A stretch of 64,000 bases of DNA. Origin: Pseudomonadota bacterium. Lineage in GTDB: Bacteria > Pseudomonadota > Gammaproteobacteria > Steroidobacterales > Steroidobacteraceae. Shown here piece by piece: positions 1 through 64,000 of the stretch. The notes beneath the pieces were generated by a model. That model was given only the letters and a program-made list of their open reading frames with translations. It had not been told where the DNA came from and searched no databases. Position 1 is the first letter of the stretch. The number at the start of each line of letters is the position of its first letter. The stretch spans positions 496,001 through 560,000 of the forward strand of contig JAFEDS010000005.1 in assembly GCA_018241505.1 (NCBI GenBank). The letters run 5' to 3'. Position numbers and translations under genes: made by a program.

Positions 1-893
1 GGACCATAGTATGAAAACCGGGGCTCCGGCCCTTCGATATACAGAATCTCCGTCCCATCGGGGCGCCAAACCGGAGCCGAATCCGATCCCTGGGAGGTTG
101 AAACACGATGTGGCCTCACTCCTGCATTCGTCTCCGCGACCCATATCGACTCATTGATTGTGCGGTCCCAATCCGCGTCGCGGTTGCTGACAAATGCGAT
201 TCGGGCTCCGTCGGGCGACCAGGCCGGCGCCGTTTCTTCGAATCGATCGTCGTCGGTCAGAGCGTTGAGTGTCTTTGAAGCAATGTCATAGAGGTAAATT
301 CGGGGATGCGGCAATCCGGAGTACACATAGCCGTCCTGGTCATTCTTGAACTGGTAGCGATCGATGACGAGCGGCATCGGTCGCGCATCCTTGCCGGGCG
401 CGCCGCCCGGCTTCGCGCCACGCATCACCAGCGCTAGGCGTTTGCCATCCGGAGACCAGGCGAAGTCGGAAATATCGCTTCCCAGATCGGTCAATTGCCG
501 CGCATCGCCGTCCCGTTCGTCAAAGACCCAGACCTCCGCACCGGCTTTCTCTCCAGTTGCATCTCGGTCCACGAGAAAGGCGAGAGCGGTATCATCTGGG
601 TTCCAGCGTGGCTGACTCGCGGAGTTGGCTCCATGTGTCAATCGCCTGCGCTGTTTCGCATCCCAACTCACTTTCCACACCTGTGTGCGCAATTCGTCGG
701 ATTGCAGATCCATTTGCTCCACGGTGTATGCCACCCATCTGCCATCGGGCGAAAGCTGGGGATCGGCAACCTGCTGCACGCGGCTCAAATCGTCCACGAC
801 GAGCACGCGAGCGTCCGCGGCCATTGACATACAAAGAACGCCGGTAAATGCAAGGGACATGAACATTCGTTTCAGCAATGACCTACGCTCCAT
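1..893 (-). CDS. S9 (prolyl oligopeptidase-like) peptidase, N-terminal part, cut by window edge
   Basis: This leftward gene starts with ATG at 893 and is still open at base 1, giving 297 visible residues. An N-terminal hydrophobic signal segment (about residues 8-25, ending in an alanine-rich AADA) is followed by repeated beta-propeller blades of the WD40-like/TolB type, seen as recurring PQLSPDGRWVAY, FAWSPDGKRLAL and PAWSPDGARIAF motifs. This is the propeller half of an S9-family serine peptidase that trims small peptides in the periplasm. The catalytic alpha/beta-hydrolase half would lie beyond the left edge, so the active site cannot be checked. It diverges from the serine hydrolase at 1070. 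A propeller-only TolB-like protein is the alternative. Confidence 0.85.
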   Translation of the reverse strand, partial: MERRSLLKRMFMSLAFTGVLCMSMAADARVLVVDDLSRVQQVADPQLSPDGRWVAYTVEQMDLQSDELRTQVWKVSWDAKQRRRLTHGANSASQPRWNPDDTALAFLVDRDATGEKAGAEVWVFDERDGDARQLTDLGSDISDFAWSPDGKRLALVMRGAKPGGAPGKDARPMPLVIDRYQFKNDQDGYVYSGLPHPRIYLYDIASKTLNALTDDDRFEETAPAWSPDGARIAFVSNRDADWDRTINESIWVAETNAGVRPHRVSTSQGSDSAPVWRPDGTEILYIEGPEPRFSYYG

Positions 894-1069
894 AACACTG
901 AACTAACAAAGGCGACCCAACAATGACGGTTGGCGAAGCGGGAGTCAAATAGGCAGCCGATCGCCATACCCCTCCCGAGGGGGATGGCGCTCCTGCCTCG
1001 GCCGTGGAAGAGTAACAACAGAAAGTCCTTGCCTTCGAGCACGACCTAACAATAGCTAGGGGCGGTGTC

Positions 1070-2518
1070 ATGCGGCTGTATGTCGGATTGTTGATTGGGA
1101 TGTGGGCGGTGTCGGTAGCGGCTCGAGCGGACACTGCGCCAATGGATGCCGCCGCCGTGGCTGCTCGCATGGGAGCCGTGGATCAATTCATTGCAGCCGA
1201 GATGCACCGGCAGAAAGTCCCGGGATTAGCCATCGGTATCGTGAGCCATGGCCAGGTGATTGCCGCCAAGGGCTACGGCGAGGCCAATGTGGAGCTACAT
1301 GCGCCCGTAACCTCCGCCTCGGTCTTCGAATCCGCGTCGGTGGGCAAGCAGTTCACCGCGGTGGTCGTGATGTTGCTGGTGGAACGAGGCAAGCTCGGCC
1401 TCGATGATTCGGTGACGAAGTACTTTACGGATGCGCCGCCCGCCTGGCGGGAAATTACCGTGCGCAATCTCCTGACCCACACCTCGGGTATACCGGACTT
1501 TGAGAGCCTCTGGGCCGACGCCCACTCGACGCACGAAGTCTTTGACTATCGCCGCGATTACACGGATGAGCAACTTGCCAAGATCGCGTATGCGCTGCCT
1601 TTGCAATTCCGCCCTGGAACCCGCTGGAACTACAGCAACACGGGTTATGTGTTGTTGGGCATCCTGATACGCAAAGTGTCCGGCGAATTTTACGGCAACC
1701 TTCTGCGCGATCGCGTCTTCAAACCGCTGGGGATGAAGAGCGCACGGGTCATCAGCGAAGCTGACATCGTACCGAACCGCACGGCCGGCTATCGCCTGAT
1801 CGACGGCAATCTCGCGAATCAGGAGTGGGTCTCGCCCAGTCTCAACTCCACGGCGGATGGATCGCTTTACCTCTCCATCGCCGATTTCGTCGCCTGGGAC
1901 CAGGGGCTGCGCGCCCACGCGATCCTCGAGCCCCAGAGCTGGGCGCAGATTTATACGCCGGTGACCCTCGAGAGCGGCAAGAGCTTCCCCTACGGTTTCG
2001 GCTGGCAAGTCGATGAATGGCAGGGCAAGCCCTGGTACCACCACAGCGGCTCCTGGCAGGGCTTCAGAACCTACATCTCGCGCTATTTGGCACAAGACCT
2101 GACGGTCGTGGTGCTGATCAACCTTGGGGACGCATTCCCGCGTCGCTTTGTCGACGGGGTTACCCGAACCCTCGATCCGAACTGGGTGCAGATAGAGCCG
2201 ACGGTACCCATTGCGGACCGCAACCCGGAAGTGATCGCGCGTGTACGTACACTGCTCGGCGCTGCCGCACAGGGCAAGCTGTCCGAAGATGACTTCCCAT
2301 TCGACCGCGCCGACTTTACCGCGTTGTCCCAGGCGTATGCACAACTGCTCAAACCCCTGGGCCCGGTAACAAAACTCGAGCTGGTCGATCGACGGGCTCT
2401 GGGCGACGACGAGGCTTACAGCTATCTCGCTTCGTACTCAGGGCACCACACCGTGCGCGTTCAACTGCAACTCTCGGCGGAACGTCGGGTGGTCGAGTTT
2501 GGTGTCCAACCTGAATAG
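1070..2518 (+). CDS. Periplasmic serine hydrolase, beta-lactamase class C / S12 family
   Basis: The 482-aa product opens with a short signal peptide (residues 1-20, cleavage after VAARA). It has the three motifs of penicillin-recognising serine hydrolases: S90-V-G-K93 (nucleophile and general base), Y188-S-N190 and H325-S-G327. These enzymes act as D-aminopeptidases, esterases or lactam hydrolases in the periplasm; the substrate cannot be read from sequence. A C-terminal region of about 120 residues follows the catalytic domain, as in many family members. GGGGCGGTG just upstream of ATG serves as ribosome-binding site. The gene is followed 107 bp later by a TonB-dependent receptor on the same strand, suggesting joint uptake and hydrolysis of one substrate. 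Confidence 0.9.
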   Translation: MRLYVGLLIGMWAVSVAARADTAPMDAAAVAARMGAVDQFIAAEMHRQKVPGLAIGIVSHGQVIAAKGYGEANVELHAPVTSASVFESASVGKQFTAVVVMLLVERGKLGLDDSVTKYFTDAPPAWREITVRNLLTHTSGIPDFESLWADAHSTHEVFDYRRDYTDEQLAKIAYALPLQFRPGTRWNYSNTGYVLLGILIRKVSGEFYGNLLRDRVFKPLGMKSARVISEADIVPNRTAGYRLIDGNLANQEWVSPSLNSTADGSLYLSIADFVAWDQGLRAHAILEPQSWAQIYTPVTLESGKSFPYGFGWQVDEWQGKPWYHHSGSWQGFRTYISRYLAQDLTVVVLINLGDAFPRRFVDGVTRTLDPNWVQIEPTVPIADRNPEVIARVRTLLGAAAQGKLSEDDFPFDRADFTALSQAYAQLLKPLGPVTKLELVDRRALGDDEAYSYLASYSGHHTVRVQLQLSAERRVVEFGVQPE

Positions 2519-2625
2519 AGCGCCATTGCCCATTCAAACACAGCGCGGCTTACGCATGCAGCGCCGGCTGCGCTGATGTTTCCACGATCCAAGATAACTA
2601 CGAGTTGCTCACATAGGGGGCGAAG

Positions 2626-4965
2626 ATGTCGACTGAGCGCCAGGAATCGCAGAAGGAAAATTGTCGAGCCCGGCAAGCATTGCCCAACACGAGCGGACGA
2701 CGTCTGCGGCCCGTTGCGTTCGCAGTAAGCCTCGCCTTGTCACTGAGCGCGGTAGCTGAGGGCAATTCCACGACCAGTACTGTCGAGACTGCAGCAGATA
2801 CCAACCCGCCTGCGGCCGGCGGACGAAATGACCTGGAAGAGGTCGTCGTCACGGCCACGAAGCGTTCCGAGCGCGCCATCGACATCCCTGAGTCAATCAG
2901 TGCTATCGGCGGAGACTACCTGCAGAAGCTACATGTCACCGGACTGGCGGACCTGGCCTCACAAGTACCCGGCATGCTCATCACCAGCGGCGGTTCTCCC
3001 GGTTCCACCTCAATTACCTTGCGCGGGTTGGATTCCCAGGGCAACGGTGCTCTGGTTTCGACGCTCATTGATGATGCGGCCGTGGGGTCCAGCGGAGGCT
3101 GGGCAGCGCAGGACAGTCTGCAATTGGACCTGCTACCGGATGACATTCAGCGCATCGAGGTGCTGCGGGGACCGCAGGGGACCATCTGGGGCGCCAATTC
3201 CATGGGCGGAGTGGTCCGCTATGTCACCGTCGACCCGGATCTGAACAACGATGATGTCTTCGTTGGCGCCGACACCTTCCTATACGCGGGCGCAAAGAAG
3301 CCCGGCTACGGTGGACACCTTACCGTCAACAAACAGTTAGAGCCCGGCACCCTGGCCCTGCGCGCCAGTGTCTATGATCGTGAGACGCCCGGAAACTACT
3401 ACAATCCGTTGCTCGGCACCCGGTATGAAAATCCGTATTCGAAGCGAGGAGGGCGCCTGGCTTTGATGTGGCACCCCTCGGACACCCTGTCGGTGAGGAT
3501 GCAAGGATTCTATTCCGAGGTCAGTTCAGCCAATTCGAATGTTTCGCGCGCAGAGCTCATTGGCACGACGCCGCCACTGAGTATCGGGGATCCCATCGAT
3601 GGCCGGCTGACCTTCCGGCACATCCTGCCGCAGCCGACGAAAAACCGCGTTCTGTACACCTCTGCCACCGTCAACTGGGATGCAGGCTTTGCCGATCTGA
3701 CTTCCGTCACCAGCTATTCGGACACCCAGGCGCCGGGCATTGCGGACCTCACGCCGAGTTATCTGGCGACCGCCTTGAGCTTTGATTCGAACATCGGTCC
3801 CAATGGGGCGGTCAACTACTACACGAAAACGGATACGAAGAAGCTGGCGCAGGAACTGCGGCTCTCCTCCAAGGCCGGTGGCCCGCTCGACTGGTTGGGC
3901 GGAGTCTATGCGACCCACGAAAAGGCCATCAATCTCCAGATCATGACGGTCGAGGATGCGGCCCTGAAGCCGGTCGACGCCGTGAATCCCTTGTACTACG
4001 ACAATATTCCTACGACGTACGATGAGCTCGCGGCTTTCGCGAATTTCACTTACCACTTCACGAAGTCGTTTGAGCTCAGCGCGGGACTGCGCGAATCCAG
4101 TGTCCGGCAGAAGTTTCGCGACACCTCGGATGGCCTGGGTTATGGCGGGTTCAGCGATGCCATTGCAAGCAGCCATGAGAACGTATTCGTGTATGCCGTG
4201 AGCCCGAGCTATCACATGAATGCCAACAGCATGGTCTACTTCCGGGTTGCGACCGGCTACCGCCCGGGACAAGAGCAGGCAACTTATCCGCAGTACCCGG
4301 AAATACCTTCGCAAATCAACTCGGACCGCACCACCAACTATGAACTGGGCTTTAAAGGCGATCTTCTCGATCGGAGTTTGACGCTCGATGTCGCTGCCTA
4401 TCAGATCAACTGGACGCGTGTCCAAGTGCTGTTGAGTACCCCCGATGGGGCCATCAACTACGGCGTCAACGGCGCGTCTGCAGTGAGCAAAGGCATGGAA
4501 GCCTCTCTTGGATACACTCCCATACAGCCCCTGCACCTGGGAATCACATCATCTTACAACAAGGCATACTTCACGGAGAGTGCGCCGGGCTCAGAGCTGC
4601 AAAAGGGGGCTGCGTTGTCGCTGTCGCCTAAATGGACCGGGTCGCTGTTTGCCAATGTGACGCCCAATCCGATCGGGCGCTGGCGTCCGAGTTTGTCGGC
4701 CAACGTTCGGTACATTGGTTCGACCTTCAACCAGGCATCAACATCTGTGTCCGCTGTACAAGTTCCCGCCTATGTGGTCGCTGATGCCTCCGCGGGAGTG
4801 GACGACGGCAATACCCGGATTTCGTTGTATGTGCGTAACATCGCCAACAAGTATGCTTATTCGACAGTCTACACCACGACCGACAACCTGACGGGTGCCA
4901 CCTACGCGCAAGGTTCCACCATCCCGCAGCGGACTATTGGTGTCAGCATTGACAAGCACTTCTGA
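2626..4965 (+). CDS. TonB-dependent outer-membrane receptor
   Basis: The 779-aa protein has a long basic N-terminus followed by a hydrophobic signal core (about residues 32-46). A TonB-box-like EEVVVTATK (about 70-80) leads into a plug domain with VPGMLITSGG, ITLRGL and the conserved IEVLRGPQGTIWGANSMGG turn. The rest is a 22-strand barrel ending in a terminal Phe (IDKHF), the signal for BAM-mediated outer-membrane insertion. It belongs to the large vitamin/oligosaccharide/xenobiotic receptor group rather than the siderophore subgroup, so the ligand is unknown. A GGGGG stretch lies just before ATG. It sits between a serine hydrolase and a class V aminotransferase-fold enzyme on the same strand. 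Confidence 0.93.
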   Translation: MSTERQESQKENCRARQALPNTSGRRLRPVAFAVSLALSLSAVAEGNSTTSTVETAADTNPPAAGGRNDLEEVVVTATKRSERAIDIPESISAIGGDYLQKLHVTGLADLASQVPGMLITSGGSPGSTSITLRGLDSQGNGALVSTLIDDAAVGSSGGWAAQDSLQLDLLPDDIQRIEVLRGPQGTIWGANSMGGVVRYVTVDPDLNNDDVFVGADTFLYAGAKKPGYGGHLTVNKQLEPGTLALRASVYDRETPGNYYNPLLGTRYENPYSKRGGRLALMWHPSDTLSVRMQGFYSEVSSANSNVSRAELIGTTPPLSIGDPIDGRLTFRHILPQPTKNRVLYTSATVNWDAGFADLTSVTSYSDTQAPGIADLTPSYLATALSFDSNIGPNGAVNYYTKTDTKKLAQELRLSSKAGGPLDWLGGVYATHEKAINLQIMTVEDAALKPVDAVNPLYYDNIPTTYDELAAFANFTYHFTKSFELSAGLRESSVRQKFRDTSDGLGYGGFSDAIASSHENVFVYAVSPSYHMNANSMVYFRVATGYRPGQEQATYPQYPEIPSQINSDRTTNYELGFKGDLLDRSLTLDVAAYQINWTRVQVLLSTPDGAINYGVNGASAVSKGMEASLGYTPIQPLHLGITSSYNKAYFTESAPGSELQKGAALSLSPKWTGSLFANVTPNPIGRWRPSLSANVRYIGSTFNQASTSVSAVQVPAYVVADASAGVDDGNTRISLYVRNIANKYAYSTVYTTTDNLTGATYAQGSTIPQRTIGVSIDKHF

Positions 4966-5046
4966 CATGTCCTGTGATGTCAAGCGAAGGCACGATGTCT
5001 AGTCGCAGTGCGGTGAGCCGCGGCCTGCATGGAATGAGGAGTTGAC

Positions 5047-6291
5047 ATGACGACGTTTCCTATCGACGCCGTGCGCGCGGAGTTTCCGGCTCTTTGCGGG
5101 GAGGGGGCCTTCCTGGACAATCCCGGTGGAACACAAGTTCCGCAGCGGGTCATCACGGCAGTCAGTTACGGCATGACCCGTGCTGCCAGCAACCTGGGCG
5201 GTTATTTCAGGGTCTCGCAGGACGCCGACCGAATCAACGAGCTGGGACATGCTGCCGCAGCCGCATTGCTCGGCGCCTCATCGGGTCGGGAGATCGTGAT
5301 CGGTCAGTCCATGACAATGTTGACCTTTCAGATGGCCCGCTCGTTTTGCCGCAACTGGCGACCCGGTGACGAGATCATTGTCACTCGTCTCGATCACGAA
5401 GGGAATGTCTCACCCTGGCTGCTGGCGGCCGAAGAACGCGGAGTGACGGTCCGCTGGCTGCCATTCAACCGGGAGACCTGGAGAATCGAGCCCGAGGATC
5501 TGATCCCGTTGCTGTCCGAGCGGACGCGCCTTCTTGCGCTCAACTATGCCAGCAATATGACAGGCTCGGTCAATGATGTGAGGACGCTGACTCGCCATGC
5601 CAAGGAGGCGGGAGCCCTGGTCTATGTCGATGCCGTTCAGCTCACACCACATCACCTGGTCGAGGTACAAACACTGGGTTGTGACTTCCTGGCCTGTTCG
5701 TCGTACAAATTCTTCGGCCCGCATTTGGGGGTGCTCTGGGGTCGTGAGGCCTTGCTGGGGGAACTATATCCATGCGCCGTCCGATGCGCGTCGCGCTCAC
5801 TGCCGTCCCGACACGAAATCGGAACTCCGCAGACGGAGCTGATCGCGGGACTGACCGCCGCCGTTGAATATTTCGAGTGGCTGGGAGCCCGCACGGGCGG
5901 GAGCGGCGACCGCCGTTCACTGATCGTCGCGGCCTACGACGCAATGCAAGCCTACGAGCACCCGATGATGGTCACGCTAATCGAGGGGCTGCGTTCGCTT
6001 CCCGGAGTCGCGATTCAGGGAATTGTCGACCCCGCGAGATTTTCGGTCCGCGTGCCGACAGTCTCGTTTGTTCATGCACGCCATCGCTCGAGGTCACTCG
6101 CTGAGGCCCTCGGGAGGCGCGGGTTCTATGTCTGGTCGGGTCACAACTATGCCTACGAAGCCGCACGGCTTCTGCACATCGATGAGGACGACGGCGTTCT
6201 GCGCATTGGCCTTGCACATTACAACACCTCCACGGAGGTGATGGGGGTGCTTCAGGCCATTGAGGATCAAATCAGAGCCAAGATCGAATAG
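5047..6291 (+). CDS. Class V aminotransferase-fold PLP enzyme (cysteine desulfurase-like family)
   Basis: This 414-aa fold-type I PLP enzyme carries the expected features: an N-terminal LDNPGGTQVP substrate loop, Asp195 in LVYVDAVQ (binds the pyridine nitrogen), His203 close behind, and the Schiff-base Lys221 in SSYKFFGPHLG. It is closest to the cysteine-desulfurase-like subfamily related to CsdA/SufS, whose members often do not supply Fe-S sulfur but act on other amino acids. No SufE/SufU partner is nearby. Its place behind a hydrolase and a TBDR suggests work on an imported amino-acid derivative. AGGAG about 8 bp before ATG supports the start. An IS begins 58 bp after its stop. Confidence 0.88.
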   Translation: MTTFPIDAVRAEFPALCGEGAFLDNPGGTQVPQRVITAVSYGMTRAASNLGGYFRVSQDADRINELGHAAAAALLGASSGREIVIGQSMTMLTFQMARSFCRNWRPGDEIIVTRLDHEGNVSPWLLAAEERGVTVRWLPFNRETWRIEPEDLIPLLSERTRLLALNYASNMTGSVNDVRTLTRHAKEAGALVYVDAVQLTPHHLVEVQTLGCDFLACSSYKFFGPHLGVLWGREALLGELYPCAVRCASRSLPSRHEIGTPQTELIAGLTAAVEYFEWLGARTGGSGDRRSLIVAAYDAMQAYEHPMMVTLIEGLRSLPGVAIQGIVDPARFSVRVPTVSFVHARHRSRSLAEALGRRGFYVWSGHNYAYEAARLLHIDEDDGVLRIGLAHYNTSTEVMGVLQAIEDQIRAKIE

Positions 6292-6311
6292 CGCGCGGCT
6301 GCATCCGACCC

Positions 6312-6330
6312 CGGGGCGCCTGCGGCCCCG
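6312..6330 (+). terminator. GC hairpin after the PLP enzyme gene
   Basis: CGGGGC (6312-6317) pairs with GCCCCG (6325-6330) around a 7-nt loop, 20 bp after the stop at 6291. No T-run follows, so intrinsic termination is uncertain; it may only stabilise the mRNA end. Confidence 0.35.
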
Positions 6331-6348
6331 TGCTTCAGCCGCATACAG

Positions 6349-7974
6349 ATGTCGGGTTCCTGGCTAGTTACAAATGTCGCGGTGACAGGTTGGTTTTATC
6401 ATGCCGCTTTGGCTTTTGCTCGTTTCTTCGTGTTCACTGTTGAAGACAGCATTGCAGTCTGACGCCCCACAGGGGCGGCAGAAGCTCCGAGACCCGGAGC
6501 ATTGATGCTCGACATGTGAGTTGAGAGCGCAGTGTGTAGATCCAATTGGCTCAGCTCTCTTTGCCTTTTGGTACCGGCTAGTTTTTCCTTGGGGATGCGA
6601 GTGCCATCCGCGCGGTGGGCCGTGGAGGGCGCTCTCACGGTCCGATTGTCACGATGAGCCTGAACGAGCTGCGCCACCTGCAGCATGTGTCCGAGGCGCT
6701 TGTTTTCGACAATGGCTCCTTGATCAATCGTGCTGAGTTTTTCATAAATGGAGTAGGGGATCGAACGACCCGCTGCTTGGATCTCGATCCGACCGTCCGG
6801 GAACTGGAAGACCTCGATATATTTACCGATCAGACGGCGGTTTTCCGGCTTATCTTCGAGCAGATAGAGCTTGCGCTCGTAGTGCAACGTGAGGTCCTTG
6901 GTCACTTTGCGCAGCTCGCGCCAGGCGAAGATCGAGTTCAGATCTTCATCGGGTCGAAGTTCGCGATGCGCATCGTGCGGATCCCGCGGTGCCTTGGCAA
7001 AGCGCATATTGTAGGCTGCAGTGAAGCTCGGCATCAGCGCATTGGCCGACTCGATGTTGGATATACCTTCGAGGCGTAGCTCCTTCACCAAGCGATCTTG
7101 CAGCGTTAAATGAGCCCTTTCTACGCGTCCCTTCGCGGCCGCTGTGTTTGCACAGATTCCATCGATGTTGAGTTCGTACAGCGCTCTTCCAAATTGCGTG
7201 TGACCAGGTCCCTTGACAGCATCCGGCTTGTTGACTCGAAATACGCTTGCTTTGTCGCTGTAGAACGCCAGCGGCTTGCCGTGGCGCTCGATGTACTCGC
7301 GGGTGGCTTCAAAGTACGCAAACGTCGACTCGGAACCCGTGAACTTCACGAGCATCAGTCGGCTGGTTGCGTCATCGACATACACGAGTGCCGTGCACGC
7401 CGGCGCGCGATCCTCAAACCAGCGATGTTCACAGCCATCGATCTGAATGAGCTCGCCGAGGCAGGCACGACGCATCCTGGGCTGTTGAATCCGGGGAGCA
7501 CGAAGCTTGCGGGGAAGCCACAGGCCCGCGGCAATCTGAAGCTGTCGGACCGTTTCTTTGGCGATCACGATGTTGTGCCGGCTGAGCAGCTTCTCGGCGG
7601 CCAGCGTCGGGCCGAAATCGGGATATTGTTCGCGCAGAATCCCCACGATGCGCTCGGCGACGGAGACCTTGAGTCCGCGGTTGCCGGGCCGATTGCGGTG
7701 CCTCGAGATCAAGCCCACGGGTCCTTCAGACCGATATCGAATGACCAGGCGCTCGATCTGCCGGACGCTCAGCCCGAGACGCTCAGCGGCTCGTCCCGGC
7801 TTGAGTTCGCGGTCGATGACCGCCTGGATGGTCTTCAATCGATCGAGGTCTTTCATGTGCCGCGTGATCCCAGGGTTGTGCATCGGCAAGCTCCCCAAGC
7901 CATTGAACGACCTGAAAATGCTTGACAACGAAGACAGGAAAACGCGACATCTGTATCTAGCTGGAACCCGACAT
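6349..7974. mobile_element. Insertion sequence of ISNCY (IS1202-like) type, apparently complete
   Basis: The element of about 1.6 kb is bounded by imperfect terminal inverted repeats of about 31 bp. The left end at 6350 reads TGTCGGGTTCC..GCTAG..ACA..ATGTCGCG, and the reverse complement of the right end (7943-7973) gives the same words with a one-base gap and a few changes. One long leftward transposase gene fills it. No target-site duplication is visible: the bases left of 6349 (CGCATACAG) and right of 7974 (TTCTAAATG) do not match. The right end stops 23 bp short of the dif site. Confidence 0.85.
6399..7856 (-). CDS. ISNCY family transposase (DDE, integrase-core fold)
   Basis: From the preferred start MKDLDRLKTI at 7856 the protein is 485 aa; the frame is open to 7928, which would add 24 residues. 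An N-terminal helix-turn-helix region (RAAERLGLSVRQIERLV, then a GLISRHR arm) precedes a retroviral-integrase-like core. Likely catalytic acidic residues are Asp in IQIDGCEHRW, Asp in FYSDKASVF and Glu in GRVERAHLTL. It cuts and joins the terminal repeats at 6349 and 7974. The frame is intact and the ends are recognisable, so the element may still be active. A long open frame on the opposite strand is only a shadow of this gene. Confidence 0.9.
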   Translation of the reverse strand: MKDLDRLKTIQAVIDRELKPGRAAERLGLSVRQIERLVIRYRSEGPVGLISRHRNRPGNRGLKVSVAERIVGILREQYPDFGPTLAAEKLLSRHNIVIAKETVRQLQIAAGLWLPRKLRAPRIQQPRMRRACLGELIQIDGCEHRWFEDRAPACTALVYVDDATSRLMLVKFTGSESTFAYFEATREYIERHGKPLAFYSDKASVFRVNKPDAVKGPGHTQFGRALYELNIDGICANTAAAKGRVERAHLTLQDRLVKELRLEGISNIESANALMPSFTAAYNMRFAKAPRDPHDAHRELRPDEDLNSIFAWRELRKVTKDLTLHYERKLYLLEDKPENRRLIGKYIEVFQFPDGRIEIQAAGRSIPYSIYEKLSTIDQGAIVENKRLGHMLQVAQLVQAHRDNRTVRAPSTAHRADGTRIPKEKLAGTKRQRELSQLDLHTALSTHMSSINAPGLGASAAPVGRQTAMLSSTVNTKKRAKAKAA

Positions 7975-7997
7975 TTCTAAATGGCTGCTACACCCCA

Positions 7998-8025
7998 ATT
8001 GCGCATAATGTATATTATGTCAAAT
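7998..8025 (+). other. dif: dif site (XerC/XerD recombination site)
   Basis: The 28 bases consist of a XerC arm ATTGCGCATAA, a central TGTATA and a XerD arm TTATGTCAAAT. Compared with the Escherichia coli dif site as I remember it (arms GGTGCGCATAA and TTATGTTAAAT, same centre) only three positions differ. Both arms keep the core inverted CATAAT/ATTATG pairing. In gammaproteobacteria this site lies in the replication terminus and resolves chromosome dimers under FtsK control. It is also the target of Xer-using mobile elements. No second copy was found in the window, so it is more likely the chromosomal site than one end of an integrated element. Confidence 0.9.
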
Positions 8026-8402
8026 ACTAGATGGGGCAATGGGTCGGGGGATACCGCTGTCAGCAACCCCTGTGGGGACTCTTCTTTGATGTCACCCCGA
8101 CTAATCATTGGGGTCACCCAGAGCTCTTGTGAACTCAATGACTTACGAGCTGGTGACACTATTCCGCGCCGCGGTCGTGCTGGCGCGATCGCCGGACTGA
8201 TCATTGTTGTCACCGACGTTCTCGGCGTGGTCCTTGAGGAAAGTGACAGTAATGACTAACAGTTTCGCAGACGCGAGCTGAGTGTCTGCCAGGTCCCTTG
8301 CAGCAAGCTCTTTCTTCGCTGAAATGGTACCCCCGCCGGCTAGATACGATCGCGGCCAAGTTCGTTTGGCTTTGATGCCCAACGCGGTTAGCCTTTGCGC
8401 AT
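8026..8402. other. Gene-poor stretch with repeated GTCACC motifs
   Basis: No gene is supported in these 377 bases. GTCACCC occurs twice in direct orientation (about 8091 and 8114), GGTGACA once near 8152 and TTGTTGTCACC near 8205. TTGTTGTCACC recurs at about 15367 and GGTCACCCAG at about 15430, on the far side of the island. Multiple short repeats like these are found at IS21-family ends, so this may be a decayed transposon end, but the match is weak. Confidence 0.3.
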
Positions 8403-8735
8403 ATGTCCGGGCTGCCCACCACTGACGACATTCCGCTCTCGACCGATGCCTACGGAGCGATCCGCGTGAGGGGCACCCGCGTATTGTTGGACGTGATCAT
8501 TGTCGCTTTCCAGGACGGCGCGACGGCAGACGAGATTGCACAGAAGTTTCCGAGCGTGTCACTGGCGAATGTCTACCTCATTATCGCGCACTATCTGACC
8601 CACACCGCAGAGATCGATGCCTACCTCTCCCAACGTCAAACCGATGCGGCGAGACTGCAATGCGCGATCGAGACGCGCTTCAACCCAGTGGGTATTCGCG
8701 CGCGCCATCTCGCTCGTCAACGCCAAGCGCGTTGA
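8403..8735 (+). CDS. DUF433 family antitoxin-like protein, orphan
   Basis: The 110-aa protein has the DUF433 core: IRVRGTRVLLDVIIVAF, a DGATADEIAQKFPSVSLANVY helix-turn-helix-like stretch, then the usual acidic/basic tail ending in RARHLARQRQAR. Its length is normal, so the gene looks intact. DUF433 proteins are usually DNA-binding antitoxins of the VapB45 type, encoded just before a PIN-like DUF5615 toxin. Here no toxin follows: after the stop there are about 50 bp and then the 3' end of a convergent HEPN-motif gene. It may be a solitary regulator or a leftover of a broken toxin-antitoxin pair. Confidence 0.72.
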   Translation: MSGLPTTDDIPLSTDAYGAIRVRGTRVLLDVIIVAFQDGATADEIAQKFPSVSLANVYLIIAHYLTHTAEIDAYLSQRQTDAARLQCAIETRFNPVGIRARHLARQRQAR

Positions 8736-8788
8736 CAAAAACCTGACACTCGTTTCCACCCGAATGTCACGCCGACTCGCGTTGCGGA

Positions 8789-9277
8789 TTAGGCTGGCCG
8801 GCCTTTTTCGCCCGCGCGCTGTTCATCCTTCTGCCGCCGCTCATCAGAGTGTGTCAGTTTGTCCCGAACGGCGCGGAGGACCGTCTCGTAATCATCTCGA
8901 CCAACGATGGTATTTGCGTATAGCTGAGCATCGAACAGGGCGCTATAACGGTTCAAGATCTCGAGGCCGCCTGTGAGCAATTTCTGCACATCCTCTTTGG
9001 TGAGCGGATATCTCAGGTTCAAATCCTGAGGTTCAATCGCATCGCGCGCGCTTCGGTGGGCAAAATAGTTGTTACGTAATACGATGAGACTCTTGACGGA
9101 CGGATTGCCCTCCCCCGCAAACTCGATATCATCAGCGAGTTGCTTTGGATCCGGGCCTTTCGCCGCGGCGGCAAGGGAGTCGACAAACGAATTGCCTTTC
9201 AACCTTTCTCGAAAATTCTCCTCTGTGAAAATGCCGAGGTTGTCCTGGATGGTTTTCAGGAAGTTTCGAAGATTCAA
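8789..9277 (-). CDS. HEPN-domain-like protein, possible RNase
   Basis: The protein is 162 aa and mostly helical. A central LRNNYFAHRSARDA gives the R-N-x4-H motif that forms the ribonuclease site in HEPN domains such as AbiU2-like proteins and toxins. A charged tail (DERRQKDEQRAGEKGRPA) ends it. It appears to start at TTG (9277), overlapping the stop of the upstream gene as TTGA, so the two are translationally coupled. HEPN proteins often act as RNA-cleaving toxins in toxin-antitoxin or abortive-infection modules; activity here is inferred only from the motif. The upstream 111-aa protein would be the natural partner or antitoxin. Confidence 0.6.
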   Translation of the reverse strand: MNLRNFLKTIQDNLGIFTEENFRERLKGNSFVDSLAAAAKGPDPKQLADDIEFAGEGNPSVKSLIVLRNNYFAHRSARDAIEPQDLNLRYPLTKEDVQKLLTGGLEILNRYSALFDAQLYANTIVGRDDYETVLRAVRDKLTHSDERRQKDEQRAGEKGRPA

Positions 9278-9609
9278 CCCATCTCGGTCACACGCTCCGG
9301 TTTTATCGCGCGCTGCAGCGAAGTATCAGTTGACGTGTCCATCAGACGTAACTCAGCGCGTACCACCACGCGTGTTTCGCCCGTTTGCCGCTCACGGACC
9401 ACCATTCGATCCAGCGAGAGACAATGGGCGAGTTCAACCTCGATCTCGCCGAGTCTGAATCGCGTGCCAGGGGAGAACTGAACATCCGTTGGATGCTTTA
9501 TGTAGAGCATGGCATTCGACGATGCGCCCTCGCCATGCTCGGCAACGTTCTCGCTTCCTGTCACAGTTGTCCCGTCAATGTCCGGCATCGACGTAATTTT
9601 AGAGTTCAT
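9274..9609 (-). CDS. Unrecognised 111-aa protein, partner of the HEPN protein
   Basis: I do not recognise this protein. From ATG 9609 it starts MNSKITSMPDIDG. An acidic N-terminal third is followed by a probable beta-rich domain (MLYIKHPTDVQFSPGTRFRLGEIEVELAHCLSLDRMVVRERQTGETRVVV, read as short strands). AAAGAGAG just upstream serves as ribosome-binding site, and a TTG eight codons upstream is a weaker alternative start. It ends in a 4-nt overlap with the HEPN gene, which argues for a two-component module in which this is the first-translated, possibly neutralising, partner. That role is inference. Confidence 0.5.
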   Translation of the reverse strand: MNSKITSMPDIDGTTVTGSENVAEHGEGASSNAMLYIKHPTDVQFSPGTRFRLGEIEVELAHCLSLDRMVVRERQTGETRVVVRAELRLMDTSTDTSLQRAIKPERVTEMG

Positions 9610-9809
9610 GACGCTCTCTTTTTTGCCCCGCAAAAGAACACGGGATTCGCACCCGCTTCAGCACGCTTCGCACGCACGGTGTCGGTGCCAGTACTGCTTA
9701 CTGCGATCGGATTGTTACGCTGACTTTCGATTCGACGTATAACAGACTCAAGGTATGTCTGATCTGGTGAATAGAGTGGAAGAGTGCCTGTTGGCGGCTG
9801 GACGCGCAA
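9606..9809 (-). CDS. Possible small protein (67 aa) upstream of the HEPN operon
   Basis: An open frame from TTG at 9809 ends in a TGA that overlaps the ATG of the next gene (ATGA at 9609-9606), the spacing of coupled genes. The product has a helical charged middle (YLESVIRRIESQRNN) and a basic end. There is no ATG and no recognisable domain, so it may be chance. Confidence 0.25.
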   Translation of the reverse strand: MRVQPPTGTLPLYSPDQTYLESVIRRIESQRNNPIAVSSTGTDTVRAKRAEAGANPVFFCGAKKRAS

Positions 9810-10208
9810 GCATTCCGACAGCGTGGAATGTAGCCGGATGAGTTTTAATAGTTAACCTAACAAAGAATAGGCTGCACCACCCATTGGCCACGTCTTTAAC
9901 AACGATCGTCTCGAGATGATGGGATTCCGAGATAAGCCCCGCAGCATCATTGTGCGCTTGCGCTCACGTAGAGATCGCGCGGAATGGTGCGCAGCAAATT
10001 ACCCGTGGTGTGTAATCTTGATTCTAACGACGCGTGGTACACGCGGCTGCCCACGCCGCCGCGAGCGCTGCAGTAGCCCCACGTACGAATAATTGGCACA
10101 CCTAAATTTCACGTTTCCACCGCGCGTGAGAGATTTTGTCTACGATCGATGTTGTGGCTGTTGACAGGTTGCAGAGAATTTGGATGATGCGGCCACATCT
10201 TGTAGAGG
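9810..10208. promoter_or_regulatory. Intergenic region with possible kinase promoter
   Basis: No gene is seen in these 399 bases, which are more AT-rich than the flanks. A possible -35 TTGACA near 10158 is followed after 17 bp by ATGATG, a weak -10, and would serve the kinase gene at 10218. Nothing else is supported. Confidence 0.35.
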
Positions 10209-11147
10209 ATGCAACGGATGCCATTGACGGATAGCCCTCAATGCCGGGACCTGTTGAGCCACCTCTTTCCGGCACTCGACATTGAATCAAACCTGCGGCC
10301 TTCAGGGCAGCGGTTGGTTTACTTTTGCCGATTCAGGAATGGTGGCCAGGACACGATGCAAGCTCATTGGGCTCAATGGGGACCTGTTGTCTTGAAAATA
10401 TCGGAGGACGTGCACCCGACTGTCATTGCACGACTGGAAAAGGAGCGTGAGATTCTGAACGGGCTGTGTTCACCGTTCTTCCCGCGGTTGCTCTATTGCG
10501 ATGTTTTCAGCAACGATCCCATCACGGACACCCGCTTTCCCTATCGACTGTTTGTCACCATTGAGGAGCGGATAGATGGTGCCCCACTAACGGATTGCCG
10601 CGGGTCCTTTTCAACGGAAGCCGCAGTCGCGCGTCTCATGTCTGAACTTATCGAAGGGCTCACCTTGCTGTGGGAGCATCCCCAAAAGATCATCCATCGC
10701 GATCTCAAGCCCGATAACATTCTCATCCGGCCGAACGGGCGCCCCGTTATCATCGACCTGGGTATTGTCAGGGAACAAGGTGCGGCGGGCCTGACCGGCA
10801 CAAACTGGCAGATTGGCCCTTGTACGCCAGCGTATGCGAGCCCGGAGCAGCTCAAGAACGAAAAACGCTTCATTACCTACAAGTCGGACTTCTTCTCACT
10901 CGGCGTACTCACCTACGAGCTTCTTACCGGCGGCAATCCCTTCGCTCTATCACCCGTTGACCCCATCGAAGTAGTCGTTCACCGGGCTTTGACGCTACGG
11001 CCGCCAGCGTTGGCGGGACTAGGACTGGCGAGCCCAGAACTGTCCGCACTTGTAGAACGACTCATGGCGAAGGAGCCATACATGCGACCCAGGACCGTCC
11101 GTGAATTCAAAGACACACTTCGGGAAATTGTGGGGTCAGGCTCATGA
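10209..11147 (+). CDS. Hanks-type Ser/Thr protein kinase (soluble)
   Basis: The 312-aa protein is essentially a bare kinase domain with no membrane segment or sensor domain. ATP-binding Lys63 lies in GPVVLKIS and a helix-C Glu in LEKEREIL. The catalytic loop is H163-R-D165-L-K-P-D-N170. The metal site reads D183-L-G rather than DFG, and S211-P-E replaces APE. All catalytic residues are therefore present. The N-terminus lacks a clear glycine-rich loop. ATG at 10218 (fourth residue) has AGAGG about 10 bp upstream and may be the real start. The stop overlaps the next gene as ATGA, so the kinase and the 398-aa protein are made together. Phosphorylation of the partner or of host factors is inference. 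Confidence 0.85.
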   Translation: MQRMPLTDSPQCRDLLSHLFPALDIESNLRPSGQRLVYFCRFRNGGQDTMQAHWAQWGPVVLKISEDVHPTVIARLEKEREILNGLCSPFFPRLLYCDVFSNDPITDTRFPYRLFVTIEERIDGAPLTDCRGSFSTEAAVARLMSELIEGLTLLWEHPQKIIHRDLKPDNILIRPNGRPVIIDLGIVREQGAAGLTGTNWQIGPCTPAYASPEQLKNEKRFITYKSDFFSLGVLTYELLTGGNPFALSPVDPIEVVVHRALTLRPPALAGLGLASPELSALVERLMAKEPYMRPRTVREFKDTLREIVGSGS

Positions 11148-12340
11148 CGATCAAACTCTATCACCAGGTCGGTCACTTCGGAAACTGGAACGTCGCCTCT
11201 TTTGAAACAGAGGGTTGCGGGGACGGGCTCATCTTGAGCCCGGTTCATCAGAACCGAGACCAAGTCGAAACGCTTAGTGAGAACATCCGGACTCACTCCC
11301 TATTTGACCCGCAGTACTATCTTCCGAACTCGCCCAAGGCAAAGTTGGCTACCTATGAGTTTTTTCCGGAGCAGATCGCGAACGGATTCTCGACCAAGGA
11401 CTTTCCCCTCGTGGCCCTCCAGTCCGCTGAGCTGTGCGTCAACTTTCAGGTCGCCTGTGAGTTCGAGGGAATAGTCATTCCCGCCCGATTTCTTGATCAG
11501 ATGAGTTCAAAATACTTCGAACGGCAGGAGGAGTACACGGTTCTGCCGTTCCTCAAGGCGTTGTCTAAGGCCGGTATCTCCGCGAAACCGATCTACTTGA
11601 CGGTGCCCTTGACCGCCGCGATGTTGCGAGATGAGGATTTCCACGTCCAAATTCTGAATTGGGTCACCGGGTTCCCAGATATCTCGGGCGTCTACGTTCT
11701 CGTGAACGACGACCGAACCACCAAGCAGATCCGCTCGCGCGAATTCCTCTCTGCGTACCTGGAGTTCGTGCACGCGCTGTCAAATGCTCGACTGAGCGTG
11801 GTTGCAGGTCACTTGAACAGCGAGAGTGTTCTCTTTACGCTGGTCGACGAAATTGCCGTGACGTTCGGGTCGTTCGAAAATACACGCATTTTCTCACTCG
11901 ACAAGTTCATCGAATCAGAGGAAGAGCGGCGCGCTCCGAAGTCACGGATCTATCTGCCTGCACTACTCAATTGGATTCAGTATGACCAGGCGATCCAGAT
12001 CCGAGATGACGATCCTGCCCTATGGACTCAACTCTACAGACCAACGCAACACGGTGACGCCGTGCTCACTGCGCCCGTCGAGCCATACTTCAACCAGCCC
12101 CTGCTATACAAGCATCATTTTGTCTGCATGCACGAGCAGATTAAGGCGCTGGCCAAGGAATCCCTCCTGCAGCGCTACCAGCGCCTTCGAGACCATATCA
12201 GGGAGGGGATGGCGCTCTATCAGAGGATTGAGGACATGCCCCTTGATCTGGATCCGCACGGACGCGGGGAGCACCTTCCAGTGTGGTTGGATAGCCTAAA
12301 CGCTTTCTACCGGCGCCATCTGAAGCCGCGACGTGGCTAA
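11144..12340 (+). CDS. Unrecognised 398-aa protein coupled to the kinase
   Basis: I do not recognise this family with certainty. There is no signal peptide or membrane segment. The N-terminal part (LYHQVGHFGNWNVASFE, GDGLILSPVHQNRDQVE) and the alternating strand/helix pattern through residues 60-260 (KPIYLTVPLTAAML, ISGVYVLVND, LSVVAGHLNSESVL, DEIAVTFGSFENTRIF) suggest an alpha/beta barrel, possibly distantly like the tRNA-guanine transglycosylase barrel; this is a hunch. The C-terminal 100 residues are helical and charged. It starts inside the kinase stop codon (ATGA), and its last 45 bp overlap the 3' end of a convergent gene. The tight coupling makes it the likely effector or substrate of the kinase. 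Confidence 0.6.
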   Translation: MTIKLYHQVGHFGNWNVASFETEGCGDGLILSPVHQNRDQVETLSENIRTHSLFDPQYYLPNSPKAKLATYEFFPEQIANGFSTKDFPLVALQSAELCVNFQVACEFEGIVIPARFLDQMSSKYFERQEEYTVLPFLKALSKAGISAKPIYLTVPLTAAMLRDEDFHVQILNWVTGFPDISGVYVLVNDDRTTKQIRSREFLSAYLEFVHALSNARLSVVAGHLNSESVLFTLVDEIAVTFGSFENTRIFSLDKFIESEEERRAPKSRIYLPALLNWIQYDQAIQIRDDDPALWTQLYRPTQHGDAVLTAPVEPYFNQPLLYKHHFVCMHEQIKALAKESLLQRYQRLRDHIREGMALYQRIEDMPLDLDPHGRGEHLPVWLDSLNAFYRRHLKPRRG

Positions 12341-13108
12341 GTGCCTCGAAATCTCTGCATTCACTTGCCAAAAGCGCTGGGGAAGTCGTGGTGTGCGGAA
12401 CGCCGCCGTACACGCTACTTCGAACTCGCCCTTTGGGCTGACACCCGCCAGTCCGATGCCACGATGTTGGAATTCGTCTACATGAAGACGAGCGTTGGCG
12501 AACGCCTTCGAGTCCAACACAACCCACGACTGGTTTGCGTAGTCCAGATACCGCGAAGCTTGGTAGATCGCTCTGCGCCAGTCTGATAGCTTGGCCTCGA
12601 TGGCAATGATTCTTTCGGTCACGGGGCTCGGGTCGCGCAGTTTGATCCAAGTCCCCTGATCCGCCCGATATACGCAAAAGCCGCAATCCGCATAACTCTT
12701 GAGCACACCGCGCGCAGCGGACGGAGTTACATTCGCGAGATTCGCGAAATCTTCGACCCGGAAGGGTTCCAACGGGAGTGACTTCAGCGCATAGAGCCAT
12801 CGCGGCGGCAATCGATGGAGTTCGTCCTTATTGCGCCACCCTGGAACCAATCGCGCGGCAGCTAGATCGGCAATTCCACTGGGAGACACCAGCTCGGAGA
12901 TCCACGTCCATCGCTCAGACGCACTTTGGGCAAACAATCCGCGGATCACCCTGACCAATGCGGCTTCGGTCTCGAACGGCAACAGGAGCGAGTGTGCGGA
13001 TGCCGTAGGCTTGTTCCGCAAGCAAGGGAGTTCCGCCTGTTGCACCGCGAGCTCGCGAGAGAAAGATGGGCCTATGGTCGGCTTATGTGGCCGGAACGTC
13101 AACAGCAT
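12296..13108 (-). CDS. Putative winged-helix plus PD-(D/E)XK nuclease-like protein
   Basis: The 270-aa product has a probable winged-helix region at about residues 115-160 (FRVEDFANLANVTPSAARGVLKSY). The segment ERIIAIEAKLSDWRRAIYQASRY then matches the E-x-K strand and following helix of PD-(D/E)XK nucleases, with WVVLDS as the next strand. It may therefore be a DNA-binding nuclease or a regulator using a nuclease-like fold; the first catalytic acid cannot be assigned by eye. The frame stays open upstream to 13178 without a usual start codon, so ATG at 13108 is used. It lies downstream of the DUF3800 gene on the same strand, after a 131-bp gap. Confidence 0.5.
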   Translation of the reverse strand: MLLTFRPHKPTIGPSFSRELAVQQAELPCLRNKPTASAHSLLLPFETEAALVRVIRGLFAQSASERWTWISELVSPSGIADLAAARLVPGWRNKDELHRLPPRWLYALKSLPLEPFRVEDFANLANVTPSAARGVLKSYADCGFCVYRADQGTWIKLRDPSPVTERIIAIEAKLSDWRRAIYQASRYLDYANQSWVVLDSKAFANARLHVDEFQHRGIGLAGVSPKGEFEVACTAAFRTPRLPQRFWQVNAEISRHLATSRLQMAPVESV

Positions 13109-13239
13109 TCCGCGGGAATCAAGTTGCTCGAGGAGATGTCGATTGGCGCTTTTGGAGCTTGAAGCGGTGGCCGCTCTTATTCACGAAGACCTGCGCAGGA
13201 CACTGGAAGAGGCACGAGAACGGCTGTTCACAGCTCTCC

Positions 13240-14187
13240 TCACCATGGTGGATCTGCCGGAAGGCGCTTCAACATCCGATCCGCCTGAATCACCCTCCCG
13301 TATTGCTTTGCCGAGTCCTCATTCGGACTTACCTTCGCCATCGGTAGATTCACATACCAGAGGCGTTCGGGAGAAACGATTCTCAGAAACTGGACGTCAC
13401 GCTCCTTACTGATACCCGCGGAGACTATCCACTGTGCTCGCGCCACCACAAACGCAGCAAAATCCGCCAGTTGGAGAAATGGAAATTGATGGGAGCTCTG
13501 AAATGACGCGCATCCACCCAGGAAGAGATCTGCCCAGCCGGGCACCGACACCGCACTGCCGGCCTTCAGCAAGCCCTCGTCAATAACCAGTGACAACGGC
13601 TTCGCCAGCACTTGCTGCTGCTCGCGCATGAACATTCGAACCCGGCAGAGTAAGAACAGCAGTCCCACATGCTCGTGGTTGTGGGACTTGAACCAAGGCA
13701 AGCGTTTCGGCCATTCCCTCATGTATTGACGCGTTTCCGCCAGATACTGCGGGGAAAGAGTCTGAACGACAATCGGGAGCTTAAAGCTCGCAAAAAGCGT
13801 TGCCATTAGATCGAACAGTTCGTAGCGCTTCTCGATCGGAACAGGTTTGAAAGCTCCTCGCCCGTTATAGATATCGGTGAAGTGCAACTCGTCAACCCCG
13901 AATTCGCCGCGCACTCCATCAATAAACAACTGCAATCCAGTGCGAAGGCTAGCTACTGCAGCGGCTGGAACAATGACGGCCGCCCAGGTCTTTCGATTCA
14001 CATGCAGGAAAGCGGACTTTGGGGCAACTCCCGGAGTGCCGCTGTCGTCGACAGCGATAACACCGGCGAGTTCGAGCTCACTGACTGGCATGCAGGATTT
14101 CCCGGTGGTCACAAGACCCGCCATCGACGGCCCGAAGTAGGCACGCGAGTTCAATGACTCCCTCAACTGCCGACACGCATCCACCAT
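13240..14187 (-). CDS. DUF3800 domain protein (RNase H-like fold)
   Basis: The 315-aa product shows the DUF3800 marks: an N-terminal acidic motif V-D-D-S-G (residues 46-50), ELHFTDIYNG, a middle LSLVIDEG and a C-terminal FLQLADFAAF. These acids would form a metal-binding RNase H-like site. The family occurs next to restriction, abortive-infection and mobile-element genes, but its biochemical role is not established to my knowledge. ATG at 14187 overlaps the previous gene by 25 bp. Starts at 14124 or 14091 would place the DDSG motif nearer the N-terminus, as is usual for the family, and remove the overlap. It belongs to the leftward PadR operon. Confidence 0.75.
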   Translation of the reverse strand: MVDACRQLRESLNSRAYFGPSMAGLVTTGKSCMPVSELELAGVIAVDDSGTPGVAPKSAFLHVNRKTWAAVIVPAAAVASLRTGLQLFIDGVRGEFGVDELHFTDIYNGRGAFKPVPIEKRYELFDLMATLFASFKLPIVVQTLSPQYLAETRQYMREWPKRLPWFKSHNHEHVGLLFLLCRVRMFMREQQQVLAKPLSLVIDEGLLKAGSAVSVPGWADLFLGGCASFQSSHQFPFLQLADFAAFVVARAQWIVSAGISKERDVQFLRIVSPERLWYVNLPMAKVSPNEDSAKQYGRVIQADRMLKRLPADPPW

Positions 14188-14873
14188 CGAAATAACATTC
14201 GCAATGCGCCGTATAACAAGGGCTTCAAAACCTCGAAATACCCGCGCAACACGACGCGTCGAGCCTCCCGATCATCCCGCCGACGCAATGCCTCATTATA
14301 TTGAAGCCACATGTCTGCAAGGTGCGGCTCAACGTATCGCTGATACACCTCGGGTTCGAGTATGCGCTTGGCCAAGTGGTGCAGTTGAGCGGCCGGGGCT
14401 CTCTGTACCACGACCGCTTCGGGCGGCAGTGGCAGAGGGACATTCCCAGGCGCAGGCGCGGAAGACGCGTTCGCCATCGGCGGTTCGGTCTGCTTGAGGA
14501 GTGGGAGCTGGTCACGTACTCCACTGTCGACTTCGGACAGGCCGGTCGGCTGATCGGTGCTCAATTGGCGATAAAAGGTTCCTGATACGGTCGGCAGGCT
14601 CCAGTCCCCCACGTAGAAGTTCCCTCCACTATCATTGAGCGTCACCTTCGCTGCCCGTTGCTCGTTGCGCATCTGTTCACGGGTTTCTGCCACGAGCTTC
14701 GACAGGCTCGACGTCTCAGAGGCCACTACGATACTGCTCGATTGCGGGAAGAAGTACGTAGTCGCCTGTGTTTCCACGGTCGGGTACAGGTACGAGGTGT
14801 AGCCGTATGTCGTCCCTTGCCTCTTCTCCCGGAGCGCCCGTTGGATCTGCTCCTGCATTTCACTTTTTGTCAT
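14163..14873 (-). CDS. Unrecognised 236-aa protein coupled to PadR
   Basis: I do not recognise a named domain. The N-terminal 60 residues are rich in Tyr, Thr and Ser. A Pro/Ala-rich linker lies around residues 130-165 (PAPGNVPLPLPPEAVVV). The C-terminal third is helical, with YQRYVEPHLADMWLQYNEAL and a final hydrophobic/basic helix (LKPLLYGALRMLFRWWMR) that could dock on a membrane. Its ATG overlaps the PadR stop by 4 nt (14870-14873). Small proteins with a similar RY.EP.LADM..EY.AL stretch occur beside PadR genes, from memory, so this may be a conserved PadR-linked membrane-associated partner. Confidence 0.5.
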   Translation of the reverse strand: MTKSEMQEQIQRALREKRQGTTYGYTSYLYPTVETQATTYFFPQSSSIVVASETSSLSKLVAETREQMRNEQRAAKVTLNDSGGNFYVGDWSLPTVSGTFYRQLSTDQPTGLSEVDSGVRDQLPLLKQTEPPMANASSAPAPGNVPLPLPPEAVVVQRAPAAQLHHLAKRILEPEVYQRYVEPHLADMWLQYNEALRRRDDREARRVVLRGYFEVLKPLLYGALRMLFRWWMRVGS

Positions 14874-15172
14874 GCGCGCCCTACCGAGAAGCTCATGCCA
14901 ATCGCCTCGGCCGCAGTCATCACCCGCGTGCCTTCTGCCGTAAGTTGATACTGGGGTCGCGGCGGACCGTCATAACCGGGCTCCGGTCTTGTTTTGAGAA
15001 CCCGCACGAAGCCCTTCTCTTCGAGCCTTCCCAAAAGCACATACACAGAACCCCGCTTCACGCGCTCATTCGAGGCGGCCACAATTTCAAGGCCATACGC
15101 TCCGCCCGGTTTCCCTTGCAGAATCCTCATCACCACCATCTCGGTCGGAGTTGGCCATTCGTTGCTGGACAT
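14870..15172 (-). CDS. PadR family transcriptional regulator
   Basis: The 100-aa winged-helix protein begins MSSNEWPTPTEMVVMRILQ and has the PadR signature: GGAYGLEIV, then the recognition part RGSVYVLLGRLEEKGFVRV and a YQLTAEGTRVM wing. Minimal PadR proteins of this length bind as dimers and usually repress their own promoter. It heads the leftward operon (236-aa protein, DUF3800, EAK-motif protein), so it most likely controls the whole set. AGGA about 9 bp upstream supports the start. An inverted repeat overlapping the predicted -35 (15217-15227) is the likely operator. Confidence 0.85.
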   Translation of the reverse strand: MSSNEWPTPTEMVVMRILQGKPGGAYGLEIVAASNERVKRGSVYVLLGRLEEKGFVRVLKTRPEPGYDGPPRPQYQLTAEGTRVMTAAEAIGMSFSVGRA

Positions 15173-15200
15173 GCAGCGTAATCCTTCGACATGCGGACAA

Positions 15201-15228
15201 TTTATAAGAGAAATCGTACAACTTGTAA
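15201..15228 (-). promoter_or_regulatory. Predicted padR promoter with palindromic operator
   Basis: Reading leftward, TTACAA (15228-15223) and TATAAA (15206-15201) are separated by 16 bp, a good sigma-70 pattern about 30 bp before the PadR ATG. A perfect palindrome TACAACTTGTA (15217-15227) overlaps the -35, the place expected for an autorepressor. Function is inferred. Confidence 0.5.
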
Positions 15229-15229
15229 G

Positions 15230-15465
15230 ACTACATCGTCAACTCTCCACACCTCATCACTCTGTGACGCTTGCATGGCCGCTACCGAAATATTACGAGG
15301 CACAGGCGCCTAGACCCCGCACCCAGCCGCGGTTCTCCGCGCACTCGATGATCAGCAGACTACTAATTGTTGTCACCCTCCTTTGCGGAAAGGCCGAAAT
15401 TGGCATTTAGCGCCGGAATCGAGGTAGCAGGTTGAGAATTAAGGTCACCCAGTTCGCCTTGAGAT
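15230..15465. other. Gene-free right edge of the island with GTCACC motifs
   Basis: No gene is supported. TTGTTGTCACCC (about 15367) and GGTCACCCAG (about 15430) resemble motifs at 8091-8215. The stretch between them reads like a decayed IS end, but no inverted repeat can be shown. Confidence 0.25.
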
Positions 15466-16004
15466 TCAATCGCTTACGCAGAAGTCAGGCCCGGTGACAT
15501 CAATGATCAGTCTCCACAACCGCATTTGGCGAATGGCTACGGCATTCAGCTTCTGGAGTCGGTCTCCCTCGGACAGGCCCATTTGGATGAACTCCGCATT
15601 CAAACTCTCCATGTTCGCCAGCACGAGGAGCTGCTGTACGGAAGCACTATCGCGCATATTGCTCTCGAGGGCGGGATTCGCGTCACGCCATTGTTTGGCG
15701 GTCCGGCCAAGCAGCGCAACGTTGAGAAGATCGGCTTCACTCGCGTAGGTGCTGGCGGCCTGCGCGGCGCTAACCACTGCTGGGGAATGAGGTTGGCCTT
15801 TACCGCGTCGGTATGGAAGGTAGTTGAGTCTGGAGGGCGTGCGGTTCAGATCCCATGCAAGCGAAAGAGGCCGATGGCGCCAGTCGATTCGATCCAGCGC
15901 TTGGCGGTGAGGATAAAACTATTGAGGCCCGCCTGGTTTCTAATCCCATCGAATTCGATGGGTTTGAAATCCGCGATACTAGTGCCCTTTACATCCAGGT
16001 TCAT
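15466..16004 (-). pseudogene. Decayed KilA-N domain protein (phage origin)
   Basis: Two fragments in different frames match the two ends of KilA-N proteins. The start at 16004 (MNLDVKGTSIADF, with GGAAAG upstream) runs into NQAGLNSFILTAKRWIESTGAIGL and a stop near 15846. The C-terminal part (15777-15466) reads TYASEADLLNVALLGRTAKQWRD, then SVQQLLVLANMESLNAEFI. The middle of the gene is deleted and the frame is broken, so no functional DNA-binding protein is expected. KilA-N proteins are typical of phages and plasmids, which marks this edge of the island as foreign. Its first bases lie close to the 3' end of the methyltransferase gene. Confidence 0.75.
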
Positions 16005-16030
16005 CTTTCCGGCCGATAGTGCCTCGAGCG

Positions 16031-16894
16031 TCAGCCGCGCGCCGCGCCGATAGAATTTCGTGCACCGATCTTCCAACAGGCGGCATTGAAGCGAATCTCG
16101 CCCCCGTGCACGTATGGGTCAAATGCGGCTCGCACCTTTTCGATGATCCGAGCGCGAGTCGGCTCGTCGGCCTCGTGCAGGACACGGCCGAGCGGACCGA
16201 GTTGCGTGAAGTAGCGCACCAGCTCCTTTTCGGGAAATGCGCAGGGGATATCGACCGGCTGGATAGCGATGTCAGCCCAGCCACCCTCTTCCAGAATGCG
16301 CGCCACCCGTTCACGGTCGCAGAACGCGAATTGCCCCGGCGCGTCCGGCTCGCGAGCCGGAATAGTTGGCAATAGCGGCGCCGCGGCGCGCTCGGCTGTT
16401 GTCATGAAAGGATTCTCCGCAGGACTACGCCACGTGAACAAACACATCTCGGCATCGGTCGTTGCGGCGCGGCTCAAGTTCGCAAACGCGCTGACGGCGT
16501 TCTCGAAGAACATGACACCGAAGCGCGAAATGATCATGTCGAAGCTCGCAGGCTCGAACGGGCGAGTTTGCGCATCGGCGCAGATAAAGATCGCCGTCGA
16601 GCCATCGTGCGCAGCGCGGGCGCGGGCAACGCCAATCATCGGCTCGGAAATGTCTATGCCAACAACTTCACCGTTCGCTCCAAGCTTACGCGCAACAGCA
16701 CGCGTGGTGGCGCCTGTACCGCAGCCGACGTCGAGCACCCGATGCGCGGATCGTGTAGCGACCGCCTGGACGAGCAGGTCCTCGATTGGCGCGAGAATGG
16801 CATCGAGCAGCGGCTGCACCTCGATCCAGGCACGACCCGCGCTGCCATTCCATAGGGTTGCTTGCTCATCATTCACTGAACTGGGGGTCTTCAT
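16031..16894 (-). CDS. Class I SAM-dependent methyltransferase, copy 1
   Basis: The 287-aa enzyme (from ATG 16894, with GGAG six bases upstream) has the SAM-binding glycine motif VLDVGCGTGATTRAVA, acidic motif II EVVGIDISEPM, motif III FICADAQTRPF and post-motif DMIISRFGVMFF. It belongs to the UbiE/COQ5-like small-molecule group; its substrate is unknown. It is read from a MerR-type promoter shared with the divergent regulator at 16970, so the methyl transfer is probably induced by a toxic compound or redox signal. Copy 2 at 38686-39543 differs at only 14 of 278 shared residues and in its C-terminal tail (here RNSIGAARG). Confidence 0.88.
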   Translation of the reverse strand: MKTPSSVNDEQATLWNGSAGRAWIEVQPLLDAILAPIEDLLVQAVATRSAHRVLDVGCGTGATTRAVARKLGANGEVVGIDISEPMIGVARARAAHDGSTAIFICADAQTRPFEPASFDMIISRFGVMFFENAVSAFANLSRAATTDAEMCLFTWRSPAENPFMTTAERAAAPLLPTIPAREPDAPGQFAFCDRERVARILEEGGWADIAIQPVDIPCAFPEKELVRYFTQLGPLGRVLHEADEPTRARIIEKVRAAFDPYVHGGEIRFNAACWKIGARNSIGAARG

Positions 16895-16942
16895 AAGGAT
16901 CTCCATCGACTTGCTTTCAGGGTGCGTAGCCGGCACTGTGCC

Positions 16943-16962
16943 ACCTCAAGTGAGCTTGAGGT
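16943..16962. promoter_or_regulatory. MerR-type operator and promoter
   Basis: ACCTCAAGTGAGCTTGAGGT is an inverted repeat with perfect 8-bp arms, very close to the SoxR box as I remember it (CCTCAAG..CTTGAGG). Reading leftward it fills the spacer between TTGACC and CACAGT, 19 bp apart, the overlong spacing that MerR proteins correct by twisting DNA. It drives methyltransferase copy 1 and overlaps the start region of the merR gene. Confidence 0.8.
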
Positions 16963-16969
16963 CAAGTGG

Positions 16970-17377
16970 ATGAGAGAGCTGGATATCGGTCAGGTATCGC
17001 GACGCGCCGGCTTACCTGTCTCGACCTTGCGCTTTTATGAAGAAAAGGGGCTGATTGCTTCCATCGGCAGGCGCGGCTTGCGCCGTCAGTTCCATGTCGG
17101 CGTGCTCGAGCGACTGACCCTCATCGCGCTCGGGCGCACGGCCGGTTTCTCGCTCGCTGAAATCGCCCTCATGTTCGCGCCCGATGGGCGGCCGCGCATC
17201 GACCGCCAGAAGCTCACGAACAAGGCCGACGAGCTGGACCGGAAGATCCTCGAGCTCACTGCCATGCGAAACGGCTTGCGCCACGCTGCGGCCTGCCCTG
17301 CCCGCTCTCACATGGAATGTCCCAAATTTCGCCGCATGCTTCGCGCCAGCGCAGCGGCTGCATTGCGAAGACGCTGA
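16970..17377 (+). CDS. MerR family transcriptional regulator
   Basis: The 135-aa protein starts MRELDIGQVSRRAGLPVSTLRFYEEKGLI, the MerR helix-turn-helix. The wing and dimer helix follow (LTLIALGRTAGFSLAEIALMF). The C-terminus has only two cysteines (AACPARSHMECPKF), not the four-Cys cluster of SoxR, so an iron-sulfur sensor is unlikely even though the operator is SoxR-like. The gene is divergent from methyltransferase copy 1, with the operator ending 8 bp before ATG, so autoregulation is likely. The open frame extends upstream to 16922, but those residues overlap the operator and are not expected to be translated. The inducer is unknown. Confidence 0.88.
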   Translation: MRELDIGQVSRRAGLPVSTLRFYEEKGLIASIGRRGLRRQFHVGVLERLTLIALGRTAGFSLAEIALMFAPDGRPRIDRQKLTNKADELDRKILELTAMRNGLRHAAACPARSHMECPKFRRMLRASAAAALRRR

Positions 17378-17455
17378 GGCTCGGCCGGCGAACGCGTCGC
17401 ACCCCTCAAAGCGAGCGCATAATCGGCGTGCAACGCAGGCGGCTCGGGCGGGTTC

Positions 17456-19867
17456 TCAGAAGGTCGTGCTGGCCTGGAGCCCTATCTGACGCGGACGCAG
17501 CGAAAACACTTCGTCATAGCCCAAACCGGTGTTCTTATCGAGAAACGGCTCGGCATTGGTTAGATTCCGAATGAACAGCGACACATCCGTGCCCGTGGTG
17601 AAGCGATACCCCAAATTGAGGCCTACGGTGAGGTAGGAGGGTCGCGAATACTGAATGCCCGTCACATCAAGATTCTGCTTACTCACATCGGTGTAGCTGG
17701 AATTGGCGCGCATGTAGACAGCGCCGGAGGCGACCTTCCACTCCTGACCCATCTCCAACGATGCTGTCCACTCCGGGCTATATGGAATGGGATCATTGCG
17801 ATTGACTTTCTTCAATGGCACCGACTGGAGGAACTTCGCCTGGGTATAGGCTAATCCAACATTGGCATCGAAGCCCGTCCAGGGCCTCATCTGCAGGCTG
17901 ATGTCGCCACCATTCGAAGTGGCAGTACCTACGTTCGCGGTAAACCCGAAACCACAACGGTCGAAATTGATGCTTTGTGCGATATCGGTCCAGGAGATGT
18001 GGAATGCCGCCATATTGAGCTGTACCTTACGGTCCAGCAGGCCGAGCTTCGTACCGAGCTCGTAGCTCCAGATGCTGTCTGTCCGGTAGGAGTCGCCCGG
18101 AAACACCCCGGTCTGCTGCTCTTCCGGGATACAGCTCGTCGGCAGGGCATTGTTGGGTCCGCCCAGCCGGAAGCCCTTGGCCGCCGAAATGTAGTAGAGC
18201 TGACTTTCCGAAAGCTGGTAGGCAATTCGATACTTGGGTGCCGCCTGGCTCTCTGCAAAGCTTTGGTTTCTGGGTGCATAGCCGTTATTGAAATAGCCGT
18301 CCTGGAAACCTACATCGCTGTCCGAGATTCGTGAGTAACGAACTCCCGCGGTCACCTTCAAACCCGGCAGCTTCGTCGGCGACCAGGACGCCTCCCCATA
18401 AACAGCACGGCGATTGAATGTCAGCAACGTATTGTCCCCGTAGACTGTATCGCCCAGATCCGACGTTCCCGGCGGTAAGCCGAACGAGGCATCGAGCGCC
18501 TCGTTCGCGGACACTCCAAAGTGGCTCATCGTATAAGCCCCGAAGCCGACCGCGTCTTCGTGTGAAGTATGCGTACGAGCCTCATGGTTATAATAGAACC
18601 CTACCAACGTCTGCAGGCCAATTTCGTCGAAGTGGCTCACCAGACGGATCTCCTGGCCCCACTGCCGGTTTGCGTTGAGGTGATGGGCTGCCGTGGCCAG
18701 GTTCGGGAGCACTTGTGCTGCGTCGGTCGTATTGTTGGGATCGTAAAACTGCGCGACGACCGGACCGATGTATCCCATATCGTAGATGGTGTAGTCCTGT
18801 ATGCGCACAATTCGGCGGTCAACATAGCTGGACACTGACGTAAGCTCGTGTCTTCCGAACGTGTAGACGGCGTTTATGGCGCCCATCGTGAACTCGTCGC
18901 GAAGAGGTTCCCTGATGTCACGCGGAGTTCTGAAGTCGCGCTGCCCCCCGTCGAAGGTCCACGTGTCGTCATTCTTGCTTAGCTGGTATTGGACTTCGGG
19001 TGTGATGCGCAGGTTATCGGTTGGCTGCCACAGGAGTGTGCCTCTAACGGCGGCGACAGCCTGTGCATTGGTGTTTCTTAGAGTGAGATTGCCGTCCGTG
19101 CCCACGTGATTGACGAATCCGCCGTCATACTGATAAGTGGCTGCCACACGCGCAGCTAACACGCCCGGAATGATTGGCATGCCATATGCCACGTTGCCAC
19201 CCCCACCGGGTGCGGAAGCATTTTGGCCGTAGCCGTTTACTGTAGCCGTCCCTTCTGCCGAATTGAGGTTCGGCTGACGCGTCACAAATCGAATGGTTCC
19301 ACCAAATGATTCCGCGCCATACAAGGTTCCCTGAGGCCCGCGCAGGACTTCAACCCGCTCGAGGTCGAACAACGCAGGCTCGAAAGCGCCTGCAAAGCCA
19401 AAATTGCCAAAGTTGATTGATACATCGTCGATGTAGAAACCGGTAGTGGTGGAGTTACCACCGCTGGGACTGATTCCACGCACCGACACAAATCCCGTTC
19501 CCGGGGCACCGTCGAAGTCGGCCGAGAGGCCCGGCACGTGGTTGATAACACCCTGCAGGTCCTGTGTACCGGTCCGAGCGATCGCATCGGCAGTCAAAAC
19601 ACCGATACTTTCCGCGACCCGATTCAGGGGCTCCGCTATCTTGTTCGCGGTAACAACAATCTCCGCGAGGCCCTCACTAGATGAATCCTCCGCCGCAGTG
19701 GCACCTTCAGCGCTCGCCATGACGAGGGTCATCGCTGGCAGGCACGCGATGACGGTTGTACGCAACATCGCTCCATGTGGCGTGCGAGTAGATGGCGGCA
19801 AATTCTGATTCGCAGCGGCTCGGAGCCTGCCCCGCACAAAGGCCCACAGAACGGAATCGTCACGCAT
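17456..19867 (-). CDS. TonB-dependent outer-membrane receptor
   Basis: The 803-aa protein has a basic N-terminus and a hydrophobic segment near residues 34-56 (TVIACLPAMTLVMASAEG). A TonB-box-like LAEIVVTANK leads into a plug with INHVPGLSADFDG, VSVRGISPSGG and VEVLRGPQGTLYGAESFGG. The barrel ends in Phe (QASTTF). ATG at 19867 has AGGT upstream; ATG at 19768, directly before the signal core, is an alternative. It diverges from a HutC-like regulator and an S9 peptidase, so it probably imports a peptide or modified amino acid. It is not a siderophore-type receptor by plug sequence. Confidence 0.93.
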   Translation of the reverse strand: MRDDSVLWAFVRGRLRAAANQNLPPSTRTPHGAMLRTTVIACLPAMTLVMASAEGATAAEDSSSEGLAEIVVTANKIAEPLNRVAESIGVLTADAIARTGTQDLQGVINHVPGLSADFDGAPGTGFVSVRGISPSGGNSTTTGFYIDDVSINFGNFGFAGAFEPALFDLERVEVLRGPQGTLYGAESFGGTIRFVTRQPNLNSAEGTATVNGYGQNASAPGGGGNVAYGMPIIPGVLAARVAATYQYDGGFVNHVGTDGNLTLRNTNAQAVAAVRGTLLWQPTDNLRITPEVQYQLSKNDDTWTFDGGQRDFRTPRDIREPLRDEFTMGAINAVYTFGRHELTSVSSYVDRRIVRIQDYTIYDMGYIGPVVAQFYDPNNTTDAAQVLPNLATAAHHLNANRQWGQEIRLVSHFDEIGLQTLVGFYYNHEARTHTSHEDAVGFGAYTMSHFGVSANEALDASFGLPPGTSDLGDTVYGDNTLLTFNRRAVYGEASWSPTKLPGLKVTAGVRYSRISDSDVGFQDGYFNNGYAPRNQSFAESQAAPKYRIAYQLSESQLYYISAAKGFRLGGPNNALPTSCIPEEQQTGVFPGDSYRTDSIWSYELGTKLGLLDRKVQLNMAAFHISWTDIAQSINFDRCGFGFTANVGTATSNGGDISLQMRPWTGFDANVGLAYTQAKFLQSVPLKKVNRNDPIPYSPEWTASLEMGQEWKVASGAVYMRANSSYTDVSKQNLDVTGIQYSRPSYLTVGLNLGYRFTTGTDVSLFIRNLTNAEPFLDKNTGLGYDEVFSLRPRQIGLQASTTF

Positions 19868-19969
19868 AGTTTTTACCTACGGAGCGAATGAGTTTATGGA
19901 GCGCGCGCGCCGCGTGCTTTTGACGCAATCCCACTTGACATCCCCTTGCGTCTCGTTCCGATACTAACG

Positions 19970-20020
19970 ACATTCATATATACAATTCAAATATATCGTA
20001 TGTACAAGAAGGAGAATTTG
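19970..20020. promoter_or_regulatory. AT-rich divergent control region with repeat elements
   Basis: Between the TBDR and gntR genes lies a strongly AT-rich patch (about 19975-20005) with ATATATAC, AAATATAT and GTACAAG words, unlike the GC-rich flanks. UTRA-type GntR regulators bind short TATAC/GTATA palindromes, so this is the likely operator for the adjacent regulator and the promoter for one or both genes. Exact boxes are not assigned. Confidence 0.4.
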
Positions 20021-20166
20021 CCGCCCGGGATAGACCTGTCCAACATGCGGACAAACACGCGCAACAAGGTGACAGTTGGCGGTCGTTGCACAAGGCAGGA
20101 GCCAATGTCACTCTTGACGTAGACTCAATCTCAGAAATGGAAGATTTTGCTCGAGGTGTACCTGGA

Positions 20167-21033
20167 ATGACGTCGACGAGTGCCAAGAAACCCGACGAGA
20201 AGCCCGGTATCTCCCTGCATCAACGGATTCTGTCCGACATACAGGACCTGATCCTCTCGGGGAAGTGGGAGCCGGGACGCAGGATCCCGGTCGAAGAAGA
20301 ATTGATGAAGCGCTACAAGTGCTCGCGGATGACAGTCCACAAGGTGCTCACTCAGTTGGCCCATGCCCGACTGGTGGAGCGTCGACGCAAGCTGGGAACA
20401 TTCGTATCACGACCCCACTCGCAGGCAGCGGTACTTACGATATCCGACATCAAGTCGGAAGTTGAAAGACTGGGGCAGTCCTACTCCTACGAGATACTCC
20501 GTCGCGTGCGGCGCCGTGGAACTCAGGAGGATCGTGCACGGCTCAACATCGAGGGCCCGGTCCTCGTACTCGAGGTGGTGACTCGTCACTTTGCCGGGTT
20601 CCTGCCATTTTGCTATGAGGAGAGGCTGATCAATCTGGATGCGGTGCCGGCTGCGGCATCCGTTACCTTTTCAGACATGGCCCCGGGTCGCTGGCTGCTT
20701 CACACAGTGCCCTGGACCAAGGCAGATCATGTCATTCGTGCCGCCGAAGCCAACACGGTGACGGCTGCGGCGCTGAAGATACGGCAGAAGACTCCATTGT
20801 TGACGATCTCGCGCACTACGCGCTCGTCGGACTCCACTCCGCTTACCTTTGTGCGGCTCGCTTATCCCGCTGACATGCACGAGCTCGTGGCGACTTTTTC
20901 CCCTGGCTCCACATCCGATTCAACAGCACGGCCGGCGCCTGCCGAGGCCGGGAGCTCGCGTTTTTCGAAGGTCCGGGTGGCGGAGATATCGAAAGGCATC
21001 GAGTCGCCGCGGCGCGTGGCAAAGCTCGCTTAA
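20167..21033 (+). CDS. GntR family regulator, HutC/UTRA subfamily
   Basis: From the preferred ATG at 20167 (GAGGTG about 10 bp upstream) the protein is 288 aa; an upstream ATG at 20086 would add 27 poorly conserved residues. The N-terminal winged helix (SLHQRILSDIQDLILSGKWEPG, then CSRMTVHKVLTQLAHARLV) is followed by a UTRA effector domain with LLHTVPWTKADHVIRA and FVRLAYPADMHELVATF, which resembles HutC. HutC senses urocanate in histidine breakdown, but no hut genes are present. The neighbours are a TBDR, an S9 peptidase and a PhzF enzyme, so a different imidazole or amino-acid-derived inducer is likely. A variable tail of about 40 residues ends it. Confidence 0.85.
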   Translation: MTSTSAKKPDEKPGISLHQRILSDIQDLILSGKWEPGRRIPVEEELMKRYKCSRMTVHKVLTQLAHARLVERRRKLGTFVSRPHSQAAVLTISDIKSEVERLGQSYSYEILRRVRRRGTQEDRARLNIEGPVLVLEVVTRHFAGFLPFCYEERLINLDAVPAAASVTFSDMAPGRWLLHTVPWTKADHVIRAAEANTVTAAALKIRQKTPLLTISRTTRSSDSTPLTFVRLAYPADMHELVATFSPGSTSDSTARPAPAEAGSSRFSKVRVAEISKGIESPRRVAKLA

Positions 21034-21044
21034 AGTACGAAACT

Positions 21045-23153
21045 ATGAAAACAAAGCTCATCCACACGCGAGCCCCGGAAATTCTGCGGGGCGTATGTTT
21101 GGCGCTCGGTCTGTGCGCTGCGGCTGTCTCCGCCGAGGAGCCCGCAAAATTTCCCTCGAATGAGGTCATGCGCCACTACCGCTCCATCCACGACCCGCAG
21201 CTTTCTCCCGACGGCAAGCATGCACTGGTGCGCGTCAACGAGTCCGCCGCTGACGGAGGTAAGAGCCACCTGTGGCTGATCGACATCGGTGGCAAGGGCC
21301 CGCGTCAACTGACGTTCTCACCCGATTCGGACAAGCGGGGTGAACAGTCAGGGCAATGGTCACCAGATGGACAAAGCGTTCTGTTCCTGGCCCATCGAGG
21401 TGAGCATGCCGGGTTGTACGTTTTGCCGATGGAGGGTGGTGAAGCTAAAGCCCTCGATATCAAGGTACGACCGGCTATCGACAACTCTCGCGCAAAGGAC
21501 GCGTCACCGCCCGCGAAACCCGACGCGACACCTGAGCCTATTGAAGACCTCGCGGTCGACATCGAGTCTTACAACCAGTCACCGGATGGCCAATGGATCG
21601 CCTTTATGGCGCGGGATCCCGAGACACCCGGGGAGAAGAAGCAAAAGGAGGCGAAGGCGGACGCGGAGTGGGTTGACCATGATACTCACGGCACACGCCT
21701 CTACCTGCTACGCCGGGATACCAACAAAGTCACCCCCATTCCGATCGCACCGGACATCAAGGAATTTGCTTGGAAGGAGGACAGCTCGGGGTTGATTGCC
21801 GTGGCCGAGGGGCCGCACAATGCCGGCGACCTCGGATTTGCGCGGACGTCCTGGGACCTGTCGACGGCTGACACAGAGCATCCCAAACAGATCGCCTTGC
21901 CGGCCTCGATTGAGACTGCCGTGTGGTCCGTTGACGGCCGCTCGGTGATCTTTCTGGCGCAATCTCACCGCGATGCGCCGCCGCGCTACGCCGACCTGTA
22001 CGAGTCAGAGCTGGGCGCGAGTGCCACCGCGCGCAACCTCACTGACGGATTCGATGGCTCGCTCGCTCCGGAACCGCCGATTGCGCTGGCGGACGGCGGC
22101 ATTGTCCAACTGGTCGAGCGCGGCTTTGATACACGGGTGGGCGTTTTTCCGGCCCACACGGGCAAGGTCGCCTATGTGAATCTCCCCCTTGCCGCGGTAC
22201 GTGAAGTGCGCTCGAATGCGCGCCGCACTGGCTGGCTATTCCTCGGCAGCAGTGGCGGACAGCAGCCCTCGCTTTACTACGCGTCCGATCTCAACAGCTC
22301 GCCGCAAAAACTCCATACACCTGAGGTGGCACCCGCCCTCACCCGCACGGTTAAACCCAAGCGCATCAAGTGGAAGAACGAAGGGCTGACGATCGAGGGG
22401 GTGCTCTATCTCCCGCCAGATACGGGCGACCAGCGCGTACCGTTGATTGTCGATGTACACGGAGGTCCCACTGGCCAGTATGACGACCGGTTTGAGCCCT
22501 TCGCGGATTTTCTGGTCGGTCACGGTTGGGCGCTGTTGCGAACCAATCCTCGCGGCAGCACCGGATACGGCGCCGCCTTTGCGGCCGCCAACAAGAATGA
22601 CCTGGGCGGCGCGGACTACCGGGACATCATGACTGGGGTTGACTACGTGCTGAAGACAGAGCACGTCGATCCAACACGCATGGCGCTCATGGGCTACAGC
22701 TACGGCGGTGAGATGGCCGGCTTTGTGGAGGGCAAGACCACTCGTTTCAAAGCCATTGTGAGCGGCGCGCCGGTCATCGATCAGTACAGCGAATATGGCA
22801 CGGAGGATCAATCGTGGTATGACCGTTGGTTCTACGGCAAGCCTTGGGAGCATCCAGCGGATGCGTGGCGCCAGAGTCCATTGGCCCATATCGGCGCCGC
22901 GCGGACTCCGTTCTTGTTATTGCAGGGTCAGGCCGATAGTACCGACCCGGTGGGGCAGTCTCAGGAGATGTATCGAGCCTTGCGTCAGAATGGGGTTCCC
23001 GTGGAGCTTGTGACTTATCCGCGCGATGACCACGGTCCGTTGGCGAGGGCCCTCTATGGAGCGCCAGTGTCCGAACCGTGGCACGGGTTCGACGCGCGAC
23101 GCCGGACGATAGAATTCATCGAGAAGGCTTTCGCGACTGCCGGGAAAAGATAG
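21045..23153 (+). CDS. S9 family peptidase (prolyl oligopeptidase/acylaminoacyl peptidase type)
   Basis: The 702-aa secreted enzyme has a signal peptide (residues 1-28, ending AAVSAEE), an N-terminal propeller with PQLSPDGKHALV and SGQWSPDGQSVLF repeats, and a C-terminal alpha/beta-hydrolase domain. Catalytic Ser552 lies in GYSYGG, with probable Asp631 (GQADSTDP) and His663 (PRDDHGPL). The oxyanion region is VDVHGGPTGQY. It would cleave short peptides or N-acylated residues in the periplasm. It starts 11 bp after the gntR stop, so the two are cotranscribed, and it is a natural partner of the divergent TBDR. Confidence 0.92.
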   Translation: MKTKLIHTRAPEILRGVCLALGLCAAAVSAEEPAKFPSNEVMRHYRSIHDPQLSPDGKHALVRVNESAADGGKSHLWLIDIGGKGPRQLTFSPDSDKRGEQSGQWSPDGQSVLFLAHRGEHAGLYVLPMEGGEAKALDIKVRPAIDNSRAKDASPPAKPDATPEPIEDLAVDIESYNQSPDGQWIAFMARDPETPGEKKQKEAKADAEWVDHDTHGTRLYLLRRDTNKVTPIPIAPDIKEFAWKEDSSGLIAVAEGPHNAGDLGFARTSWDLSTADTEHPKQIALPASIETAVWSVDGRSVIFLAQSHRDAPPRYADLYESELGASATARNLTDGFDGSLAPEPPIALADGGIVQLVERGFDTRVGVFPAHTGKVAYVNLPLAAVREVRSNARRTGWLFLGSSGGQQPSLYYASDLNSSPQKLHTPEVAPALTRTVKPKRIKWKNEGLTIEGVLYLPPDTGDQRVPLIVDVHGGPTGQYDDRFEPFADFLVGHGWALLRTNPRGSTGYGAAFAAANKNDLGGADYRDIMTGVDYVLKTEHVDPTRMALMGYSYGGEMAGFVEGKTTRFKAIVSGAPVIDQYSEYGTEDQSWYDRWFYGKPWEHPADAWRQSPLAHIGAARTPFLLLQGQADSTDPVGQSQEMYRALRQNGVPVELVTYPRDDHGPLARALYGAPVSEPWHGFDARRRTIEFIEKAFATAGKR

Positions 23154-23357
23154 GCAAACGAGCTCCCCAAAATTCGCTCCGCGAGCCTGCTGCTCGCTCG
23201 CATCCTCGGGATCTAGATCGATGCTGTGGGCCGGCGGGGAGTCGTTCGCTGTACTGCTGCAGCCCCAGTACAGTTTAGTGCATAGCGTTTCCTCCACCTC
23301 TGTTGGTGGGGTGCCTTTTCATGCCATGGTTAGCTCCTTCCACACAGGAGACTGTAC

Positions 23358-24218
23358 GTGCAACGCCCCTTTCAGCTCGTCGATGTATTCGGAACCGGAC
23401 CCTTTACCGGTAATCCTTTGCCGGTGATTGCGCAAGCCGAGGGGCTGTCCACTGAGGAAATGCAATGCATCACCCGGTGGTTCAATCACTCAGAAACCGC
23501 GTTTCTGGTTCCTGCGACCGATCCGAACGCAGACTATCGCGTTCGCATCTTCACCCTGACGCATGAATTGCCTTTTGCCGGTCACCCGACGCTCGGAAGT
23601 GCGCACGCCTGGCTAGAGGCCGGCGGGAAACCAAAGTGCGAGGGTTTCGTCGTGCAGGAGTGCGGTGCCGGGCTCGTAAGGGTTCGCCGCGAACGCGAAC
23701 GGCTTGCTTTTGACGCCCCGCCGCTGATCCGCGGCGGTCAGCCGACCGAACAGGAGTTGGCGCAAGCGGTCGCCGCCTTGCAGATTGACCCAAGCACCAT
23801 TGTCGCTGCGACTTGGGCTGATAATGGCCCGGGTTGGATAGCGGTCCTGCTCGAGTCGGCAGAGGCGGTACTGGCCGTTGAACCCATCCGGCACCATCGG
23901 GGCAGGCTCGACATCGGTCTCGTCGGTCCACACGCGGCTGGGGGCGACACGGCATTCGAGCTGCGCGCGCTGTTTTATGACCAGCACGGAACATTGATCG
24001 AGGACCCTGTCACCGGAAGCCTCAATGCGTCAGTGGGTCAATGGTTGTTTGCCACGGGTCGGGCGAGCGGCTCCTACGTCGCCGCCCAGGGTACGCGCCT
24101 CGGACGAACCGGCCGTGTTCATGTCCAACAAGACCCGCAAGGGCGAGTCTGGGTGGGTGGCGCGACGCGCACGCTCTTTTCCGGCGTCAGCCACTCATGC
24201 AAGGGAGTAATGGCATAG
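23358..24218 (+). CDS. PhzF family isomerase/epimerase-like protein
   Basis: The 286-aa protein begins at GTG with AGGAGA about 6 bp upstream. It has the PhzF fold marks: FQLVDVFGTGPFTGNPLPVI, catalytic Glu in WFNHSETAFL, ELPFAGHPTLGSAHAW and EDPVTGSLNASVGQWL. PhzF itself isomerises dihydro-hydroxyanthranilate in phenazine synthesis, but most homologues are isomerases or epimerases of unknown substrate, and no other phenazine genes are here. It is followed 18 bp later by a Gfo/Idh oxidoreductase, suggesting consecutive steps on a product released by the upstream peptidase. Confidence 0.9.
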   Translation: MQRPFQLVDVFGTGPFTGNPLPVIAQAEGLSTEEMQCITRWFNHSETAFLVPATDPNADYRVRIFTLTHELPFAGHPTLGSAHAWLEAGGKPKCEGFVVQECGAGLVRVRRERERLAFDAPPLIRGGQPTEQELAQAVAALQIDPSTIVAATWADNGPGWIAVLLESAEAVLAVEPIRHHRGRLDIGLVGPHAAGGDTAFELRALFYDQHGTLIEDPVTGSLNASVGQWLFATGRASGSYVAAQGTRLGRTGRVHVQQDPQGRVWVGGATRTLFSGVSHSCKGVMA

Positions 24219-24236
24219 GACCAACAGACGTCATTC

Positions 24237-25313
24237 ATGAACACCTCCAATGAACGAGCCGCGATTCGGGTCGCTCTAGTTGGTTTCGGTCTGGGCGGCG
24301 CCGCCTTTCATGCACCGTTGATTGCGGCCACGTCAGGTATGAGACTGACGACCGTCGTTACCTCGAACGAAACACGTCGTTCCACCGCCTTACGCGAATA
24401 CCCCGGCGTGCGAGTGGTTGACAGCGCGGAGTGGATCTGGGAGCACGCGTCCGAGCATGATCTGGTCGTCATAACTACTCCCAATCGTGTCCATGCGTCT
24501 CTGGCCCTGGAAGCCTTCTCTGCCGGGCTACCCGTCGTTCTCGATAAGCCGTTTGCTCGAACTGCGGCGGAGGCGCGGCAGGTTATCGACGCGGCCCGCA
24601 CACGGAAGTTGCAAGTTGCGGCGTATCACCCCCGGCGTTGGGACAGCGAGTGCCTCACTCTCCGTCGATTGATCGATGAAGGGGCACTGGGTCGCGTCCT
24701 ACGTTTCGAGTCTCGTCTGGAACGATGGCGACCGCAATTGAAAGGCGGTTGGCGCGAGCGCGGTGCTGTCGAGGAGGCTGGTGGCCTTCTTTATGATCTG
24801 GGCAGTCATCTCATTGATCAGGCGTTACATCTGTTTGGCCCGGTACAGGAAGTCTACGCGGAGCTCGATCGCCGGCGTTCCGGCGCCGAGACGGACGATG
24901 ACGTGTTCCTGGCCCTGACGCACATCAACGGTGTTCGTTCGCATCTCTGGACGAGCGCGATGGCCGCGCAACGCGGGCCGCGAGTGAGAGTGCTTGGCGA
25001 GCGTTCGGCTTTCGTGAAGCATCACGCCGATATACAGGAAGCCGCGCTTCGTCTTGGCGGTCGTCCGACGCAGGCAGGCTGGGGTGAGGACCCGCACGAG
25101 CACTGGGGCACGTTGACTGACGGCGCCACCGAGCAGCGGGTACGGAGTGAGCCCGGTGCCTATCAGCGCTTTTATGAGCTGATGGCGGCAACGCTACGCA
25201 CTGGGGCTCCAGCACCAGTAGATGCCGAGGATGCTGTCGCTGGGCTCGAAATAATCGAAGCTGCCCAATGCTCCGCCGCGCAGCGAAGCGTAGTAACGCT
25301 GGTCAATCGGTAG
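24237..25313 (+). CDS. Gfo/Idh/MocA family oxidoreductase
   Basis: The 358-aa enzyme has an N-terminal Rossmann fold (ALVGFGLGGAAFHAPLI), the family motif VVLDKPFARTAAEARQ (the Lys of DKP contacts the nicotinamide), and AYHPRRWDSECLTLRR. A C-terminal alpha/beta domain includes GGLLYDLGSHLIDQALHLFG, where the His and Asp line the active site. It would oxidise or reduce a sugar- or cyclitol-like alcohol with NAD(P). It ends the + strand gene set that begins with the HutC-like regulator. Confidence 0.9.
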   Translation: MNTSNERAAIRVALVGFGLGGAAFHAPLIAATSGMRLTTVVTSNETRRSTALREYPGVRVVDSAEWIWEHASEHDLVVITTPNRVHASLALEAFSAGLPVVLDKPFARTAAEARQVIDAARTRKLQVAAYHPRRWDSECLTLRRLIDEGALGRVLRFESRLERWRPQLKGGWRERGAVEEAGGLLYDLGSHLIDQALHLFGPVQEVYAELDRRRSGAETDDDVFLALTHINGVRSHLWTSAMAAQRGPRVRVLGERSAFVKHHADIQEAALRLGGRPTQAGWGEDPHEHWGTLTDGATEQRVRSEPGAYQRFYELMAATLRTGAPAPVDAEDAVAGLEIIEAAQCSAAQRSVVTLVNR

Positions 25314-25417
25314 CCCGTCGCGTCGATTCGCGATGCGGATTATTCACCCTCCCGCAGGCGGGCGTCCTCGGCCGAGGGACTCAAATTGGCATTCCCCTGA
25401 ACTCGATGGGCGTCCGC

Positions 25418-26032
25418 CTACTCGTGGCAATTACCGAGGTTACCGCTCGCCACGCAGCCAACAGCAACAGCCAGCGGGAACAACACCACGCCTCCCAATA
25501 CCAGCGGGACGCCGGCGACCATCTTGATCGGAGTCGCCTCAATGTGAGGGGTCGATTTTTCGGCTTCCACCGCAATTTGATAGCTCTTGTTGAGCTGATA
25601 TTCCGGCAGCGGCTTGAATGAACCCGCTTTATAACGGTGACCCTCCAGGCTCACCACGAGCGCCGCGTGGCGCGGCTCCATCAGGCTGAAACCGGCTGCC
25701 ACGGCCTCATCCATCTTATCGGCCGGCGCGTTCCGCAACTGCAGTGTGACCGTGCCTTGCATCGTGCCATTGGCAAACACCCTGAATCCGCCCAATGTCG
25801 CGATCACGTCAGGGTGAAATGAACCCTTCAGCGTACGAACCAAGGCCGGCGGCGCCTCGAACAGGTAGTGGTAGTCCCTCGTAACGACCGCGAGCTGTTT
25901 TTCATCGGCTGAGATCAGAACGCTGGTGACGGTCTCCGAATACGAGGTCCACTCCGGGGTGGTGGTCACACAGCCGGCGACGCTCAATCCACTGAAAAGA
26001 AGTGAGCCGCTGAGGAACTCGCGCCTGTCCAT
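25418..26032 (-). CDS. Tat-exported lipoprotein of unknown function
   Basis: The 204-aa protein starts MDRREFLSGSLLFSGLSVAGC, combining a twin-arginine motif (RREFL) with a lipobox (SVAGC), so it should be exported folded and lipidated at Cys21. The mature part is predicted beta-rich with no recognised domain. The C-terminus has a hydrophobic stretch (VAGVPLVLGGVVLFPLAVAVGCV) that could be a membrane helix. It is flanked by unrelated genes in opposite orientation, so context gives no function. Confidence 0.7.
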   Translation of the reverse strand: MDRREFLSGSLLFSGLSVAGCVTTTPEWTSYSETVTSVLISADEKQLAVVTRDYHYLFEAPPALVRTLKGSFHPDVIATLGGFRVFANGTMQGTVTLQLRNAPADKMDEAVAAGFSLMEPRHAALVVSLEGHRYKAGSFKPLPEYQLNKSYQIAVEAEKSTPHIEATPIKMVAGVPLVLGGVVLFPLAVAVGCVASGNLGNCHE

Positions 26033-26180
26033 GAATTCTCCTGTCCATGAGGTTCGCAGGATCCTAAAGCACAGCGCGCAGTTGAGCCCGGTCGTTTCGA
26101 GTTATTGTGAACCCTGTCAGGGTCCTGTGTATCAAAAACTGACGAGCGTTCCACATGCGGCGCGAGCTCGGTTCAGCCCG

Positions 26181-27701
26181 CTAATGCTCAGCACCCCCCA
26201 GCTTCGAGTGCCGGATCCCATACAAAACATAAATCAACGCACCGACGGCGAGATACCCGAGCAACACCAACGCAGGCGCATAGTCGGCGTGCCACGCTTT
26301 GACCACGAGGTCGGACCCAAGCGGCGCGACCATCACGAGGCACATGACGATGCCGAGTACAGGAGCGACGCCGATCCAACGACCCCCGATCCACACTCCC
26401 CCGAGCGGAACGCTGAACGGACGCGGCAGGCCGGGTTCGGTATTGCGGAGCCAGATGACAGCGAAACACACGATTGCGAATGAGCTCGCGGTGCCGAGAC
26501 TGATGAGATCGCCCAACAAGGTGATCGGCAGGAGCGCCGCGGCAAGCGCCATTCCGACTGCAATCGTGATCGTGCCGAGCCAGGGAGTCCGGAAGCGCGG
26601 GTGCAAGGCACTGAAGATCGGCGGCAGCAAGCCGTCACGCCCCATCGCATAGAAGATGCGAGACTGCGCGTAGCAGGTTGACAACAGGATGGAGGTAAGG
26701 CCAATCACCGCCCCCACCTTGACGAACATCAGCAGCCACGGAATGGCGATGGCGTCCACGGCCGCAGCGAGCGGATCAACGACGCCGAGCTGCCGATAAG
26801 GCACAACACCAATCAACACGGTCGCCACTGCGATATACAGCAAGGTGCAGGTCACCAACGAGCCGAGGATGCCAAACGGCACATCGCGCTGCGGATTGCG
26901 AGCTTCGCCGGCTGCAGTGGAAACCGTCTCGAAGCCCAGGTAGGCAAAAAAGATCACTGAGGCCGCGCGAAACACCCCCGGCCAGCCGAATGCAAATCCG
27001 CCTTCATTGGGCGGCAGGAAAGGTGTGAAATGGGTCCAATTGATGGCGCTCGCGCCGAAGACAACAAAGGCAACGAGGACAGTTGCCTTCAGGGCGACGA
27101 TGCAACTGTTGATTGCGGCGGACTGGCGCACGCCGATGATCAGCGGCGCGGCCATCACGAGTACGGCGCCGCCTGCGATCAGGTTGACGCCACCGCCACT
27201 GGCAAACCGATAACCTCCCGGTGCCGCTATCGAGCGAATCAGGGGAGTTGCAATCTCGGGCGGCACGTGCACACCAAAGGTGGCCAGCAGGCTTACGAGA
27301 TAACCCGAAAAACCCACAGCCACAGTGGACCCTGCCAGGGCATACTCCAATAAGAGCAGCCATCCCAGACCCCACGCCGAAGCCTCGCCCAGCGTCGCGT
27401 ACGCATACACGTAAGCCGAACCGCTGACCGGCATCGTAGACGCCAGTTCCGCGTAACACAGCCCCGCGAATACGCAGGCCGATCCGGCGACGAGAAACGA
27501 GAGCAGCACAGCCGGTCCAGCGAAATGGGCAGCGGCCGATCCCGTCATTACATAGATGCCGGCGCCGATGATGGAGCCCACCCCCAGCAACAGTAGGTGC
27601 ATCGGACCCAGGGAGGCGCGAAGGGCGTGACTACCGGCATCGGAATGGATGTCGGCAATCGACTTTCGGACCGACAAAGGGGCATTTCGTTTTGCCATCA
27701 T
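26181..27701 (-). CDS. APC superfamily amino-acid permease (cationic amino-acid transporter type)
   Basis: From ATG 27701 the protein is 506 aa with about 12-14 hydrophobic helices. The first carries GVGSIIGAGIYVMTG, the APC unwound-helix substrate motif, and later come AYLGFETVSTAAGEARNPQRDVP and SSFAIVCFAVIWLR. Together these resemble bacterial CAT-type transporters. The ATG overlaps the stop of the upstream esterase as ATGA (27701-27698), so both are made from one transcript. The permease probably brings in the amino acid or amine freed by, or destined for, that esterase. A further Met at 27698 is an equally possible start. Confidence 0.9.
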   Translation of the reverse strand: MMAKRNAPLSVRKSIADIHSDAGSHALRASLGPMHLLLLGVGSIIGAGIYVMTGSAAAHFAGPAVLLSFLVAGSACVFAGLCYAELASTMPVSGSAYVYAYATLGEASAWGLGWLLLLEYALAGSTVAVGFSGYLVSLLATFGVHVPPEIATPLIRSIAAPGGYRFASGGGVNLIAGGAVLVMAAPLIIGVRQSAAINSCIVALKATVLVAFVVFGASAINWTHFTPFLPPNEGGFAFGWPGVFRAASVIFFAYLGFETVSTAAGEARNPQRDVPFGILGSLVTCTLLYIAVATVLIGVVPYRQLGVVDPLAAAVDAIAIPWLLMFVKVGAVIGLTSILLSTCYAQSRIFYAMGRDGLLPPIFSALHPRFRTPWLGTITIAVGMALAAALLPITLLGDLISLGTASSFAIVCFAVIWLRNTEPGLPRPFSVPLGGVWIGGRWIGVAPVLGIVMCLVMVAPLGSDLVVKAWHADYAPALVLLGYLAVGALIYVLYGIRHSKLGGAEH

Positions 27702-28654
27702 GACATTTGCAGCAAACGGCGCAGCCACTCGGAGGTGTCAGCAAAGGCTCGCGCAGCGAGCGACGAGGTCGATACTGCCTCGAGGAAGCTGTGAGTGGCA
27801 CCCGGATACTCCCTGAAAGTGACATCATTGCCCGCGTCCATCAGCCGCCGCACCATCGCGCGATTCCCGTCTGCCAGAGGATCGCACGTCGCGATGATGT
27901 GCAAGGACGGCGGCAGATCGGAGAGTTCAGCCAGCAACGGCAGCGCCAACGGGTCCGTCCGCGGCAAATCTCCCAGATAGTTATCGAGAAAGCCCAAAAG
28001 CTCCTCGACCGTCAGCAGCTTGCCGGGTCCGCCATGGAGCCGTGCGGATGTCGTGTCGAACTCGGCATCAAAAAAGCCGTAGTTGGAAATCACACCCGCG
28101 ATTCGATCGGTGGCATCGCGCTCGCGCAATACCAAACAGGATGCGAAAGCGAGGTTGGCACCTGCCGAATCTCCCCCGATCACGATGCGGCTGGAATCGA
28201 TGCCCAACTCCCCGGCGTTGGCGTGCACCCAGTCAACCACCGCGACAACCTCCTGCAGCGCGACCGGGAAGCGCGCCTCCGGAGACAATGAGTAGTCCAC
28301 ACCGACAACCAAAACGCCCGCTCGTGCGGCGTACTCGCGCATCAGACGGTCGTGTGTATCGAGGCTGAACAGCGTGAACCCGCCCCCGTGCACATAGATC
28401 AAAGCAGCGCGCGGATGCGTCGATGGATCGGGTTCGAATAACCGGATGTGAACTTCACGACCGCTCTGCACGGCAATCAGGTCCCGAACGCGATGCATTT
28501 GCGGGCCGCCCGCTCGCCATTTCTCGCGCAGCAGCTCGGCCACGCGACGCTGCTCCACAATCGATCCGGCAGTCAGCTCAGCGTACTGGGCCCCACCTTC
28601 CAGGATCGCGGCCACGAAGTTCGCGACCTCCGGATCGATGCTGTCTTTGTCCAC
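27698..28654 (-). CDS. Alpha/beta hydrolase, hormone-sensitive-lipase family esterase
   Basis: The 318-aa enzyme has the HSL-family HGG oxyanion motif (YVHGGGFTLFSL), the nucleophile elbow GDSAGANLAF, the catalytic Asp in TCDPLADGN and His in YPGATHSFLE. No signal peptide is seen, so it acts in the cytoplasm on short-chain esters or acylated small molecules. It is the first gene of a two-gene leftward operon with the APC permease and is divergent from the AraC regulator at 28835, its probable controller. Confidence 0.92.
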   Translation of the reverse strand: MDKDSIDPEVANFVAAILEGGAQYAELTAGSIVEQRRVAELLREKWRAGGPQMHRVRDLIAVQSGREVHIRLFEPDPSTHPRAALIYVHGGGFTLFSLDTHDRLMREYAARAGVLVVGVDYSLSPEARFPVALQEVVAVVDWVHANAGELGIDSSRIVIGGDSAGANLAFASCLVLRERDATDRIAGVISNYGFFDAEFDTTSARLHGGPGKLLTVEELLGFLDNYLGDLPRTDPLALPLLAELSDLPPSLHIIATCDPLADGNRAMVRRLMDAGNDVTFREYPGATHSFLEAVSTSSLAARAFADTSEWLRRLLQMS

Positions 28655-28834
28655 TATCGTTCTTCCCCCGTTTGCCCCACGCGGCCCGAGCAGACGCCGG
28701 ATCGCCAGGGCAAAGCATAGGGGCGGGGGTCGCGCCCAACTTGCGGCGCAGGATCATTCAGGGTCGCAATCGGGCCATTCGGTCGACAGTGTGTCAAACT
28801 CGACAATCGGACGGGCATTTGCGGGTTTGGGCCA

Positions 28835-29599
28835 ATGCGGCATACAAGAGACCTCGACCTGGCAGTCAGGCCGGTGGTGGGTCTGATTGACGAATATCCG
28901 GCGGGTTTAGTCGATCCACTGCACTCCCACGATCGGGCACAAGTGCTGTACGCGTGCTCCGGAGTGATGTCGGTGATCACTCCGTCCACCAGCTTTGTCG
29001 TGCCTCCCCAGCGTGCGCTGTGGTTGCCGGCGGGCATGCTGCACGAGGTTTCCTGCCGAGGCCCGGTCGCCCTCCGTACGCTCTATGTCGACCCGAGCCT
29101 CGATCGCGCTCCGGAGGAATGTCGCATCATCGAGGTCAGCGACTTCCTCAAGGCGCTGATCCTCGAAGTCGCCTCGTTTAGCGCCGACTACGATCTCGAG
29201 GGTCGCGCCGGACGCATCGTGGCGTTGCTCGTCGACGAAATCGCCACCATGCCACGGGCGCCCTATTCCGCGCCGATGCCTCTCGATCCACGAGTGAAAA
29301 AGGTGTGCAAGGCTATCCTTGCGAACCCGGCCGACCAGCGCAACATTGACGACTGGGCTGAGCTCGCCGGCATGGGAAGGAGGACCTTCACGCGGGCGTT
29401 CATGCGCGAGACGGGTATGGGCCTCGCGGTGTGGCGTCAGCAGGTCCGGTTGATGGAAGCATTGTCGCGGTTGGCGTCGGGCCAACCCATTACGACAGTC
29501 GCATTCGACGTGGGATATGACAGCCCGAGCGCCTTCAGCGCAATGTTCAGGCGGGCATTCGGCGTGTCACCGAGCGAATACGAGACCCGGCAGACATAG
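28835..29599 (+). CDS. AraC family transcriptional regulator
   Basis: The 254-aa protein has an N-terminal cupin sensor (DPLHSHDRAQVLYACSGVMSV, PPQRALWLPAGMLHEV) and a C-terminal double helix-turn-helix of AraC type (MGRRTFTRAFMRETGMGLAVWRQ, then VAFDVGYDSPSAFSAMFRRAFGVSPSEY). Such cupin-AraC regulators sense small aromatic or amine effectors. The 180-bp gap to the divergent esterase/permease operon holds the probable shared promoter. A bidirectional terminator follows. Confidence 0.92.
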   Translation: MRHTRDLDLAVRPVVGLIDEYPAGLVDPLHSHDRAQVLYACSGVMSVITPSTSFVVPPQRALWLPAGMLHEVSCRGPVALRTLYVDPSLDRAPEECRIIEVSDFLKALILEVASFSADYDLEGRAGRIVALLVDEIATMPRAPYSAPMPLDPRVKKVCKAILANPADQRNIDDWAELAGMGRRTFTRAFMRETGMGLAVWRQQVRLMEALSRLASGQPITTVAFDVGYDSPSAFSAMFRRAFGVSPSEYETRQT

Positions 29600-29616
29600 G
29601 GCGGACGCAGCGAGTC

Positions 29617-29644
29617 GCGCCGCCTCCGGGTGGCGGCGCTCTTT
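29617..29644. terminator. Bidirectional terminator between araC-type gene and TBDR
   Basis: GCGCCGCC (29617-29624) pairs with GGCGGCGC (29632-29639), followed by TCTTT. It sits between two convergent stops (29599 and 29664). Confidence 0.6.
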
Positions 29645-29663
29645 GCGCCGCCGCCAGAAACGA

Positions 29664-31895
29664 TCAGAACTTTTTGGTTACAGTGCCGATCCATTGCGCC
29701 CCGGCTCCGTAGGTACATCCTACGAAGCCGGCGCACCGCGCAACGTACAGCTTGTCGAAAATATTCGAGCCGTTCACCGCGAAGCGCCAGCCGGGCGTGT
29801 CGTAATGAACGATCGCATCAAACAGCGTGGAGCTCTGTCCATACAGAGTTCGGATCGTGTCTGCTGATGTGAACTCATCAGGCACTCCACCGGCGCTTGC
29901 CCCCGCATAGCGCACACCAGCCCCGAATCCCAACCCGCCCAACATGCCTTTCTGCAGCGTGTAATCGACGAACAGCGACACCTTGCGATCGGGAGTCGTG
30001 GGTAGTCTCTGGCCGATCGCATCGGCGGTGGCGCTCTTCGTGATCTCATTGTGCAGATAGGTGTAGCTGGCATTGATCGAAAGCTGTTCGCGGATGCGCG
30101 CCACCAGCTCCAGCTCACCCCCATACACCTCAACTTCTCCGGTCTGGGTGCCAAACACAGGGATGATCGAGGTCCCGTTGGTCACGATGTTGGTCTGTTT
30201 GATGTCAAACAGCGCCACTGTGCCAAACAGCTTGACGTCGCGCGTGTTGCGACTCGTGTACTTGACGCCACCCTCGGTCTGCTGTCCCGAGCTTGGCTTG
30301 AATGGACGCGGGTGCGCCGGGTCCGTGGTGGTATCGCTTCCGAGCACCGGCTCAAAGGAGCGGGCGTAACCGACATAGGGGGCAATGCCGTTTTCGAGGA
30401 CATAATTGGCGCCCACGCGCCACGTGAACTTACGCTGCGTGCTGTCGACGTTTGCCGCCGAGCGATCGTCCAGGCTGACCCAATCGTTGCGGACACCGAG
30501 CAGGACATACAGCTTGTCGATGCCGATCTGGTCCTGCGCATACACACCGGTTTGCTTCAACTGGATGTTGCTGAACGGGATGTTGGCCAAGGGATTCGCC
30601 GTCGGCGGGACGTTTCCGTACACGGGATTGAAGATATCGATTGACGGGACATCGCCACCGAACGCGAAGCCGAATGTGGACACGTTGAGTACTCGACGGT
30701 AATCGAGTCCTCCGAGCAAATTGTGGCTGAGGCTGCCGGTCTGCAGCTTCGCGTTGAATCGATTGTCAGTCGCGAAGCTTTCGACACTTTCCTCATACGG
30801 GAAGCTATAGCGATCGAGCGTGCGGTTATCACCCTCCAGAAAGCCGCCGTAAATAACGCGCGACTTCTCGTGGTAGCGGCTCCATTTGGTGTTGGAGTGA
30901 AAAGAGACGTCGTCGCTGAACTCGTGCGCGGCATCCCAACCGGCTGCCCACTGGGTGCGCTCGAAGTGATTGAAGCCGGGCTCACCGAAGTTGGCGCGGT
31001 GGTCAATCTGGCCCAGCGGGTTGGGAAGCAGCGTGCCGACCGCCGGCAGGAAGCCGTTGGTGTCGCCGTCCACCCGGTCGCGCTGGTAGTAGCTGAGGCC
31101 GGTGATGGTCGTGCGGTCGCCGATCTTCCAAGTAAACGTGGGCGCGATCATCGAGCGATCGGCACCCACAAACTCGCGTTCCGCGTGGCGATCCAGATAC
31201 AGGCCGGTCAATCGGGCCGACAGTCCGTCCGCCAGGGGCCCGGTCAGAGTTCCTTCGACCTCCTTATAGTCGTAGGAACCGTACTTCGCCTGCAACTCAC
31301 CGCCGAATTCGTTGCTCGCGCGGCGGCTGATCTGATTGTAGATGCCGCCGGGAGGCGCCGTGCCGTAGAGGACCGACGCCGGCCCTTTGAGCACCTCGAA
31401 AGATTCGAACGCATAGAGATCGACACCAACACTCTCGATGGTGGTGGATACGGGTGCGGCGAGGCCATCCACAAACTGACGGGGAGTGAAACCGCGCACC
31501 GTGATGAAGTCATAGCGCAGGTCGGGTCCGTAATTTTCGCCAGTCACACCTGAGACGTACCGCACCGCCTGCTGCGCGTCGACAAAGTTGAGAAGATCGA
31601 TCTGGTCACGGGTGACGACCGAAATCGACTGCGGCATGCGGTCGAGCGGAATGTCCGTCTTGGAAGCAGTGACGCCACCGTCCGGCACATAATTGCGCGC
31701 CGAGACTATGATCGTCGCTATGCCGTCTTCCGTCGTGCGCGTCGTTTCATTCGACGTGCTCTGAATTGCGTTTGGGCGATCCCCCGCCGTTGAATCGGCT
31801 TTTTGCGCCTGCGCCTGCGACAAAGTCAAAGGTGCGAGAAGCGCGGCGTTCAGCCACCAGGCCCGCCTCAAACCCAGGTTCGCACTGCGGATCAT
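29664..31895 (-). CDS. TonB-dependent siderophore-type receptor
   Basis: The 743-aa protein has a clean signal peptide (ALLAPLTLSQAQAQ). The plug is of siderophore-receptor type: DIPLDRMPQSISVVTRDQID, VSGVTGENYG, ITVRGFTPRQFVDG and FEVLKGPASVLYGTAPPGG. The barrel ends in Phe (VTKKF). The M-PQSISVV motif is typical of FhuA/FpvA-like ferric-siderophore receptors. No siderophore synthesis genes or FecIR-type regulators lie nearby, so it probably scavenges foreign chelates. It lies 122 bp after the amidohydrolase operon on the same strand and may be cotranscribed with it. Confidence 0.92.
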   Translation of the reverse strand: MIRSANLGLRRAWWLNAALLAPLTLSQAQAQKADSTAGDRPNAIQSTSNETTRTTEDGIATIIVSARNYVPDGGVTASKTDIPLDRMPQSISVVTRDQIDLLNFVDAQQAVRYVSGVTGENYGPDLRYDFITVRGFTPRQFVDGLAAPVSTTIESVGVDLYAFESFEVLKGPASVLYGTAPPGGIYNQISRRASNEFGGELQAKYGSYDYKEVEGTLTGPLADGLSARLTGLYLDRHAEREFVGADRSMIAPTFTWKIGDRTTITGLSYYQRDRVDGDTNGFLPAVGTLLPNPLGQIDHRANFGEPGFNHFERTQWAAGWDAAHEFSDDVSFHSNTKWSRYHEKSRVIYGGFLEGDNRTLDRYSFPYEESVESFATDNRFNAKLQTGSLSHNLLGGLDYRRVLNVSTFGFAFGGDVPSIDIFNPVYGNVPPTANPLANIPFSNIQLKQTGVYAQDQIGIDKLYVLLGVRNDWVSLDDRSAANVDSTQRKFTWRVGANYVLENGIAPYVGYARSFEPVLGSDTTTDPAHPRPFKPSSGQQTEGGVKYTSRNTRDVKLFGTVALFDIKQTNIVTNGTSIIPVFGTQTGEVEVYGGELELVARIREQLSINASYTYLHNEITKSATADAIGQRLPTTPDRKVSLFVDYTLQKGMLGGLGFGAGVRYAGASAGGVPDEFTSADTIRTLYGQSSTLFDAIVHYDTPGWRFAVNGSNIFDKLYVARCAGFVGCTYGAGAQWIGTVTKKF

Positions 31896-32017
31896 GTCAG
31901 TACCCTCCCCCGCAAGATCGAATTATTTTCCCAAAACCCTCCTTGATGACTTTAATCGCCCGCCTGATGGCGCATAGCTGAGAAAGGGCCAACTTCCGCA
32001 CAGGTTGGGCAATCGCA

Positions 32018-35000
32018 TCACCGGGCCGGGGCGGTGGGCAACGCACCAGGATCGGGCGTGCCGGGCGGCCGGTCGTCCCAGTACCACGGCCGGCCAAAAA
32101 CGCGCCGAACGGGCCAAATCTCGTCGAGCGTCTCCGCATCGTATAAACGTCCACCCTGCATTACCTGCGCAATGGCTTCGGCATTGCGGATATCCATGAG
32201 CGGGTCGCGATTGAGCACCACCAGGTCGGCGATCTTGCCCTTTTCGATGCTGCCGAGATCCGACTCGCGGCCGATCGCCTGCGCCGACCCCAGAGTCGCC
32301 GCCCGCAAAATCTCGGCGGGGGTCCACCCGCCGCTGCTGTGCGCTTGCATCTCCCAGTGAAAACCCAGCCCCGGTATCTCGCCGTGACTGCCCATCCCGA
32401 CAATCCCACCCGCCCGCGCGATCCGCGCGCCGCTTTCGGCGAACGCAGGAAAGCTGTCGTCCTCAGCCTCCCGCCATTCGCGCTTGCGCATTTTCATGTC
32501 GACAATAAAACGCGGTGCAAAGCGGTTGAGCTTCGAGTCATGGTTCGGGTGCCGGTCGACAATGAAGCGCTCCTGTGCCCCGCCGTTCACCATCAACGTG
32601 AGATTGTGTGAAACGCCGCTCTTGGCAAACAACGTAACCACGTCGTTGTAGAGCGGCGCGGCCGGGAGCGCGTGCTCAATCCCTGAAATGCCATCCTGTA
32701 TCTGGGTGATATTGAGCTTGTCAGCGGTCGCGCCTTCGGCCGTCACGCGCAGCCCGTGCTCACGCGCGCTTTGCGCGATCCACTGTCGCACGCGGCGGGC
32801 GCCGGTTCGATACAGCTTGATGTTGTTGAGCCGGTAGAAATCCCGATAGCGATCCAGCACTCGATCCACCGCTGTCTTGTTTGCAAACTCATTGAACGAA
32901 AACAACGCGACCCCGGTGGAGCGAATGCGCGATCCGATCATCGCACCGGCATCTATCAAGTCCTGATACGCCAACATGTCTATGCTGAGCGTCGATGGAT
33001 CGAATGCCGTGGTAATACCGTAGGCCAGATTGGCAGCCGGGCCCCAACTCTCCAGGTCGAGGACGCCGCGTCTGATATCGGCAACGTGGTCATGATCGTC
33101 GATGAAGCCAGGCACAATCCACTTGCCGGAAACATCGCGGACGGTCGCGCCCACAGGCACCGGAAATGAATCGCGTGCGCCAACGGCTGCGAAGCGACCG
33201 TCGACAATCAACACGTCGGCATTCGGTATCGGTGCCTGCCCAGGTACTGCGAGCACTGTCGCACCGCGCAGCACCAAAGCACCGGGAGCAGTCGCGCGCG
33301 GGACCTCGACAATGGCATCACTGCGCGCCGGTGCACCAACATCAGGACCGCGCGACACCGTGTCGGCGCTGTCGAGCGCAACGCCGGCAACCTGCCGACG
33401 GAACCAACTTGCGCCGATGCCCCAGCCGATGGTCTTCCCGTCCGCACTCCACTGCAGGAAGTCCGCGCCCACGTCCGTCAACTGGCGGTGGCGAACTGTA
33501 GGTGCATCGACGTCAATGGTGACACCCGGTTTGGCGGGGACTTCGAGCAAATGGATCTGTTGCGCGATCTGCGCGACTACCCACTTGCCATCGGGGCTCA
33601 GTCGCAAGTCATCGACTGGCGCGCGGCCCGGCAGGAAATAGTAGCCCGGGCCCGTTACCTGCAATAGCAGCTCTCGTTGTCCATCGCCCAGCGAGACGAG
33701 ATTCAAGCCATTGTCCATCAGCAGCGCGACGCGTTTCGGATCGGGTCCGAAATGTGGAATACCGCCCATGGTCCCTTTCGTCACGACACGGGCTCCGCCG
33801 CCAGCCGCAGGCAATATGGCCAGCTCGGCGTCGCGCAATGGACCATACTCCATATAGCGATGCATCCGCACGTCGTTACTGGATCGAATTACCAACACTG
33901 ATTGCCCGTCCGGGGTCTCCACCGGGCTCGTGTAATACGCAGGAACGTCGCTCAACTGCACCGGAGCGCCGCCCTCCGCAGGCGCGCGCCACACCTGACC
34001 GCCGTCGCGCGCGTTCCAACGAACAAACAGGATCGACCGGCCGTCCGCCGACCAACTCGGCTCATACTCACCGATCGGATCGGGCGTGAGCGCGTGTGGG
34101 GTAGCTCCCGGAGCGAGTGGCATCACGTAGACTTTGCCAAGCGCCGAAAAAGTGAGCTGCGTGCCATCGGGCGACTGCATCGGATGTTGGATGAGCCGCG
34201 CACGTACCGGACCCGTCTCCTCGCGGATGATCGGGGCGTTGAGTGGCCCCAGCGGCAAGCGAACATTTGCAGTAAAGGGTATCTCCACGGATTTTTGATC
34301 AGAAAGGTCGACCCGACGCAATTTGCCGCCGTCGTTCACGACTAGCGCACGGCTGTCGGGTGTGAAGGCGTAGTGGGGAGCAAGGTCTCGCCAAGGTGAA
34401 CCCTCCAACTCGTCGAGCTGTGCGAGGCTCACAAGCCAATGATCCTCGTGCGTTTGAAGGTCGAGCACCCGCAGCCACATCTGAGCGCCGTAGCGCGTGA
34501 CGTAAACGAGCTTCTTGCCGTCGGGCGATGGAAGAGGTCGGAAGAAGGTGCCGAGCACGAGATCGGGGCGGTAGCTGCGCGGCGGCTCGACAAGAGTCTC
34601 TTCACTCCCCGAACGCAGATCTCGCCGCCGGATCACCCAACCCGGAGGATCCGCATCGTGCGGACCAACCTCGGACGCGTAATACAACCACTGGCCGTCG
34701 CGCGATGCAGCGGCGCCAACCGTGCTGGACGATGGGTCACCGTTGATTGGCACAATGACAGTCATCTTGCCGGTGGCAACCTCAATGGCTTGAAGCTCGA
34801 AGGCGTTATGTTCGGTACGAAAGCGCGAGACGTAGATCGTCCGCCCGTCGGCGCTCCATGCCGGCGACGTGAAGATGCTGTCTTCCTCCAGCGTCGTGAC
34901 GGCTCGTTCGTGGCGCCCATCCGCGTCGGCGACCCATACGTTCTCCGATCCCGAACGATCGCTGAGAAACACGATGTGCCGTCCATCCGGAGAGAAGGCT

Positions 35001-35287
35001 GGCTGTGAGTCGAACGCCATCCCCGTCGCGATCGCCTTCGCATTTCCTCCGCCTGCATTGACGAGGTAAAGATCGCCGAGCAACTCAAACACGATGGTCC
35101 GGCCGTCAGGTGATAGATCGGGCGACAGCCAGGTACCCTCGTGGGTCGTGAAGGCAAGTGTGCGCGTTGGTACTAGCGAGAGTCCGACCGTATTTGGTGA
35201 CGCGCCAGCGCTAGTTGGGCGCGCTGGAGTTTGTGCATGCGCGGCGAGGGCGCATGCGAGAAGGGTCAGGGCGATTTGGATGCGCAT
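32018..35287 (-). CDS. Secreted amidohydrolase fused to a TolB-like beta-propeller
   Basis: From ATG 35287 the product is 1089 aa, with the signal peptide MRIQIALTLLACALAAHA. The first 650 residues are WD40/PD40 propeller blades (LSPDLSPDGRTIVFE, PAFSPDGRHIVFL, PSWSADGRSILFV). The last 400 are a TIM-barrel amidohydrolase with the metal motif H-x-H in FIDDHDHV, a possible carboxy-Lys in NNIKLYRTG, GIEHALP and GMGSHGEIPG. This architecture is common in periplasmic amidohydrolases thought to act on peptides. An upstream open frame adds 66 residues but lacks a signal peptide and is not preferred. It is the third gene of a tight operon, 4 bp after the previous stop. Confidence 0.9.
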   Translation of the reverse strand: MRIQIALTLLACALAAHAQTPARPTSAGASPNTVGLSLVPTRTLAFTTHEGTWLSPDLSPDGRTIVFELLGDLYLVNAGGGNAKAIATGMAFDSQPAFSPDGRHIVFLSDRSGSENVWVADADGRHERAVTTLEEDSIFTSPAWSADGRTIYVSRFRTEHNAFELQAIEVATGKMTVIVPINGDPSSSTVGAAASRDGQWLYYASEVGPHDADPPGWVIRRRDLRSGSEETLVEPPRSYRPDLVLGTFFRPLPSPDGKKLVYVTRYGAQMWLRVLDLQTHEDHWLVSLAQLDELEGSPWRDLAPHYAFTPDSRALVVNDGGKLRRVDLSDQKSVEIPFTANVRLPLGPLNAPIIREETGPVRARLIQHPMQSPDGTQLTFSALGKVYVMPLAPGATPHALTPDPIGEYEPSWSADGRSILFVRWNARDGGQVWRAPAEGGAPVQLSDVPAYYTSPVETPDGQSVLVIRSSNDVRMHRYMEYGPLRDAELAILPAAGGGARVVTKGTMGGIPHFGPDPKRVALLMDNGLNLVSLGDGQRELLLQVTGPGYYFLPGRAPVDDLRLSPDGKWVVAQIAQQIHLLEVPAKPGVTIDVDAPTVRHRQLTDVGADFLQWSADGKTIGWGIGASWFRRQVAGVALDSADTVSRGPDVGAPARSDAIVEVPRATAPGALVLRGATVLAVPGQAPIPNADVLIVDGRFAAVGARDSFPVPVGATVRDVSGKWIVPGFIDDHDHVADIRRGVLDLESWGPAANLAYGITTAFDPSTLSIDMLAYQDLIDAGAMIGSRIRSTGVALFSFNEFANKTAVDRVLDRYRDFYRLNNIKLYRTGARRVRQWIAQSAREHGLRVTAEGATADKLNITQIQDGISGIEHALPAAPLYNDVVTLFAKSGVSHNLTLMVNGGAQERFIVDRHPNHDSKLNRFAPRFIVDMKMRKREWREAEDDSFPAFAESGARIARAGGIVGMGSHGEIPGLGFHWEMQAHSSGGWTPAEILRAATLGSAQAIGRESDLGSIEKGKIADLVVLNRDPLMDIRNAEAIAQVMQGGRLYDAETLDEIWPVRRVFGRPWYWDDRPPGTPDPGALPTAPAR

Positions 35288-35291
35288 CGTA

Positions 35292-36545
35292 TTATGGCCT
35301 TGGCGCGTAACGGTCACGCAGCATCGTCTGGCGGGTCGAGAGCGACACCTCTTCGCCCGCGGCATAGAGTTGGAGCGGCGCACTGGAGGGTTCGAGCGGG
35401 TCCCCGTCCCAGATAACGAGGTCGGCATCGGCTCCGGGTGCCAGAGTTCCGACTTTCGCATCGAGCCCCATGACACGCGCTGCACCGCTGGTAATTGCCG
35501 CGAGCGCCTCGTTATACGGCAGCCCTGCGGCTACCGCGTTGCCGGCACCTTCGCGCATGGAGGGTCCCGCGTTCCAACTTCGGTAAACGCCCTGCCCCGA
35601 CACGCTGAAGGCCATAGGCACTCCGGCCCGAGCGAGAATCGCAGCATTGTCGCGTCTTGCCCCGATTGTGTCGTAGCTGTCAGGTAGGTCAGCCATCGGA
35701 TCGAGAATCACAGGGACGTGCGCGGCTGCCAGCGCGTCCGCCCGCGCCCATGCTTCCGCTCCGCCAAAAATTACCAAGCGCAGCCGATACTCGCGCGCGA
35801 GCGCGAGCGCTTGGGTGATGTCAGATGCGCGATTGGTCGCGATTACCAACGGCATCGTGCCCGCGAGAACCGGCGCAAGCGCCTCCGCATCGAGATGGTT
35901 GAGCATTTGGTCACGTGGCGAGCCGCCGTGCGCTCCGGGGCGATATGCGCGCGCTTCTTCGAGTGCATTGCGCAGAAGTTGCCAAGACCCCGCGCGCGAC
36001 CCTATGCCGGCGGCAGCAGTGCCGCCACCGACTGTCGCAAACATAGCGCTGCGCGCCCGTGTCACCTGAGCCACCCGGCTCCCCAGGTGTACGATCGCAG
36101 CGGTTCCGTCGAACGGCGCATTCGCCGAGCTGTCGGGATAGATGGTCGCCCACGCCACTCCGTCAGCACGCGCTTGCCGCACCGCCTGATCGGCAAAATC
36201 AAACGCATATTGAACCTCGAACGCCGGTCCCAGGGGCCCCTTCGTCACGCTGGCACCTCGCTCGTCGGCGATTCCGCCGACCTCCCCCATGCCAATTTGC
36301 GTGGCGGCATCGACCAACGCAGGCGTAACGACACGCCCATCCGCCTTTACGACCCGCGCACTTTTTGGCGGTACACCGCCGGCCGTCACCGAGACTACGC
36401 GCCCCTCCTCAATAACAATGGTCGCGTTGTCGACCGGGGCCGCGCTCGTCATCGTCCACGTCCGGGCGCCGGTAATAGCCCACGACTCAGCGCCCGCGGT
36501 GGATGCCGCAAGCAGCGCGACAAGAACCAACAGCAGCCTGATCAT
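35292..36545 (-). CDS. Amidohydrolase-like protein lacking the metal HxH motif
   Basis: The 417-aa secreted protein (signal peptide residues 1-19) has the composite-domain N-terminus (GRVVSVTAGG) and the C-terminal amidohydrolase signature VGTLAPGADADLVIWDGDPL. However, the strand that should carry H-x-H reads VVTPALVDAATQIGMGEVGG: both metal histidines are gone. It is therefore probably a non-catalytic paralogue that may pair with one of the two flanking active members, or may bind substrate. Its ATG overlaps the upstream amidohydrolase stop by 4 nt (36542-36545), so the two are translated together in fixed ratio. Confidence 0.88.
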   Translation of the reverse strand: MIRLLLVLVALLAASTAGAESWAITGARTWTMTSAAPVDNATIVIEEGRVVSVTAGGVPPKSARVVKADGRVVTPALVDAATQIGMGEVGGIADERGASVTKGPLGPAFEVQYAFDFADQAVRQARADGVAWATIYPDSSANAPFDGTAAIVHLGSRVAQVTRARSAMFATVGGGTAAAGIGSRAGSWQLLRNALEEARAYRPGAHGGSPRDQMLNHLDAEALAPVLAGTMPLVIATNRASDITQALALAREYRLRLVIFGGAEAWARADALAAAHVPVILDPMADLPDSYDTIGARRDNAAILARAGVPMAFSVSGQGVYRSWNAGPSMREGAGNAVAAGLPYNEALAAITSGAARVMGLDAKVGTLAPGADADLVIWDGDPLEPSSAPLQLYAAGEEVSLSTRQTMLRDRYAPRP

Positions 36546-37927
36546 TGCCGCCCCTCCGTGATAGTCCGGCCGATCTCGAAGTCGGATGGTGGCGGTGGAT
36601 GAGCGCGGTCAAACACCAACGCGCCATCGATATAGACGCCGTCGACGCGGCTGTAGACACTGAACGGATCGCCCGACCACAGAACGACGTCGGCGTTGGC
36701 TCCCGGGCTCAACTTGCCGATCCGGTCGTCGAGGCCGAGCGCCTTGGCGGGATTGGAAGTAATCCAGCGGATGACGTGCTCAGGCGGCTCAGAGAGTCCG
36801 GAGCGCCGCCCGGCCGCCGCCGCTTTGGCGGCCTCGGTGTTCAGGTGTTCGCTGAGCATCGGGATGTCGCTATGCATCATTGCGCACCCCCCGGCCGCAT
36901 CCACGAAAGCAACATTCTCGCGGATCGCGTCCTCCGCCTCTGGCTTGAATCCCCACCAGTCAGGCCAGCCGGCAACGCAGATGCCGGCGCGGACGAGTAA
37001 CGGCGCAATCTTGTAGGCCTCGGACGCGTGATGGAAGGCGGCGATGCGGAAACCAAACTCGCGCGACAAGTCGATGATGCGTGCCATATCGTCGGAGCGA
37101 TAACAGTGCACATGCACGGCGATCTTTCCGTCGAGAACCGCGGCAAGGGTATTCTTCTCGAAATCTCTGTGTGGCGGAGGGCTGCGGCGATATTCCTGTA
37201 TCCCCGTGAGCTTCTCGCGCAATTCAGCCATCAATCCCTGCCGGCTGTTGAATCCGCCGTGCCCCTCCTCTTCCTTCGGATTATCGCCGCACGCCATCTT
37301 CAGACCCTGCGGAGCATCCGGGAATTTCATTGCCGCCACGGTCGGTGCGGCGATGGGCTTGACGACCACCGATCGGCCGCCCAAGAGCACGCCCGAGCCG
37401 GGCAAGATTTGCATTGTAGTGACGCCGGCAGCGAGCGCGCGCGCGAAGCCTGGATCGGCGGAGCGGACTCCGTGTTCAATCCACGTGGCCGATGCATCCG
37501 GCTTGTGCATCTCAGTGACGTCGCCCACCGTTGCGCTGAGCGAGGTCTGGGGAAGCGTGTACGTACCGATATGTGTGTGGACGTCGATCAGTCCTGGCGT
37601 GATCCAACGCCCGCGTGCGTCAACAATCACCGCGCCGGCAGGCCGCTCAACGCTTGTGCCGATAGCCGCGACCTTGCCATCCCGAAGCACAATCTCGCCG
37701 CTATCAATGCGCCCACCGATCCCGTCGAGGATCGTTGCGCCGACCAGCACGACCGGGCCGCTCTTCCTTGGCACGTACGTGCTCGGGTACGGATCGGCCA
37801 CGGCATCGTCGCGCTCGGCGGCCGGCCCTTTTGGACCCGCTCCCAAGCAGACTCCCGCGGTGACGAATAGAAGTGACGCGAGTGCGCAACTACCCACGCG
37901 GCAGCGCCCTCGGCTCGTTTTCGGCAT
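36542..37927 (-). CDS. Secreted metal-dependent amidohydrolase
   Basis: From ATG 37927, preceded by a strong GGAGGG, the product is 461 aa with a signal peptide (LASLLFVTAGVCLGAG). Metal ligands are visible: H-x-H in GLIDVHTHIG, His in IAVHVHCYRSDD, His in AAFHHASEAYK and the Asp of MMHSDIPML. The C-terminus has the usual GKLSPGANADVVLWSGDPF. The family hydrolyses amide bonds, including dipeptides and imidazolone-type rings; the substrate here is unknown. An open frame runs upstream to 38107, but those residues lack a signal. It is the first gene of the operon reading to 32018. Confidence 0.9.
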   Translation of the reverse strand: MPKTSRGRCRVGSCALASLLFVTAGVCLGAGPKGPAAERDDAVADPYPSTYVPRKSGPVVLVGATILDGIGGRIDSGEIVLRDGKVAAIGTSVERPAGAVIVDARGRWITPGLIDVHTHIGTYTLPQTSLSATVGDVTEMHKPDASATWIEHGVRSADPGFARALAAGVTTMQILPGSGVLLGGRSVVVKPIAAPTVAAMKFPDAPQGLKMACGDNPKEEEGHGGFNSRQGLMAELREKLTGIQEYRRSPPPHRDFEKNTLAAVLDGKIAVHVHCYRSDDMARIIDLSREFGFRIAAFHHASEAYKIAPLLVRAGICVAGWPDWWGFKPEAEDAIRENVAFVDAAGGCAMMHSDIPMLSEHLNTEAAKAAAAGRRSGLSEPPEHVIRWITSNPAKALGLDDRIGKLSPGANADVVLWSGDPFSVYSRVDGVYIDGALVFDRAHPPPPSDFEIGRTITEGRQ

Positions 37928-38131
37928 AAACAGTCCCTCCCTGGACTGGAATGTAGCCGCCTTGGCCGATAGCGCGCGAGACCTGGGGCCGTTTATTGTC
38001 GTAAACGGGTCACGGCATCCAGAATGCTTTCCCCGAACACTTCGCCATTGTGTTCCAGCGGCGAAACTGATCTGATCGCGCCGCCGGGGAAGTTGCTTCG
38101 GCATCACTAGCGTCTACACGCGGATAGATGC

Positions 38132-38698
38132 ATGAGCGCGCAAGTCCCTGCAATCCAGTATCGAGCGGTCACCCGCAGCAACTTGACTGACCTCGCGAGG
38201 TTCTCGGCGTGTCACGGAAAGTTTGCGTACTGCTCCTGCATGCGCTGGCGGATGCGTAGCAGCGAGTTTCAGAAATCAACCAAAGTGATGCGCGCAAGCA
38301 AGCTCGCGCAAATGGTCAGGGAAGGCCAGCCGGTCGGCGTTCTGGCCTACGCTGGGAATGAACCGATCGGGTGGTGTTCCATTGCGCACCGAGGCAGTTA
38401 CGAGGCTCTCGAGCGCTACAAGGCGCTACCCCGGATCGATACAGCCGAAGTGTGGTCAGTCGTCTGCTTCTTTGTTGATCGGCGCTTCAGACACAGGCAC
38501 ATCACGCTGGGTCTGCTCGAGGCGGGACTCGATTACGTCCGCTCCCAGGCTGGGAAAATTGTCGAAGGCTATCCGGTTGAGCCCGGAGCGGGTCTTTACA
38601 CCTACATGGGATCACCGGCGACCTTTCAGAAGGCGGGATTTCGGGACGTCACTCCTGGCGGGCAAAAAAGACAGGTCGTCAGGTATCATTTCGATTGA
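38132..38698 (+). CDS. GNAT family N-acetyltransferase
   Basis: The 188-aa protein has an N-terminal segment with paired Cys (FAYCSCMRWRM), then the GNAT core: PVGVLAYAGNEPIGWCSIAHR, AEVWSVVCFFVDRRFRHRHI (acetyl-CoA binding strand and loop) and YMGSPATFQKAGF. It transfers an acetyl group from acetyl-CoA to an unknown amine. It diverges from the amidohydrolase operon, and its last 13 bp overlap the 3' end of methyltransferase copy 2, whose duplication apparently ended right at this gene. Confidence 0.82.
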   Translation: MSAQVPAIQYRAVTRSNLTDLARFSACHGKFAYCSCMRWRMRSSEFQKSTKVMRASKLAQMVREGQPVGVLAYAGNEPIGWCSIAHRGSYEALERYKALPRIDTAEVWSVVCFFVDRRFRHRHITLGLLEAGLDYVRSQAGKIVEGYPVEPGAGLYTYMGSPATFQKAGFRDVTPGGQKRQVVRYHFD

Positions 38699-39543
38699 CG
38701 AGTTGATTGTGCACCGATCTTCCAGCAGGCGGCGTTGAAGCGGACTTCGTCCCGATGCACGTATGGATCAAATGCGGCTCGCACCGTTTCGATGATCCGG
38801 GCGCGAGTGGGTTCGTCCGCCTCGTGCAGGACGCGGCCGAGCGGACCGAGTTGCGTGAAGTAGCGCACCAGCTCCTTTTCAGGAAAAGCGCAGGGAACAT
38901 CGACCGGCTGGATAGCGATGTCGGCCCAGCCACCCTTCTCCAGAATGCGCGCCACCCGTTCACTGTCACAGAACGCGAATTGACCCGGCGCGTCCGGCTC
39001 GCGAGCCGGAATAGTTGGCAATAGCGGCGCCGCGGCGCGCTCGGCTGTTGTCATGAAAGGATTCTCCGCAGGACTACGCCACGCGAACAAACACATCTCG
39101 GCATCGGTCGTTGCGGCGCGGCGCAGGTTCGCAAACGCGCTGACGGCATTCTCGAAGAACATGACACCGAAGCGCGAAATGATCATGTCGAAGCTCGCAG
39201 GCTCGAACGGGCGAGTTTGCGCGTCAGCGCAGATAAAGGTCGCCGTCGAGCCATCGTGTGCGGCGCGGGCCCGGGCAACGCCAATCATCGGCTCGGAAAT
39301 GTCTATGCCAACAACTTCACCGTTCGCTCCAAGCCTACGCGCAACAGCACGCGTGGTGGCGCCTGTACCGCAGCCGACGTCGAGCACCCGATGCGCGGAT
39401 CGTGTAGCAACCGCCTGCGCGAGCAGGTCCTCGATCGGCGCGAGAACCGCATCGAGCAGCGGCTGCACCTCGATCCAGGCACGACCCGCGCTGCCATTCC
39501 ATAGGGTTGCTTGCTCATCATTCACCGAACTGGGGGCCTTCAT
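38686..39543 (-). CDS. Class I SAM-dependent methyltransferase, copy 2
   Basis: The 285-aa product repeats copy 1 (16031-16894) with 14 substitutions across 278 shared residues and a different tail (QSTRQSK). The SAM motifs VLDVGCGTGATTRAVA, EVVGIDISEPM and FICADAQTRPF are intact, so it should be active. ATG at 39543 with GGAG six bases upstream matches the copy 1 start. The homology spans about 38709-39613 and stops inside the regulatory region: the MerR gene present beside copy 1 is missing and one operator arm is damaged. It may be constitutive, silent or controlled in trans by the copy 1 MerR protein. Confidence 0.88.
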   Translation of the reverse strand: MKAPSSVNDEQATLWNGSAGRAWIEVQPLLDAVLAPIEDLLAQAVATRSAHRVLDVGCGTGATTRAVARRLGANGEVVGIDISEPMIGVARARAAHDGSTATFICADAQTRPFEPASFDMIISRFGVMFFENAVSAFANLRRAATTDAEMCLFAWRSPAENPFMTTAERAAAPLLPTIPAREPDAPGQFAFCDSERVARILEKGGWADIAIQPVDVPCAFPEKELVRYFTQLGPLGRVLHEADEPTRARIIETVRAAFDPYVHRDEVRFNAACWKIGAQSTRQSK

Positions 39544-39591
39544 ACGGATCTCCATCGACTGGCTTCAGGGTACGTAGCCGGCAATGTGGCA

Positions 39592-39612
39592 TCTCGAGTA
39601 AGCTTGAGGTCC
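39592..39612. promoter_or_regulatory. Degenerate copy of the MerR-type operator
   Basis: CATCTCGAGTAAGCTTGAGGT matches the operator at 16943-16962, but the left arm has changed (ATCTCGAG instead of ACCTCAAG), so the inverted repeat is no longer perfect. Upstream of it the -35 TTGACC has become CGGACC. Weaker binding and a weaker promoter are expected. Confidence 0.55.
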
Positions 39613-39751
39613 GTTCCCATGGTGGACACGCGCATTCCAACGTCGGCATGGATACCGTCGCCAAGCTCGCGATCAGTAGTTGAATTCCTGCGCCGACTCG
39701 CCCGACAATAGCGCCGGCTCGAGCCTCTCGAGTCTCAAAGGTACCAACAAC

Positions 39752-42700
39752 ATGTCCAAGTTCCTTTTGACAGTGGGGCTCGGTGTACTGGCATTGGTTA
39801 CACAGACGTCGTTTGCCCAGAGCGAGCGGCTGCTGCTGCGATATCCGACCATCAGCCGGACACAGATTGCCTTCAATTACGGCGGAGACCTGTGGATCGT
39901 CGGCCGGGAGGGTGGCGACGCACGGCGTCTGACCTCCGGCGCGGGCGTAGAAACGTTCCCACATTTCTCCCCGGATGGCACGCTGGTCGCCTTTACAGGC
40001 GAGTATGAAGGAAACCAGGACATCTACGTGATCCCAGCAGCCGGCGGCGTGCCCCGGCGCTTGACCTATCATCCGGGCGCCGAGCGAGCACTCGGATGGA
40101 CGCCCGACGGAAAGCAAATAGTGTTCGCCTCGGATGGCAGTAGCTTTCGCCACCATGAGGAACAGCTCTACACCATCGCTGTTGAGGGTGGGCTACCCAC
40201 CGAGCTGCCCCTGCCTATCGGCGATCAGGCCGCGTTCGCCCCGGACGGCAAGCATGTTGCCTATGTTCCCCATCCGCAATGGCAAGCGGCCTGGAAACGG
40301 TATCACGGTGGCCAGACCTGGCCCATCTGGATCGCGGACCTGAAGGACTCGAGCGTCAGCAAGCTGCCGCGCGAGAACAGCAACGACTACAACCCCATGT
40401 GGGTGGGCGATCAGATCTACTTTCTCTCGGATCGCGCCGGCCCCGTGAGTCTCTTCGTTTACGACGCCCAGAAACAACAGGTGAGCGAGGCACTGCACAG
40501 CGACGGCTTTGACTTCAAAACCGCGTCAGCCAGCGCGGATGCCATCGTGATCGAGCAATTCGGTGCCATTCGTCTCTATGACCTGCATACGCACCAGGCG
40601 AGCACGGTGAACATCCGCGTGTCCGCCGATCTTCCGACCGTGCGGCCGCATTTTGTGAAGGTGGAGCCGAAGCACGTGGTGAATTTCAATATCTCACCGA
40701 GCGGCGCGCGCGCCGTAATGGAGGTTCGCGGTGAGATTTTCACAATACCCACCGACAAGGGAGACATCCGCAACCTCACACGGACCCCGGGAACCGCCGA
40801 TCGTAACCCGGCCTGGTCGCCGGACGGCAAGTCAATTGCCTACTTCTCCGATGCTTCGGGAGAGTACGAGCTCTATGTCCGCGATCAGAGTGGACAGGGG
40901 CAGGCGCGTCGCATCGACCTCGGTGATCCGGCGTTCTACTACGACCCACTCTGGTCGCCTGACAGCCGCAAAATCCTTTACACGGATCAGCATCTCAACC
41001 TCGGGTTTGTTGATCTCGACACCCGAGCCCGTAAGCACATCGATCAGGATTACTACACCGGATTCCAGACGGCACCGTTTGGGACGACCTGGTCACCAGA
41101 TAGCCAATGGGTGGCATACACACGCCAGCTCATCAGCGGCCAGCATGCGGTATTTCTATATTCCCTCGCACAGGGTAAGTCCTTCCAGGTCACGGATGGA
41201 ATGAGCGATGCGCTATTCCCGGCGTTCGACGCGAATGGCAAATACCTGTATTTCACGGCCTCCACCGACATCGCGCTGACGGCCTCGGGGCTCGACATGT
41301 CGAGCGACGCGCATCCCACCTCGCGGAGTGTGTATCTCGCGGTGCTGAACAAGGATGACCCATCGCCTGTCGCTCCGGAGAGCGACGAAGAGAAGGCGGC
41401 CGCGCAAAAGGACAAAGACGCCAACAAAGCATCGCCACAGCATGGCGAGGACGAGAAAAATCGAGCCAAGGCCGCTGGAACGGGCGCCGGCGCCAAACCA
41501 ACACCCGTCAAGATCGATCTCGATGGCATCGGTCAGCGCATTGTTGCCCTGCCGATTCCGATGAAGAACTATACCGCCTTGCGTACCGGAAAAACGGGCG
41601 TGCTGTTTCTCGCCGAAGGCCCCCCGGTCATCACGGGCAACGATGGCCGGAGCCTGCCGCAGGTGCTGCAGAAGTTTGACCTGGGCAAGCGCAAGCTCGA
41701 CAAGTTCGTTGACGAGATCAACGACTATCGGGTGGCCTACAACGGCGAGAAGCTGTTGTATCGCCACGGCGACCAATGGCAGATGATCTCAACGGAGGAG
41801 CCGCCGAATCCGGCAGCGCCGCCCCGGCCGGGCATCGGCCCCTTGAAGCTCGATGGCTGGGAGGTGTACGTCGATCCGCGTGCCGCCTGGCAACAGATCT
41901 ACGACGAAACCTGGCGCATTGAGCGTGATTTCTTTTATGACCCCCACTATCACGGCCTCGACCTCGCCAAGGCCAAGCGCAAATACGCCCCCTTTCTCGC
42001 AGGCGTCGCCTCGCGCGATGAGCTGACATATCTGTTCAACGAGGCGCTCGGTGAGCTGTCCGTCGGACACCTGTTCGTGGGTGGCGGAGAAACGCCGCAG
42101 ATTCACGAGGTGAAAGGAGGTCTGCTCGGCGCTGACTACCGTTTGGACAGCGGCCGCTACCGCATTGCGCGGATCTTCAACGGTGAGAACTGGAATCCAG
42201 GCTTGCAGGCGCCCCTGACGCAACCCGGCGTCAACGTTGCGGCCGGCGACTATCTCCTCGCCGTCAATGGCCGCGAGTTGCACTCCACCGACAATGTCTA
42301 CAGCTTCTTCGAAGCCACCGCGGGCAAGCAGGTGGTCATCAAAGTAGGCCCGCACGCAGACGGTCAGGGTGCGCGTGAGGTGACTGTTGTTCCGGTGGAG
42401 AGCGAGGAAGGACTTCGGCACCTGGCGTGGATCGAAGACAACCGCCGCAAAGTGGATCAGGCGAGCGGCGGCCGGGTCGCCTACGTCTACGTACCCAACA
42501 CCGCGGGAGCCGGATTCACCAGCTTCAACCGTTACTTTTTTTCGCAGGTGGGCAAGGAAGGCGTCATTATTGATGAACGTTTCAATGAAGGCGGACAATT
42601 GGCCGACTACATCGTGGACTATCTGCGCCGGCCGATCATGAGCAAAGTCGCAACGCGCGACGGGCATGACTGGACCAGCCCCTCGCAAGGTATCTACGGA

Positions 42701-43096
42701 CCGAAGGTGATGCTCATCAACGAAATGTCAGGATCCGGCGGTGACGCGCTCCCCTGGTATTTCCGCAAGGCGCAGATCGGTCCGCTCATCGGCAAGCGCA
42801 CCTGGGGAGGATTGGTCGGCATCTGGGGCTACCCGGAGCTCATCGATGGCGGCGGCGTCACCGCGCCCCGTGCCGCGCTCTACGGGCTGAAAGGTGACTG
42901 GGAAGTGGAGAACCACGGTATTCCACCGGACTACGAGGTAGAGCTCGATCCCGCCGCCGCCGTACGCGGCCACGACTCGCAGCTCGACAAAGCTATCGAA
43001 GTCGTCATGCAACAGCTCGAGGAGCATCCGGTGCCCCAATACCAACGGCCGGCTTACCCCAACTACCACGAGCACGACGACCTGGGCTCACACTGA
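39752..43096 (+). CDS. Tricorn-like secreted protease (S41 family)
   Basis: From ATG 39752 the product is 1114 aa with a signal peptide ending TSFAQ. Order of domains: two beta-propellers (DLWIVGREGGDARRL, FSPDGTLVAFTG, PAWSPDGKSIAYFS), a charged linker (about 560-600, rich in Glu/Lys/Ala), a PDZ domain (GDYLLAVNGRELHS) and the C-terminal S41 core. Catalytic Ser lies in INEMSGSGGDALPWYF, and GKRTWGGLVGIWG is typical of tricorn. Tricorn chops peptides of 6-12 residues; bacterial versions with signal peptides act in the periplasm. It fits the many peptide-handling genes here. An upstream ATG (39680) would add 24 residues before the signal. Confidence 0.93.
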   Translation: MSKFLLTVGLGVLALVTQTSFAQSERLLLRYPTISRTQIAFNYGGDLWIVGREGGDARRLTSGAGVETFPHFSPDGTLVAFTGEYEGNQDIYVIPAAGGVPRRLTYHPGAERALGWTPDGKQIVFASDGSSFRHHEEQLYTIAVEGGLPTELPLPIGDQAAFAPDGKHVAYVPHPQWQAAWKRYHGGQTWPIWIADLKDSSVSKLPRENSNDYNPMWVGDQIYFLSDRAGPVSLFVYDAQKQQVSEALHSDGFDFKTASASADAIVIEQFGAIRLYDLHTHQASTVNIRVSADLPTVRPHFVKVEPKHVVNFNISPSGARAVMEVRGEIFTIPTDKGDIRNLTRTPGTADRNPAWSPDGKSIAYFSDASGEYELYVRDQSGQGQARRIDLGDPAFYYDPLWSPDSRKILYTDQHLNLGFVDLDTRARKHIDQDYYTGFQTAPFGTTWSPDSQWVAYTRQLISGQHAVFLYSLAQGKSFQVTDGMSDALFPAFDANGKYLYFTASTDIALTASGLDMSSDAHPTSRSVYLAVLNKDDPSPVAPESDEEKAAAQKDKDANKASPQHGEDEKNRAKAAGTGAGAKPTPVKIDLDGIGQRIVALPIPMKNYTALRTGKTGVLFLAEGPPVITGNDGRSLPQVLQKFDLGKRKLDKFVDEINDYRVAYNGEKLLYRHGDQWQMISTEEPPNPAAPPRPGIGPLKLDGWEVYVDPRAAWQQIYDETWRIERDFFYDPHYHGLDLAKAKRKYAPFLAGVASRDELTYLFNEALGELSVGHLFVGGGETPQIHEVKGGLLGADYRLDSGRYRIARIFNGENWNPGLQAPLTQPGVNVAAGDYLLAVNGRELHSTDNVYSFFEATAGKQVVIKVGPHADGQGAREVTVVPVESEEGLRHLAWIEDNRRKVDQASGGRVAYVYVPNTAGAGFTSFNRYFFSQVGKEGVIIDERFNEGGQLADYIVDYLRRPIMSKVATRDGHDWTSPSQGIYGPKVMLINEMSGSGGDALPWYFRKAQIGPLIGKRTWGGLVGIWGYPELIDGGGVTAPRAALYGLKGDWEVENHGIPPDYEVELDPAAAVRGHDSQLDKAIEVVMQQLEEHPVPQYQRPAYPNYHEHDDLGSH

Positions 43097-43210
43097 GGGA
43101 TGCATCGTTTGCCCAAGTCACTCCAGTCAATCCATTGGGAGACTTCCAGGAATAGATTGAGTCGTTGAGCAGTCTGGCTTCGGACACGTTCCGAGCAACA
43201 GTGCCATCGA

Positions 43211-43903
43211 ATGAAACTCATCTCACCCGCGGCGGCCGTCGTTTGGGCGGCCGCCGCGGGATGTTGCACTTTCCAAGCGCCCACCGCAGCAACGCTACCG
43301 GTGACGGCTGTCGCAGAGGCACCTGCGCCAAGTCCGAGCGATGTCATCCAACAGGCAGCACAAGGTGCGTTGCATGAACTAGCCGCCAAACGGGACACCT
43401 ATCGCAAGAACCCCTCTGATATACGTTCCCTGGTGGACAAGTATCTGCTCCCGCACTTTGACACGGAGTACGCGGCTCGTCTGGTTCTGGGCCAGAATTG
43501 GAGGACAGCGACTGCCGAGCAACGCAGGCGATTCATAGAGGCCTTCTATCGCTCCCTGCTCACTCACTACAGTGGCGCTTTGATCGATCTCACGCCCGAT
43601 CAACTGCGGATATTCCCGACCCCGGTCGAACCGAGTGCCAGTCAGGCAACCGTACGCACGGAAGTGAGGCACGGTAATGCGGATCGCATCGCCGTGAATT
43701 ATTCAATGCACAAGACCTTGGGCAGTTGGAAAGTGTACGACGTGAGCGTCGATGGCATCAGCTACGTCAAAAGCTATCGCGAGGACTTTGCGGAGCAGAT
43801 TCAACAGCAAGGTCTCGAGTCTGTGATTGTGCGGCTCGAGAAGGGCGTGGGCAGCCCCGGGAACAGTCAGCCTCTTCCCTTACCGAGCGGCGGCCCGTTG
43901 TAG
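43211..43903 (+). CDS. MlaC/Ttg2D-like phospholipid-binding protein
   Basis: The 230-aa exported protein has a hydrophobic signal ending AAAAGCC, which could be a lipobox. The MlaC-type domain follows: YRKNPSDIRSLVDKYLLPHFDTEYAARLVLG, WRTATAEQRRRFIEAFYRSLLTHYSGAL, then KVYDVSVDGISYVKSYREDF. MlaC carries phospholipids between outer and inner membrane for the Mla ABC system. None of mlaABDEF is adjacent, so it is an isolated paralogue. The Gly/Pro-rich tail is variable. Confidence 0.88.
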   Translation: MKLISPAAAVVWAAAAGCCTFQAPTAATLPVTAVAEAPAPSPSDVIQQAAQGALHELAAKRDTYRKNPSDIRSLVDKYLLPHFDTEYAARLVLGQNWRTATAEQRRRFIEAFYRSLLTHYSGALIDLTPDQLRIFPTPVEPSASQATVRTEVRHGNADRIAVNYSMHKTLGSWKVYDVSVDGISYVKSYREDFAEQIQQQGLESVIVRLEKGVGSPGNSQPLPLPSGGPL

Positions 43904-44076
43904 CGGGCTCGGGGGCGGATCAGCGCGCCGCCCGTCGCCTGTTCCATCAGATGAGCGATCCAACCGACGGAGCGCGCAATCGCATAATGATTGTCCGGAA
44001 CCGTTCTCCTCAAACGTCTTGGGCTCGGTCACGCGAACAACTTGCGTGCAATTTCCGAGCCTCGAGGAGCTACTTC

Positions 44077-44868
44077 ATGTCTGAATTGGCAAACAAGGTT
44101 GCTGTCGTCTATGGCGCAGGCGGCGAAATTGGCGGCGCTGTGGCCCGCGCTTTCGCACGCGAAGGAGCCAGGGTTTTTCTGACCGGACGCCGATTGGCAC
44201 CCGTTGCGGCGGTTGCCCAGGAAATCGTGTCTTCTGGCGGCCTGGCTGAATCAGCGGTGGTGGATGCCCTGGACGAACAGGCCATTGACGAGCATCTACA
44301 GTCTGTAATGACCGCGGCAGGTCGTATCGATATTTCGTTCAATGCGATGGGCAGCTCCATCGCCGCGGATTTGGGGGGACCGCTGGTCGATATGGATGTC
44401 CAACAATTCTCCGCGCCGATCACGCGCTATACCACTTCATACTTCTTGACTGCGCGTTTAGCTGCCAGGCGCATGCTTCCGAACAAGTCCGGGGTGATCA
44501 TGACCGTCACGGCGCCTCCCGCAAGAATAGGCACGCCAAACGGAGGTTACGGCCCCTCACAGGCTGCCAAGGAGGCGCTCACACGCTACTTGTCCAAGGA
44601 ACTCGCGCCTCAGGGTATCCGCGTGATTGGTCTGCAGGCGCATGGCATGCCGGAAACGGAGACCATCCGGGAGATATTTGGCAGTAGGGCCAATGAAGCG
44701 GGAGTCACTTGGGCACAGTTCACAGGTTATCTTGCAAACACAAACCATCCAAAACGCTTCCTGACGCTCGCAGAAGTGGCCAACGCTGCCGCCTTTGTGG
44801 CTTCCGACAAGGCCAGCGGGATGATGGGCTCAACCGTCAATCTAACCCTGGGAGCCCTGGACGACTAG
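44077..44868 (+). CDS. Short-chain dehydrogenase/reductase-like protein with altered active site
   Basis: From ATG 44077 (GAGGAG about 8 bp upstream) the protein is 263 aa. The cofactor motif reads VVYGAGGEIGGAVARAFA and the adenine-binding Arg-Arg follows in LTGRRLAP. The catalytic Tyr158 is present, but the usual Y-x3-K is Y158-G-P-S-Q162, so the catalytic lysine is replaced; Lys at 165 is in the wrong register. The Ser region (IMTVTAPPARIG) is also atypical. It may have no or altered oxidoreductase activity. The longer open frame from 43726 overlaps the MlaC gene and is not preferred. Confidence 0.85.
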   Translation: MSELANKVAVVYGAGGEIGGAVARAFAREGARVFLTGRRLAPVAAVAQEIVSSGGLAESAVVDALDEQAIDEHLQSVMTAAGRIDISFNAMGSSIAADLGGPLVDMDVQQFSAPITRYTTSYFLTARLAARRMLPNKSGVIMTVTAPPARIGTPNGGYGPSQAAKEALTRYLSKELAPQGIRVIGLQAHGMPETETIREIFGSRANEAGVTWAQFTGYLANTNHPKRFLTLAEVANAAAFVASDKASGMMGSTVNLTLGALDD

Positions 44869-45437
44869 ATTGCGCAGCTTCCACGATTGTTGCCGCAGCA
44901 GTGGATTTAGCGAATTTAGAAAACTCGAGGTGTTGCCAGCGAGCACACGCTGCGCGAGGTCCAAGCGCGGGATGCCAAGAGCCGCTGGCCGATGCATTTT
45001 CAGCAAGCCGACGTGGAGCAGCTCCTCTTCGCGGAGCGCGCTTTCGAGGCCACGCGGGTCTCACGAGTTGACTCTTTCGCCCTTGGCGACAATGAGTCGA
45101 CGGCGCTTCTTTCTGTACGCTGTCTAATTTGACAACCCGCCCATCCCGCGCTCAGTATTTGTTAACTCAGACAACGTCGTGATGAATAACTTTTCGGCTG
45201 GCTGCCACTGTTTGGGAAGGGGTCGCAGCTTCCAGAAGGAATGAGTCGTGGCTAATCGAATTCAAGCATGCGCGACTTCAACAGGCGTGCTGTCTGACAC
45301 TCACGTTGTGCCGGCCTCCTCGGCGCTTTCGCCCCCAACCTCGAGGTGCTGCTGGGCAGTACGGCCCGGCCCCGGGAGAATCGTCTAGTCGGCACGCACA
45401 CTCGTCATCGGCTTCCGCGAATCTCAGGGAGATCTCA
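44869..45437. other. Gene-free region before the kelch-type gene
   Basis: No gene is supported in these 569 bases. An AT-richer patch at about 45125-45195 (TAATTTGACA, TTTGTTAACT, ATGAATAACT) is the likeliest promoter zone for the downstream gene. The 44880-45120 part could be old coding remnants, but no family is recognisable. Confidence 0.3.
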
Positions 45438-47594
45438 ATGAAGACAACCATTAACGGTCGTGTCGAGCTTCGCCGCTACTTCGCTCTCAAAGCAGCCGCA
45501 TTCTCAGCGGCCCTCCTTCTGAGCACCACCTCGGCAACGGCAGCCGCCGCCGAAGGTTGGACTCCGTTGGCCAACCGGCCATCGGTCAACAGCATTCAAC
45601 TCATGATTCTCATGACCGACGGGTCGATCATGGTCCATACATTCGACGACATTCAGACGTGGGTCAAACTCACTCCCGATGCCAAAGGCAGTTACATCAA
45701 TGGAACGTGGACAACACTCGGAAAAATGATTACACCTAGGCTCTACTTCGCTTCGCAGGTATTGCAGAACGGCAACCTCTGGGTCATGGGCGGCGAATAC
45801 ACCGGTCCATTCGAGGATGCGAATTGGGGCCCGCAGGCCGAAATCTACAACCCGCGCAAAAATAGCTGGTCCGAAGCTGCCGGCTACCCGCCGCAAAGCG
45901 GCTGCGGACTCGTGCCCGTCACTTCCGGTGTGAATCTGACTGCCGGTTCCACCGCTGTCGACGGTATCTACTCAACCTATCGAATTTTGCCCGGGTGGAC
46001 GATCGCGGGTCCGGGGATACCGGCTAAGACGACCGTCGTGCAGGTGGAGTCTCCGACGAGTTTGAGCATGTCTGCCAAGGCGACGGCCAGCGGGCCCGCG
46101 GTGGTTCAATTCGTGGGGGAACCTGCGAGTTGTTTTGGCGACGATCCGTCGATACTGGTGCCCGGACGCAAAATTCTGGCGGGCAACCTGCTTGGCCCGG
46201 AAACCTACCTGTACTCGATAGCGGAGAACGCATTCACACCGACCGGGACCAAGGTTTATAACGACTCGAGCGACGAAGAAGGCTGGGCCGTTCTTCCGAG
46301 CGGACAGATTCTGAATTACGACCTGTTTCAGAGTATAGCGACCAACTCGGGTTACGCGGAGAAGTACAACCCTGCAACCGGTGATTGGACCAGTATCAGT
46401 CCGGCCGATGGAACCGCGCGGGGCACCCTGCCCGTTCTGAGTGATCCGGAAGTCGGTTACGAGCTCGGACCGATCCTCCGGCTCCTGGACGGCCGCGCCC
46501 TGGTCATTGGCGCCAATCAACACACCGCACTCTATTCGCCATCGAAGAATAGCTGGGCGCCTGGGCCTGACATGCGCGCCGATCTCACGGGGCCCGGTGG
46601 AACGATCCGGAACGCGCTGTTCGGGGCGGATGATGCGGCCGCTGCCATTTTGCCGAACGGTCATGTGTACCTGACGGCCGATCCGGGTCCAAATCCGATT
46701 GCATCGAACGCGGGTACTCGGGCCGGATCGCCCTCAGTGCAACTACCCAGCACCGCCGGCATGCAGTCCACGTGGAGCGTCGCACAGGCTGACGAAAAGC
46801 ATACGACAATCCCTTCAAACACGGTGATCTACAGCGTCGACAGCCCCACATCAATTACTCTTGGAACATTCGATTCGAGCGGTAACCTGATAAAGCGCAA
46901 CGCATTAAATACGCAAGCGAACATCCCCCTGGTGTTGGGAGGCGTTTTCAGCTCTCCGACGCAGCTCTTCGACTTCAACCCGGATGCCGGAACCATGACT
47001 CCCATTGCCGGTCCAGCCGGCTCAATCCTGGCAACCCAAGGTTCCTTTGTCACGCGCATGTTGGTGTTACCCACGGGGCAACTGCTGTTCAGCGACAGCT
47101 CAAATCAGCTCTACGTTTATACGCCGCGCGGGTCGGCCCCTGCGCAATTGCGGCCGGTGATCCTGAATATCGATTACAGAGGCGATGGAGTATTCAAATT
47201 GACCGGTATACGACTAAACGGTCAGTCCGCCGGTGCCGCATATGGCGATGACGATCAAATGGACGAGAACTATCCGCTCGTCCGCCTGCAGAATCCGGCA
47301 AACGGCAACGTCTATTATTGCCGCAGCACGAATTGGGATTCCGTCCGTGTGGGTAGCAATCGGCCGGAAACAGTCGACTTTACCCTCAATCCCGCAGTGA
47401 CTCCGGGCAGATATGAGCTGACTGTGGTGGGAGCGGGGATCGCTTCCAAGCCGGTACCGATTCGAATCAGGGGTGACGAGCTCGTGGAAACTGGTGCAGA
47501 GCCCGCCGCGCAACTGCCCAGCGCGTCACGCCGGCCGGCTAGCGGGCCGAGCAAGCTGCTGAGGGCCCCGAAACCCGTTCACCCGCGCCACTGA
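45438..47594 (+). CDS. Secreted kelch/galactose-oxidase-like beta-propeller protein
   Basis: From ATG 45438 (GGGAG upstream) the product is 718 aa, with an N-terminal signal (FALKAAAFSAALLLSTTSATAAAA). Kelch-like blades recur: QLMILMTDGSIMVH, NGNLWVMGGEYTG, AEIYNPRKNSWSEAAGYPP, YNPATGDWTSI, DGRALVIGANQHTALYSPSKNSW. A C-terminal beta domain (LRPVILNIDYRGDGVFKLTGIRLNG, VTPGRYELTVVGAGIAS) resembles the Ig-like end domain of galactose-oxidase-type proteins. The Cys-Tyr copper radical site cannot be confirmed by eye, so enzymatic activity is uncertain. It stands alone. Confidence 0.75.
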   Translation: MKTTINGRVELRRYFALKAAAFSAALLLSTTSATAAAAEGWTPLANRPSVNSIQLMILMTDGSIMVHTFDDIQTWVKLTPDAKGSYINGTWTTLGKMITPRLYFASQVLQNGNLWVMGGEYTGPFEDANWGPQAEIYNPRKNSWSEAAGYPPQSGCGLVPVTSGVNLTAGSTAVDGIYSTYRILPGWTIAGPGIPAKTTVVQVESPTSLSMSAKATASGPAVVQFVGEPASCFGDDPSILVPGRKILAGNLLGPETYLYSIAENAFTPTGTKVYNDSSDEEGWAVLPSGQILNYDLFQSIATNSGYAEKYNPATGDWTSISPADGTARGTLPVLSDPEVGYELGPILRLLDGRALVIGANQHTALYSPSKNSWAPGPDMRADLTGPGGTIRNALFGADDAAAAILPNGHVYLTADPGPNPIASNAGTRAGSPSVQLPSTAGMQSTWSVAQADEKHTTIPSNTVIYSVDSPTSITLGTFDSSGNLIKRNALNTQANIPLVLGGVFSSPTQLFDFNPDAGTMTPIAGPAGSILATQGSFVTRMLVLPTGQLLFSDSSNQLYVYTPRGSAPAQLRPVILNIDYRGDGVFKLTGIRLNGQSAGAAYGDDDQMDENYPLVRLQNPANGNVYYCRSTNWDSVRVGSNRPETVDFTLNPAVTPGRYELTVVGAGIASKPVPIRIRGDELVETGAEPAAQLPSASRRPASGPSKLLRAPKPVHPRH

Positions 47595-47660
47595 CACATT
47601 GGGTGTGATGGCCGGATGGTCGGTCACGCGCGGAACGCCGCGCGGGCCGACCCGTCCACG

Positions 47661-47978
47661 TCATGGCTTCAGATACCGGGCCAGCGCAAAGGCCGCGCCC
47701 CATACAGATAGAAGCATTCCCGCCCCCGTGACCACCATCCACAGCTTCGCTCGCTCAATGGTGGTGCGCAGAGACTCGATGGATGCCCTGACCGATCCAA
47801 ATTCTTTCGCCACCTCCGTGAACTCCTTCGCCACTTCAGTTTTGAATGAAAGAAATTCTGTTCGCAGCATATCGAAGGCGCTCCGCAGCGATCTGATATC
47901 CGCTTTGATCTCCGTCACATCGGCCTGCAGATGCTGCACGTCCGATTCCAACTTCACAATTCGACCCTCATCAATCAT
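47661..47978 (-). CDS. Small coiled-coil protein with C-terminal membrane anchor
   Basis: From ATG 47978 (GGAGAC upstream) the product is 105 aa. Residues 5-75 form an uninterrupted heptad pattern (VKLESDVQHLQADVTEIKADI, then FKTEVAKEFTEVAKEFGSV). Residues 80-100 are one membrane helix (LWMVVTGAGMLLSVWGAAFAL). No family name is certain; tail-anchored coiled-coils like this occur in phage and chromosomal settings. A start at 48008 (MNARAIQ) is possible. The neighbours give no clue. Confidence 0.6.
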   Translation of the reverse strand: MIDEGRIVKLESDVQHLQADVTEIKADIRSLRSAFDMLRTEFLSFKTEVAKEFTEVAKEFGSVRASIESLRTTIERAKLWMVVTGAGMLLSVWGAAFALARYLKP

Positions 47979-48300
47979 GACTGTCTCCTGGATGGCACGC
48001 GCATTCATTGAAAGCTGCCCTCGTGAAGCGGGCTGCCGTGATGCAGTCCAATGATCGCAGCATAGGCCCAGGTGTGCGTGCGGGCGGGTTGAATTTACGT
48101 GCAATACCAGCGATTTTACGCGCGAGGACCGTAATACGTCATCCACGTTGGAATCAAAAACACTCGGCTATGACCATTCAATTTGGCGCGAACGAATCTA
48201 ACGACACGTGTAAGACCGGCGTCCGGGTAGGTGCAGTATGGCACCACGGTGAGCGCACGTAGGAAATCGACGTCGCTCGTGCCGAGAAACCGACGACTCG

Positions 48301-48933
48301 TCAACTCGACTGTGGGATCAGATAGCCGACGACCAGGCGCGTCGTCTCATTGATGAGCGCCTCTATCGCGTCGTCAGAATCGATCTTCTGATGCAGAACG
48401 GCCGTATGCGTCAGCGCCTCGATGGTGGTTACGCATACAAACGCCGCAAGACCGAGATCGGCAACACGAATCTCATCCCGATGGCGCTCCAGATAGGTCG
48501 CGAATAAAGCATAGTTTTGTCGGTTGAAATTCTCCCGGTTCTCCAGCCTGCCCAAGGGCGGAATCTGCTCGGTGAGTACCCGATGCAGCTTGGGGTCAAT
48601 TCGATGCGCCTCGACGGCGACGGTCACCAGCTTTCGCACGCCCTGCGCCAATGGAAGCGCTACAGCGTCCGCCAGTTCCCCGCGAACTGCCTGCATGACT
48701 TCCTCGTTGTGGCGATCGATGAGAGCTGCGACGAGCGCTTCCTTGCTGGGGAAGTATTGATAGAGCGAACCCACGCTCACGCCGGCCAGCTCGGCGATCC
48801 GGTTGGTGCTGGCCTGATCGAAACCCTCCTTGACCAAAATGCGAGCAGTTGCTTCCAGAAGCGCATCGACCGTCACCCGCGACCGCTCCTGCATCGGCAA
48901 TTTCCGCAGATTTGTGCGCTTCTTCCTGGCCAG
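48301..48933 (-). CDS. TetR family regulator, probably CTG-initiated
   Basis: The protein has a TetR DNA-binding domain (VDALLEATARILVKEGFDQASTNRIAELAGVSVGSLYQYFPSKEALV) and a helical ligand domain. TetR proteins of this subgroup usually begin ARKKRTN-like. That point here is a CTG codon at 48933 with a strong GGAGGG eight bases before it, and no ATG or GTG fits. The next in-frame ATG (48894) would cut the conserved N-arm; an ATG at 49011 would overlap the divergent DinB gene. From CTG the product is 210 aa. It probably controls the adjacent DinB gene from the 58-bp gap. Confidence 0.82.
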   Translation of the reverse strand: MARKKRTNLRKLPMQERSRVTVDALLEATARILVKEGFDQASTNRIAELAGVSVGSLYQYFPSKEALVAALIDRHNEEVMQAVRGELADAVALPLAQGVRKLVTVAVEAHRIDPKLHRVLTEQIPPLGRLENRENFNRQNYALFATYLERHRDEIRVADLGLAAFVCVTTIEALTHTAVLHQKIDSDDAIEALINETTRLVVGYLIPQSS

Positions 48934-48991
48934 GACGACTGCCCTCCAATGCGAGTATCTAAAGCGAGTGATCGCTCGTATTCTGGGCCAC

Positions 48992-49486
48992 ATGAAAACC
49001 GCAGACAACACACTTCAGCACTTGTTCCAGTTCAAAGCGTGGGCGGACGATGGGTTGTTGACCGCCCTTGCCCACCTTGGGAGCCAATCCCCCATCACGC
49101 AATTGGCGATCGAGGCTTTGAGCCACACCTGCGTGGTAGACCAGATATTCGCCGCGCACCTCAGGCGCAGGAGCCACGCATACAGCTCAGTCAACTTGAC
49201 GCAGATGCCGACGCTGGAAGCGCTATCAGCCGATATCAGAGCAAGCGATCGTGAGTATCTCGAGTACGTGGTGAAGTTGGATCACAACCAATTGGCCGAG
49301 CGGATCGACTTCGCATTCACGGGCGGTGCCCGTGGCTGCATGTCACGCAAAGAAATGCTCATGCATGTGATTACACACGGTGTGGGCCACCGGGGGCAGG
49401 TCAGTGCGCTGATGCTGCTCAATTCTGTCGCGCCGCCCAAAGACGGTTTCACCACCTATCTACATGAAATGGCGGGTCGCCGTTGA
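48992..49486 (+). CDS. DinB superfamily protein
   Basis: The 164-aa four-helix-bundle protein has the metal-binding histidines expected for DinB/YfiT-like proteins: His in LSHTCVVDQIFAAHL and H-x3-H-R-G-Q in VITHGVGHRGQVSALM. Family members act as thiol-dependent transferases or are uncharacterised damage-induced proteins. ATG at 48992 follows a weak ribosome site. It is divergent from the TetR gene. Confidence 0.85.
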   Translation: MKTADNTLQHLFQFKAWADDGLLTALAHLGSQSPITQLAIEALSHTCVVDQIFAAHLRRRSHAYSSVNLTQMPTLEALSADIRASDREYLEYVVKLDHNQLAERIDFAFTGGARGCMSRKEMLMHVITHGVGHRGQVSALMLLNSVAPPKDGFTTYLHEMAGRR

Positions 49487-49559
49487 GTCGCCTGCGCGAG
49501 AATACGCACTGCGCTGCGCAGAGCACTTTCGGAGGCGCGTCCATGCCCGAGCATACGCC

Positions 49560-49709
49560 GCGCTTCTCGCGGTTCAGCATGAAGCTTACGGCATCTACAA
49601 CATCGCCGAGCGTGATGCGGACGTACTGACTGAGAAAGCCAGACGCGACCTCGAGTGGCGTGACGACGTGCGGCTTCCGGAAGATGCCGTAACGCAGAGT
49701 CCTGCGTGA
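49560..49709 (+). pseudogene. C-terminal fragment of an NAD-dependent epimerase/dehydratase
   Basis: The frame reads AYGIYNIAERDADVLTEKARRDLEW and ends after DVRLPEDA, the typical last strand and helix of extended-SDR sugar epimerases (GIYNIAE, KAR-ELGW). The rest of the gene is absent, so this is a remnant only. Confidence 0.45.
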
Positions 49710-49882
49710 TTTGGCTGGAGCGCCTGCGCGCCGCGTCCGACCGCGAGCGTTGAGGGTAAGCTTGACCTTTGCAGGGCGGATCGCAAAGAACTATTTACAG
49801 AAGATGATTCTGCGGCGCCGAAGCGTACACTATTCCTCAAAGGCCCGGCCTCACCGATCCCATGGTCGGGCGAAGAGGATAT

Positions 49883-50326
49883 ATGCTTATCAGTCAGATC
49901 CTGCAGGCGAAGCGACCGGGCGTCGTCGTCGTGTCCCCCGAAACCTCCATTCGCTCCGCCATTGCGGAAATGGTGCGCCAGCATGTCGGCGCCCTCGTCG
50001 TGATCAATGAAGACGAACGGCTGTTGGGGGTAGTGTCGGAACGCGAGATCATTCGCAACTTGGACCTGGAAGGTTCTGACGAGATGGCCACGGTAGTGGG
50101 CGATGTCATGCGAACCGATGTTCCGGTGGCCAGGCAGGAGGATACGGTCGTGTCGGTAATGGAAGTGATGACGGCCACACATGCCAGGCATGTACCGGTG
50201 GTCGCCTACGGCCGGCCGATCGGCATTGTGAGCCTCGGCGACATCGTCAAGTCACGCCTGAACGAGACGACCCAGGAAAACACCATACTGAAGGATATCG
50301 CGCGGGTTCACTGGTTGTCGGGCTAG
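49883..50326 (+). CDS. Paired CBS-domain protein
   Basis: The 147-aa protein holds two CBS domains: VVVVSPETSIRSAIAEMVRQHVGALVVINEDERLLGVVSEREIIR (residues about 15-60), then VPVARQEDTVVSVMEVMTATHARHVPVVAYGRPIGIVSLGDIV (about 80-125). A CBS pair binds adenine nucleotides or SAM and works as an energy sensor. AGAGG upstream of ATG supports the start; the frame opens at 49862 but lacks a site. No partner gene is adjacent. Confidence 0.92.
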   Translation: MLISQILQAKRPGVVVVSPETSIRSAIAEMVRQHVGALVVINEDERLLGVVSEREIIRNLDLEGSDEMATVVGDVMRTDVPVARQEDTVVSVMEVMTATHARHVPVVAYGRPIGIVSLGDIVKSRLNETTQENTILKDIARVHWLSG

Positions 50327-50362
50327 AAATTCTCGGTCGGACCCTGCCCGGAAGACCCCAGC

Positions 50363-50905
50363 TCAGCCCTCGCTGACCTCCGCCAGCGCCTCCACTTCCT
50401 CCGGCCCCAGCAGCCGATCGACATCCAGCAGAATCACAAACTTCCCATCCACCTTGCCCATGCCCTGCACGAAGTCGGTGTGCACGTTCATCCCGAAGCG
50501 CGGCGCGGGTTCGATCTCGGTTCCTGGAATATCCAACACGGCTTGCACGGAGTCGACCACGATACCGATGACCTGACGCGCGGTGCCGGCTCCCACCTCA
50601 ATGATCACAATGCAAGTTCGCTTGGTTACCGCACTCGCCGGCTTGCCGAAGCGCACCGACAGATCCAACACGGGGACTACAGCACCGCGCAAATTGATGA
50701 CACCGCGCACATACGGCGGCGTCATCGGCACCGCCGTGATGTTTGCGTACTCCATGATCTCTTTGATGACCAGAATCCCGATTGCGAATACCTCGCCGCT
50801 CAGTACAAATGTGAGATATTGCTGGATGTGGTCCGGCTCGCCCGCCTGCGTGAGCGGCGGGCGGCCCGGGGCCTGGGTGGCCGATTCGATGTTTGGCCGA
50901 CTCAT
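50363..50905 (-). CDS. cheW: CheW-like chemotaxis coupling protein
   Basis: From ATG 50905 (AGGAGA six bases upstream) the protein is 180 aa, with an N-terminal unstructured stretch and a CheW domain: YLTFVLSGEVFAIGILVIKEIMEY, TAVPMTPPYVRGVINLRGAVVPVLDLSVRFG, ARQVIGIVVDSVQAVLDI. CheW links receptor tips to the CheA kinase. It follows the chemoreceptor gene by 22 bp on the same strand, so they form a pair, though no cheA, cheR or cheB is in view. Confidence 0.93.
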   Translation of the reverse strand: MSRPNIESATQAPGRPPLTQAGEPDHIQQYLTFVLSGEVFAIGILVIKEIMEYANITAVPMTPPYVRGVINLRGAVVPVLDLSVRFGKPASAVTKRTCIVIIEVGAGTARQVIGIVVDSVQAVLDIPGTEIEPAPRFGMNVHTDFVQGMGKVDGKFVILLDVDRLLGPEEVEALAEVSEG

Positions 50906-50927
50906 CGGGCTCTCCTGATCCGTAGGC

Positions 50928-52589
50928 TCAGCCAAACTTCACGAACTGCTTGTCATCATCCAGCACGGAGTCAACCTCCGCGGCCGTCAGGGACTTGGAA
51001 GCCAACTTCGGCCTGGGCGCCGAGCGGCGGGTCTGGGCCTTGCGGGCCAGCGGCGGTTCAGCGCCGGCGACCTTGAAGAAGGCCATGGTGCGCTGGAGTT
51101 GTTCCGCCTGACCGCTCATCTCTTCGGCCGTGCCGGCCAATTCCTCGGACGCCGCGGCGTTCTGCTGAGTGGTCTGACTCAATTGAGTGACGGCACTATT
51201 GATCTGGGCAACGCCGGTCGACTGTTCCTGCGATGCCGCCGAAATCTCCTGCACCAGGTCGGACGTTTTGCCGATGCTCGGAACCATCTCGGACAGCAGG
51301 GATCCGGCTTTTTCCGCAAGATCCACGCTCCCGGTGGCTACCGTGCCGATCTCTTGAGCCGCGACCTGACTGCGCTCCGCAAGCTTGCGCACCTCCGCCG
51401 CAACAACCGCAAACCCCTTACCGTGCTCACCGGCTCGCGCAGCCTCGATTGCCGCGTTCAACGCCAGCAGGTTTGTCTGATAGGCGATGTCGTCGATGAT
51501 GCTGATCTTCTGGGCGATCTGCTTCATGGCCGCCACAGTGGCCTTGACAGCCTCGCCGCCTTCGCTCGCCTGACTGGCCGCCTTCGCGGCCATACCGTCG
51601 GTAACCTTCGCGTTGTCGGTATTTTGTGCAATGGATGCGGTCATCTGCTCGAGTGAGGCACTCGTCTCTTCAACGCTCGCCGCCTGCTCACTCGAGGCCT
51701 GCGACAGCGACTGTGAAGTGCTGCTGACCTCTTCGGAAGCGCTCGCCAGGGACTGCGAAGCTGTATTGACCTCCGTGATGATCGACGAAAGCTTGGTGAC
51801 CATGTTGTTAACGGCATGGAGCATGCTGCTGTCGTCGCCCTTCTTGACGGCAACCGAGACCGACAGATCGCCGGCGGCAACGGACTGCAGAACGGCAGCC
51901 GCGTAGTTGGGCTCGCCGCCCAACTGCTGGAGCAGGCTGCGGGTCACCAGAATTGCCGCGGCAACCGCCAGCAGGACCGCGATCGCGCCGAGCCAGAGAA
52001 TAGTGTTACGAGCGGTCGCGTAAGTGTCGCGCGCCTTGGCCGCTTCCTCATCGCTCAGCTTGTCTTCGAGCGTCGCGAGCTGGTCCAGGGTCTCGCGCAT
52101 GGCGGCGTTGTTCACCGAAGCGCCCGAGGAGTAGTAGTACGCATAGGCGTCCGCCTGCTTGTGGGCGAGGCCCAACGCTGCGGTTTTTTCAAAGTCGGGA
52201 AGCAACGCCTTCCACTGCTTGATGACGCTGCCGAGCAGGTCCTTTTCCGCCGCGCTGGTGCCGGCAAGCGAGTTGTAGAGCCTCTCCAGGCCGGTCGACG
52301 CCGCGTCAAACTGGTCGAACGCCTTGTGCAGCTTGCCGTCTTCCGCTTTGAGCTTCTCATCCTGCGTCTGCAACATCAGGTTGCGAATGGTCACGGATAC
52401 TTCATAGGCGGCCGAGCGCATCTGCACAGCGTGGCGCACTTCGACATTGTTTACCTCCGCGACCTTGCGCATTCCTTCGTTGATTCGTGCCATCCGGGTC
52501 ACGCCGACACCGATCACGCTCAACAGCAGCAACACGACCACACCGAACGCCAGCGTCAGCCGGGTACTTACTTTCAGATCCGAGAACAT
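50928..52589 (-). CDS. Methyl-accepting chemotaxis protein
   Basis: From ATG 52589 the protein is 553 aa. An N-terminal membrane helix ([19 protein letters not shown]), a periplasmic four-helix-bundle sensor domain (about 35-190) and a second helix ([20 protein letters not shown]) are followed by a short HAMP region and the signalling domain. The conserved hairpin tip is clear: [47 protein letters not shown]. The C-terminus carries no NWETF-like CheR tether. It is probably coupled to CheA by the CheW encoded just downstream. The stimulus is unknown. Confidence 0.94.
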
Positions 52590-52746
52590 CCTCTGCTCCT
52601 GCTTTTGAATCTCAGGGGGCTCCTGTTCCGGAGCCCGCCAGCCAACGGGTATCGGCAAGACCGAAGCCGGCATTAGGCCGCAGACCGATGTTGCGTTCCA
52701 CGAACCCGTTCAAGATTTCAACTCAGGAGCGCTGTGCGCCGCACCA

Positions 52747-53154
52747 TCATTCCATGTTGGTTTTGAGCACCTCGGCGGCCACTGCCAGCGCATTCGCTAC
52801 GGCGGCGCCACCTGCATAGAAGGTCATTTGCAGGATCGTTTCAACGACCTGTTGTTGAGTAGCACCCAGCTTGATGGCCGATGCAATGTGCGCACGCAAT
52901 TGCGGCACTGCGTGACCCAAGGTGACGCAGGAAGCGATCAACAACAGCTCGCGCGTCAGCAGATCCAGGCCCGGCCGCCCCATGATGCCGGCCAGGGCCC
53001 ATTCAATGGTCATGGTCGCGAAGTCCGGGCAGATGTCCTGCATGGCACGAACGAGCTGCTCACCGCTTTCGCCACCGTGGAGCTGGCGCATCAGCTCGTC
53101 GCCGCGCGCACGAAGTTGGGGATTGCTCAGGCCGGGGGTTGCCACTGCTTTCAT
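52747..53154 (-). CDS. Carboxymuconolactone decarboxylase family protein
   Basis: The 135-aa helical protein fits the CMD/AhpD-like fold: ELLLIASCVTLGHAVPQLRAHIASAIKLGATQQQVVETILQMTFYAGGAAVANAL. The single Cys before the conserved His replaces the AhpD C-x-x-C pair, so peroxidase chemistry is unlikely and decarboxylase-type or unknown activity is expected. ATG at 53154 has AGGA upstream. It is divergent from a LysR gene 89 bp away, its likely regulator. Confidence 0.87.
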   Translation of the reverse strand: MKAVATPGLSNPQLRARGDELMRQLHGGESGEQLVRAMQDICPDFATMTIEWALAGIMGRPGLDLLTRELLLIASCVTLGHAVPQLRAHIASAIKLGATQQQVVETILQMTFYAGGAAVANALAVAAEVLKTNME

Positions 53155-53243
53155 CGCACACATCCTGCTGCTGTAACCGGTGCTGGAATTGTGCTGCGCA
53201 ATGCGGATAATTGGGCAGGAGTGGCCATACTGACCTGTGAAAA

Positions 53244-54191
53244 ATGCAGCAATATTCAGAACCCCGGTTTGCGGAGCTTCATGCCTTCACCGCCGTTGCG
53301 GAACGGTCCTCATTTGCACGGGCCGCCGTACAGCTAGGCGTCGATCCGACGATTGTGTCGCGGCGTGTCGGCGCGCTCGAAGCCAGGCTGGGCGTGCGCC
53401 TGGTGGAGAGGACAACCCGCTCCGTCTCGCTAACCGAGGCGGGACGCGCCTATCTGCACAAGGCGCGCAACATTCTGCAAGCGCTGGACGACGCCGACCA
53501 GGAAGCAGCCGGCTATGCAACCGGCGCGCCCCGCGGTCATCTGCGCCTGGCGCTGCCATCGAGCTTCGGCCGGCTGTGGCTCGCGCCGATGATCAGTGAG
53601 TTTCTTCTGGCGCATCCGGATATCACCATTGAGGCGGAATTCACCAACCGCTTCGTGGATCTGCTGGGGGAGCGTTTCGATTTGTCCGTCAGGCTGGCTG
53701 AGCTCGCGGACTCACGGCTCGTTGCGCGCAAGATTGCGAATCGGCAGCGGCTCTTGTGCGCATCGCCCGACTACCTCAAACGTGCACCGGCGCTCAAACA
53801 CCCGAGCGATCTGTCACGTCATCCATGCCTGCTCCTCAGCAGTCTGAAAACACCCCGCATCTGGAGGCTCCGCAACTCCAAAGGTGGCGAGTCTGTGTCG
53901 GTGGACGTCAACGGCCGACTCGTGTCGGATGACGCTGAGATGCTCGTGCAGGCAGCGAAGTCCGGTCTGGGTGTGATGCAGGGAACGGACTGGCTTCTGG
54001 CACAGGCGATAGCCGCTGGGAGCCTGGTGCCCGTGCTGCCTCGCTGGCGGGTGATCGATTCCGGGGCCATCTACGTCGTGACACCGTCCGGAGCGGGCCA
54101 GGCGACCAAGACACGAGCCTTCAGTGACTGGCTTGCCGAGCGGTTCAAGCGACCGCCGTGGGCAGAGGTGATCCGCGGCGCGCCGCGTTGA
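53244..54191 (+). CDS. LysR family transcriptional regulator
   Basis: The 315-aa protein has a LysR winged helix (LHAFTAVAERSSFARAAVQLGVDPTIVSRRVGALEARLGVRLVERTTRSVSLTEAG) and a periplasmic-binding-like sensor domain (LRLALPSSFGRLWLAPMI, FDLSVRLAELADSRLVARKI). It is of the single-target type common in proteobacteria and diverges from the carboxymuconolactone decarboxylase-family gene. ATG at 53244 follows a purine run. Confidence 0.92.
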   Translation: MQQYSEPRFAELHAFTAVAERSSFARAAVQLGVDPTIVSRRVGALEARLGVRLVERTTRSVSLTEAGRAYLHKARNILQALDDADQEAAGYATGAPRGHLRLALPSSFGRLWLAPMISEFLLAHPDITIEAEFTNRFVDLLGERFDLSVRLAELADSRLVARKIANRQRLLCASPDYLKRAPALKHPSDLSRHPCLLLSSLKTPRIWRLRNSKGGESVSVDVNGRLVSDDAEMLVQAAKSGLGVMQGTDWLLAQAIAAGSLVPVLPRWRVIDSGAIYVVTPSGAGQATKTRAFSDWLAERFKRPPWAEVIRGAPR

Positions 54192-54234
54192 GGAGGGCCG
54201 CGGCGTGCCGAGCTGACACTTGGCTCAGCAAATT

Positions 54235-55965
54235 CTACGGGTGTTCCGGCCACGGCTCCATCTGCTCTACGCTCTCAATCGTGGCGTGACTGATCACATT
54301 GTAGGGAAGCACCGTGCCCGGCATGCCGACAGACTTGCCAATGCGGATGGAAACCCCACCGCTTGGATAGAGAATCACTTCGCTTTCGCCGGCCCCCCAC
54401 ATGGTGGGCAGATAGTGCAATCGCCGCGTCCGCGGGCTGAGATACGGGGTGAAGTGAAATCCCATCCGGTAGTGAGTCGGCGTTGCGGCCGTGCCTTCGC
54501 CTGGCGGCAGTGAGTCCGCGCCATACCCGGATAGCGCTGTGCCGTCGCGTTTCGACAGCGCCCCCCGCGCCGACAACAGATCGGCTGTCAGTTGGCGATG
54601 CAGAATCTGCACGCCGTTCAATTCGCCGTGGCTTTGATAGAGGAGTGCAATTTTCGCCAGATCGTCCAGCGTCGGGAAATAGCCGGCATTGAACCAAGGC
54701 ATGCCACGCTCCCCTGTGGGCTCCCGGGTCCTCGTCGTGGGTGCTGCGTAGATACCAATGGGCTCGAAGACCTCTGCGCACAAGAAGTCCCAGATGTCGC
54801 CCTGGATGTAACTGTTGAGGGCCGCACCCAGCAGATAAACATCCTCATCGCGATAGCGGAGCACCGTCCCCGGCTTCCAGGGATAGGGTTTGAGCCACTT
54901 GCGGGTGTGGGCCAGCTTCTCAGCGTGCGAAGGTGCCGTGTACCACCCATCATAGTTGGCGTCGAGATAGCCGTCTTCGTAGTCATTGGGCTGGGTTTGG
55001 AGCGTCCCGGTGCCGCCAAACCCCGACGCCATGTTGGTCGCATCAATAAATCGCACCTCGGCGTACTTTGGATCGAGGCCGGGCACGTATCGGCCGATGG
55101 TTTGATTCAATACCTCCGGACCCTGAATCTGCGCGAGACGCAACAGAGCGAGCGGCGCGGCAATGGTCTTGGTGATGGAGCGTGCGCCAAAGCGCATTTC
55201 CTGGGGATACGGATAGGGTCCCGCCGGCGTGACCGAGTCCTGATAGAACACCGCCGCATCACGGCCCCTGCCCGACGGGCGCACGAAGGCTTTTGAAACT
55301 GTCGACTCGGGAGCGAGCGGTTGCCCGAAGCGGGACAGGTCGGTGGGGGTTGTTTCTTCGAGCGCGGACCAGGGTTGGAAAGGCAGACGGCTGTTCAAAG
55401 CACGCCGGGCGCGCGCACGGGCTGGCTCTATGAGCTCCAAACCGAGCGCGGAAGACTCAACGGGTGCCCTGCCCCACGCCACAAAGTGCTGCTTGATCAG
55501 ATAGGGAGCGGTCTGCTGCACGAATTGAAACTGGAAGTCCCGGACCTCGATGCCTCGGTACTGGAAACGCACCAGGCCTTGATGTGCGTGGTTTTCCAGA
55601 TCGTTGACCAACATCAGGGAGAGTGCCGCCCGGCTCCAGCCGCTCGGATCACCCAGCTCGCACCAGACCCGGCCGAACTGGGGGATGAGCGACCAGTAGC
55701 TGGGCGTAGTCTGAGGGGGCGTTTCAGCCAGCATTTCACCCCATTGCACTGGCACCAACACAGAGTCGAGGGTGACAAGATCCAGTACGGATGCGGGGAG
55801 AAGCCGCGCATCGCGCCCCAGGACCGTGGGAACCGCCAACGCCGGAGCGAATGACATCCGTGCTTGGCGCAAATGTAGGCGTACAGCCAAAGGCAGTGCC
55901 GGCAGCGCAGCCTGACCTGGACAAAACAGCGCATTGTCCTCCAGGCCGTGCGGAGCACCGCTCAT
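54235..55965 (-). CDS. Serine hydrolase, beta-lactamase/S12 family (last gene of operon)
   Basis: From ATG 55965 the product is 576 aa. The catalytic S-x-x-K appears as GARSITKTIAAPLALLRLA, and YRDEDVYLLGAAL takes the place of the usual Y-x-N loop, with Asp instead of Asn. An additional N-terminal domain of about 200 residues, rich in beta strands, precedes the catalytic part. No clear signal peptide is seen, unlike the paralogue at 1070. Its start codon overlaps the MFS stop as ATGA, so its product probably acts on the compound handled by that transporter. It may be an esterase rather than a lactamase. Confidence 0.82.
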   Translation of the reverse strand: MSGAPHGLEDNALFCPGQAALPALPLAVRLHLRQARMSFAPALAVPTVLGRDARLLPASVLDLVTLDSVLVPVQWGEMLAETPPQTTPSYWSLIPQFGRVWCELGDPSGWSRAALSLMLVNDLENHAHQGLVRFQYRGIEVRDFQFQFVQQTAPYLIKQHFVAWGRAPVESSALGLELIEPARARARRALNSRLPFQPWSALEETTPTDLSRFGQPLAPESTVSKAFVRPSGRGRDAAVFYQDSVTPAGPYPYPQEMRFGARSITKTIAAPLALLRLAQIQGPEVLNQTIGRYVPGLDPKYAEVRFIDATNMASGFGGTGTLQTQPNDYEDGYLDANYDGWYTAPSHAEKLAHTRKWLKPYPWKPGTVLRYRDEDVYLLGAALNSYIQGDIWDFLCAEVFEPIGIYAAPTTRTREPTGERGMPWFNAGYFPTLDDLAKIALLYQSHGELNGVQILHRQLTADLLSARGALSKRDGTALSGYGADSLPPGEGTAATPTHYRMGFHFTPYLSPRTRRLHYLPTMWGAGESEVILYPSGGVSIRIGKSVGMPGTVLPYNVISHATIESVEQMEPWPEHP

Positions 55966-57293
55966 GGCGTCTGGTCCAGGTTCTCCAGACGCAGATCGCG
56001 AGTCTCCGGTGCCCACATCTGGCACAGGATCGCGCCGATCACGAGTACGGCGGCACACGCTTCGAGCGCCACCTGCACACCGTAAGTGGCCACTACGAGC
56101 GGCAGGAGAAATGTGCTCACGGCGGACCCAATACGGCTAACGGCGCTCGCCAAGCCGATTCCCGAGGCACGCAGCGTGGTGGGAAACAATTCCGGCAGAT
56201 AGACATAGACGAGATTGGAGGCCGCCGACAGCACGCCGGCGAAGACTGCAAACAAGGTCATCATGACGGCTAGGGGCATCGGGCTCCACAGAGTGAGCGC
56301 CAGGGTGGCGCATCCCACCAGCCAGAAACTGCCGATCAGAAATGTCCGGCGGCTGACGCGATCGACAATGAGTAAACCCAGCGCCGCCCCGCCCAGCAGT
56401 GAGAAGTTGTAGATGAGGCCGCCCAGGTAGCCGCTCTGGGTATTGAGCGCAGACATGACTTCGCTGACGAACGTACCGACAGCGAAATACGGAATCACCA
56501 GGCAGGTGAAGAATACGCAGGCCACGACGGTGCGGCGCCGCCAGGCAGGGGAAAACAGCTCGGACCAGGTCCCTCTCGCTTCCTGCCGTGCTGTCGCCAA
56601 CGGGGGCGTCACGGCGGCGCCGATCCGGTCGCGGACAATTCGTGCCGCCTCCTCCGACCGCCCGTTCAAAGTCAGCCACATGGGCGTCTCGGGTACGGAG
56701 GCTCTGATCGGCAGGACCGCGAAACACGGGATGGCGCTGGCCATCAACATCCAGCGCCACGATTCCGGGCCCCGCTCACTCAATACAAAGCCTGCAAAGT
56801 AGGCAGTCGAGTAGCCCGCGGCCCACATGAGCGAGAGCAGACCGAGAATCCGGCCGCGCACCCGCCGCGGGGTGTATTCGATCAACATTGCCTTGTTGAC
56901 GGCGTAATCGCTGCCCAGTACGAATCCAATCGCCAGCCGAAGTGCCAACAGCTCGCCGCGGGTGTGTACCAGACCCTGCATGAGCGACAACACTCCGAGG
57001 ACCGCCATGTTGAATCCGAACACGGGCCGGCGTCCGATTCGATCGGCCAGGGCACCCGTGAGCAGCGCACCGGCAAACAAGCTGGCCAGCGACGCGGCTC
57101 CCAATCCGCCCAGCCACACCGGGTTCAGGTTCAGTTGCGGGGCGGCCTGGTTGAGACAAATGCCGATGATGCCAAGCCCAAATCCCTCGCTGAACTCACC
57201 GCCCGAGGCCCCCACGGCCACACGAAGGTGAAACCAACGCAGGGGTGCGTCCTCGTAGTCGATCCGTGCGCGCTCGGGTATGACCGCCGTCAT
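55962..57293 (-). CDS. MFS transporter, sugar/metabolite-H+ symporter type
   Basis: From ATG 57293 the protein is 443 aa with 12 hydrophobic segments. Family motifs are present: GALADRIGRRPVFG between helices 2 and 3, MLIEYTPRRVRGRILGLLSLMW, and YVYLPELFPTTLRASGIGLASAVSRIGS near helix 10-11. It is of the aromatic-acid/sugar symporter group. It overlaps by 4 nt with the hydrolase genes on both sides (57290-57293 and 55962-55965), so it is a fixed part of a hydrolysis-and-import operon. Substrate unknown. Confidence 0.92.
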   Translation of the reverse strand: MTAVIPERARIDYEDAPLRWFHLRVAVGASGGEFSEGFGLGIIGICLNQAAPQLNLNPVWLGGLGAASLASLFAGALLTGALADRIGRRPVFGFNMAVLGVLSLMQGLVHTRGELLALRLAIGFVLGSDYAVNKAMLIEYTPRRVRGRILGLLSLMWAAGYSTAYFAGFVLSERGPESWRWMLMASAIPCFAVLPIRASVPETPMWLTLNGRSEEAARIVRDRIGAAVTPPLATARQEARGTWSELFSPAWRRRTVVACVFFTCLVIPYFAVGTFVSEVMSALNTQSGYLGGLIYNFSLLGGAALGLLIVDRVSRRTFLIGSFWLVGCATLALTLWSPMPLAVMMTLFAVFAGVLSAASNLVYVYLPELFPTTLRASGIGLASAVSRIGSAVSTFLLPLVVATYGVQVALEACAAVLVIGAILCQMWAPETRDLRLENLDQTP

Positions 57294-58189
57294 TGCGCCG
57301 TCAGGAACTGAATCATCGAGGCGGAAACATTCTCGGGTTCTTCCCAAAACAGATCGTGCCCGAGGGTTGGAAAGATCTTCACGCGCGATGAGTGGATGCC
57401 CGTGTGAAGGCTGTCCCGACCTTCAGCCGATACCAAGGTATCGCGAGCACCCCAGATCAACAGCGTGGGTGCGTGAATTCGATTCAACATGGGAGCGAGA
57501 TCCACCCCCACGAGGCTCTGATCGGCGATTGCCCGCCAGACGCGCGCGGGGATGGCGGCTGCATCTCGTCGCTGACGCTCGGAGAAGGCATGCGGATTGA
57601 TGGATACCGACTGCTGCCACCATGAGCGCATGAAGACGGAATCGGGGTCTATGGGGTCCGACAGCTTCTGCACGTCAGCGAGCCAGGACCCGGTGCCGAA
57701 GGAGGTTCCCGTGGAAGAGATCAGAATCAGTTTGCGCGTGTGCTCGGGCCAGAGTTCGGTGAACGTTTGAGCCACGAGACTGCCCAGAGAGTGTCCCACT
57801 ACGTCGACCCGTTCAATGTGTAGTTTCCGAAGCAGCAACGCGAGGTCGTAGGCGAAATCGAACCTCGTGTAGCAGCACTCGGGCTTGTCCGACGCGCCCT
57901 GTCCGCGCAGATCGACGATGATGAGATGAAACTTCGCGGTCAGGTATGGCTCGATCGGCTGCCAGTCCCGGGCGCTGTCGGTATAACCGTGGATGAGCAG
58001 CACTCCGGGGTTGGCCGCGGAGCCCGATTCGATGTAGGCCAGCCGCTGTCCGTTGTCGAGCACAACGGACTGCTTGCGGCTGTCGTAGTCGGCCACGCAT
58101 TGAGCGGTCAGACAGGCGCGAGTCACCGGGGCAGCGAGGCTCAGAGGCGCCGACAGGACGCACAACAGAATGACGGCGAGACATTTCAC
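57290..58189 (-). CDS. Secreted alpha/beta-fold hydrolase
   Basis: The 299-aa product begins at GTG with a signal peptide (CLAVILLCVLSAPLSLAAP). The fold is clear: LLIHGYTDSARDWQP (oxyanion), IIVDLRGQGASDKP, nucleophile elbow VGHSLGSLVAQ, Asp in IWGARDTLVS and His in TLGHDLFWEEP. It would hydrolyse an ester, lactone or amide in the periplasm between the TBDR and the MFS transporter encoded on either side. A weak ribosome site makes coupling to the receptor gene likely. Confidence 0.92.
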   Translation of the reverse strand: MKCLAVILLCVLSAPLSLAAPVTRACLTAQCVADYDSRKQSVVLDNGQRLAYIESGSAANPGVLLIHGYTDSARDWQPIEPYLTAKFHLIIVDLRGQGASDKPECCYTRFDFAYDLALLLRKLHIERVDVVGHSLGSLVAQTFTELWPEHTRKLILISSTGTSFGTGSWLADVQKLSDPIDPDSVFMRSWWQQSVSINPHAFSERQRRDAAAIPARVWRAIADQSLVGVDLAPMLNRIHAPTLLIWGARDTLVSAEGRDSLHTGIHSSRVKIFPTLGHDLFWEEPENVSASMIQFLTAQ

Positions 58190-58190
58190 G

Positions 58191-60806
58191 TCAGTGATTT
58201 TGTTTGAAATGGTAGCTGATGTGTACCCCCACCACCCGCGGACGGTTGACGGTCTCTGCTTTGATGAAATCGTTGTAGCTGGAATATAGATTGGCGTGCA
58301 CGTTCGTCAGGTTCTGGGCGTAGACCTGCACGGCCCAATCGTCCTTGGAGATGCCGGCGGATGCGTCGTACGTCGTGAATCCGGGATCGTAGAACGCGAC
58401 GGAGTTGCCCTGCAGAGTCTTCGTGAGCTTGTCAGTGGACGCGTACGAGCCTCCCTGGTGATTGGCCCCCACCTGGCCGAATGCCATGTAGTCTCCGAAC
58501 GGCACTTCGTACCTGGCTCGAATGCTGCCGGCGAACGGCGGCGATTGGGCCAGCGGCGACCCGAGCTCACCGAAGGGATTCACAATGTTGATCGGCTCGC
58601 CCGCGGGATTTCTCAGGTTGAGAGTCTTCACAACCTCGCTGCTGTTCCACGCGCCGTTGGCGGTCAACGTCAGACCCGGCAAGGGGCGTACAACAAATGA
58701 TGTTTCGACGCCCCTCACCCGATAGTCGGGGCCATTGGTCGTGAAAATCAGATTGCCCGTGACACCGGGGTCGAAAATCGCGATCTGCGTGCCCTTCCAG
58801 TCCTCCTGGTAAACGGCCCCATTGAACTGCACCCGGTGATCGAGCCATTCGGTCTTCCAGCCGATTTCGTTGTTGGTGAGGGTATCCGGATCATAGGCCA
58901 GCGGCGGGACAAACAGACCGTAGATCGGTGAGCCGGGCTTGATGATCGACTGGGCGCGATTGAAACCGCCCGGCCGGAAACCTTGTGACCAGGTGTAGTA
59001 CAGCAATGCGTCCGGCAGGACGTGCCAGGTGAGATTGCCGCGGCTCTTCCAACCCTTGTACGTCTTATTCAGGTGCTTGGCATCGAGATTGTTGAGATTG
59101 CTCAGCACGCCCGTCGCGGGGGTGCTCACACAGGGATTGGGCGGCACATTGCCGTTATACGGACCGTTGATTTCGCAACCGAAGCTGCCGACATTGGAGC
59201 CCTTCTCGAAGTCCTCGATATCGTAGTAGCGGGTGCCGCCGGTCAGGGTCAGGACCTTCGGAATCAGATCGACATCGACCGACAGGAAGGCGGCCTTCTG
59301 CTTGTAGCCGCGCGTGATGTCATCAAAGAAGGCATCGTTGAGCGGCCTGACATTCGGATTATTGGCCGTGACGGGGAAGGAGCCGCCCGTGGCCGGGTCC
59401 ACGCTGGGCGGACCGACCGGGTGGAAGTTCGGGCTGCTGCCATAGAACCAGTCGGTCTGCTCGTGGATGGTGAAGTTCTCCCAGAACAGGCCGCCGAGCG
59501 CCCGGACGCGCCGGTCATCCGGGGTTGAGAGGCGCAACTCGTGACTCTGATGGGTGCTGCGCTCGTGATCCTGCCAGAAGCCGCTGGGGGAAAAACAATA
59601 GCCGGCCGAACCGGGCGTCGGGGTGATCTTGCCGCCTACCGTGTTGAAGGGGTAGCCCGGATAGTTGCACTGATAGTAGTCCGCGTACACGCCACGGGAA
59701 TAGTTGGTGAGGTCCTGCTGCTGACTGACATTCCGGTTGAGGTAGCCCCCCGCGTAGAGAAGCTTCAACTGCTGGATTTTACCCGTGACCGTCAACTGCG
59801 TGTTTTCCCATTTGTCGCGGTTGTAGGACGGGTTGAAAAGCTGCACCGACATTTCCGGCAGCGTTTTGCCGGCGCCGTCGTAACCTTCCTGGAAGAACAC
59901 ACCGTCTGCTTCCATGTTCTGATACGACTGGGTGAGCAGCGCGTTCCAATCGTCATTGATCTGATAGAGGGCCTCGCCGCGAATCCCCTTGTAGGTGACC
60001 GGATTGAACGCCCTGCCGGCCACCTGATAGTTGTTGATGGGGCCTGAGTTCTGGGGCACGACGCCGCCGAAATAGGCGATGATCGCCTTGTCCGTGGGCA
60101 AGCGTTCAAACGTGCCCGGAATATTGTTGATATAGCCACCGCGCGCTTCGTTGTAGATGACCGCGCGGACTGCGAGCTTGTCCGTTATCAGGGGCAGATT
60201 GATGGTGGCGTCGAGGTCGGAGCTCGGGTCACCGCCCGCGGTGACTGAGTAGCCGGCATTGAAGTTTGCCTCGATCACGTTGAGCTTCGGCTTGTTCGTG
60301 ATGTAGCGAATGACGCCCGCCTGGGCGCCCGCGCCGAACAGAGTTCCCTGAGGACCCTCCAGGATCTCGATACGCTCGAGGTCGGCGGCGTAGATATCCA
60401 GGTTGCGGTTGGGCACCTGGCCGGACATTTCATCCAGATACACCGCTACGTTCGGAAAGCTCCCGACCGCACCGGAACCCTCAACGCCGGAACTGGGGGT
60501 CGCGAGACCCCGCATGTAGATATTGCTCTGTCCCGGACCGTTGCCGGCGAACGTCACGTTGGGGACATATTTGACGTAGTCATCGAAGGTACTGACATTC
60601 AGGTGAGTCAGCGTTTCGGCGGTGAGCGCCTGCATGGTGATGGGGACGTTCTGGATGCTCTCTTCCCGATGCTGCGCGGTGACAATGACTTCCTGCAGCA
60701 GCGGGGGTTGTGCGGCATCGGTGCGATCAGGCGCATCCGCCGCAGATGCCGCATGCGCGCTGAGAATCGCCAGGACGGCTGCGGAAACAGTAAGGTTGCG
60801 ATTCAC
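58191..60806 (-). CDS. TonB-dependent outer-membrane receptor
   Basis: GTG at 60806 with GGGAGG five bases upstream gives an 871-aa protein that starts directly with a signal peptide (NRNLTVSAAVLAILSAHAASA). A GTG at 60851 overlapping the previous stop is the alternative. The plug shows LQEVIVTAQHREESIQNVPITMQ, IYMRGLATPSSG and IEILEGPQGTLFGAGAQAG. The barrel includes long loops with paired Cys (CNYPGYPFNTVGGKI, GYCFSP). The C-terminal strand ends HISYHF followed by four extra residues (KQNH), so the terminal Phe is not quite last. It imports the operon's unknown substrate. Confidence 0.93.
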   Translation of the reverse strand: MNRNLTVSAAVLAILSAHAASAADAPDRTDAAQPPLLQEVIVTAQHREESIQNVPITMQALTAETLTHLNVSTFDDYVKYVPNVTFAGNGPGQSNIYMRGLATPSSGVEGSGAVGSFPNVAVYLDEMSGQVPNRNLDIYAADLERIEILEGPQGTLFGAGAQAGVIRYITNKPKLNVIEANFNAGYSVTAGGDPSSDLDATINLPLITDKLAVRAVIYNEARGGYINNIPGTFERLPTDKAIIAYFGGVVPQNSGPINNYQVAGRAFNPVTYKGIRGEALYQINDDWNALLTQSYQNMEADGVFFQEGYDGAGKTLPEMSVQLFNPSYNRDKWENTQLTVTGKIQQLKLLYAGGYLNRNVSQQQDLTNYSRGVYADYYQCNYPGYPFNTVGGKITPTPGSAGYCFSPSGFWQDHERSTHQSHELRLSTPDDRRVRALGGLFWENFTIHEQTDWFYGSSPNFHPVGPPSVDPATGGSFPVTANNPNVRPLNDAFFDDITRGYKQKAAFLSVDVDLIPKVLTLTGGTRYYDIEDFEKGSNVGSFGCEINGPYNGNVPPNPCVSTPATGVLSNLNNLDAKHLNKTYKGWKSRGNLTWHVLPDALLYYTWSQGFRPGGFNRAQSIIKPGSPIYGLFVPPLAYDPDTLTNNEIGWKTEWLDHRVQFNGAVYQEDWKGTQIAIFDPGVTGNLIFTTNGPDYRVRGVETSFVVRPLPGLTLTANGAWNSSEVVKTLNLRNPAGEPINIVNPFGELGSPLAQSPPFAGSIRARYEVPFGDYMAFGQVGANHQGGSYASTDKLTKTLQGNSVAFYDPGFTTYDASAGISKDDWAVQVYAQNLTNVHANLYSSYNDFIKAETVNRPRVVGVHISYHFKQNH

Positions 60807-60847
60807 GAGGCCTCCCAAAAATGGATGGTTTGTTCTTTTGCTTGCGC

Positions 60848-62098
60848 TCACAGCTCGCGACCGAGCAGGCTGTCTTCGAACGGAAACTGCGACAGCAGCT
60901 CGGTGCCGGTGTCCGTCACCAGCAGCTCTTCCTCCAGCTTGACCCCTTCCAGTCCGTTCACTTCACCGATGTAACTTTCGACGCTGATCACCATGCCCGG
61001 CTCGACTATCCCTTCGCCGCCGAAGCTGCCGTAGTCCTGGGCATGGGCGATGAAAGGGGCTTCGCCATGCATCCCGACCCCATGCATCACCGAGGTGTAG
61101 CGGCGCTCAACGAACCGGTCGGGAATCTTCCAGGCGCGCTCAGCCAGCTCGCGGTAGCTCGCGCCCGGGCGAATGATGCCGATGTTGTGTTGGATCTGCT
61201 CATAGGCATGGCGATACAACAGTTTCTGCTGGGCGGTCGGCCTGCCCGGGTCGCAGTGGAAGGTTCGCGAGAAATCGGAGTAATAGCCGAAGCAGCCCAC
61301 GGTGTCGGAGTCGAGCGCCAGCAGTTCCCCGGGACGGACGCAGCGACCGCTCGCCTCCTTGAACCAGGGATTGGTCCGGGGCCCGGAAGTCAGCAGGCGG
61401 GTCTCCACGAACTCGCCGCCGTGGCGAATGACCTCTCCGTAGAAGCGCGCGAACAGCTCATTCTCGGAAATGCCCGGGCGGAGCGCTTCGCGCACGGCCG
61501 CTACCGCGTACTCGGTACCCGCCATGCTGAGCCGCAGGCACTGAATCTCGTTGGCGGTCTTGATCCGCCGCACGTGCAGGATTTCCTGCTGACAATCGGT
61601 GACGACGCACTTCTGCGCCTCGAGGGCGAGTGCGAGCAGGTGCGAGCAGCGATCCAATCCGACCTTGCGGCTGCCGCGGCCATACTGGCGCACCAGGTCG
61701 GCGATTTCCTGGGCAAAGGGCGCCGCCGTCTCGGTGTCCCGATTGCCCACCGAGGACCAGACAATCTTCGAGTGGCGCGATTCCTGGACGGTTTCCAGGC
61801 AATCGGATACGTGCGCGCTCTGGGGGTACTCAAAGAGAATCACCGGGCCCTCGGTGGGCACGAAAAAGTAGCGGGTCGAGTTGCGCAGGAAGTAACCAAA
61901 CATGTTGCGCGAGCCGGTGGCATACCGCTGGTTGTAGGGATCCAGCAGCACGAGCGCGTCGTAGTCCTTGTCCCGCATCATGGCGCGCAGCTTCGCCAGG
62001 CGTTCGGCGCGAAGTTGGACGGCGTCGACACTCGGAGGCTCGGTATCCGTAACCCACAGTCCCGGCCCTCGATCGACCTCACGATATGCGGCTGTCAT
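60848..62098 (-). CDS. M24 family metallopeptidase-like enzyme (Xaa-Pro peptidase/DddP-like)
   Basis: From ATG 62098 (GGGGGAG upstream) the product is 416 aa: a creatinase N-terminal domain, then a pita-bread domain. Metal ligands are seen: D-S-D in LLALDSDTVG, D in YYSDFSRTF twelve residues on, H in VMHGVGMHGE, E in VISVESYIGE and E in GVKLEEELLV. The D-x-D pair and the spacing to the third Asp resemble the DMSP lyase DddP as I recall it, but the Asp expected just after the His is Gly here, so lyase activity is doubtful. It is the first gene of the operon running to 54235. Confidence 0.85.
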   Translation of the reverse strand: MTAAYREVDRGPGLWVTDTEPPSVDAVQLRAERLAKLRAMMRDKDYDALVLLDPYNQRYATGSRNMFGYFLRNSTRYFFVPTEGPVILFEYPQSAHVSDCLETVQESRHSKIVWSSVGNRDTETAAPFAQEIADLVRQYGRGSRKVGLDRCSHLLALALEAQKCVVTDCQQEILHVRRIKTANEIQCLRLSMAGTEYAVAAVREALRPGISENELFARFYGEVIRHGGEFVETRLLTSGPRTNPWFKEASGRCVRPGELLALDSDTVGCFGYYSDFSRTFHCDPGRPTAQQKLLYRHAYEQIQHNIGIIRPGASYRELAERAWKIPDRFVERRYTSVMHGVGMHGEAPFIAHAQDYGSFGGEGIVEPGMVISVESYIGEVNGLEGVKLEEELLVTDTGTELLSQFPFEDSLLGREL

Positions 62099-62240
62099 GC
62101 TCCCCCAACTCGGTATCGATGGTGCGAGCATCATGGGGCAGGCCGCGCTCCCGCTACAATTGATAGTCTTGCAAAATCGCCTTGCAAATTTGCAGAGCGT
62201 GGTGTGGACTGCAGGCAACAACGTACCGGGGGTTACGCCG

Positions 62241-63161
62241 ATGATCGATCTCGATTGGGACGACCTGCGTCATGTGCTGGCTCTGGTGCAGCATCAGACA
62301 ATGGCGGGGGCCGCCGAGGCGTTACGGGTCCACCAGACAACCTTGAGCCGGCGCATTGCCGGGCTGGAGCGGCGACTCGACACGCGGTTGTTTGATCGTA
62401 GCGGCACACGCCTGGCGCCGACCCGGCAGGGAATGATTGTGTTTCGACGCGCCCAGGAAATGGAGTCCGCCAGCCGGGCACTGCGCGATGATTTGAGTCA
62501 CGACCCCGAACAGGGTCCCGCCATTGTCAAGCTGTCGGTGATCCAGACCTTTGTGACGGGATTTCTGTTTCGGCATCTGCCCGCCTTTCCCGAACGCTTT
62601 CCCAACATCCAGCTCGAGCTCATTTGTGAGAACCGCGAATCGGTGCTGGAGCAGCGGGAGGCGGACATCGCGATCCGCTATGTACGCCCTGCCCGGGGGC
62701 CTTCGACCGTCCGCAAGATCGGCGAGCTGGGATCCGCCGTATACGCGCACAAATCGTTGTTGCGCAGTGGCGCTGACTGGCAGAAGGAGCTGCCGTGGAT
62801 TGGCTTTGCGCAGGTGGCGGATCGATGGCCGGAATTTGAGTGGATTGCGAGCAATGTGCCACGCGAGCACGTGACCATCACCGTCAATGGCGGACCCGCG
62901 TATTCGGAGGTGGTCACCCGGGGTAACGGGGTCGGGCTGATGACCTGCGTCGAGGGAGACGCGCGGCCCGAGCTGAAACGACTGAGCGGCCCGAAGCCGC
63001 TCATTGTGAGAGAGATCTGGCTTCTCGTGCTGCCGGAGCAACGGCGCAACACGGCTGTCAGGAAGGTGCTGGACTGGCTGATCAGCGTCACGCGGCGCGA
63101 GGCCGGGTTGCTGCTGGGGACGAGTACCTCGACGCGAAATGCATTCTTTGCGCCGGAGTGA
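62241..63161 (+). CDS. LysR family transcriptional regulator
   Basis: The 306-aa protein starts MIDLDWDDLRHVLALVQHQTMAGAAEALRVHQTTLSRRIAGLERRLDTRLF, with the LysR helix-turn-helix, and a sensor domain follows (IQLELICENRESVLEQREADIAIRYVRPARG). It diverges from the M24/TBDR/hydrolase/MFS operon with a 142-bp gap, so it is its probable activator. The frame is open upstream to 61968, but those residues lie inside the divergent gene and are not preferred. Confidence 0.92.
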   Translation: MIDLDWDDLRHVLALVQHQTMAGAAEALRVHQTTLSRRIAGLERRLDTRLFDRSGTRLAPTRQGMIVFRRAQEMESASRALRDDLSHDPEQGPAIVKLSVIQTFVTGFLFRHLPAFPERFPNIQLELICENRESVLEQREADIAIRYVRPARGPSTVRKIGELGSAVYAHKSLLRSGADWQKELPWIGFAQVADRWPEFEWIASNVPREHVTITVNGGPAYSEVVTRGNGVGLMTCVEGDARPELKRLSGPKPLIVREIWLLVLPEQRRNTAVRKVLDWLISVTRREAGLLLGTSTSTRNAFFAPE

Positions 63162-63221
63162 GCGCAGCGCTCGAAGCCTTTGCAGCGCGAGCCGGCCCCG
63201 CGGTTCGGGCGCGACGACGGC

Positions 63222-64000
63222 TCAGTACGGCGCCGCCATGGCCATCATGCTCGCGCGCATGATGTTGGCATGTTCCTCCTTGGAACCACCGGTCTGCTCA
63301 ATCTCCCCGAGCCGCACCGAATTCTCGACAACCAGCCGGCACCGCGGCCAACGCCGCCGTTGAAAATCAGCCAGGGCCTGCTCGAGCGACACCGCCTTCT
63401 GCAACTCCTGGGCAAGCACAATAGCGTCTTCCACTCCCATGCCGGCGCCGGCAGCCAGGTGCGGCGTGGATGAATGCGCGGCATCGCCTATCAGCACGAC
63501 CCGACCCAGATACCAGGGCTGTGGCATCAGCAGTGCATCCAGCGGCCGAAAGACGATATGCGACTCGCAGCTCAACACCTCACGAACTTGCGCGGGGACC
63601 GCCGCGGAAAACTCAGCCAACAGGGTGCGAAGTTGGGGCAGTAACTCAACGTCATCCACATGTGTGTTGGTTGGGCGATCCTCGGTCAGGAAAAGATACA
63701 TTTCCGTGCTCGAGACGGGATTGACGCCCGCCTTCACCCGAGCTCCCATATACAAACACGGTCGCTGCACTTCGCTGGGGCGAGGAACCACTGCCCGCCA
63801 GACGCCCTGCCCCGTATAGAACGGCTTGGGCGCTCCGGGAAAGATCTGGTCGCGCGTTCGAGATCGCACTCCGTCCGCAACAACAACCAGGTCGTAGGAC
63901 CCGCGCGTGCCATCATTCAAGGTCACTTCAACCAGGTCCTGTTGTTGATCAATGGAGGTTGCATGGCAGCCCAGCCGGACATGGGTGCCCAGACTGCGCG
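63222..64000 (-). CDS. FAD-dependent monooxygenase, C-terminal part, cut by window edge
   Basis: The leftward frame is open to the right edge, giving 259 residues. It has the group A flavin hydroxylase motifs: YDLVVVADGVRSRTRD (DG motif) and RVVLIGDAAHSSTPHLAAGAGMGVEDA (GD motif that binds the FAD ribityl chain). These enzymes hydroxylate aromatic or quinone-like substrates with NAD(P)H and oxygen. The N-terminal GxGxxG segment would lie beyond 64000. It is convergent with the LysR gene. Confidence 0.9.
   Translation of the reverse strand, partial: RSLGTHVRLGCHATSIDQQQDLVEVTLNDGTRGSYDLVVVADGVRSRTRDQIFPGAPKPFYTGQGVWRAVVPRPSEVQRPCLYMGARVKAGVNPVSSTEMYLFLTEDRPTNTHVDDVELLPQLRTLLAEFSAAVPAQVREVLSCESHIVFRPLDALLMPQPWYLGRVVLIGDAAHSSTPHLAAGAGMGVEDAIVLAQELQKAVSLEQALADFQRRRWPRCRLVVENSVRLGEIEQTGGSKEEHANIMRASMMAMAAPY

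Follow-up and report, generated by a model that had tools for sequence, protein, structure and literature searches.

Several described defence systems resemble parts of the locus analysed here. The kinase-kinase-phosphatase (KKP) system of Pf-type prophages defends by phosphorylation: its phosphatase holds toxic kinases in check until it is itself inhibited by a phage protein, and the accessible part of the source describes two kinases and a PP2C phosphatase, with no mention, as far as that part goes, of a nuclease or barrel partner (PMC11341870). PglW of type 2 BREX and extended DndF variants combine a Ser/Thr kinase, a restriction-endonuclease fold and winged helices; in the available sections of PMC12839542 and PMC10853773 these are fused parts of large proteins (1400-1600 aa in PglW) that belong to multi-gene systems and carry a NERD nuclease. 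Furthermore, tRNA-guanine transglycosylases (TGTs) occur, together with nucleases, in the Dpd system (as DpdA) and in BREX-related capture (BRC) systems, whose gene sets are given in the part of PMC12839542 that covers them (section 36) as DpdB/DpdC and as PglZ, HerA and others, respectively.

The window, by which we mean the whole stretch of 64,000 nt that was analysed, contains a small Ser/Thr kinase gene, B, together with two partner genes, C and A:

10209 to 11147, plus strand: gene B, Ser/Thr protein kinase, 312 aa, one catalytic domain (PF00069, E 3.1e-24)
11144 to 12340, plus strand: gene C, unclassified (beta/alpha)8-barrel protein, 398 aa, predicted tRNA-guanine-transglycosylase-like fold
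12296 to 13108, minus strand: gene A, PD-(D/E)XK nuclease-like protein, 270 aa
12296 to 12340: overlap of the 3′ ends of C (plus strand) and A (minus strand), 45 nt

The first-pass annotation had described a kinase and a 398-aa protein coupled by ATGA, and both the coordinates and the shared ATGA (11144-11147) proved correct; since relatives point to it, ATG 10218 may be the start of B instead of 10209. Gene A was overlooked at that stage, and the proposed two-gene kinase module has to be enlarged accordingly: no fewer than three genes are conserved together, the nuclease-type A being the third, and a phosphatase follows in 13 of 47 loci.

Like KKP, the module joins a Ser/Thr kinase and a linked phosphatase on mobile elements, but it has one kinase instead of two, and its phosphatase is optional and of varied fold. 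The KKP arrangement (PP2C followed by two kinase genes) is absent from the 47 loci, which by profile search have one B-type kinase each and PP2C in 4 cases. Unlike PglW and DndF, the module consists of separate small genes, with a kinase far shorter than PglW, and includes a TGT-like protein. With Dpd and BRC it would share a TGT-fold protein, predicted in the case of C, but the TGT motifs are missing in C. The window kinase matches the PADLOC models mad6 (E 3.7e-33) and PD-T4-6 (E 5e-32), which to judge from the sequence is generic similarity of the kinase domain only. Neither A nor C of the window matches a PADLOC model up to E 1, and among seven other window proteins scanned there was no PADLOC match, either to the BREX partners (PglZ, BrxC, large PglW) or to the other mad genes of what we take to be the MADS gene set. 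By these comparisons the module does not belong to KKP, BREX or MADS, and it departs from TGTs in part of the features compared.

We favour, with modest confidence, the reading that A-B-C is a mobile conflict module, likely an anti-invader defence, in which Ser/Thr phosphorylation gates a DNA nuclease. As regards signalling direction, substrates, ligand and defence role, we infer that C, a predicted TGT-like barrel without the TGT signature motifs, would bind nucleic acid and probably inspect a base in a conserved base-sized pocket. Made together with B, C would signal to this kinase, which would phosphorylate A and perhaps C. Phosphorylation would then switch the winged-helix PD-(D/E)XK nuclease A between silent and active, A would act on invader or host DNA, and the linked phosphatase, where present, would oppose B and reset the system. 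If the module is a defence, it would represent a small immune system that pairs a kinase with a nuclease and recognises nucleic acid through a new kind of subunit. The trio is apparently undescribed: no description of it turned up in the open-licence literature searched. Both its gene set and the C family seem to be new; the principle of a conflict system controlled by phosphorylation has precedents.

Conservation and distribution of the three genes

Among 47 loci with C recovered by profile searches with A, B and C (a set that leaves out L001 and also L002, which is the same record as L010), B is adjacent in all 47 and A in 46. The exception, L014, lies on a contig that ends 154 bases past C, where no recognisable A end was seen by eye. 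L097 and the divergent L112 also hold all three genes, which brings the counts to 49 of 49 distinct contigs for B and 48 of 49 for A. The pairing of kinase and C proposed from the window is thus conserved in distant genomes, far beyond chance. The genes form a tandem A-B-C in 25 of the 47 loci and the window type, B-C facing A, in 21. In 19 of the 21 convergent loci, C and A share 9-45 nt at their 3′ ends, and by the distances between their C proteins all convergent loci fall into a single close cluster (at most 0.60 inside it, at least 0.75 to others).

Alignments cover 41 C, 40 B and 42 A proteins of the 49 loci. When near-duplicates (L008, L020, L024, L027) and loci missing from one alignment are set aside, the distance matrices of the remaining 37 loci are strongly correlated (Mantel correlation 0.88 for A-B, 0.87 for A-C and 0.93 for B-C), with none of 2000 permutations reaching values as high. 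In addition, six close pairs of loci, compared for each of the three genes, give 18 dN/dS values, all of which lie at 0.04-0.18. At the level of sequence, these comparisons establish that A, B and C are co-inherited and under purifying selection, with the kinase and nuclease motifs intact. Single copies are damaged: C is broken into two ORFs in L039, and the N-lobe of the kinase is not in frame in L009.

The reverse search gave 15 loci with A in two scans: A, B and C together in 8, A with a kinase-like ORF and no C in 4 (L105-L108, of which L105-L107 look like one sequence), and A alone in 3 (L100, L111 and L101, the last of which ends inside A). In the viral contigs L105-L108, the kinase-like ORF after A encodes 142 aa (L105-L107) or 254 aa (L108); these loci may represent either remnants or a variant that dispenses with C.

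C is very rare among the related genomes searched: when the order (296 genomes), the phylum (398) and the class (369) were searched by tblastn or with profiles, the one hit each time was its own genome. No C turned up when viral and genome contigs were scanned with single sequences, four queries against 50,697 phage records found none either, and a DNA search of E. coli genomes with the L032 module gave no match. The first distant C (25% identity, 90% coverage) is encoded on a plasmid of the haloarchaeon Natribaculum breve, where a kinase lies upstream of C and is itself preceded by a 230-aa protein resembling window A (32% over 82 residues, E 9e-13); a Polaromonas plasmid carries the same trio. 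Alignment-based scans gave 6 viral contigs and 39 genome contigs, with the Natribaculum plasmid again among the 39, while L093-L096, L098-L099, L102-L104, L109-L110 and L114 are contigs already counted. As alignment scans need a conserved peptide, relatives are undercounted. The divergent C of L112 (6126-7322), in which MIDQQYHIP replaces the DPQxYxP motif of the family, is preceded by A and B, and since it still accompanies them, the C family appears to be larger than pattern scans show.

According to record titles, the hosts include haloarchaea, Proteobacteria, Campylobacterales, Bacillota, Elusimicrobia, Nannocystis, Desulfosarcina, Planctomycetota, Actinobacteria and Armatimonadetes, by our own count about nine bacterial phyla, although these labels are tentative because many of the records are metagenome bins. 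The trio, whose core protein C is in no family library searched, occurs in both archaea and bacteria and in part on mobile elements. Silvania and haloarchaea are among the cultured hosts that have four-gene copies with open frames, and the module is a concrete, cloneable target.

The kinase and its linked phosphatases

The claim that B is a bare kinase domain with all catalytic residues and no sensor was borne out: the protein has a single PF00069 domain (86.2 bits, cut-off 31.7) and no sensor domain, and K63, E79, H163-R-D165, K167, N170 and D183 are invariant in 40 of 40 aligned module kinases. Equally invariant (40 of 40) is T196, which comes after the DxG motif and before the APE-type glutamate, a position that we assign to the activation segment. 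The solved structures related to B in sequence are kinases of the PknB, PknA and StkP types.

A phosphatase directly adjoins the module in 13 of the 47 loci, which are not phylogenetically independent. From their motifs, we take four of these to be PP2C (L005, L018, L021, L031; after C, in three Campylobacterota and one viral contig), six to be PPP-like metallophosphatases (L007, L026, L027, L032, L034, L043; beside A, in Silvania, two Aeromonas, Vibrio metschnikovii, an Oceanobacter bin and the viral contig L007) and three to be YfcE-like phosphoesterases (L010-L012; after C, in three haloarchaea). When 139 neighbour ORFs from 42 loci (139 of 207 listed) were clustered by blastp, metallophosphoesterases recurred in 8 loci and PP2C in 4; no other group was shared by more than 2 loci. 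PF00149 or PF13672 matches 12 of the 139 neighbours, as against 12 places in all 7.9 Mb of the host genome, an enrichment of about 50-fold (Fisher p 6e-15, a value that assumes 6800 genes and is inflated by clade relatedness). Profiles of the PF00149/PF13672 type had no match in the fetched stretch of the other 34 of 47 loci, the window included. As far as gene neighbourhoods go, phosphatases have been recruited to one kinase module, and more than once. Since two unrelated phosphatase folds are involved, we argue that removing phosphate matters to the module. Outside the 13, a calcineurin-like phosphoesterase ORF was seen by eye just past C in L097 (6189-7115), and is perhaps a further case.

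The linked phosphatases, and the compactness of operons that in part lie on plasmids and viral contigs, could also be expected of a toxin-antitoxin-like module. Here A or C would be toxic to the host and B would keep it phosphorylated and silent; in a version styled after KKP, which the accessible part of PMC11341870 describes as a kinase-phosphatase tripartite toxin-antitoxin system, the kinase would be the toxin and the phosphatase the antidote. In either version, defence would be secondary or absent and the module would mainly stabilise mobile elements. However, three to four genes, with an intact nuclease motif and a separate barrel protein, are more elaborate than the usual pairs, and the phosphatase profiles had no match in the 34 loci just mentioned. 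We consider this explanation rather unlikely, though it deserves attention, and retain the preferred reading of a nuclease gated by phosphorylation.

The barrel protein

The partner that the first-pass annotation could not name is still without a name in sequence libraries: window C has no Pfam match up to E 1, and nothing better than E 0.99 was found among PDB sequences. The 41 aligned C proteins gave isolated weak matches, one member each, in Pfam, PHROGs, PADLOC and NCBIfam; PIN_12, rSAM_PTO1314, Specificity_I and the other weak matches of single members were rejected as isolated. None of the 41 has a match to PF01702. Thus C was found in no housekeeping sequence family, and the structure prediction and fold search proposed earlier as a check indicate a TGT-type barrel in the model.

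The conserved positions of the predicted barrel cluster on its catalytic face, to a degree that none of 250 circular shifts reached. The identity to tRNA-guanine transglycosylase (1iq8 and others) is 11%, and Foldseek by itself places other barrels ahead of TGT. In a viral fold library there was no match at E ≤ 0.001, and a putative queuine tRNA-ribosyltransferase ranked fifth (E 0.027). Sequence homology to TGT was rejected, the HHalign probability being 0.4% against 29 TGTs (of 30 fetched). The C profile had no match to four phage DpdA-type proteins, a comparison in which TGT against DpdA likewise reached only 5.5%. The relation of the modelled C to TGT is structural only.

DSGG[FY]Q is present in 29 of 29 TGTs and the zinc motif CxCxxC in 25 of 29. 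In the 41 aligned C proteins, the position of the former is occupied by DPQxYxP without exception (41 of 41) and the latter is absent (0 of 41). The residues D55 and Y59 of C face the pocket in the model, with a D-x-x-x-aromatic spacing equal to that of the TGT motif DSGG[FY]. Judging by strand order, the position of the nucleophile Asp presumably corresponds to the invariant G242 of C.

A more specific form of the preferred reading, which we regard as improbable, is a phosphorylation-gated restriction that senses modification: C would be a base reader that flips bases out for inspection but does not exchange them, its targets perhaps being the 7-deazaguanines that protect the DNA of some phages, B would relay the signal, A would cut, and the phosphatases would be the off-switch. 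If true, an immune sensor would have been built from a retired tRNA/DNA base-exchange enzyme and combined with independently recruited phosphatases. The predicted fold and the TGT-like spacing of the pocket-facing D55 and Y59 could, alternatively, indicate Dpd-type modification-restriction, in which C swaps a DNA or tRNA base for 7-deazaguanine, A cuts unmodified DNA and the kinase regulates. We think this very improbable, given the replaced TGT motif, the missing zinc motif and the glycine that presumably takes the place of the nucleophile; moreover, there is no preQ0-pathway family among the 25 of 103 neighbour Pfam families listed.

In the tandem clade (L004, L006, L036, L046, L047), C frequently has an extra N-terminal leader, alike across phyla, that seems to be a duplicate of the first strand (MELYLHxGMF..RRR.. 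ahead of MELYLQFGYG).

The nuclease-like protein and the genomic surroundings

Motif and modelled fold place A in the PD-(D/E)XK nuclease superfamily. E48, E72 and D81 are conserved in 41 of 42 aligned A proteins, and E171, K173 and Q183 in all 42; a winged-helix domain is inserted between motif D and E-x-K, and the model has a predicted nuclease fold. Window A matches no nuclease family in Pfam, and PDDEXK_9 matches 1 of the 42 members. The winged helix would also suit a regulatory module of a mobile element, with A acting mainly as a regulator and B controlling element or host gene expression, as KKP regulates lysogeny too (accessible part of PMC11341870), but this is very unlikely, as a single regulon would hardly suit such diverse hosts and elements and the retained catalytic residues argue for cleavage.

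Several neighbourhoods are defence-like, in keeping with the phage-defence setting that the first-pass annotation had envisaged. In the viral contig L007 a primase-helicase, presumably of the P4-alpha type, lies about 1 kb from the kinase. In L032, the copy of Silvania confinis, psu adjoins the module upstream of the kinase, with no integrase identified by eye beside it; the psu-int stretch of P4-type satellites is a known reservoir of anti-phage systems (accessible part of PMC9122126). Tail-like genes surround the module in L006 and L008 (by eye), and L002 and L003 are plasmids. On plasmid p1 of Bradyrhizobium sp. 62B (L113), the pieces of a broken module lie next to a SAVED-domain protein and two Fic proteins. 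The neighbours of the module also include restriction-modification, AbiEi/AbiEii and integrase families, and the PADLOC DpdH profile matches 2 of the 139 pooled neighbour proteins (best E 3.8e-63), so that some copies may be connected with Dpd systems. However, because phage integrase recurs too (5 of 139 neighbours, in a Pfam tally with 25 of 103 families listed), part of this context is only mobile.

Within the window, the module lies between two genes that had been named as part of an island. The HEPN gene is real (HEPN_AbiU2, 8789-9277, PF18734, E 2.1e-12); the DUF3800 gene at 13240-14187 scores below the cut-off (19.7 of 21 bits). A dif-like site, with one mismatch to the dif consensus, lies at 8000-8025, and the variable region near it may be an integration hotspot that exploits dif. 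The G+C content around the module is slightly lowered, at 0.53-0.58 for 9-14 kb, compared with 0.56-0.63 in most of the remaining first 30 kb. The flanking aminotransferase was uninformative as an island anchor, paralogues being present. At 8789-9633 the HEPN_AbiU2-type gene overlaps by 4 bases a 119-aa ORF on the same strand that has no Pfam match, and the two are a possible toxin-antitoxin-like pair.
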